From Deltaproteobacteria bacterium (GTDB taxonomy: Bacteria > Desulfobacterota > GWC2-55-46): 37,175 bases of DNA. Shown one piece after another: positions 1 to 37,175 of this stretch; position 1 is the stretch's first letter; each line of letters begins with the position of its first letter. The notes below the pieces were generated by a model. It was not told the origin of the DNA, did no database searches, and saw only the letters and a list, made by a program, of their open reading frames with translations. The stretch covers positions 1-37,175 of the forward strand of contig JACRCH010000021.1 in NCBI GenBank assembly GCA_016219115.1, written 5' to 3'. The position numbers were made by a program, and so were the translations under genes.

Positions 1-495
1 CATGAGCTTGGTGGACTGAGGACCGGCAGGGCCTCCATAACCATACTCGACAATGTGAAGGTCGATTATTACGGCACGCCCACGCCCATAAAGGGGATTG
101 CGACGCTCTCCGTTCCGGAGAGCAGGACCATATCCATCCAGCCGTGGGACACCTCCCAGATACACATGATAGAAAAGGCCATTATGACTTCGGACCTCGG
201 CCTGACCCCGACGAACGACGGCAAGATGATCAGAATAAACTTCCCGCCCCTAACCGATGAGAGGAGGAAGGAGTACGTAAAGCTCGCCAGGAAGTACGGC
301 GAGGAGTGCAAGGTCTCCATCCGTAATGTCAGGAGGGACGCGAACGAGGCTTTGAAGAAACTCGAAAAGGACAAGAAGGTATCCCAGGACGACCTCAAGA
401 AGTTCCAGCACGAGGTCCAGGACTCGACCGACAGGCAGATAGCGCGGATAGAAGAGGTCCTTACCCGGAAAGAGGCCGAGATAATGGAAGTCTGA
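1..495 (+). CDS. frr: Ribosome recycling factor, 5'-truncated by window edge
   Basis: Frame 1 reads [50 protein letters not shown]..., the typical RRF core; continues to TGA at 495. The real start lies upstream of the window. Confidence 0.95.
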
Positions 496-630
496 GCCCC
501 GTTTCAGGCCGGCCTTATTTGCTTGAGGTTCCGGGGTCTTTGTGGTAGATTTTTCATTCAGTCACTCTAAAAAGGCGGTTTAACGGCGAGAGAGAACCAA
601 CAACTGGAAAAAAGACCGAAAATTAAAAAA

Positions 631-1374
631 ATGGATAATATTTCCAAAGACAGGCTCCCACGCCACATAGCGATAATCATGGACGGCAACGGCCGCTGGG
701 CCAAGAAAAGGCTCTTGAACAGGATCAACGGCCACAGAAAAGGCATAGACGTGGCGAGGGACACGGTAAGACATTGCAGGGAACTAGGGGTCGAGTACCT
801 CACCCTGTACACTTTTTCCAAAGAGAACTGGAACCGCCCGGCCATAGAGGTCCAGATGCTGATGAGGCTTCTGGAGAGCCACTTGAAAGGCGAGCTTAAG
901 ACGCTTCTTGAGAACAATATCCGCTTCAAGGCAATAGGGTGCGTCAGTGACCTGCCCAGGGGCGTAAGGGATGTCGTAGACGAGCTTGAGGCCAAAACCG
1001 CTCACAATAACGGGATGGTGCTCTTTCTGGCCCTGAGCTACGGCGGCAGGGAAGAGATAACGAGGGCCGCGAAGGTGCTGGCGATGAGGGTAGCGGACGG
1101 CACGCTCTCGCCCGATGATATAACCGAGGAGATGTTCGGGGGATGCCTCTACACGGAGGGCGCCCCGGACCCCGACCTCCTTATACGGACAAGCGGCGAA
1201 AAAAGGATCAGTAACTTCCTCCTCTGGCAGCTTGCCTATACCGAGATATATGTGACCGATGTCCTCTGGCCGGATTTCACGAGGGACGACCTTCTGGAGG
1301 CGATACGGGATTACGCCGGCAGGGAAAGAAGGTTCGGACTCGTGAAGGAGCAGGGCGTGGGTGCGGCCGGATAG
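631..1374 (+). CDS. uppS: Isoprenyl (undecaprenyl) diphosphate synthase
   Basis: RHIAIIMDGNGRWAKKR near the N-terminus; LTLYTFSKENWNRP; DLLIRTSGEKRISNFLLWQLAYTE. Confidence 0.96.
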   Translation: MDNISKDRLPRHIAIIMDGNGRWAKKRLLNRINGHRKGIDVARDTVRHCRELGVEYLTLYTFSKENWNRPAIEVQMLMRLLESHLKGELKTLLENNIRFKAIGCVSDLPRGVRDVVDELEAKTAHNNGMVLFLALSYGGREEITRAAKVLAMRVADGTLSPDDITEEMFGGCLYTEGAPDPDLLIRTSGEKRISNFLLWQLAYTEIYVTDVLWPDFTRDDLLEAIRDYAGRERRFGLVKEQGVGAAG

Positions 1375-2275
1375 AAAAACAGCCGTTTATTCCTGCGGTC
1401 ATAGACCCGGCGTTGTATGCCCGGGAGGTTCGTCCCTGAAGTCCGCGCGGATCAGGGACCATGGGGAGGGAAGTCTGAAAAGGGTAGTCACGGGCGTCAT
1501 TTTGATTCCTATAATAGTCTATCTGGTCCTTTTCACCGCCGCTTTCTGGATATTCGCGGCAGTTTCCGTTCTGACACTCCTCGCGCTCCACGAGTACAAT
1601 AACCTGACTATTTTGAAGATAAGGGACAGGTGGTCGGACCGCCTCGGGATGGCCCTGGGGCTTGTCGTCCCGCTGCTCCTTTATTTTCGCGGCGCCGGAT
1701 ACCTCCCGGCCTTTCTGACGGGCGCGGTCTTCATATTCTTCTTTTACAATATGGCGGTCACCAAAGACTTGAGGGACGCCTCGTACGATACGGCCTTCAA
1801 GACTCTGGGACTGCTCTACGTCGCGGTGACGCTCTCTTACGCGATAGCGTTGAGGCAGCTCGACGGGGGGCAGTGGTGGATAATGCTCCTTCTGGTCATC
1901 ATCTGGTCAAACGACACCTTCGCCTACTTGACCGGCAAGACCGTCGGCAAGACCAGGCTCTGCCCGGAGATAAGCCCGAAAAAGACCGTTGAGGGGGCCG
2001 TCGGAGGCCTCGTCGGGGGCTTTATAGCGGCGTACCTCTTCAACAGGTTCCTGTCGATGGGGTTGGGTGTCTGCGAGGTCGTCTTTTTTTCGACCGTCAT
2101 AGGCGCCGTAGGCATAATAGGCGATCTGGCGGAATCGCTTCTTAAGAGGGCGGCCGGCGTCAAGGACTCAGGCACGCTGATACCGGGACACGGGGGAGTG
2201 CTCGACAGGATCGACTCGCTCCTCTTCGCGCTCCCCGTCTTCTATTACTCTCTCATATGGTACTTTAAGGCGTAG
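1361..2275 (+). CDS. cdsA: Phosphatidate cytidylyltransferase (true start probably downstream of 1361)
   Basis: Multi-TM protein with C-terminal signature GDLAESLLKRAAGVKDSGTLIPGHGGVLDRIDSLLFALPVFY. The first ~38 residues are not CdsA-like; a ggggaggg SD precedes CTG at 1475. Confidence 0.92.
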   Translation: MRPDRKTAVYSCGHRPGVVCPGGSSLKSARIRDHGEGSLKRVVTGVILIPIIVYLVLFTAAFWIFAAVSVLTLLALHEYNNLTILKIRDRWSDRLGMALGLVVPLLLYFRGAGYLPAFLTGAVFIFFFYNMAVTKDLRDASYDTAFKTLGLLYVAVTLSYAIALRQLDGGQWWIMLLLVIIWSNDTFAYLTGKTVGKTRLCPEISPKKTVEGAVGGLVGGFIAAYLFNRFLSMGLGVCEVVFFSTVIGAVGIIGDLAESLLKRAAGVKDSGTLIPGHGGVLDRIDSLLFALPVFYYSLIWYFKA

Positions 2276-2280
2276 GCCCG

Positions 2281-3447
2281 ATGATGGACACTGGACAAAA
2301 AGCACTCGCGGTACTTGGCTCCACCGGCTCGATCGGCAGGAATACCCTCGAGGTGGTAAGGGCCAACCCATTGAAGTTCACCGTGGCATCTCTGGCCGCC
2401 GGCAACAACCTGGAGCTTCTCAAAGAGCAGGCGCTGGAGTTTAAGCCCTCGTTCGTCTCGGTGGCCACCCCGGAGGCGGCTCAAGAGCTAAGAAGCTCGC
2501 TTCCTTCCGCCGTAACCGTCGGATACGGGGTCGACGGAGCCGTTGAGGCCGCCACCCTTGAAGTGGTGGAGATGGTCCTCTCGGCCATTTCAGGGTCCTC
2601 CGGGCTCATACCGACGATGGCCGCCATAAAGGGCGGCAAGGACATAGCCCTTGCCAACAAGGAGACCCTCGTCATGGCGGGCCCCCTCGTAATGGCAGAG
2701 GTCAAAAAGAGGGGAGTAAGGCTCCTGCCGGTGGACAGCGAGCACTCGGCGGTCTTCCAGTCGCTTACGGGCCACAGGAGATGCGACATAAAGAGGATTA
2801 TACTTACGGCCTCGGGAGGGCCGTTTCTCAAGACCCCGGCTGAGGCCCTCGCCACCGTCACTCCGGCCGAGGCCCTCAGGCACCCGAAGTGGAAAATGGG
2901 CAGAAAAATTTCCGTAGACTCGGCTACGCTCGTAAACAAGGGGCTTGAGGTGATAGAGGCGTCTTACCTCTTCGAGCTTCCACCCTCGAAGATATCCGTA
3001 GCCATACACCCTCAGTCGATCGTCCATTCCATGGTAGAATACATAGACGGCTCGATAGTGGCGCAGATGAGCAACCCGGACATGAAGGGGCCGATAGCCT
3101 ACGCGCTCTCTTACCCCGAAAGGATAGAGGCCGGCACGCCGCCGCTGAACCTCTCCGGGCTGACCCTTGAGTTCATGGAGCCGGACGCCGAAAGGTTTCC
3201 GTGCCTGGGCTTAAGCTACGAGGCTTTACGGATGGGGGGCAGCGCCACGGCGGTGTTGAACGCCGCCGACGAGGTCGCGGTGGAGATGTTCCTCAAGGGA
3301 GGACTTTCTTTTACCGAGATATACAGGGTCGTCTCGGAAGTGCTCGGAAGGCACAGGGCTTCGGAGATAAACTCGATAGACGATGTCCTTGAGGCGGACG
3401 CATGGGCTCGTGACGCCGCCAGGGGATTGATTAAATACCTGAATTGA
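2281..3447 (+). CDS. dxr: 1-deoxy-D-xylulose 5-phosphate reductoisomerase
   Basis: LAVLGSTGSIGRNTLEVV, ALANKETLVMAG, LPVDSEHSAVFQ, HPKWKMGRKISVDSATLVNKGLEVIEA. Confidence 0.98.
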   Translation: MMDTGQKALAVLGSTGSIGRNTLEVVRANPLKFTVASLAAGNNLELLKEQALEFKPSFVSVATPEAAQELRSSLPSAVTVGYGVDGAVEAATLEVVEMVLSAISGSSGLIPTMAAIKGGKDIALANKETLVMAGPLVMAEVKKRGVRLLPVDSEHSAVFQSLTGHRRCDIKRIILTASGGPFLKTPAEALATVTPAEALRHPKWKMGRKISVDSATLVNKGLEVIEASYLFELPPSKISVAIHPQSIVHSMVEYIDGSIVAQMSNPDMKGPIAYALSYPERIEAGTPPLNLSGLTLEFMEPDAERFPCLGLSYEALRMGGSATAVLNAADEVAVEMFLKGGLSFTEIYRVVSEVLGRHRASEINSIDDVLEADAWARDAARGLIKYLN

Positions 3448-3564
3448 TCCGTTTGAAATGTTAAAATATCATATCCATGCGAGAGCTTCTCCGGCGTTTT
3501 GCCGCAAGGCCGGCCACCAGGATATGCGCAACCAGGGATTGCGGCCCTGATAGACGCTTTGAAA

Positions 3565-3665
3565 AATGAACCACCCCGATAGCCTTCTCCGGGGTATCTC
3601 CTTAACCCTCCCCTCCCATCAAGGGAGGGGAGGGTTTTACAAGCTACAGGGAATTTTGTGATTTA
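3565..3665 (+). repeat. Element B short form (ATGAACC head + hairpin + G/C-rich hairpin + tail)
   Basis: aatgaaccaccccg...cggggtatctccttaaccctcccctcccatcaagggaggggagggttttacaagctacagggaattttgtgattt. Confidence 0.9.
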
Positions 3666-3687
3666 AAATAAACCGGTCGGGAAGAAG

Positions 3688-4989
3688 ATGACAACATTCA
3701 TATCGTTCGTAATAGTACTCGGAGTCCTTATATTCATACACGAGCTCGGGCACTTCCTTGTAGCCAAGCTTTCAGGGGTGGGGGTCGAGAAGTTCTCTCT
3801 GGGGTTCGGCCCGAAGATAGTCGGTTTTACAAAAGGCGAGACCGAATACAGGATATCGCTCCTCCCGCTCGGCGGGTATGTAAAGATGGTCGGCGAATCC
3901 GTCGGCGAGGAGGTATCCGAGGAGGACAAGTTGAGGTCTTTCGCCCACAGGCCGGTATCCAACCGTGCCGCCATCGTTGCCGCTGGCCCCATCATGAACC
4001 TTGTGCTGGCGGCCGTCCTCATGCCGGTGATATTCATGATAGGGATAAATATCCCGGCGTTCCTCGAGAAACCCTCGATAATCGGCTATGTAGTCCCGAA
4101 CGAGCCCGCCTTTAAGGCTGGGCTTAAGAAGGGAGACCTGATAGAGTCCATCGACGGCAAGAAGACCGCCAACTGGGAGCAGGTGCTTGCCAGCCTCGCC
4201 CTGAACCCCGGCAAAAGCATAGAGGTCGAGGCACTGCGGGACGGGCAGGAGATAAAGACGAAGATCACGCCGGATACATCGGCGGATACCGGGGCCGGCA
4301 CAGGCGGCATGTACCCCCCGATGCCCCCCGTCATAAGCGAGGTGTCGCATGGATATCCGGCCGAGGCGGCCGGGATCAAACCGGGGGACAGGATACTCTC
4401 TATCGACGGGCAGCCTGTCGGCCACTGGGCGGAGCTCGAGGATATCATACATAAGAGCGGGGAGAAGAAGACCTTTTCGATAGGCAGGGACAACGGGACG
4501 CTTACGATAGAGGTATTACCCAGGTACAACCCGGAAGCCAGGGTCTACCTCGTAGGCATCTCGCGCAAGGACGAGCAGACGCTCAAAAGATACGGCTTTT
4601 TCGAGTCGATAAGCAAGGGCTTGACCACCTCGGTCGAGATGACGACCAAGCTCTTTGTGGTCTTAAAGGGCCTCGTGGTCGGAAAGTACTCCTTAAAGAC
4701 CCTGGGCGGCCCGATAATGATAGCGCAGGTGGCTGGAAAGGCCGCCGCCTCGGGGCTCTCGGACCTCTTGTACCTTGTAGCCTTTTTGAGCCTGCAACTC
4801 GGCATAATAAACCTCTTCCCGATCCCCGTGCTTGACGGCGGACACCTGCTCTTTTTCGGTATCGAGTCGGTGAAGGGAAGCCCCCTCAGTGAGAGGTTCA
4901 TGACCATAGCCCAGCAGGTGGGGGTAGTGCTCCTGATCGGCCTCATGCTGCTGGTCACCTACAACGACCTCTTCCGCATATTCGGGTAA
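3688..4989 (+). CDS. rseP: Site-2 membrane metalloprotease RseP with two PDZ-like segments
   Basis: HELGHF near N-terminus, PDZ-like AFKAGLKKGDLIESIDG and PAEAAGIKPGDRILSIDG, C-terminal NLFPIPVLDGGHL. Confidence 0.96.
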   Translation: MTTFISFVIVLGVLIFIHELGHFLVAKLSGVGVEKFSLGFGPKIVGFTKGETEYRISLLPLGGYVKMVGESVGEEVSEEDKLRSFAHRPVSNRAAIVAAGPIMNLVLAAVLMPVIFMIGINIPAFLEKPSIIGYVVPNEPAFKAGLKKGDLIESIDGKKTANWEQVLASLALNPGKSIEVEALRDGQEIKTKITPDTSADTGAGTGGMYPPMPPVISEVSHGYPAEAAGIKPGDRILSIDGQPVGHWAELEDIIHKSGEKKTFSIGRDNGTLTIEVLPRYNPEARVYLVGISRKDEQTLKRYGFFESISKGLTTSVEMTTKLFVVLKGLVVGKYSLKTLGGPIMIAQVAGKAAASGLSDLLYLVAFLSLQLGIINLFPIPVLDGGHLLFFGIESVKGSPLSERFMTIAQQVGVVLLIGLMLLVTYNDLFRIFG

Positions 4990-4992
4990 GCC

Positions 4993-5676
4993 GTGCTTGT
5001 ACTGGCCTTTGACACATCTTCTCCTTCCGGTTCCGTCGCCATCGTGCGTGACGGGGCCCTTGTGGCCGAGCTGACGGTCGGCAATGTCGGCACGCACGCA
5101 GACTGGCTGATGAACGCCGTCACGCGCCTTCTCGGATCCGCCGGGATTGACATAAAGGAAGTGGACCTTTTTGCCGTGGACAACGGCCCCGGCTCTTTTA
5201 CGGGCCTGCGTATAGGCGTGGCTACGGTCAAGGGGCTCGCGTGGGCCCTCGGGAAAAAGGTCGCCGGTGTCTCCACGCTTGAATCCCTCGCGCTTAACCT
5301 GAGGTACTCGGGTCTTGTAGTCTGCCCCCTGCTTGACGCCAGGAAAGGGGAGGTATACTCTGCGCTTTACAGGTTCAACGGCGCGGCAACCTCTGCCGTC
5401 ATGGAGGATTCGGTAATGGCGCCGGAGGCGCTTTTCAGGGCCGCCTCAGAGGTCGGGTCCCCGGTAGTCTTCCTCGGCGGCGGGCTTAATGTCTACGGCG
5501 AGGCCGTAAGAAAGAATGTGAAGGGGGCGCTTGTGGCCCCGGAGGCCCTCTGGCATATACGGGCCTCAAACGTAGCTTTGCTGGCCCTTCAAAACCCCTC
5601 AGCAGCCTCAGACCCCTCGGAGCTGCTACCCGCGTATCTAAGAAAGTCAGAGGCTGAGCTCAAGGCAGGCAAATAG
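4993..5676 (+). CDS. tsaB: tRNA threonylcarbamoyladenosine biosynthesis protein TsaB (GTG start)
   Basis: MLVLAFDTSSPSGSVAIV, GPGSFTGLRIGVATVKGLAWAL, LLDARKGEVYSALY. Confidence 0.94.
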   Translation: MLVLAFDTSSPSGSVAIVRDGALVAELTVGNVGTHADWLMNAVTRLLGSAGIDIKEVDLFAVDNGPGSFTGLRIGVATVKGLAWALGKKVAGVSTLESLALNLRYSGLVVCPLLDARKGEVYSALYRFNGAATSAVMEDSVMAPEALFRAASEVGSPVVFLGGGLNVYGEAVRKNVKGALVAPEALWHIRASNVALLALQNPSAASDPSELLPAYLRKSEAELKAGK

Positions 5677-5779
5677 CCGCCTTCTGATTTTTCAAGGTAT
5701 CTTCACTAAAATATGGACTTTTTCCTCGAATTATCATAAAAAAATAGTGAAGGTTTTGTCTTTGTAATGCGCTTTACCC

Positions 5780-5888
5780 AATGAACCACCCCGCAAGCCT
5801 TGCTGCGGGGTATCTCCTTAAACCTCCCCTCCCCCATCGAGGGGGAGGATTTTACAAGGAAACAAGCTACAGGGAATTTTGTGATTAA
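5780..5888 (+). repeat. Element B short form, fused to element A copy 1
   Basis: aatgaaccaccccgcaagccttgctgcggggtatctccttaaacctcccctcccccatcgagggggaggattttacaag...ctacagggaattttgtgattaaa, running into element A. Confidence 0.9.
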
Positions 5889-5999
5889 AATTCTCCACCA
5901 TAAATGACGGAAAATTTTGATGGTATGGAAGGTCATTTTTATTTGCCAGCCTTGACCCGCCGCTAAAGCGACGGGATTGCGGAGTGGCACACCCATTCA
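5884..5999 (+). repeat. Element A copy 1 (two-hairpin intergenic repeat, ~116 bp)
   Basis: attaaaattctccaccataaatgacggaaaattttgatggtatggaaggtcatttttatttgccagccttgacccgccgctaaagcgacgggattgcggagtggcacacccattca; near-identical to 3 other loci here. Confidence 0.95.
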
Positions 6000-6156
6000 A
6001 GTTTGATTGGCTGCCGCTTATCGTTTTATTGACAACCTTTTTTGATTGGGTTAATATCTAAAATTGGATATTTGCATTTAATTTCAAGCTTTTTCAAGCA
6101 TAGCGGTTAAGGCCGGACTATCGGGCAACAAGGATCAATAAAAAGAGGAGGCCTTT

Positions 6157-6381
6157 ATGGAAAAACAGGACCAGAAGGTTGTTGAAAGGCTTGTCGAGAC
6201 AGACCCGGAGTTCAAGCGGAAGTACAAGACCCATAAGGACTATGAGAACAAGCTGGAAAAGCTTGAGAAAAAACCCAGGCTTACCGCTACCGAGACACTC
6301 GAGAAGAACAGACTCAAGAAACTCAAGCTCGCGCTCAAGGACGAGATGAAGCAGAGGATAGCCGAGTATCTCGATAAGTAG
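6157..6381 (+). CDS. Small charged coiled-coil protein, DUF465/YdcH-like
   Basis: 74 aa, preceded by an agaggagg SD; DPEFKRKYKTHKDYENKLEKLEKKPRLTATETLEKNRLKKLKLALKDEM resembles the DUF465 pattern. Confidence 0.7.
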   Translation: MEKQDQKVVERLVETDPEFKRKYKTHKDYENKLEKLEKKPRLTATETLEKNRLKKLKLALKDEMKQRIAEYLDK

Positions 6382-6443
6382 TTATTATAAAAACCATCAG
6401 ATGATTCAACTCTTCAGCGTTGAATTTTAGAAAGTGAGAGAAG

Positions 6444-8102
6444 ATGCCGGGCCGCAGCGACAGGATCAAAAAGGGGCTTGAGAGGGTGCCGCACAGGGCG
6501 CTCCTTTACGCTACAGGCATACCTAAAGGCGAGATGAAAAAACCCTTCATAGGGGTCGCCACCAGTTTTACCGACCTCATACCCGGACACATCGGGATGA
6601 GGGACCTGGAGAGGTTCATCGAAAAGGGCGTGCACACCGGTGGAGGATACCCGATGTTCTTCGGGCTTCCGGGCATCTGCGACGGGATCGCCATGGGGCA
6701 CAGGGGCATGCACTACTCGCTGCCTTCCAGGGAGCTTATAGCCGATCTCGTGGAGAGCGTTGCCGAGGCCCACGCCCTTGACGGCCTGGTGCTCCTTACC
6801 AACTGCGACAAGATCACCCCTGGCATGCTCATGGCCGCCGGACGCCTGAATATCCCCTCGATAGTCGTCACTGCCGGGCCGATGATGACAGGCCGATACA
6901 AGGGCATGCGCACATCGTTCATCAGGAATACCTTCGAGGCGATGGGGCGCTTCCGCTCCGGCGAGATATCCAAGGAGGAGCTGAGCGCGTGCGAAAGCGG
7001 GGCTTGTCCCGGCGCGGGAAGCTGTCAGGGGCTGTATACGGCAAACACCATGGCGTGTCTGACCGAAGCGATGGGCATGAGCCTGCCGTGGTGCGGGACA
7101 GCGCTTGCCAACTCCGCCGACAAGAGAAGGATAGCCTTCGACAGCGGCGAGAGGATAGTCGGCCTTGTAAAGAAGAATGTAACGCCGAGAAAGATAATGA
7201 CAAGGGCCGCCTTTGAAAACGCCATCAGGGTGGACATGGCCCTCGGCGGGTCGTCGAACACGGTACTTCATCTTTTGGCGATAGCCCATGAGGCCGGCGT
7301 GAAACTGCCGCTTGAGCTCTTCGACGAGCTGAGTAAAGTCACCCCGCATATAACATCCCTCGAGCCAGTGGGCCCGTACTACATGGAAGACCTGCACTGG
7401 GCCGGAGGCATAGGCGCGGTGATGCAGCGATTGAAGGACTCCATAAGGGACAACCCGACGGTATCCGGGAAAAGGGTAAAGGCCTTGCTGGACGAGCCTC
7501 GTTTCATTGACGACGATGTGATAGTCCCCTTGAACAAGGCGTACCACGCAGAAGGCGGCATAGCGGTCCTTAAAGGCAACATCGCCCCTCTGGGCGCTGT
7601 CGTCAAGCAGTCCGGGGTGAGCGAGAAGATGATGTACTTCAAGGGTACGGCCCGGGTATTCGACTCCGAGGAAGCCGCCATGAAGGCCATTTTAGGCCGT
7701 ACCATAAAGGCCGGCGAGGTCCTTGTAATACGGTACGAAGGCCCCAGGGGCGGGCCCGGGATGAGAGAGATGCTCGCTCCCACAGCGACCCTTATGGGTA
7801 TGGGCATGGGGGACTCGGTGGCCCTCATAACCGACGGCAGGTTCTCCGGCGGCACAAGGGGACCCTGCGTCGGGCATATATCCCCTGAGGCCGCCGAAGG
7901 CGGCCCCATAGCCTTCATAAAAGACGGGGATACGATAGAATTGGACATTCACGGCAGGCGCCTTGATCTGAATGTAGAGGCCGGAGAGATCGAGAGAAGG
8001 AAGAAGGGCTGGAAGCCGCCTCAGCCCAAGATAAAGTCGGGGTGGCTCTCAAGGTACGCAAAGGCTGTAACCTCGGCCAACACAGGCGCGGTATTGGAGT
8101 AG
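6444..8102 (+). CDS. ilvD: Dihydroxy-acid dehydratase
   Basis: [107 protein letters not shown]. Confidence 0.98.
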
Positions 8103-8155
8103 GCCCCTTCCAGGGCCTAAAACCCAGGTAGAGGCAGGTTGTAAAAGACAATCAA

Positions 8156-8270
8156 ATTAAAATTCTCCGCCATAAATGACTGAGAATTTTGATGGTATGG
8201 AAGGTCATTTTTATTTGCCAGCCTTGACCCGCCGCTAAAGCGACGGGATTGCGGCTGGCACACCCATTCA
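8156..8270 (+). repeat. Element A copy 2
   Basis: Same module as 5884-5999; ends gcggctggcacacccattca. Confidence 0.95.
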
Positions 8271-8276
8271 TCCTGA

Positions 8277-8314
8277 AATGAACCCCCGCCGGTTTGAAAA
8301 ATGGCGGAGGTTTT
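8277..8314 (+). repeat. ATGAACC-type head plus hairpin, solo module upstream of ilvB
   Basis: aatgaacccccgccggtttgaaaaatggcggaggtttt; stem AACCcCCGCC/GGCGGaGGTT. Confidence 0.7.
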
Positions 8315-8349
8315 CAGAAAGTCAAAAAAAATACAAAGGTCTTTTGATT

Positions 8350-10050
8350 ATGAAGAAAAACGGCGCCCTGATATTCCTTGAATGTCTCAAGAAAGAAGGC
8401 GTGGACACCATCTTCGGTTTCCCCGGCGGCGTGGTGCTGCCTATTTACGACGCGCTCTACGACTTCGACCTCAACCACATACTTGTCCGCCACGAGCAGG
8501 GAGCGGTACACATGGCCGACGGGTACGCGAGGGCCACGGGAAGGCCCGGGGTCGTCCTCGTCACATCCGGGCCCGGCGCCACAAATACCGTAACGGGCAT
8601 AGCCACGGCCTACATGGACTCTATCCCGGTCGTCGTCTTCACGGGCCAGGTCCCAACGGAATTGATCGGCAACGACGCCTTTCAGGAGGCCGACATAGTA
8701 GGGATAACCCGGCCTTGCACCAAGCACAACTACCTCGTCAAGGACATAAAAGACCTCCCGAGGATCATAAAGGAGGCCTTCTACATAGCCACGACCGGCA
8801 GACCCGGCCCTGTCCTGGTAGACCTCCCAAAGGACGTCTTGACCGCGGAGGTCAGCGAGTACAAGTACCCGGACAAGGTGCATATAGAGAGCTACCAGCC
8901 CACCTACGCCGGGCACCCGGGGCAGATAAAGAAGGCGGTGGATTTTATCCTTAAGTCCAAAAGGCCCGTGATCTACGCCGGGGGCGGCGTGGTGCTTTCG
9001 AACGCGGCGGCGGAGTTGAAGGCGCTGGCGACGAAATTGAACATCCCGGCCACGACCACGCTGATGGGGCTTGGCGGGTTTCCGGGCACGCACCCTCTTT
9101 TCATGGGCATGCTCGGCATGCACGGCACATATACCGCCAACATGTCCGTTACGAACACCGATTGTCTCATCGCCGTAGGCGCGCGTTTTGACGACCGCGT
9201 CACCGGAAAGATCGACGAGTTCGCGCCGTACGCCGGGATCGTGCATATAGACATCGACCCGACCTCTATCAGCAAAAACGTCAAGGTCGATATCCCGATA
9301 GTCGGGGACGTGAAAAATGTCCTTAAGGAGTTGATAAGGCATCTGCCGAAGGCCAACGCCTTGAAGGCCTACGCCGGGGGGCTTTCCGAATGGCACGCGC
9401 AGATAAAGAAGTGGAACGCCGCTCACAAGCTCTCGTACAGGCAGGTGCCCGGGGGCAAGATCAAGCCCCAGTATGTCATAGAGAGGCTTTACGCGGCCAC
9501 TAAGGGAGACGCCATAATAACGACCGAGGTCGGGCAGAACCAGATGTGGGCGGCCCAGTTCTTCAAGTACGACAAACCGCGCACCTTCATCTCGTCCGGG
9601 GGCCTCGGGACGATGGGCTTCGGCTTTCCGGCCGCCATCGGCGCGCAGATAGCGATGCCCGGCAAGACCGTCATAGGGATAGCCGGAGACGGGTCGCTGC
9701 AGATGAACATACAGGAGCTCGCTACGGCCGTTCAGTACAAGCTCCCGGTGAAGATAGCCATACTCAACAACATGGTCCTCGGCATGGTCAGGCAGTGGCA
9801 GGAGTTCTTCTTCAACAAGAGGTACTCCCACACCTGCATCTCGGTCGCCCCTGATTTCGTCAAGCTCGCCGATGCTTACGGAGCCGTGGGCCTGAGGGCA
9901 ACGGCCCCGGAAGAGGTCGACCGTGTGATAAAAGAGGCGCTGGCCGTGAAGGACAGGCCGGTCTTGATGGACTTCAAGGTAGACCAGTTCGAGCCGGTCC
10001 TCCCGATGGTCCCGGCAGGCCAGCCTCTTAACAAGATGCTGCTTGTATAA
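8350..10050 (+). CDS. ilvB: Acetolactate synthase, large (catalytic) subunit
   Basis: [36 protein letters not shown]..., ThDP motif [29 protein letters not shown]. The ORF track starts at 8278, but residues 1-24 come from an intergenic repeat; ATG 8350 is the likely start. Confidence 0.96.
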
Positions 10051-10083
10051 CGCTTTCATCCCCGCGACTTGCCGCTGGGAGAT

Positions 10084-10199
10084 TGAATGGGTGTGCCACT
10101 CCTTGACCCGTCGCTTTAGCGGCGGGTCAAGGAGTGGCAAATACAAATGATCTTCCATACCATCAAAATTCTACGTCATTTATGGCGGAGAATTTTAAT
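10084..10199 (-). repeat. Element A copy 3 (inverted)
   Basis: tgaatgggtgtgccactccttgacccgtcgctttagcggcgggtcaaggagtggcaaatacaaatgatcttccataccatcaaaattctacgtcatttatggcggagaattttaat, reverse orientation of copy 1. Confidence 0.95.
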
Positions 10200-10244
10200 A
10201 CGTTACCAAAGAATGCCTCGCAGGCTGGCCGGAGGAGGTTTCAT

Positions 10245-10730
10245 TTGCGCCATACGATTTCAGTACTTGTGACAAACGAGTTCGGAGTGCTGTCGAGGAT
10301 ATCGGGGCTGTTTTCGGGCCGCGGCTTCAACATCGAAAGCCTGTCGGTTGCCGAGACCATGGACCCGCATATCTCCAGGATGACAATAGTGACGAGCGGG
10401 GACGAAAAGGTCCTTGAGCAGATAAACAAGCAATTGAACAAGCTCGTAAACGTCATCAAGGTCTACGACTTTACCGGTGAAGAGCACATTGAGAGGGAGC
10501 TTGCCCTCATAAAGGTGTCGGCAAACCCGGAGAACAGGGCCGAGATCCTGAGCGTGGTAGATATCTTCAGGGCCAAGGTCGTTGACGTGAGCCCCAGAAG
10601 CTATACCGTCGAGATAACCGGGGACGAGGAGAAGATAAGAGCCATCACGGAGCTGTTGCGTCCCTTCGGCATAAAGGAGATAGTGCGCACCGGCAGGATC
10701 GCTATGGCGAGAAGCCCGAAACAGAGGTAA
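10245..10730 (+). CDS. ilvN: Acetolactate synthase, small (regulatory) subunit; likely TTG start
   Basis: LRHTISVLVTNEFGVLSRISGLFSGRGFNIESLSVAET ACT domain; strong ggaggagg SD just before TTG 10245. The longer ORF from 10134 is repeat-derived. Confidence 0.95.
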   Translation: MRHTISVLVTNEFGVLSRISGLFSGRGFNIESLSVAETMDPHISRMTIVTSGDEKVLEQINKQLNKLVNVIKVYDFTGEEHIERELALIKVSANPENRAEILSVVDIFRAKVVDVSPRSYTVEITGDEEKIRAITELLRPFGIKEIVRTGRIAMARSPKQR

Positions 10731-10849
10731 GGTTTTATTTCTAACGTTCTGAAAACCCTGGGGTTTTAAGCCCAGGGATGAAAGAACGCCTGGAGCGATG
10801 CAGGCTTCAAGCTGAGCGCAAGCATTGTTGCTTTAAAACAGGCCCGATA

Positions 10850-10878
10850 CCCGGGCTTCAGCCCGGGGAAGGTTCATT
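10850..10878 (-). repeat. Head-plus-hairpin module (reverse) upstream of ilvC
   Basis: cccgggcttcagcccggggaaggttcatt; perfect 7-bp stem CCCGGGC/GCCCGGG followed by the reverse-complemented head. Confidence 0.7.
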
Positions 10879-10880
10879 GA

Positions 10881-11936
<1,056 letters not shown>

Positions 11937-11939
11937 TAT

Positions 11940-11998
11940 AAACGGGGAGCAGCAGTCCCTTCAACCGCGGACCCTCCCCGTTTTGAAAGCGGGGAGGG
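11940..11998 (+). terminator. Hairpin(s) downstream of ilvC
   Basis: AAACGGGGAG (11940-11949) pairs with CTCCCCGTTT (11974-11983); alternatively CCCTCCCCG (11972-11980) pairs with CGGGGAGGG (11990-11998). Confidence 0.5.
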
Positions 11999-12035
11999 AA
12001 TTGCATTTTAAGAATATATCAATCGGGGGCTTTAC

Positions 12036-12674
12036 TTGAGGATACCGATAGCCAGAGAGGGTTACCCCTTTATACTGGCGGCTGTAGTCCCGGCAATGAT
12101 CGCCTGGTTCATAACGCCTTTGCTTGAGACGGTCTTCGTGCCGCTATTGGTCTTCGTCATAGCCTTTTTCAGGGACCCCGAAAGGGGAATCCCAGGGGAT
12201 GAGGACTCCATAGTGAGCCCGGCCGACGGCAGGGTCATAAAGATCGAAAAGGTCACCGAGGACAGGATACTGAAGAGAGAGTCGTTGAGGATATGCATCT
12301 TCATGAACGTCTTCAACGTTCATGTCAACAGGGCTCCGGCTTCCGGGGTGGTCACGGACATACTCTACAACCCCGGCAAGTTCTTCAACGCCAGCCTTGA
12401 CAAGGCGTCGTTGATGAACGAGCAGAACGCGGTCGTGATGAAGGCCGATAACGGCAAGACCTTCGCCTTCAACCAGATAGCGGGTCTTATAGCGAGAAGG
12501 ATAGTCTGTCACGCCAGGCCCGCGATGAAACTCTCCAAAGGGGAGAGGTTCGGGCTGATCAGATTCGGCTCAAGAGTCGACGTATATCTCCCGGCCGACG
12601 CCAGGGCGGCGGTCAAGGTGGGGGATAAAGTAAGGGCCGGGTCCTCAATACTGGGGTATTGGAATGTTGGATAA
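12036..12674 (+). CDS. psd: Phosphatidylserine decarboxylase proenzyme (TTG start)
   Basis: FFRDPERGIPGDEDSIVSPADGRVIKIE, IFMNVFNVHVNRAPASGVV, C-terminal VRAGSSILGYW with a GS pair suited to pyruvoyl self-processing. Confidence 0.95.
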   Translation: MRIPIAREGYPFILAAVVPAMIAWFITPLLETVFVPLLVFVIAFFRDPERGIPGDEDSIVSPADGRVIKIEKVTEDRILKRESLRICIFMNVFNVHVNRAPASGVVTDILYNPGKFFNASLDKASLMNEQNAVVMKADNGKTFAFNQIAGLIARRIVCHARPAMKLSKGERFGLIRFGSRVDVYLPADARAAVKVGDKVRAGSSILGYWNVG

Positions 12675-13476
12675 CGAGCTTCAAAATCAGGATGTCTCGA
12701 ACCAGAAGAAAAAGAACATCAAGAAGGGCGTCTATCTTTTGCCGAACCTGATCACCTCGGCGAGCCTCTTCGGCGGGTTCTACGCGATAATCTCGGCCCT
12801 CGACGGGCATTTCGAGAAGGCGGCGATAGCGATCCTCATCTCGGGAGTCCTGGACGGGCTTGACGGAAGGATCGCCCGGCTTACGGGGTCGAGCTCCAAG
12901 TTCGGCGTGGAGTACGACTCCCTGGCCGATCTCATAGCCTTCGGGCTGGCCCCTGGAGTACTGATATTCACCTGGGCGTTGAGGCCCTTCGGAAGGTACG
13001 GGTGGCTTGCGGCGTTCCTCTTCGTCGTCTGCGGAGCCCTGAGACTTGCCAGGTTCAATGTCCAGATAACGACGATCGAGAGCAAGCGTTTCAACGGATT
13101 GCCGATCCCGGCGGCGGCCGCGCTCGTTGCGACCACGGTGCTCATGTTTTTCTATCTGGGCCGCGGCCAGGACATGGCGAAGCACATAACGATACTCGTC
13201 GTAGTATATCTATTGGCGTTTCTGATGATAAGCAACGTCAAATACTACAGCTTCAAGGAGTTGAACCTCTCTCAAAGGATGCCGTTTCGACTATTGGTCG
13301 GGCTGGTCTTCCTGTTGATAGTCATAGCCGCCGAGCCTATCGTCGTGCTCTTCGCGCTGTCGCTGGGATACGCGGCATCGGGGCCCGTAACGACCCTTAT
13401 CGACAGGCGAAAGAAGGCTAATTTAAAGGTACCGCAAAAAACCGAGAAGAAGGAAGCTCAAGGCTTCCCCAGGTGA
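12664..13476 (+). CDS. pssA: CDP-diacylglycerol--serine O-phosphatidyltransferase
   Basis: CDP-alcohol phosphotransferase motif DGLDGRIARLTGSSSKFGVEYDSLADLIAFGLAPG; overlaps psd by 11 nt. Confidence 0.95.
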   Translation: MLDNELQNQDVSNQKKKNIKKGVYLLPNLITSASLFGGFYAIISALDGHFEKAAIAILISGVLDGLDGRIARLTGSSSKFGVEYDSLADLIAFGLAPGVLIFTWALRPFGRYGWLAAFLFVVCGALRLARFNVQITTIESKRFNGLPIPAAAALVATTVLMFFYLGRGQDMAKHITILVVVYLLAFLMISNVKYYSFKELNLSQRMPFRLLVGLVFLLIVIAAEPIVVLFALSLGYAASGPVTTLIDRRKKANLKVPQKTEKKEAQGFPR

Positions 13477-13480
13477 CGAC

Positions 13481-15022
13481 ATGGATAACAGGGTAAGGAT
13501 TTTCGATACGACTTTGAGAGACGGTGAACAGTCGCCGGGCGCTTCCATGAACGTGGAAGAAAAGCTCCTGGTCGCCAGACAGCTCGCCAGGCTCGGCGTG
13601 GACGTCATAGAGGCGGGGTTCGCCTTCAGCTCTCCCGGCGACTTCGATGCCGTAAGGAGGGTCGCTTTTGAAGTAGAGGGCCCGGTCGTCTGCAGTCTCG
13701 CCAGGGCCAGGCCCGAAGACATAGACGCCGCCGCCAACGCCCTCAAGGGCGCGGCGAAGACACGGATACATACCTTCATCTCTACCTCGGACATACACCT
13801 CAAGCACCAGTTCAAGCTCACCCGCGCCGAGGCGAAAAAACGGGCGGTGGAGATGGTGGAGAGGGCCAGGGGGTACGTGGAGGATGTTGAGTTTTCCGCG
13901 ATGGACGCCTCCAGGACCGAGCCCGCTTACCTCTACGAGGTGATCGAAGCGGTGATAAGGGCCGGGGCTTCCACCGTCAACATCCCGGATACCGTCGGGT
14001 ACGCCCTGCCTGAAGCGTTCGGGGCCTTGATAAAGGGTATCAGGGAGAACGTGAAAAATATCGACGGGGCTGTAATATCCGTCCACTGCCACAACGACCT
14101 GGGCCTTGCCGTGGCCAACTCGCTGGCGGCCGTGGTAAACGGCGCGAGGCAGGTTGAGTGCACGATAAACGGCATCGGCGAGAGGGCCGGAAACGCCTCG
14201 CTCGAAGAGATCGTGATGATACTCAAGACCCGTAAGGACCTGCTCGGCCTTGAGACCTCGATCAACACCGAGCAGATATATCCCTCAAGCCGCCTTGTGA
14301 GCGGCATCACCGGGATGGCCGTGCAGGCCAACAAGGCGATAGTCGGAGACAACGCCTTCGCTCACGAGTCCGGGATCCACCAGGATGGACTCCTCAAGGA
14401 CAAGTCTACTTACGAGATAATGAGACCGGAGTCGGTGGGGATATCGCGTTCTACGCTTGTAATGGGCAAGCACTCCGGGCGCCACGCCTTCAAGGAGAGG
14501 CTCAAAGAGCTCGGTTTTGAACTGAGCGGTGAGAACCTGGATAAGGCCTTCGAGAGGTTCAAGGCGCTGGCCGACAAGAAAAAAGAGGTCTTCGACGAGG
14601 ACATCGAGGCGCTGGTCCAGGACGAGGTCCTGAGGCTTGAGATGCCGGACCGCTTCAGGCTCGGCCGTCTCAATGTCAGAAGCGGCACGGACACCATGCC
14701 CGTGGCCGAGGTCGAGATGGAAGTAGACGGCAAGACCGTCAAGGAGACAGGCGGAGGCGACGGCCCCGTGGACGCCGCGTACAAGACCATAGCGAAGATA
14801 ACCGGCACCGGGTCCACCCTTTTAAAGTACACCGTAAACGCCATCACCGGCGGGACCGACGCGCAGGGCGAGGTCTCGGTGAGGATAAAAGAGGGAGAGC
14901 ATATCGTCCTCGGACAGGGCTCGCACACCGACATAATAGTAGCCAGCGCCAGGGCGTACATAAACGCTCTGAACAGGCTTGAGCACAAGAAGAAAGAACG
15001 CAGGGAGAACCTCGTACTGTAA
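13481..15022 (+). CDS. leuA: 2-isopropylmalate synthase
   Basis: RVRIFDTTLRDGEQSPGASMNVEEKLLVARQLARLGVDVIEAGF; HCHNDLGLAVANSLAAVVNGARQVECTINGIGERAGN; C-terminal regulatory domain. Confidence 0.97.
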   Translation: MDNRVRIFDTTLRDGEQSPGASMNVEEKLLVARQLARLGVDVIEAGFAFSSPGDFDAVRRVAFEVEGPVVCSLARARPEDIDAAANALKGAAKTRIHTFISTSDIHLKHQFKLTRAEAKKRAVEMVERARGYVEDVEFSAMDASRTEPAYLYEVIEAVIRAGASTVNIPDTVGYALPEAFGALIKGIRENVKNIDGAVISVHCHNDLGLAVANSLAAVVNGARQVECTINGIGERAGNASLEEIVMILKTRKDLLGLETSINTEQIYPSSRLVSGITGMAVQANKAIVGDNAFAHESGIHQDGLLKDKSTYEIMRPESVGISRSTLVMGKHSGRHAFKERLKELGFELSGENLDKAFERFKALADKKKEVFDEDIEALVQDEVLRLEMPDRFRLGRLNVRSGTDTMPVAEVEMEVDGKTVKETGGGDGPVDAAYKTIAKITGTGSTLLKYTVNAITGGTDAQGEVSVRIKEGEHIVLGQGSHTDIIVASARAYINALNRLEHKKKERRENLVL

Positions 15023-15042
15023 GGGGCCCCGGGGAGGACCAA

Positions 15043-15330
15043 GTGAGCGACAACAAATCATGTCCCGCTCCTGAGGGGCAATTCTGCCAGAGCTGCGGGA
15101 TGCCCATGGAAGGGGCAGGCGACGAGGGCACCAACAAGGACGGGTCTAAGAACAAGAGCTACTGCCGGTTCTGTTACTCCGGCGGCAAGTTCACCGAGCC
15201 CGGCATCACGGTGGACGGGATGATAGAGAAGGTCGTGGGGATCATGAAGGTAATGAACCTCATGGACGAGGACAAGGTGAGGCGAGCGGCAAAAGCCTTC
15301 ATCCCGACTATCGAGAGATGGAAGAAGTAG
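15043..15330 (+). CDS. Small zinc-ribbon domain protein (GTG start)
   Basis: CQSCGMPM...YCRFCYSGGKFTEPGITVDGMIEKV; pattern typical of the zinc_ribbon_2-type domain. Confidence 0.8.
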   Translation: MSDNKSCPAPEGQFCQSCGMPMEGAGDEGTNKDGSKNKSYCRFCYSGGKFTEPGITVDGMIEKVVGIMKVMNLMDEDKVRRAAKAFIPTIERWKK

Positions 15331-15419
15331 TTTTCAAGGCCGAGACTCTGCGGCGCGTTTACGCCGGTATATCTTCACGCATAAACCAAAAAAGACAAAA
15401 GGGAAGGTAAATAGAATTT

Positions 15420-16685
15420 ATGAGGCCCATGACAATCACTGAAAAGATCCTGGCCAAACACGCCGGCTTGAAGGTAGTGACCCCGGGCGACCTTATAAAC
15501 GCGAAGGTGGACATAGCCCTCGGCAACGACATCACCGCCCCGATAGCCATCAGCGAGTTCAGGCGCATAGGCGCAAAAAAGGTCTTCAACAGGAACAAGG
15601 TCATCCTGGTGCCAGACCACTTTACCCCTAACAAGGACATAAAGTCGGCTACACAGGTGAAGATCCTCCGTGACTTCGCGCTTGAGCAAAAGCTCACGCA
15701 CTACTACGAGGGCGGGGATGTGGGCGTGGAGCACGCGCTCCTTCCCGAGAAGGGCATCGTGGTCCCTGGAGACCTCGTGATAGGCGCCGACTCCCACACA
15801 TGCACTTACGGGGCGCTCGGAGCCTTCTCCACAGGAGTCGGCTCGACCGACCTGGCGGCCGTGATGATAACCGGGGAGCTGTGGTTCAAGGTGCCGGAGT
15901 CCATAAAGTTCGTCTTCAGGGGGAAGCTGAGGAAGTGGGTGAGCGGAAAGGACCTGATACTGCGGATAATAGGCGATATCGGGGTTGACGGGGCGCTTTA
16001 CAAGGCGATGGAGTTTACCGGAGGGGCCATCGAGTCCCTGTCGATCGAGAGCCGCATGGCGATGTGCAACATGGCGATAGAGGCCGGGGCCAAAAGCGGC
16101 ATAATACCCCCTGACGCCATCACAAAGGCCTATGTGGAAAAGAGGGCCGAGCGGCCGTATAAGTTCTACTCCAGCGACAAGGACGCCGTCTATTCGGAAG
16201 TGAGGGAGTACGACTGCGCCGATATCGAGCCGCAGGTGGCGTGCCCGCACCTGCCGGAGAACACAAAAAACGTCTCAGAGGTCAAAAACGTCAGGATAGA
16301 CCAGGTCGTCATAGGCTCCTGCACCAACGGCAGGCTTGAGGACCTGGCTGTGGCCGCGAAGATCCTCAAGGGCAAAAAGGTCGCCAGGCTGGTGCGTCTC
16401 ATAGTCATCCCGGCCACGCCCTTTATCTACAGCGAGGCGATGAAGAGGGGCTACTTCGACATATTCCTCAAGGCCGGGGCCGTTATAAGCCCGCCGACAT
16501 GCGGCCCGTGCCTCGGAGGGCACATGGGCATACTCGCCGCCGGTGAGAGGGCCGTAGCCACGACCAACAGGAACTTCGTCGGGAGGATGGGAGACGTCAA
16601 GAGCGAGGTCTATCTCGCCAACCCGGCCGTTGCCGCGGCTTCAGCCGTAAAGGGCAAGATCGCGCACCCGGACGAGGTGGTTTGA
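15420..16685 (+). CDS. leuC: 3-isopropylmalate dehydratase large subunit (short ~420 aa type)
   Basis: [23 protein letters not shown]..., [71 protein letters not shown]. Confidence 0.96.
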
Positions 16686-16773
16686 TCCGCTCAAGAAGTC
16701 TGGTTTGCAGGTAAGCTTTCGGGACGGGCTGTAATGACGGCCGGGGCGAGGGGACTCGACATGAAGTCTTTTT

Positions 16774-17424
16774 ATGAGCCATAGACCCCGGGTATCTCAT
16801 TCCATCCTGTACGAATGGTTCGCCCCGCTCTACGACCTTGGGGTGTGGCTTCTGGCGCTCCCTTTGGGGGGAGAGGCCGCCATCAGGGAGAAGGTGATAG
16901 AGAAAGCCTCTCCCCTGAACGGCATGAAGACCCTGGAGATATTCTCCGGCACCGCGAGCTTATCGCTTCTGGCGGCCCGGAGGGGCGCAAGCCCTATCGC
17001 CTTCGATATAAGCACCGGGATGCTCAAGGCGGCTCGGTTCAAGGCGGCAAGATCGGACTTAAAGCTGAATCTTGTCAGGGGTGATGCCGCAATGCTGCCT
17101 TTCGGCGAGGGCGAGTTCGACAGGGTGATAGTCTCGATGGGACTACACGAAACGGAGCCTTCGACGGTCCCGCAGATACTTAAAGAGTCCTACAGAGTGC
17201 TTAAAGACGGCGGCAGGCTGATACTCTTCGATTTTTACGGAGCGGAGGAAGGCGGCCCTAGGGTGATGCAGTCCCTCTTTTTCACCTTCGCCGAGGGCGA
17301 GACCGCTAAAGCGTGGGTCAGGACGGATGTGCAGGCTATTGTCTCAGGGACGGGTTTTAAGAACTTCAAGCGGGAGTTTCTGCACAGACGGGCCTTTCAG
17401 CTCCTGACGGCGGAGAAGAGATGA
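16774..17424 (+). CDS. SAM-dependent class I methyltransferase
   Basis: YEWFAPLYDLGVWL; MKTLEIFSGTASLSLLAARRGASPIAFDISTGML; FGEGEFDRVIVSMGLHE; VLKDGGRLILFDFYG. UbiE-like arrangement. Confidence 0.85.
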   Translation: MSHRPRVSHSILYEWFAPLYDLGVWLLALPLGGEAAIREKVIEKASPLNGMKTLEIFSGTASLSLLAARRGASPIAFDISTGMLKAARFKAARSDLKLNLVRGDAAMLPFGEGEFDRVIVSMGLHETEPSTVPQILKESYRVLKDGGRLILFDFYGAEEGGPRVMQSLFFTFAEGETAKAWVRTDVQAIVSGTGFKNFKREFLHRRAFQLLTAEKR

Positions 17425-17452
17425 GCCACCCCGCAAGCCTTGCCGGCGGGGT
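17421..17452 (+). repeat. ATGAACC-type head plus hairpin, solo module
   Basis: atgagccaccccgcaagccttgccggcggggt; stem ACCCCGC/GCGGGGT. Confidence 0.75.
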
Positions 17453-17505
17453 ATCCGTTGGGAGGTCTGTTTTTATATGCGCGGCAAGCCGCGCATAATT
17501 CAACC

Positions 17506-17531
17506 CGAAGGAAATATCAAAACGCAGCCTC
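17506..17531. repeat. Short dispersed module shared with 37016-37040
   Basis: attcaacccgaaggaaatatcaaaac here; reverse complement of gttttaatatttccttcgggttgaat near 37017-37041. Confidence 0.7.
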
Positions 17532-17725
17532 TACTTCTACGAAGTGAACGGGTGAGCGCCGCGATCCCGCCGCTCCATAAGCGGGTCGAGGCATGCTGTG
17601 AAAATGACGAGCACCTTGTTGCTGCCAGGAGACAAACCGCTCTGTACCCGCGCCACGGGCTTAAAGCCAGAGGGGGATCACGGCCGTCAAAAAAACAAAA
17701 AACGAAATCTTAACGAGGTGGGTTG

Positions 17726-18220
17726 ATGAAGTTTACAGGTAATGTGTGGAAATACGGCGCTGACATAGACACCGACAGGATAATACCGGCAAGATATTTG
17801 AACACCTCCGACCCCCTGGAACTCGCCAAACACTGCATGGAGGACGAGGACCCTGCCTTCGCCTCCAGGGTCCAGCAGGGCGATATAATCGTGGCGGAGA
17901 AGAACTTCGGGTGCGGGTCCTCAAGGGAACACGCCCCGATAGCGATAAAGGCGGCCGGGATCTCGTGCGTAATAGCCAGGAGTTTTGCCAGGATATTCTA
18001 CAGGAACTCCTTCAACATGGGTTTGCCGATACTGGAATCCGACGAAGCCGTGGACACGGCCTCGCGCGGAGACGTGCTTGAAGTCGATATGGACAGCGGC
18101 AAGATACACAATGTAACCAAGGGGCTCCGTTTCAAGGCCCGTCCTGTGCCGCCGTTCATGCAGGAACTCATCAAGGCAGGAGGTCTGATGGAGTCGATCA
18201 GGAAAAGGGGGGGGATATGA
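17726..18220 (+). CDS. leuD: 3-isopropylmalate dehydratase small subunit (short type)
   Basis: [74 protein letters not shown]. Confidence 0.96.
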
Positions 18221-18432
18221 GGAAAGAAGGTGCAAAGAGCAGGGTCCTGGCCAGCGACAAGCTGCATATAGAGAACAAGACCCTGTTTGTTGACCTGAAG
18301 GAGAACGAGGGGGGAAGGTTCCTGCAGATAGCCGAGCTATCGAACGACAGGAGATCGACCGTGGTGATACCCATAAGCGGGCTGGAAGTCTTCCTTGAGG
18401 CCCTCCAGAAGATTGCGGGGGGCGTCTTTTGA
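18217..18432 (+). CDS. PUR-alpha-like single-repeat nucleic-acid binding protein
   Basis: 71 aa; ATG overlaps the leuD stop (ATGA). [54 protein letters not shown] resembles a PUR repeat. Confidence 0.6.
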
Positions 18433-18560
18433 GCGCTGTAAAACACAATTGTCCTACGAGGCTTTTAAAATGATAAAGATATAGACTTCCCGCCGGCCAG
18501 ACTGCGGGGAGAGCGCATGCGCAGCGTTTTTAAAATTTCAGATAACGGGAGAAGTTCAAA

Positions 18561-19643
18561 GTGAAGCATTATAATGTCGCTGTTCTGCCGGGTGACGGCA
18601 TCGGCCTCGAGATAATGGGAGAAGCGGTAAAGGTATTAAAGGCCGTAGGCAGGAAGTTCAAGGCGGAGTTCGCACTGACAGAGGCGCTTGTCGGAGGCGC
18701 TTCGATAGACGCAAACGGCGTGCCGCTGACGGATGCGGTGCTTAAGCTCGCTTTAAAGAGCGACGCCGTGCTCCTTGGCGCCGTCGGCGGGACCAGGTGG
18801 GAAGGGCTCGATTATTCGATAAGGCCCGAGAGGGCGCTTCTGGCCTTGAGGAAAGAACTCGGGCTTTTCGCCAACCTCCGTCCGGCCAAAATATATAAAG
18901 ACCTCATCGCCGCCTCGACCTTGAAACCCGAGGTCATCGACGGGGTCGATCTTTTGGTAGTACGGGAGCTTACCGGAGGGCTCTATTTCGGCACGCCCAA
19001 GGGGGTAGAGGTGCTCCCGGACGGCACCGAGCGCGGGGTGAATACCATGGTTTACACGACCCCTGAGATAGAAAGGATCGCCAGGGTAGGCTTCGAGGTC
19101 GCCCGCAAGAGGAGAAAGAAGCTCTGCAGCGTCGATAAGGCCAATGTCCTTGAGACGACCGAGCTCTGGAGGAAGGTCGTAATAAAGGTCGGCAAAGACT
19201 ACCCGGACGTGGAACTGAGCCACATGTACGTGGACAACTGCGCCATGCAGCTTATTAGAAACCCCAAACAGTTCGACGTCATTGTGACCGAGAACACCTT
19301 CGGGGACATCCTCTCGGATGAGGCGTCCATGCTCACGGGCTCCATCGGGATGCTGCCGTCGGCAAGCCTCGGCGCGACGAAGAACAGGGCCATGTACGAG
19401 CCTATTCACGGGAGCGCCCCGGATATCGCGGGCAAAGGCATTGCCAACCCGATAGCCACGATCCTCTCCGTAGCCATGATGCTCAAGTACTCCTTCGAGA
19501 TGGAGGAGGCTTCAAACCTCATCGAGGACGCCGTGGAGAAGGTCCTTAACAGGGGATACCGCACCGCCGATATCGCGCTTCCCGGTGAAAAGAAGACGAC
19601 ATGCACGGAGATGGGCGAAGCGGTACTTAAAGAACTAGCGTAA
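18561..19643 (+). CDS. leuB: 3-isopropylmalate dehydrogenase (GTG start)
   Basis: [74 protein letters not shown]. Confidence 0.97.
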
Positions 19644-19655
19644 TTTTTTTTCAAA

Positions 19656-19900
19656 AATGAACCACCCCGCGGCAAGCTCCGGGGTATCAAACGAACAAAA
19701 AGAGGTTGTTCTCGATCCGCCGTACGCCAGTACCCCCTCCCTTGACGGGAGGGCTGGGCTCCCGTTGCGCTCTTCCGATGCAACGGGAAGCGGGGAGGGT
19801 GAAAACCTGTTTTCACCCCCACCCTATCCTCCCCCATCGAGGGGGAGGGTTTTACAAGAAAACCCTGTAGCTCGCTACAGGGAATTTTGTGATTAAAATC
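19656..19900 (+). repeat. Element B long form, copy 1
   Basis: Head aatgaaccaccccg, then an insert atcaaacgaacaaaaagaggttgttctcgatccgccgtacgccagtaccccctccc... and the same tail ctacagggaattttgtgatt. Confidence 0.93.
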
Positions 19901-19901
19901 G

Positions 19902-19937
19902 AAAAGGCCCCGTAGTGAAAATTGCGGGGCCTTTTTA
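19902..19937. terminator. Rho-independent (possibly bidirectional) terminator after leuB
   Basis: AAAAGGCCCCG tagtgaaaattg CGGGGCCTTTTTA. Confidence 0.85.
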
Positions 19938-19990
19938 TCTTCCGGCTTTGCCGGGGTTAAGTACATTCTTCGGGATAAGGTGAGCGTGAG

Positions 19991-21970
19991 ATGCCATTTT
20001 TAAGATCATTGAACCCCCTGCAACTTAAGGCGGCCACCCACGGTGACGGGCCGCTATTGGTGCTGGCAGGGGCAGGGAGCGGAAAGACCAAGGTCCTGAC
20101 CTCGAGGATAGCGCACCTCGTGATAAATAAAAAGGTCCAGCCCGGGGGAATTCTCGCCGTCACCTTCACGAACAAGGCGGCAGCCGAGATAAAAGAGAGG
20201 CTTCAAGCCCTTATAGGGAAGAGTACCGGGGAGATGTGCCTCGGGACTTTCCATACCGCCGGCTTGAGGATATTGCAGGAAGAGGCGAAACAGGCCGTAA
20301 AAAAGGGGAAGCTGACAATCTTTGACGACGAGGAGCAGCTCCTGCTGGTCAGGCTCATCATGTCGGAGCTCTCACTGGACGAAAAGGACGTCCCCTCGAA
20401 GATGATACTCTATGAGATAAACCTCGCCAAGAACAACAACACGGGTGTCGAGGAGTACAGGGCCGCCTCCGATGATTCGCTCTCCAGGACTACTGCCGCC
20501 GTCTATTCGGTCTACCAGAAGAAACTCAAGTCGATGAACGCGGTGGACTTTGGAGACCTCATCTCGGAGCCTATCAGGCTCTTACAGTCGAACCCGGCGA
20601 TACTGGACAAGTACGGCTCGCGCTACAGATACATCCTGGTGGACGAGTACCAGGACACCAATATCTCCCAGTACACGCTCACGAGGCTCCTGGCGTCAAG
20701 GCACGGGAACCTTTGCGTCGTCGGAGACCCTGACCAGTCGATATACGGCTGGCGCGGGGCCAGCCTTAAAAACATACTTAACTTCAGGGAGGACTACCCC
20801 GGGGCGGTCGTGATAAAGCTCGAGCAGAATTACCGCTCGACGAAAAACATCCTCTCCGCGGCCAATTCCGTCATCAGGAACAACTCCGAGCGTCTGGACA
20901 AGACGCTGTGGACGGGCAACCACCACGGGGAGGCCGTACATTACGAGGAGTGTCTGAACGAGTATCAGGAGGCCCGTTTCGTCGTGAACAGGACGAGAAA
21001 ACTCATGAGCGAGGACGCTTCGATAAAGTACAGGGACTTTGTCGTTCTCTACAGGACGAACACGCAGTCGAGGACCTTCGAGGAGCTGTTTTTCGAGGAG
21101 GGGATCCCTTACAACATCATCGGGGGATTTAAATTCTTCGACAGGCGTGAGATAAAGGACACTCTCTCGTACCTCAAGGCGATAGTGAACCCGGACGACT
21201 CGCTCAATTTTTTGAGGATCATAAACGTCCCCCCCAGAGGCATCGGCAAGGCAGCGATAGAAAAGGTCCACTCGATAAGCCGTGACTTCGACCTCTCACT
21301 CTACGAGTCTTTCAGGAAGGCCGTAAACGACAGGGCATTCTCACGGGGCGGAGGTGTGGCTGATTTCATGGAGACCTTCGAGGCGATGCGTAGCGAATCT
21401 TCCGAGATGCCCATCCATGAGTTCACCTCGCGACTGCTTATCAGGACCGGGTACCTGGCCTTTTGGGACGCCAAGAAGACCGAGGACGTAGACGAGAGGC
21501 TTAAGAACCTCGACGGCCTCGTGGCATCGATAAAGAATTACGAAGTCAACCACCCCCGATCCACGATCGCCGATTACCTCAACCTTGTGGCCCTAATGAG
21601 CGACGCCGACGGTTTTAACGAGAAGCACAACAAGGTGACCCTCATGACGATACACTCGGCCAAGGGGCTTGAGTTCCCTTACGTATTCCTCACGGGTCTC
21701 GAAGAGGGGCTCTTCCCGCACAAGAGAAGCATTGAGGAGGAGACCGTCGAGGAGGAGAGAAGGCTCTGCTATGTCGGGATGACACGGGCCGGAAGGCAGC
21801 TCTTTTTACTGTCAGCCAAGAACAGGAGCTCAGGCAAGGAGACCAACCTCCAGGTCCGCTCCAGGTTCATCGAGGAGATAGACGCTGAGTACCTCAAGAA
21901 AAACGAGCTTGAACCCAAGGGAACGGCCGAGGAGCACATGGAGAAGATACGGAGGCTTTTGAATTCTTAA
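19991..21970 (+). CDS. UvrD/PcrA/Rep-family ATP-dependent DNA helicase
   Basis: LNPLQLKAATHGDGPLLVLAGAGSGKTKVLTSRIAHL, VDEYQDTNISQY, VVGDPDQSIYGWRGA, LEQNYRSTKNIL, MTIHSAKGLEFPYVFLTGLEEGLFPH, EEERRLCYVGMTRA. Confidence 0.95.
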   Translation: MPFLRSLNPLQLKAATHGDGPLLVLAGAGSGKTKVLTSRIAHLVINKKVQPGGILAVTFTNKAAAEIKERLQALIGKSTGEMCLGTFHTAGLRILQEEAKQAVKKGKLTIFDDEEQLLLVRLIMSELSLDEKDVPSKMILYEINLAKNNNTGVEEYRAASDDSLSRTTAAVYSVYQKKLKSMNAVDFGDLISEPIRLLQSNPAILDKYGSRYRYILVDEYQDTNISQYTLTRLLASRHGNLCVVGDPDQSIYGWRGASLKNILNFREDYPGAVVIKLEQNYRSTKNILSAANSVIRNNSERLDKTLWTGNHHGEAVHYEECLNEYQEARFVVNRTRKLMSEDASIKYRDFVVLYRTNTQSRTFEELFFEEGIPYNIIGGFKFFDRREIKDTLSYLKAIVNPDDSLNFLRIINVPPRGIGKAAIEKVHSISRDFDLSLYESFRKAVNDRAFSRGGGVADFMETFEAMRSESSEMPIHEFTSRLLIRTGYLAFWDAKKTEDVDERLKNLDGLVASIKNYEVNHPRSTIADYLNLVALMSDADGFNEKHNKVTLMTIHSAKGLEFPYVFLTGLEEGLFPHKRSIEEETVEEERRLCYVGMTRAGRQLFLLSAKNRSSGKETNLQVRSRFIEEIDAEYLKKNELEPKGTAEEHMEKIRRLLNS

Positions 21971-22105
21971 ACGGCTTGAGAGGCCAGGAGTTGCCTTTTT
22001 ATCGAGACCCGCGGCTTATATACAGCCTGAACAAAAAATCCGGGGACAGTTGGTCTTTAAAACCGCCGATGGTTCATCATACCGTTGTCTATCCATCGAT
22101 GGCGT

Positions 22106-22123
22106 CAGTAACTAATGTTACTG
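22106..22123. promoter_or_regulatory. Perfect inverted repeat upstream of secreted paralog 1 (possible operator)
   Basis: CAGTAAC TAAT GTTACTG, 62 nt before the TTG start at 22185. Confidence 0.35.
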
Positions 22124-22184
22124 TCAAACGGGGACTGTACTGATAATCTCTGTTTCAAGAAAGACGGAAAGGGGGTAGCCGCCT

Positions 22185-22802
22185 TTGAAAAAAATGATAT
22201 TTTTTCTCTTTTTTCTCGGCGCCCTGACTTTTACGGCGCTGCCGCCCGGAGACTCGGACGCCTCTGGCAGCGGGACTTTGCCGACCGTTATCATAACAAG
22301 ACCGCCTGCCGCGGTCGTTATACCGGAGACGCGCTACGTATACTTTCTTCCGGACTTCGAGGAGAATATCTTTTTTTACCATGGCTCCTGGTACCGCGTC
22401 TATCTGGACGAGTGGTACAAGTCGAAGGGATACAACGGCCCATGGGCGCGCGTTCAGAAGGTCCCCGAGGCCGTCATGAAACTTCCGGCTGACTTCAGAA
22501 CGGTCCCTCCGGTACAGGAGAGGATATCGTACAGAGCCCTTAAGAAAAACTGGAGAGTCTGGGAAGAGAATAAGTACTGGGACAAAAAATCTCAAAAGGC
22601 CAGGAATAAAGAGCGGGAGAAGGCCCGCGGAAAGACCGGGGAAGAAACCAAAGAGCCGCCTGAAGCCGTTTTAAAAGAGAGACCGAAAGAAACACCTCCG
22701 CAGGGTGTTATAATGGAGACTCCGATGCACCCCGTTGAGGATGGCGCTCCGGAAGTAAAGAGCGCCGCACCGGATCTTTCTCAAGAGGCTCCGAAGCAGT
22801 AA
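22185..22802 (+). CDS. Secreted/periplasmic protein of unknown function, paralog 1 (TTG start)
   Basis: Signal-peptide-like KKMIFFLFFLGALTFTALPPGDSDA; core YVYFLPDFEENIFFYHGSWYRVYLDEWYKSKGYNGPWARVQKVPEAVMKLPADFR; charged, Pro/Glu-rich tail. Confidence 0.8.
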   Translation: MKKMIFFLFFLGALTFTALPPGDSDASGSGTLPTVIITRPPAAVVIPETRYVYFLPDFEENIFFYHGSWYRVYLDEWYKSKGYNGPWARVQKVPEAVMKLPADFRTVPPVQERISYRALKKNWRVWEENKYWDKKSQKARNKEREKARGKTGEETKEPPEAVLKERPKETPPQGVIMETPMHPVEDGAPEVKSAAPDLSQEAPKQ

Positions 22803-22959
22803 GCGCCTTGACTCGAAAAAAAACTTTATTGCTGTCAACTTGTTGTTTTTAAAGGCTTTTCACTTAAGTGCCATTTGCTACATACAAATAAATTCAAGTC
22901 TGGTATTCTGGCAGCCGATATGAGGCAGTCGTTGTTTTTAAAAGAAGGAGGCCGGAGTT

Positions 22960-23454
22960 ATGAAAAGAAAGTTTTTAGCGTTACTCATCGGTGCTTTCGC
23001 TGCCTCAATCGGGTATCCCGGAGCCGTCCATGCGTGGGTCGACTTCAACGGAATGAACCCCCATGTTTCCGACGGCGTTTACACGGTTCAGCCCGACGCT
23101 GTACCTGTGCCCGGCACCAATGTGTACATAGCCCCTGATTATGACGACGATATAATATTCTACCACGACTACTGGTACAGGGTGAACGAAGGCAGCTGGG
23201 ATGTGGCCAGGGATTACAACGGCCCCTGGGCTTATGCCCCTGTCGAGAGGGTCCCGGTGGAGCTTTTGAAGCTCCCGGCGGATTACCGGCGTATCGCGTC
23301 CTCACACGTAAGGATCCCGTACTCCCAGCTTAAAAGCAATTGGAAGGCGTGGGAAGAGGAGAAGCGCTGGGATAGGCATGCCGTAACAGAGATGCACAGG
23401 TACTACAGGGACTCCGCTTACGGCGTCGGCACTGAAGTCCGTAACGGGCATTAG
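22960..23454 (+). CDS. Secreted/periplasmic protein of unknown function, paralog 2
   Basis: Signal peptide KRKFLALLIGAFAASIGYPGAVHAW; core VYIAPDYDDDIIFYHDYWYRVNEGSWDVARDYNGPWAYAPVERVPVELLKLPADYRRI, aligning to the upstream ORF. Confidence 0.82.
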   Translation: MKRKFLALLIGAFAASIGYPGAVHAWVDFNGMNPHVSDGVYTVQPDAVPVPGTNVYIAPDYDDDIIFYHDYWYRVNEGSWDVARDYNGPWAYAPVERVPVELLKLPADYRRIASSHVRIPYSQLKSNWKAWEEEKRWDRHAVTEMHRYYRDSAYGVGTEVRNGH

Positions 23455-23517
23455 GATGTCTCCCGCGTTAGCGCGGGTCCGAGGTGAGGCATGAAGGATA
23501 TTCCGGGTCTTGTTTTT

Positions 23518-23744
23518 TTAATCACAAAATTCCCTGTAGCTTGCCCTTGTAAAACCCTCCCCCTCGATGGGGGAGGGTAGGGGTGAAAAAAATGTTTACA
23601 CCCTCCCCGCTTCCCGTTGCATCGGAAGAGCGCAACTGGAGCCCAGCCCTCCCGTCAAGGGAGGGGGTACTGGCGTACGGCGGATCGAGAACAACCTCTT
23701 TTTGTTCGTTTGATACCCCGGAGCTTGCCGCGGGGTGGTTCATC
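23518..23744 (-). repeat. Element B long form, copy 2 (inverted)
   Basis: aatcacaaaattccctgtagcttg...tttttgttcgtttgataccccggagcttgccgcggggtggttcatc; reverse orientation of 19656-19900. Confidence 0.93.
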
Positions 23745-23765
23745 AGTCTGAAAAACTTCGGGGCT

Positions 23766-26069
23766 TCAGACCTTGCCGGGTTCTTTAAGCCATTCGTCGA
23801 GAATCATTACCGCTCCCCGTTTATCGAGGGGTTCGTTATTATTGCCACATTTGGGGTCCTGTGTGCAAGATGGGCATGCGACTTCGCACGCGCACTCCTT
23901 CATAAGCCTTGCGGTGTCGCCGAACCAGTCGGCGACGCACTCGAAACCCCTCCGCGTTAAACCAACCCCCCCTTCGTGGCCGTCGTAGATGAAGATGGCC
24001 GCGCTCTGCATCTGCGGGTTGTACTCGTAGCTCACCCCTCCGAGGTCCATCCTGTCGCACAGGGCGAAGAGCGGCAGAGCCGCTATCGCGGCGTGTTCCA
24101 CCGCGTGCAGCGACCCGCCGACGCTGTAGCCCTTTTTCTTTATCGTTCCCAGTATCCCCGGATCGACCTTCATCCATATCCCGACCGTGGTAAAGACCGA
24201 GGGCGGAAGTTCCAGCGGGAACTCTCCGAGGGTGCGGTCGTTGTGGATCTGCTTTTTCCTGTAGCCTGTCACCCGCTCCGTTATCCTCAGAGTCCCGAGG
24301 TTCACCGTAGTCCCGTTCAGACCCGTCGAGCCGGCTACCGTCATTATCTCGGACTCCTCGTTTGAGATGGGTCTGGTGTAGTAGTAGACGTCGTTTGCCC
24401 CCCTGCACCAGACCTTCCTTTCGGCCATGTCGAGCTTTACGACCCTGTACTGCACCCCCTTATGAAGATATATGGCGCCGGGGTGTAGGTCGAAGAGCAC
24501 CCGGGCGGAGCTGGATTCCCCGAGAGGTTTCCCGTCCTCTTTTACTATCGCGTAGGTCTCTCCGGCCTCCCGTATCGAGACCTCCATCTGCGGCAGTCTC
24601 TTTCTCGGATACCAGATGTCGCCCTTGAGCCAGTGCCTGACCTTGCCTTCCCGTTCAAGCTCTTCGAGTATCGGGGTGAACCTGGGTATGTCGTAGACGG
24701 CGTCGTCATGCCTCAAGTTGGCCTCCGACGCCGCGCAGAGAAGATGCGACTTCAATATGGAGCGGTTCTCGCTGTCCAGGACCGCCGCCTCGGCGTTACG
24801 CCTGAAAAAATCGGAGGGGTGGCGCATGAAGTACTGGTCCAGGGCGTCGGTCATCGCCACCATGACGATGAGGGAGTCGCGCCCGCTCCTGCCGACCCTG
24901 CCGCTTCTCTGCCAGGTGGAGCTTATGGTGCCGGGGTATCCGACGAGTATGCAGACATCGAGGCCGCCGATATCGACCCCGAGCTCCAGCGCGCTTGTCG
25001 AGATGACGCCCGAGAGCTCTCCGCTGAAGAGCTTGCTTTCTATCTCGCGCCTCTCCTCCGGCAGAAACCCGGCCCTGTAGGAGCTGATGCTGGAGCCTAT
25101 GTCAGGGGCGCCGTCCTTTACCCAGGAGTGCATGAGCTCGGTGATCTTTCTTGCCTTGGTGAAGGCTATGGTCTTCAAGCCCGCCCTGACCGAAGAGACG
25201 AAGAGTTTTGTGGCGATAGTATAAGGGCTTACCTCGGGCATAGGGTTGATGAAGAGGAAGTTTCTTTTGCCCTGCGGGGCAAAGCTTTTTTCGATGACCT
25301 CGAACCTGAGCCCCGTAAGCATCCGAGTCAATTCAGCCGGGTTGGCGATGGTGGCGGAGCAGGCGATAAAGACCGGGTCGCTGCCGTAGAGGTTGGCGAT
25401 CCTGCGGAGCCTCCTTAAGACATGGGCCACATGAGAGCCGAAGACGCCCCTGTAGGTGTGGACCTCGTCTACTATCACGTATTTGAGGTTCCCAAGAAAC
25501 CTCTCCCACTTCTGGTGGAAGGGGTTTATCGCCAGATGGAGCATGTCCGGGTTGGTCATCACGACAGCCGGAGGGGTCTCCCTGATCTTTTTTCTCCTGT
25601 AGGCCGTCGTGTCGCCGTCGTATATCTCGCAGAGCGACGGGACGAAGGACTTTCTGCCCTTTGTTTTGACCGAGGCGCCCCTCTCCAACGGCAGCCCCGC
25701 GGTCAGTTCCCTGAAGGCCTTGAGCTGGTCCTGCTCAAGGCCTTTCAGGGGGAAGAGGTAAAGGGCGTGAGTATCGGGGTCCTTCATGAGCGACTCCACC
25801 ACGGGGATATTGTATATGAGGCTTTTGCCGCTCGCCGTGGGGGTCATTATGACGGTATTGCGGCCTTCCCGTATCAGGTCTATTGCTCCGGCCTGATGCT
25901 CGTAGAGGGTCTTTATGCCGAGAGAGCCAAGTCCGTCCCTGACCTCTTTTGAGAGGGGTATTCGGGGCTCAGAGCAGATAGCTTGCTTCGGCGGGATCTC
26001 CTCGTGGTGAACGACTTCCCGAAGGTCTTTACGGTCCTTGATATCCGCTATGAGGTCGTCTATCAGCAT
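23766..26069 (-). CDS. DEVH-box helicase with C-terminal Cys cluster, MrfA(YprA)/Hrq1-like
   Basis: IMTPTASGKSLIYNIPV, VIVDEVHTYRGVFGSHVAHVLRRLRRI, ISTSALELGVDIGGLDVCILVGYPGTISSTWQRSGRVGR, C-terminal CACEVACPSCTQDPKCGNNNEPLDK. Confidence 0.88.
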   Translation of the reverse strand: MLIDDLIADIKDRKDLREVVHHEEIPPKQAICSEPRIPLSKEVRDGLGSLGIKTLYEHQAGAIDLIREGRNTVIMTPTASGKSLIYNIPVVESLMKDPDTHALYLFPLKGLEQDQLKAFRELTAGLPLERGASVKTKGRKSFVPSLCEIYDGDTTAYRRKKIRETPPAVVMTNPDMLHLAINPFHQKWERFLGNLKYVIVDEVHTYRGVFGSHVAHVLRRLRRIANLYGSDPVFIACSATIANPAELTRMLTGLRFEVIEKSFAPQGKRNFLFINPMPEVSPYTIATKLFVSSVRAGLKTIAFTKARKITELMHSWVKDGAPDIGSSISSYRAGFLPEERREIESKLFSGELSGVISTSALELGVDIGGLDVCILVGYPGTISSTWQRSGRVGRSGRDSLIVMVAMTDALDQYFMRHPSDFFRRNAEAAVLDSENRSILKSHLLCAASEANLRHDDAVYDIPRFTPILEELEREGKVRHWLKGDIWYPRKRLPQMEVSIREAGETYAIVKEDGKPLGESSSARVLFDLHPGAIYLHKGVQYRVVKLDMAERKVWCRGANDVYYYTRPISNEESEIMTVAGSTGLNGTTVNLGTLRITERVTGYRKKQIHNDRTLGEFPLELPPSVFTTVGIWMKVDPGILGTIKKKGYSVGGSLHAVEHAAIAALPLFALCDRMDLGGVSYEYNPQMQSAAIFIYDGHEGGVGLTRRGFECVADWFGDTARLMKECACEVACPSCTQDPKCGNNNEPLDKRGAVMILDEWLKEPGKV

Positions 26070-26124
26070 ATCAGAGATGATAACACCTTGGGCTTCGATT
26101 TTCCATGCGGCAGGAAGGGACGGG

Positions 26125-27597
26125 TCATTTAAAAGGGGGCAGGAGTACGGGCCTTATGTCGTCCTTTGTGAGGCGGTGTTCAAGGGCCTTTACGACCCTC
26201 TCCGGGCTGAAGCCCAGGCCCTTTACGGCAATGAACAGCTCAAGGTATACGATACCGTCCTTTTCAACAATGTTGTAGGCCGCCATGCACCAGCCGATAT
26301 AAAACCGCAGGGCCATCGTGACAAGCGCCAGCAGCCCCCCGGCCCACAGGACGCCCGCGCCGGGGTCGTACCTGTAGTTAAGGACGGAGCCTGTCTCGAA
26401 GCCGGCCAGAGTGATCCGGCGGCCGTTTATATCGATCGATTCTCCGATCCTGACCTTGCCGAGGTATTCCTCCCTGTCTTTGACCTTCCTCTTCACGGTC
26501 GTAAAGGCCTCGAGCTCCGCCATGCTACCGTCGAGCCTGAGGACCTTGCCGGCCTTGACATCTCCGAATACGACGGGGTCAAGGAGGCCGGGCACGAACA
26601 GAGCGTCCCCGGCCTTTGCCTCGAGGAGTATCGGGTTGCCGTCCACGCTGACCTTTACGGTATCCTCCCATCCCGCGAGATGGAACGCGTACCCGCCGTA
26701 TTTAAGCGGCGAGTTGACTTCGGCCGTCTTCTCGTAGAGCGTCTCCTTTCCCTTAACGACTTTTATCCGCGCCTTCCAGCCCTTGACGAAGAGGGAATCC
26801 TCATGGAGTTCATATGCCGGGGAACCCCAGCCGAGCCCTATGGCAAGCCTCGCGGCCCTGTCGTCCGGATAATTCAAGTCAGGGGACTGGATATATTCGG
26901 TCCCGAAGTCCTCAAGCAAAAGGTGAAAGTCCGTCGGGTCGTCTTTCTTCTTCCAGAGGCTTTTAAGCCTGCCGGTATCATCCGGCACGACGGTATGCAG
27001 TCTTTTAGGCGACAGGGTTACGGTGCCCTCGTAGGCGAAGAGGTAAGTCAGCGCGAACCCCAGGAAGCAGACTATGATCCCGGCGTGATATAACCATGTG
27101 AGGGGCCTGTAGGGAAGGCCCTTCTCCACTACGGTCCACAGGCTGTCGCTCAAAACGGGTTTGAACTTAAGCTCCTTTACGAAGGCCTCCCTGACCTTCA
27201 CGAACGCCTCTTTAATATCCTGCGTCAGGGCTATCGAGTGAAGCGGCTCGAACTCCCTGGGGTAGTCGTCCTTTATGAAGATCGCCGGGTACCTATCGTA
27301 AGTGCATATGACGAGGTTAAGAAAAAGCAGAAAAGCGAGGAAAAGAAAGACCGGGGAGGAGAAAAAATCGAGCAGGTCAAAGAGGCTGACCAGAAAGACG
27401 AGCCTGCCTCCCTCCTTGACATACTCGGAGAGGTCCGCGCCCTGGGGAAAGACCGTCCCTATCAGATAGCAGACGGCCATGAGACCGAGGATGCAGACGG
27501 AGGTCTTCGTCGAGGCGAACAGCCGGTACGCCCGGGTAAACACATCCGTCAGCCTTGCGGCGAGGCCCTTATCGATTTTTTCATCGGAATATTCCAT
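26125..27597 (-). CDS. resB: Cytochrome c biogenesis protein ResB (Ccs1)
   Basis: Transmembrane-rich N-terminus (FASTKTSVCILGLMAVCYLIGTVFPQG), large soluble domain, late TM segment; directly upstream of a CcsA-type gene on the same strand. Confidence 0.88.
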   Translation of the reverse strand: MEYSDEKIDKGLAARLTDVFTRAYRLFASTKTSVCILGLMAVCYLIGTVFPQGADLSEYVKEGGRLVFLVSLFDLLDFFSSPVFLFLAFLLFLNLVICTYDRYPAIFIKDDYPREFEPLHSIALTQDIKEAFVKVREAFVKELKFKPVLSDSLWTVVEKGLPYRPLTWLYHAGIIVCFLGFALTYLFAYEGTVTLSPKRLHTVVPDDTGRLKSLWKKKDDPTDFHLLLEDFGTEYIQSPDLNYPDDRAARLAIGLGWGSPAYELHEDSLFVKGWKARIKVVKGKETLYEKTAEVNSPLKYGGYAFHLAGWEDTVKVSVDGNPILLEAKAGDALFVPGLLDPVVFGDVKAGKVLRLDGSMAELEAFTTVKRKVKDREEYLGKVRIGESIDINGRRITLAGFETGSVLNYRYDPGAGVLWAGGLLALVTMALRFYIGWCMAAYNIVEKDGIVYLELFIAVKGLGFSPERVVKALEHRLTKDDIRPVLLPPFK

Positions 27598-27640
27598 AAA
27601 GTTTATACGGCGTAGATGTAGATATGGAGCATCGGGATGC

Positions 27641-28495
27641 CTACAGGCTCGCCAGCCAGTTTACCCCCGGAAAAGCCATCATCACGCATATAAAGCCGAT
27701 GATGTTAAATACCGAGGCCGGCCACCCCTTTAACGCCGGGATGGTCTTTGAATGGAGATAGATCGTAAAGACGGTCCAGGTGATCAAAGACCATGTCTCT
27801 TTCGGGTCCCAGCTCCAGTATCTGCCCCAGGTGTTGTTTGCCCAAGCGGCCCCGGAGAATATCGCGAACGTAAGGAGCGGATAGCCGAAAAGGACAAGCC
27901 TGAAGGCCGACCGGTGGAAATCCCTGATATTTTCGGTGTTGACGCCATACCCCGTCGCGCCGCCCTTTTTAACGAATGGGCTTAGGATAAGGTATGCAGC
28001 CTCGATGGACGCGCTTACCGCGAATACCGCGTACGAGAAGAAGGCGAGTATCACATGCCACTCGAACCAGTAACTCTGAAGAGCAGGGGAGAGCGGCTCT
28101 ATCGCCGGGGAACCGGCAAAAAGGGCGTAAAGGCACGCCCCCATGGAGAGCGCCGAGACGAAAACGCCGGGAAAGTAGATGTTCTTCCACCTTCTCGACT
28201 CGTAGAGATAGGTGACAGAGGCACATAAGGCGAACCACGAGAGGCTTTCGTAAAGCGTCTGGAAAGGGGCCCTGCCTGCCTCGAAGGCCCTCAAGACTAT
28301 AAGCCCTGCCTGGGCTATCACCCCGACAAGCATGGCTGTGGCAGCGGCCTTGCCAAAGACATTTGCGCGTGTAATTATGTGAAAAATATAAAGAATTAGT
28401 GCCAGGCCGTAGATCAGGGAGGCTAACCAGAAAAGACGTAGCTCTATAGCCAGGAGGTAGGAGTCCCTGGACAGGATCATCTCATAGTTCAACAT
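27641..28495 (-). CDS. ccsA: Cytochrome c biogenesis protein CcsA/CcsB-type heme handling protein
   Basis: Multi-TM with Trp-rich heme motif WANNTWGRYWSWDPKETWSLITW. Confidence 0.92.
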   Translation of the reverse strand: MLNYEMILSRDSYLLAIELRLFWLASLIYGLALILYIFHIITRANVFGKAAATAMLVGVIAQAGLIVLRAFEAGRAPFQTLYESLSWFALCASVTYLYESRRWKNIYFPGVFVSALSMGACLYALFAGSPAIEPLSPALQSYWFEWHVILAFFSYAVFAVSASIEAAYLILSPFVKKGGATGYGVNTENIRDFHRSAFRLVLFGYPLLTFAIFSGAAWANNTWGRYWSWDPKETWSLITWTVFTIYLHSKTIPALKGWPASVFNIIGFICVMMAFPGVNWLASL

Positions 28496-28691
28496 TGTCT
28501 GAAATTTAACACACTCCTATTTAGTTTGACAAGCGGCTTCTTTAGGGTTAAGATTTATCATCAGATACGCCCTTAAATACGGTCTTTTCATCTCTTTAGG
28601 GCTTAAATCGAGGCATTTTCATGCTTCTACTTTTTCAGCCCCGGGTTTTCAAGCCCTTTGAGGGTTCATTTACGAAAGGAAACCATATAAA

Positions 28692-29000
28692 ATGCAAAAA
28701 CTCAGATGTCACAGTTGCGGAAAAGAGCTCCCCAAAGGGAGTTTGAAGTATATTGTAGAGATAAGAACCTTTGCCGATTTCGACGGATACCTCGAGGAGT
28801 ACGAGGGTGATGTCGAGGAGGGGATAAACGAGCTTCTTGACGCCATGGAGACCGTAGACCCCAAGACCCTCGAAGAGGATGTCTCAAAGGAGCTTATCTA
28901 CATACTCTGCAAGGGCTGCATGGACAAGTTCACTAGCGACCCTTTCCAGACAGGCAAGGTGATTTTCGAGGGAGAGGATGTAAAAGGCACCATACATTAA
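28692..29000 (+). CDS. Small acidic protein with two CxxC motifs (probable zinc-binding)
   Basis: 102 aa: CHSCGKELPKGSLKYIVEIRTFADFDGYLEEYEGDVEEGINELLDAM...YILCKGCMDKFTSDPFQ; followed by a terminator-like hairpin. Confidence 0.75.
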   Translation: MQKLRCHSCGKELPKGSLKYIVEIRTFADFDGYLEEYEGDVEEGINELLDAMETVDPKTLEEDVSKELIYILCKGCMDKFTSDPFQTGKVIFEGEDVKGTIH

Positions 29001-29062
29001 CAGGCTGTCGAAGTCGCGCGGTTTATAAGCGGCCGGGCGGGTCTGTTCCGGTCAAATCGCGG

Positions 29063-29087
29063 TAAAAAGCCCTTAAGGGCTTTTTTA
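29063..29087. terminator. Rho-independent (possibly bidirectional) terminator
   Basis: TAAAAAGCCCTTAAGGGCTTTTTTA downstream of the 28692-29000 CDS. Confidence 0.8.
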
Positions 29088-29195
29088 CTATCCAGCCGTT
29101 TGCCGGCGCTCGGGTCTCCGTCGTTGAAAATGCATCGCGAAAGCGTTCCCTGCGGCTTGGCTAGAGGGAGTCTTCAATAAAAGACGCGAATAGTC

Positions 29196-29411
29196 AGATG
29201 AACCCCCCGGAGCAACCTCCGGTATCAAACGAACAAAAAGAGGTTGTTCTCGATCCGCCGTACGCCAGTACCCCCTCCCTTGATTGCGAGGGCTGCGCTC
29301 CCGTTGCGCTCTTCCGATGCAACGGGAAGCGGTGGGGGTGAAAACATTTTTTCACCCCTACCCTCCCCCATCGAGGGGGAGGATCAAGCTACAGGGAATT
29401 TTGTGATTAAA
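29196..29411 (+). repeat. Element B long form, copy 3
   Basis: agatgaaccccccggagcaacctccggtatcaaacgaacaaaaagaggttgttctcgatccgccgtacgccagtaccccctcccttg... to aagctacagggaattttgtgattaaa. Confidence 0.93.
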
Positions 29412-29448
29412 TCCGAGACGGAACTCTCAACGAACTCCTGACCAAACT

Positions 29449-30180
29449 ATGCGCTACGCGGTAATCTCCGATATCCACTCAAACCTTGAGGCTTTAACGG
29501 CCTTCCTTAAAAAAGCCGACGCCCTTGAAGTCGATAAGGTCGTCTGCCTGGGCGACATCGTCGGCTACAACGCCAACCCCAACGAATGCGTGGAGCTTGT
29601 CAAGGAGCGCAAAATACTCGCCCTGCTCGGCAACCATGACTCCCGCGTGGCCGGCTTCGAGGAACCCACGGACTTTAACTTCCAGGCGGCCTTCTCCGTC
29701 TACTGGACCCGCTCCGCCATAAAGCCGGAAAACATCGAGTTCCTTAAAACGCTTCCCCGCACCCTTGTCGTAAACAAGAAGTTCCTGGCGGTCCACGGCT
29801 GGGTCAACGACACCGACCGCTACATCTTCGGCTCAAGAGACGCTCTCGCTAACTTCGATCTGATGAATGAGGCGAAATCCAGTCTGTGCTTCTTCGGCCA
29901 TACGCATGTGCCGGTGGCCTATGTGAAAGACGGCGAGACCGTCTCCATGAAGGCGGACGAGTCCGTCGCTATCGAAAAGGAGAAGAGTTACCTGATAAAC
30001 CCCGGCTCCATAGGCCAGCCCCGCGACAGAGACCCACGGGCCTCCTTCCTCGTCTACGACGACAAAAAATCCCAGGTCACATTTTTCAAGATAGACTACG
30101 ACATAACCGCCACCGCCGAAAAGATAATAGAGGCCGGACTGCCTGAGAGACTCGCCGAGAGACTTAAATTAGGGTGGTGA
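29449..30180 (+). CDS. Metallophosphoesterase, YfcE-like
   Basis: MRYAVISDIHSNLEALTAFL, CLGDIVGYNANPNECVEL, LLGNHDSRV, FFGHTHVPVAYV, LINPGSIGQPRDRDPRASFLVYD. Confidence 0.93.
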   Translation: MRYAVISDIHSNLEALTAFLKKADALEVDKVVCLGDIVGYNANPNECVELVKERKILALLGNHDSRVAGFEEPTDFNFQAAFSVYWTRSAIKPENIEFLKTLPRTLVVNKKFLAVHGWVNDTDRYIFGSRDALANFDLMNEAKSSLCFFGHTHVPVAYVKDGETVSMKADESVAIEKEKSYLINPGSIGQPRDRDPRASFLVYDDKKSQVTFFKIDYDITATAEKIIEAGLPERLAERLKLGW

Positions 30181-30487
30181 GGGGAGTGGCGGACGGCGGA
30201 ATTAAGAACGGACTCTATACTGAACTATATATGAGCCAAATGAGTACTGGTGGGCTGCGCCCACCTTTCGATTTTCGAGCTTTGTCTTTCCAAACCCAGC
30301 GGGGCGTAGGGTGAGGTCGCCTAAGGGAGGAAGTGGGAGCGAGCCGAGGAGCAGGGAGCGCCAGCGACCTGAGGGGCGAGCGACGGGCGGGGGAGGCGGA
30401 ACGCGACCAGAACCCCTACCCACAAGAAACGCACGGCAGTGCGTAAAAAGCCTTTACCACAAGTGCAGCGAATTTCGTTTTAATGAA

Positions 30488-30522
30488 ATTGCAGGTTCAG
30501 GGTGCAACCCTGAACCCGCAAT
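30488..30522 (-). terminator. Strong hairpin downstream of moaA (minus strand)
   Basis: ATTGCAGGTTCAGGGT gca ACCCTGAACCCGCAAT: 16-nt arms with one mismatch/wobble; no clear T-tract, so the terminator role is tentative. Confidence 0.55.
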
Positions 30523-30568
30523 TACCGTTCTTCCGAACCCGCCCTTTTACTTTTTCCAACAATACAAC

Positions 30569-31570
30569 TTATCCCCCGATCAAACTCATCGTCCTCGAGC
30601 ACTTCTTGAAGACATTCTCGTTTATCTGGTGGCCTTCGGGTTTCTCGGCCACGGCCCTGAATAAGAGGTGCTCGATGGCCGAATCGTCTGAGCCGTCACG
30701 GAGCGCCTTTCTGATGTCGATCTCCTTGTCGGAGAAGAGGCAAGTGCGTAGCTTCCCGTCGGAGGTGAGCCTCAGTCGGTTGCACGACCCGCAGAAGTGT
30801 TCCGATACCGGGCTTATGAAGCCGACCTCTCCGGGGGCGTCCTTGAACCTGAAGCGTTTTGCCGGGCCTGCCGCGCCTTTGGTATCGGCCACGGGGATAA
30901 GCGGCTCGACGGCGTCGATCATCTCTTTGAGCTGTCTGGCGGTGAGGCACTTCTCCCTCTGCCAGCCTTCCTGGGTATTGAACGGCATGTACTCTATGAA
31001 GCGGACATGGTAGGGCTTTGTCCTGGACATCATGGCGAAGTCTATGACCTCGTCGTCGTTGAAGCCCTTTATGACGACCATGTTTATCTTTACGGGTGTG
31101 AGGCCGGCCTTCTCGGCCTCTTCAAGGCCGTCAAGTACCTGCCGGAGGTTATCCCCGCGGGTCATCTTCTGAAACCTGTCGCGCTTGAGCGAGTCGAGGC
31201 TTACATTGACCCTCTTGAGGCCCGCGTCCTTAAGGCGCCGCGCGTAGTCCTTGAGGAGCACTCCGTTGGTGGTGAGGCTCAGGTCGTCGAGGCCGTCTAT
31301 CAGAGAGAGGCTCCTGAGAAAATCGACTATGCCCTTTCTTACGAGGGGCTCTCCGCCGGTGACCCTGATCTTGGTCACGCCGTGGGCCACGGCTATGCGG
31401 GCTATCCTTAAAAGTTCCTCGTATCTCAGGATGTCGGCTGACTCTATGAGGTCGATCCCCTCGGGAGGCATGCAGTAGACGCACCTCAGGTTGCACCTGT
31501 CCGTCACCGATATCCTCAGGTAATCGATCCTGCGCTCGTAAGCGTCTATAAGCCTGGCGTGCCTGTCCAT
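30569..31570 (-). CDS. moaA: GTP 3',8-cyclase MoaA (radical SAM)
   Basis: RIDYLRISVTDRCNLRCVYCMPPEGI, VTGGEPLVRKG, C-terminal CGSCNRLRLTSDGKLRTCLFS, terminal MSLIGG. Confidence 0.97.
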   Translation of the reverse strand: MDRHARLIDAYERRIDYLRISVTDRCNLRCVYCMPPEGIDLIESADILRYEELLRIARIAVAHGVTKIRVTGGEPLVRKGIVDFLRSLSLIDGLDDLSLTTNGVLLKDYARRLKDAGLKRVNVSLDSLKRDRFQKMTRGDNLRQVLDGLEEAEKAGLTPVKINMVVIKGFNDDEVIDFAMMSRTKPYHVRFIEYMPFNTQEGWQREKCLTARQLKEMIDAVEPLIPVADTKGAAGPAKRFRFKDAPGEVGFISPVSEHFCGSCNRLRLTSDGKLRTCLFSDKEIDIRKALRDGSDDSAIEHLLFRAVAEKPEGHQINENVFKKCSRTMSLIGG

Positions 31571-31595
31571 ATATACCTCGATTATATCGTATATC

Positions 31596-34043
31596 TCAGT
31601 CTACCGGTTCGTCCTCGTTGTAGGGGTCCGGCTTTTTTTCAGCCGGCTGTTCGGAGTCCGAATCCATCATGAAGAAGTCGGTCGCCCTCTTGATGCGCCC
31701 GGCGGAGACCTCTTTCGGGGCTGTGCCAGTTTTAAAGACCTCGAATACCGGGTTCTCCGTCGCCGGGCCCGCGATAAGCCCGTTCTTCGGGTCTATCTTG
31801 GTGAACTCAAGGCCGTCGGGGATCGGAAAACTTCTGACGGGGGTATCGACAAGCGCCTTCTGCATGAACTTGAGCCAAATCGGCAGCGCCGTCCTTCCGC
31901 CGGTTTCCTTGCGGCCGAGCGGCTTCTCGTCGTCGTAGCCGAGCCACGCCCCGGCCGTCAGCCCCGGCACATAACCCAAAAACCACGCGTCATTGAGGTT
32001 GTTGGTGGTCCCGGTCTTGCCGGCGGCCGGCCTTCCCAAAGCCTTTGCCCTCATGCCGGTCCCGTGTTCCACCACGCCCTGCAGGAGGTTCGTGATTATA
32101 TACGCCGTCTGCGGGGTCAGCACGGTCGTCGCAAAGGGCTTATTCTCTTCAAGGACGGTGCCGTCCCTGTCGACTATCTTCGTTATGTACATCGGCTCGG
32201 GTTTCACCCCCATGTTGTCGAAGGTGGCGAACGCGGTAGTCATCTCCGTAAGCGTCACCGCCGAAGAGCCGAGCGCTAAAGACAGGTCTCTGGCCAGAGG
32301 GGAGGTGATACCGAGCGAGCGGGCGTATTTGATGGCGTTGTCAACGCCTATGTCTTTTAATATCTTGATGGTGATGATGTTTCTCGATTTGGCGAGGGCC
32401 TCCCTGACGGTCGTGGGGCCTTTGAACTGTTCGTCATAGTTCCTCGGCCTCCACTTCTGGTCCTCTTCCGGGGCCTGAACGCCGTTGGCCGGGGCGGGCC
32501 TGGCCTCTACGACCTTTTTCTGCTCGTCCTTGACCTCCTCGAATACTATCGGCGAGTCTATGACGATAGAGGCCGGGGTGTAGCCGTGATCGAGCGCTGC
32601 CGTGTAGATGATGGGCTTGAACGACGAGCCCGGCTGCCTCAATGCCTGAACGCTCCTGTTGAACTGGGATTTGCCGTAGTCGGCCCCGCCGACCATCGCC
32701 CTGATGTAGCCGGTCTCAGGCTCCATCGCCAGCAGCGACGCCTGCGCGAGCGGTTCCTGCTCGAGCTTCAAGGCTGCCGTGCCCGGGGTTTTGTCCGGAA
32801 GCGCCTTTACCGCCACCTCGACGACATCGCCCTCGTGGAATATGTTCTTTACCTCTTGCCTTGTCCCGCCGTCGGGGTTTTTAGTCGGGTTATAGAGACG
32901 CGCCCATTCAAGGTCCTGGTACGATATCACGCCGTGGACGCTCCCGATATCTACATTCAGGGAGTTGTTCTTAGCGTTCACGGCGGTGATGACGCCGTGG
33001 TATATACCGCCGGCGGCCAGGGGCTGGTTTGAGAGTTTTTTGTCGGTCTCGGCCCTGAAAGCGTCCGTCTCTTCACCGGTTTTAAGGACAGAGGCCGGCC
33101 CTCTGTAGCCCCTTCTCTTGTCATACTCCCTGAGGCCCGCGCTTACGGCCTCGTTGGCGGCCCTCTGCATCGTTACATCGAGGGTGGTGTGGACCTGCAG
33201 GCCCCTCTTGTAAAGGATATCCGTGCCGTACTTCTCCTCGATGTGCCTTCTCACATGCTCGGTAAAATAAGGGCCGACCCAGAGGCTGTCAACGGTCTTG
33301 GGCTTTACCTTAAGCTTCTTGTTTACGGCCTTTATGGCCTCTTCCGGGGTGATGAACTTCTCCTCGACCATCCTGCTTACGATAAACTCCTGTCTCTTTT
33401 TTGAAAGCTCGAAGTTGACGAAAGGCGAGTACTTGCTCGGCGCCTTCGGGAGCCCCGCCAGAAGGGCTGATTCGGCGATGTCGAGCTCATCGACATCCTT
33501 TCCGAAGTACGCTTCAGAGGCGGTCTGGACCCCGTAGTTGCCGTTGCCGAAGTATATCTGGTTGAGGTAAAGGTTTAATATCTCGTCTTTGTTGAGGTTT
33601 TTCTCTATCCTGTAGGCCATCACGGCCTCTCTGACCTTCCTCGAAAGCTTCCTCTCCGGGGTCAGGAAGAAGCTTTTGGCGACCTGCTGGGTGATAGTGG
33701 AGCCGCCCTGGACGACTTTTCCGGCCAAAAGGTTCTTGTAAAGGGCCCGGAAGATGCTTGAGTAGCTTATACCCTCGTGCTCGAAGAACTTGGAGTCCTC
33801 GGCCGCCAGAAACGCGTTTATGAGGTGTTTGGGCATCTTCTCTATGGGCACGACTACCCTGCGTTCTATGTAGAACTCGCCTATGAGCTGTCCGTCACGG
33901 GCGTATACCTTTGTAACAAGGTTGGGGTTGTAGTCCTGGAGGCTGTCAAGGGGAGGCAGGCCGCGCGTAAAATAGTAGTACATGCCAGTTCCGGAGACCA
34001 GACATGCTGCAAGTAACACCAAGAGTATCTTCAAGGGACGCAT
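31596..34043 (-). CDS. Penicillin-binding protein 1A-type (glycosyltransferase 51 + transpeptidase)
   Basis: AAEDSKFFEHEGISYSSIFRALYKNLLAGKVVQGGSTITQQVAKSFFL; ALRQPGSSFKPIIYTAALDHG; GRPAAGKTGTTNNLNDAWFLGYVPGLTAGAWLGYD. Likely start is MRPLKILL (34043) rather than the ORF-track start 34127. Confidence 0.95.
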   Translation of the reverse strand: MRPLKILLVLLAACLVSGTGMYYYFTRGLPPLDSLQDYNPNLVTKVYARDGQLIGEFYIERRVVVPIEKMPKHLINAFLAAEDSKFFEHEGISYSSIFRALYKNLLAGKVVQGGSTITQQVAKSFFLTPERKLSRKVREAVMAYRIEKNLNKDEILNLYLNQIYFGNGNYGVQTASEAYFGKDVDELDIAESALLAGLPKAPSKYSPFVNFELSKKRQEFIVSRMVEEKFITPEEAIKAVNKKLKVKPKTVDSLWVGPYFTEHVRRHIEEKYGTDILYKRGLQVHTTLDVTMQRAANEAVSAGLREYDKRRGYRGPASVLKTGEETDAFRAETDKKLSNQPLAAGGIYHGVITAVNAKNNSLNVDIGSVHGVISYQDLEWARLYNPTKNPDGGTRQEVKNIFHEGDVVEVAVKALPDKTPGTAALKLEQEPLAQASLLAMEPETGYIRAMVGGADYGKSQFNRSVQALRQPGSSFKPIIYTAALDHGYTPASIVIDSPIVFEEVKDEQKKVVEARPAPANGVQAPEEDQKWRPRNYDEQFKGPTTVREALAKSRNIITIKILKDIGVDNAIKYARSLGITSPLARDLSLALGSSAVTLTEMTTAFATFDNMGVKPEPMYITKIVDRDGTVLEENKPFATTVLTPQTAYIITNLLQGVVEHGTGMRAKALGRPAAGKTGTTNNLNDAWFLGYVPGLTAGAWLGYDDEKPLGRKETGGRTALPIWLKFMQKALVDTPVRSFPIPDGLEFTKIDPKNGLIAGPATENPVFEVFKTGTAPKEVSAGRIKRATDFFMMDSDSEQPAEKKPDPYNEDEPVD

Positions 34044-34157
34044 ATAGATAAAAATATAACAAAAACAGGGCGCTAAAGCAAGGTAAACACCTCCCTCAGG
34101 TCCGTCGCCGGGAAAAAAGACTTGCATTTCACCGTTTTTTATTCTTAACTTTCTGAA

Positions 34158-34190
34158 ACCTCGGGGTTTTAAGCCCGGGGAGGGTTCATT
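34158..34190 (-). repeat. Head-plus-hairpin module (reverse) upstream of relA/spoT
   Basis: acctcggggttttaagcccggggagggttcatt; related to 10850-10878 and 28637-28670. Confidence 0.65.
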
Positions 34191-34287
34191 GAAGCCGCCA
34201 ACCGGCTTGCCGCAGGGGTATGCCCGGCGCGCGGGGTCGCCCGGAACTCTATTGAAAAAAAAAGATATTTGCGTTAAATTGAAAGAT

Positions 34288-36477
34288 ATGGTTCGATTTG
34301 AGGATATAATAGAAAAAGTGGCCGCCTATAACCCCGCTGCCGATACCGAGGTTATAAGAAAGGCGTATGTCTTTTCCGGGGTAGTCCACCAGGGGCAGGT
34401 CCGCCAGTCTGGCGAGCCGTACCTCACCCATCCCATAGAAGTAGCCAATATCCTTACAAATCTCAAGCTCGACGCCCAGAGCGTGGCCACGGGCCTCTTG
34501 CATGATACCGTCGAGGACACGCACACCACCATCGAGAAGATCGAGGAGCTTTTCGGCCCCGAGATAGCCGGCCTTGTCGACGGTCTCACCAAGTTAAGCC
34601 GCATAACCTTTGACAAAAAAGAGGACCACGAGGCCGAAAATTTCAGGAAGATGATCCTTGCCATGGGCAAAGACATCAGGGTCATCGTCATAAAGCTCGC
34701 CGACAGGCTCCACAACATGAGAACGCTCGCATCCCTTGACCCGAAAAAGCAGAAAAAGATAGCCAAGGAGACCCTCGACATCTACGCCCCCCTGGCCAAC
34801 AGGCTCGGCATAGGCTGGATGAAGGCCGAGCTTGAGGAACTGGCCTTCACGTATCTCGAACCCGAAAAGTACGCCTGGCTCAAGGAGAGGGTCGCCAAGG
34901 GTGAAGACGAAAGGCATACCTACGTAGAGAAGGTCAAAAAGATCATAGAGGACGAGCTTGGCAGGCACGACCTCAAGTACGAGGTGACGGGAAGGCCCAA
35001 GCAGCTCTACAGCATCCACAAGAAGATGGTCGACCAGGACGTGGAGTTCGAGAACATCCACGACATCATAGCCCTGAGGGTCGTCGTCAAGGACATCAGG
35101 GACTGCTACGAGGTCCTCGGCATCATACATTCGCTCTGGAAGCCGGTGCCCGGAAGGTTCAAGGACTACATAGCTATACCGAAGCCCAACCTCTACCAGT
35201 CGCTCCATACGACGGTCGTGGGCCCGTTCGGCGTCAGGATGGAGATACAGATAAGGACTGAAGAGATGCACAGGATCGCCGAGTGCGGGATCGCGGCGCA
35301 CTGGAAGTACAAGGAAGGCAGGGTAGTAGACAGCAAGGACGACAAGAACTTCGCGTGGCTCAGGCAACTCCTTGAGTGGCAGAGGGATTTGAAGGACTCG
35401 GACGAGTTCATGGAGTCCCTGAAGGTCGATCTCTTCCCGGAGGAGGTCTTCGTCTTCACGCCCAAGGGGGATGTGAAGGAGTTCCCGGTGGGGGCCACCC
35501 CGGTGGACTTCGCCTACGCGATCCATACCGGTGTTGGCAACAGGTGCGCCGGCGCCAAGGTCAACGGCAGGATGGTGGCGCTCAAATACAGGCTTAAAAA
35601 CGGCGATGTCGTGGAGATTACGACCTCGCAGACCCACCACCCGAGTAAGGACTGGCTCAAGTTCGTCGTAAGCTCCAGGGCCAAGACCCGTATCAGGTCG
35701 TGGATAAAGACCGAGGAGCGGGAGAAATCCATCGACCTCGGCAAAGAGATCTGCGAGAAGGAGTTCACGAGGCACGGCCTCGATTACTCGAAGCTCTTGA
35801 AGTCCGGCGACCTTGAAAAGATCGCCAAAGACGCCTTCGGAGTGCAGGACAGAGACAGCCTCCTGGCCTCGATAGGCTACGGCAAGATCTCGGTTGCGCA
35901 GCTCCTGGGAAGGATACTCCCGCCCGAGAAGCTTGAGAAGAAGGACAAGTTCTCCTTCATGAAGGTCTTTGACAAGTTCAAGACCGGCCCTAAGGGCAAA
36001 AGGAGCGCCGTAATGGTCAGGGGAGAAGACGATGTGATGGTCAGGTTCGCCAGGTGCTGCAACCCCTTGCCCGGCGACGAGATAGAGGGTTTCATAACTC
36101 ACGGACAGGGCGTGGCCGTGCACTCGGCCGGGTGCGTCAACCTCATGCACATAGACAAGGAGAGAAAGATCGAGGTGGCGTGGGACAGGAAGGCCAAATC
36201 GACCCGCCCGGTAAAGATAGCCGTCATCTGCAAGAACGAAAAGGGATTGCTCGCCGAGATGACCAACGCCATGAAATCGGCCGACGTGAATATCACGAGC
36301 GCGGATATAAAGACAAACCATCAGGAGAACAGGGCTGTGTGCACCTTCGAGGTCGAGGTCAACGACCTGGAGCACCTGAAAAACGTCATGAAACTCCTGC
36401 AAAAAGTAAAGAAAGTGATAAGCGTTGAGAGGGTCAGAAACACGGTAAGGGACGCCGAGCAGGAACCGACGGTCTGA
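34288..36477 (+). CDS. RelA/SpoT bifunctional (p)ppGpp synthetase/hydrolase
   Basis: HD domain SGEPYLTHPIEVANILTNLKLDAQSVATGLLHDTVEDT; synthetase YSIHKKM...IPKPNLYQSLHTTVVGPFGVRMEIQIRTEEMHRIAECGIAAHWKYKEG; TGS and ACT domains. ATG 34288 preferred over 34189. Confidence 0.96.
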   Translation: MVRFEDIIEKVAAYNPAADTEVIRKAYVFSGVVHQGQVRQSGEPYLTHPIEVANILTNLKLDAQSVATGLLHDTVEDTHTTIEKIEELFGPEIAGLVDGLTKLSRITFDKKEDHEAENFRKMILAMGKDIRVIVIKLADRLHNMRTLASLDPKKQKKIAKETLDIYAPLANRLGIGWMKAELEELAFTYLEPEKYAWLKERVAKGEDERHTYVEKVKKIIEDELGRHDLKYEVTGRPKQLYSIHKKMVDQDVEFENIHDIIALRVVVKDIRDCYEVLGIIHSLWKPVPGRFKDYIAIPKPNLYQSLHTTVVGPFGVRMEIQIRTEEMHRIAECGIAAHWKYKEGRVVDSKDDKNFAWLRQLLEWQRDLKDSDEFMESLKVDLFPEEVFVFTPKGDVKEFPVGATPVDFAYAIHTGVGNRCAGAKVNGRMVALKYRLKNGDVVEITTSQTHHPSKDWLKFVVSSRAKTRIRSWIKTEEREKSIDLGKEICEKEFTRHGLDYSKLLKSGDLEKIAKDAFGVQDRDSLLASIGYGKISVAQLLGRILPPEKLEKKDKFSFMKVFDKFKTGPKGKRSAVMVRGEDDVMVRFARCCNPLPGDEIEGFITHGQGVAVHSAGCVNLMHIDKERKIEVAWDRKAKSTRPVKIAVICKNEKGLLAEMTNAMKSADVNITSADIKTNHQENRAVCTFEVEVNDLEHLKNVMKLLQKVKKVISVERVRNTVRDAEQEPTV

Positions 36478-36507
36478 CGGCAGGTCATAAAACCCGCTAA
36501 AGGAGCT

Positions 36508-36903
36508 GTGATGGTCAAAGAAGAGATCAGGACCGAAAAGGCCCCCAAAGCCATCGGGCCGTACTCGCAGGGCGTAAGGATCGGCAGGTTTCTTTTCCTC
36601 TCCGGCCAGATCCCCGTAGAACCCCTTTCGGGCGAGCTTGTGGAAGGCGACGTGGGCGTGCAGACGAGGCAGGTCTTGAAGAACCTTCAGTCGGTCCTGG
36701 AGGGGTCCGGGGCAAGCCTCAGGGATGTCGTCAAGACTACCGTCTTTCTTAAGGACCTCGCCGCGTTTTCAGAGATGAACGCGGTATACGGCGAGTTTTT
36801 TACCAAGCCATACCCTGCCAGGGCTACCGTCGGGGTCGCCGGCCTTCCTAAAGGGGCGGCTGTGGAGATAGACGCGATAGCCGTAGTAGGGGACGATATT
36901 TAA
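36508..36903 (+). CDS. ridA: RidA family reactive intermediate/imine deaminase
   Basis: KAPKAIGPYSQGVRIGRFLFLSGQIPVEP, QTRQVLKNLQSVLEGSGASLRDVVKTTVFLKDL, YPARATVGVAGLPKGAAVEIDAIA. Confidence 0.95.
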   Translation: MMVKEEIRTEKAPKAIGPYSQGVRIGRFLFLSGQIPVEPLSGELVEGDVGVQTRQVLKNLQSVLEGSGASLRDVVKTTVFLKDLAAFSEMNAVYGEFFTKPYPARATVGVAGLPKGAAVEIDAIAVVGDDI

Positions 36904-36963
36904 GACTTCCGCGAAGTTAAAAACTGGGGCTAAAACCGCGGTCTTCAGGACTCTGAAAATGAA

Positions 36964-36995
36964 AGGCCCCGCCCAAGGGAAGCCCGGCGGGGCCT
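36964..36995 (+). terminator. Hairpin downstream of ridA, possible terminator
   Basis: AGGCCCCGCC caagggaagccc GGCGGGGCCT then gaaaagtcttt. Confidence 0.6.
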
Positions 36996-37036
36996 GAAAA
37001 GTCTTTATTATCAGGGTTTTAATATTTCCTTCGGGT

Positions 37037-37152
37037 TGAATGGGTGTGCCACTCCGCAATCCCGTCGCTTTAGCGGCGGGTCAAGGCTGGCAAATAAAAA
37101 TGACCTTCCATACCATCAAAATTCTCCGTCATTCATGGCGGAGAATTTTAAT
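37037..37152 (-). repeat. Element A copy 4 (inverted, near window end)
   Basis: Reverse orientation; its 46-nt palindrome core is identical to the reverse complement of copy 1. Confidence 0.95.
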
Positions 37153-37175
37153 TAAGCGCTGTTTGCCGCGTATAC

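Follow-up and report, generated by a model that had tools for sequence, protein, structure and literature searches.

Here, we report that element A, a two-hairpin repeat of about 111 bp that has about 100 copies in the 2.3 Mb draft genome (G000) of a deltaproteobacterium, is a non-autonomous mobile repeat that inserts precisely 3' of TTGAAT-like sites, and that the normal state of its head hairpin is a stem with a conserved asymmetric internal loop. In a minority of the copies the head is homogenised, that is, one arm is the exact complement of the other. With a probability of about 0.7, the best joint explanation combines this mode of insertion, the asymmetry of the head hairpin and the copying of one arm from the other by template switching in a minority of the copies.

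The window analysed here is a stretch of 37,175 nucleotides from G000, in which nhmmer, together with an alignment of some 100 copies, delimited four copies. Copy 3 (10085–10199, forward strand) sits between ilvB, which ends at 10050, and ilvN, which starts at about 10245. From the comparison of empty and filled sites elsewhere, its mobile part is probably 10089–10199, after the target-like TTGAAT at 10083–10088. The head hairpin (10094–10139, forward strand) reads TGCCACTCCTTGACCCGTCGC TTTA GCGGCGGGTCAAGGAGTGGCA. As the initial annotation had described, it has 21-nt arms (10094–10114 and 10119–10139) around a 4-nt loop (10115–10118), with a single mismatch, the T·G wobble between T10111 and G10122. 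The left inner block TTGA (10103–10106) is the complement of TCAA (10127–10130) in the right arm. The second hairpin occupies 10165–10196 on the same strand, and the right end AAT comes next. This head is the only hairpin in the window with arms of at least 19 nt, at most one mismatch and a loop of 3–6 nt, and none of the same quality occurred in 40 Markov-simulated windows. Folded as single-stranded DNA, it reaches –27.1 kcal/mol, compared with –11.7 kcal/mol for the common asymmetric head.

The other three copies also read as first quoted. Writing the head classes as left outer/left inner/right outer block, copy 1 (5884–5998, reverse strand) carries ACTCC/GCAAT/CTGG, the asymmetric majority form. 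Copy 4 (37038–37152, forward strand), nested in a second repeat termed B, has an identical core. Copy 2 (8156–8269, reverse strand) carries GCC/GCAAT/CTGG, with the outer arms matched and the inner blocks unmatched. Copy 2 ends 8 bp ahead of the ATG of the open reading frame at 8278, which is ilvB by position, and it may cut this gene off from its usual leader. As for copy 3, no element A was found in any ilvN locus searched in the relatives, where the ilvB–ilvN spacer is too diverged to reveal a precise empty site.

The consensus of element A consists of GGGTG, the head hairpin, AAATACAAATGATCTTCCATACCATC, the second hairpin and TTTTAAT at the right end, the whole following the target TTGAAT. 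The element is present in 19 of the 59 genomes searched, G000 included; the carriers belong mostly to the same family, plus one other family of the order. The relatives named through ilvN are uncultured deltaproteobacterial metagenome assemblies. No Rfam family matched the window at the gathering threshold, and element A has no Rfam match. Partial and composite forms also occur. At L051, and at L062 near 7214, in G000, TTTTAATATTTCC directly abuts the second-hairpin half: either the head was deleted, or this is an older form of the element that lacks it. The second hairpin also stands alone at loci of the sister genome G001 such as L244, L282 and L285, in opposite orientation (TTAAAATTCTCCGCCATGAATGGCGGAGAATTTTGATGGTACGGA). 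In the right flanks of L039, L064 and L063 in G000, a third module (CACAAAATTCCCTGTAGCTTG...CCTCCCCCTCGATGGGGGAGGG) directly follows element A in several copies, again with a join at an AAT end.

The mobility of the element is evident from its insertion sites. There are 41 empty sites, in which TTGAAT is joined exactly or near-exactly to TAAGCG, against about 58 filled ones. The latter are left junctions of element A nested in repeat B, and the former are copies of repeat B in G000 with the empty site CTTCGGGTTGAAT joined to TAAGCGCGG, with no more than three mismatches (18 are exact). One repeat B without element A lies in the window (17421–17515, reverse strand), with the near-exact empty target GGGTTGAAT joined to TATGCGCGG. 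Outside repeat B, element A copies lie in unique sequence, nearly always immediately 3' of T-GAAT. Therefore, the insertion of element A is precise and clean. The sites show no target duplication, although one of 3 bp (AAT) is possible, as AAT closes both the target and the right end.

Repeat B is itself a high-copy palindromic repeat (ATTTCCTTCGGGTTGAAT, the junction, then TAAGCGCGGCTTGCCGCG...GGGGTGGTTCAT), seen at 17421–17515 and in 41 places in G000. It has apparently been inserted after TTTAAT-like sites and is the preferred landing place of element A. The right flank of L086 in G000 holds a further palindromic insert within repeat B, between CGCGTAT and ATAAAAACAG; the nesting is therefore at least three deep.

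A candidate for the moving enzyme was sought in the same genomes. Neither a Y1 transposase (Y1_Tnp) nor TnpB was detected in G000, the same-genus G001 or G012, all of which are drafts, and no RAYT-like protein was found in any of the three. Near the Y1 genes of relatives, models of element A matched only at chance level, and no ends of the element were found there. Across the relatives, the presence of element A showed no association with Y1 genes, as judged by eye.

The 100 classified heads of G000 fall into five types, namely ACTCC/GCAAT/CTGG (59), GCC/GCAAT/CTGG (20), GCC/TTGA/CTGG (10), ACTCC/GCAAT/AGTG (7) and ACTCC/TTGA/AGTG (4). The right inner block TCAA is almost invariant among them, and the left TTGA is therefore its complement. 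The inner asymmetry, GCAAT on the left and TCAA on the right, is kept across genera and is the common form in G000, G001, G012, G019 and others. Since it is common in most other genera read, the asymmetric inner block is taken as ancestral; judged by this comparison, the symmetric form of the block is the derived state. The outer arms have a different history. They remain paired across genera, and both symmetric combinations, GCC/CTGG and ACTCC/AGTG, occur in other genera and therefore look old. ACTCC/CTGG is found mainly in G000, and this majority head looks like a derived mosaic of the two old symmetric alleles. Copy 3 itself requires one step if it started from the ACTCC/GCAAT/AGTG form and two if it started from the majority head. 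According to the initial annotation, each difference between copies reflects the replacement of one arm by the partner's complement. This describes the inner block of copy 3 well, whereas for the outer arms of copies 1, 2 and 4 the two old alleles and their mosaic are the better reading.

Several observations argue for copying between the arms. In 14 of the 100 classified G000 heads, on several tail backgrounds, the left arm carries multi-base changes that are the exact complement of the right. On a tree of the tails, the symmetric heads are not clustered (10 changes; shuffled mean 11.6). In Fisher tests, which were picked after viewing the data and involve copies that are not independent, matched outer arms accompany 14/14 homogenised heads but 27/86 others (p = 8e-7), changes of the centre that the partner arm predicts, inverted loops among them, occur in 6/14 against 2/86 (p = 6e-5), and the inverted loop TAAA itself in 3/14 against 0/86 (p = 0.002). 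The joint match of inner and outer blocks in all 14 is what a continuous copied tract would give. The head of L042 equals rc(R)-TAAA-R exactly, and in L072 the entire centre is inverted. In G001 the loops are more variable and the pattern of loop inversion is less clear-cut. L044_6695 and L062_9958 share the same tail, and the left arm of L044_6695 complements its right arm throughout, so that its alternative head could be a one-step copy. The apparent direction of copying also differs. In the G000 heads the left arm carries the complement of the right, while G001 L223 shows the reverse, with a right arm GGGATTACGGAG that occurs in no other fetched locus. Consequently, exchange with another copy is not an easy source for it. 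Long symmetric heads were also found elsewhere, in G001, G008, G012 and G020.

Taken over whole arms, the correlation is clear in G001 and in all genomes together with shuffling within genome (0/2000 shuffles reach the observed value in each case), and marginal in G000 (57/2000), since variation in the right inner arm is minimal there; the exact-complement and tract tests were therefore used for that genome instead. The initial annotation had read hairpin template switching or a similar correction from the window copies. The 14 heads, L223 and the inverted loops bear marks typical of template switching within one molecule and support this reading for a minority of the copies, but not as a general rule. 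Point mutations in the arms are mostly unmirrored and largely independent, and the one orthologue that the sister genome yielded shows independent, unmirrored changes in the two arms. The orthologue search gave this single usable pair, and none that shows a site before and after such a replacement. In the second hairpin some clean double changes occur, such as T-A to A-T in L052_449; only clean cases are cited, as truncated or misparsed copies inflate the excess of double changes there.

Could the symmetric heads instead have spread among the copies? One or a few old symmetric heads passed around by ectopic recombination or gene conversion would need no recurrent switching. Head and tail are indeed unlinked, identical tails bearing different heads, so the copies do exchange sequence and could have passed such heads around, although the draft assembly might inflate the apparent shuffling. 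The majority head ACTCC/CTGG also looks like a recombinant of the two symmetric types. However, the right arm of L223 has no donor among the fetched copies, and the 14 symmetric heads have 8 types of centre. Partner-predicted changes and inverted loops are unexpected from recombination with asymmetric copies. Moreover, none of the 100 classified heads shows the mixture GCC+AGTG or ACTCC+TTGA+CTGG. We therefore regard spread alone as unlikely. That the symmetric copies are ancestral, with the asymmetric ones formed by ordinary divergence or as mosaics, is quite improbable for the head as a whole: it holds for the outer arms, but for the inner block it is contradicted by the prevalence of GCAAT/TCAA across genera.

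Selection for a well-paired hairpin through separate compensatory point mutations would also make the arms covary across genomes, as in the shuffling test, and would suit both the clean double changes of the second hairpin and the lasting pairing of the outer arms. Nevertheless, the change from GCAAT to TTGA alters the length together with several bases, with no intermediate seen in G000, and the conserved internal loop speaks against selection for perfect pairing, so that we give this explanation very little credence. Finally, assembling about 100 near-identical repeats from short reads could produce chimeric or palindromic heads, and G000 is a draft in 143 contigs with many copies of element A at contig ends. 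Yet a 46-nt palindrome is short enough for one read to span, and G012, which is better assembled (about 30 contigs), has symmetric heads too; an artefact is hardly to be believed.

Under the template-switching explanation, a replicating strand would take the partner arm in the hairpin as its new template and copy it, which would leave the arm as an exact complement, and a switch to the opposite strand would leave the 4-nt loop inverted. The resulting long perfect arms then appear to have their centres corrected or inverted more often. Such footprints are known. In yeast inverted repeats, template switching leaves arm homogenisation and spacer inversion, the latter on already perfect arms in 9/10 cases (PMC8604942), and the same footprints are seen in rRNA hairpins (PMC8794818). 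E. coli makes quasipalindrome template-switch changes in lacZ reporters (PMC7202029). Similarly, the imperfect inverted repeat of element A, with its 4-nt loop, is perfected in a multi-base step, and its loop inversions are confined in G000 to heads with perfect inner arms. Unlike the reporters, element A comprises about 100 natural copies in uncultured bacteria and is known by comparison alone.

As a mobile unit, element A resembles the miniature elements derived from IS200/IS605, which are palindrome-associated transposable elements. It has a subterminal hairpin near each end, no terminal inverted repeats were seen, it inserts 3' of a fixed short motif with clean empty sites, and its right end TTTTAAT resembles the target TTGAAT. 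It differs in that no autonomous relative or TnpA with the same ends was found and no base-pairing guide was identified. Like the REPs moved by TnpA_REP (RAYT), it is an imperfect palindrome in high copy number, mostly between genes, and the bulge in its stem is conserved (PMC8266576, PMC3733652, PMC2817692), and like BIME mosaics it is combined with other palindromic modules. However, it is a longer two-hairpin unit with defined ends, and GGGTG rather than the GTAG (or CGTC) tag of REPs precedes its stem.

In E. coli REPs, the transposase needs the stem bulge, and correcting the bulge severely cuts or abolishes activity (PMC8266576). By analogy, the conserved internal loop of element A may be a recognition feature and homogenisation an inactivating change. 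Homogenised heads would probably be poor substrates for the moving enzyme, given that it is the asymmetric loop that is conserved and that identical sister copies are limited to this form. Identical twins occur for 0/14 symmetric copies against 25/79 (p = 0.018), a weak difference that older copies with more time to change would fit equally. It is a tentative idea, more doubtful than not, that template switching causes the one-way decay of a bulge-dependent mobile hairpin, from an active asymmetric head to a perfect palindrome that the transposase refuses. If so, the fraction of homogenised heads would record the history of activity of element A.

The template-switch mechanism is already known; the present results point to it across a whole family of bacterial mobile repeats. 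An asymmetric stem that is conserved and repeated about 100 times per genome makes element A a natural set of replicates for template switching between arms: no reporter is needed to count the events or to read their direction. The element also joins two literatures, that on template-switch mutation and that on single-strand transposition, in which a stem bulge can be required for activity.
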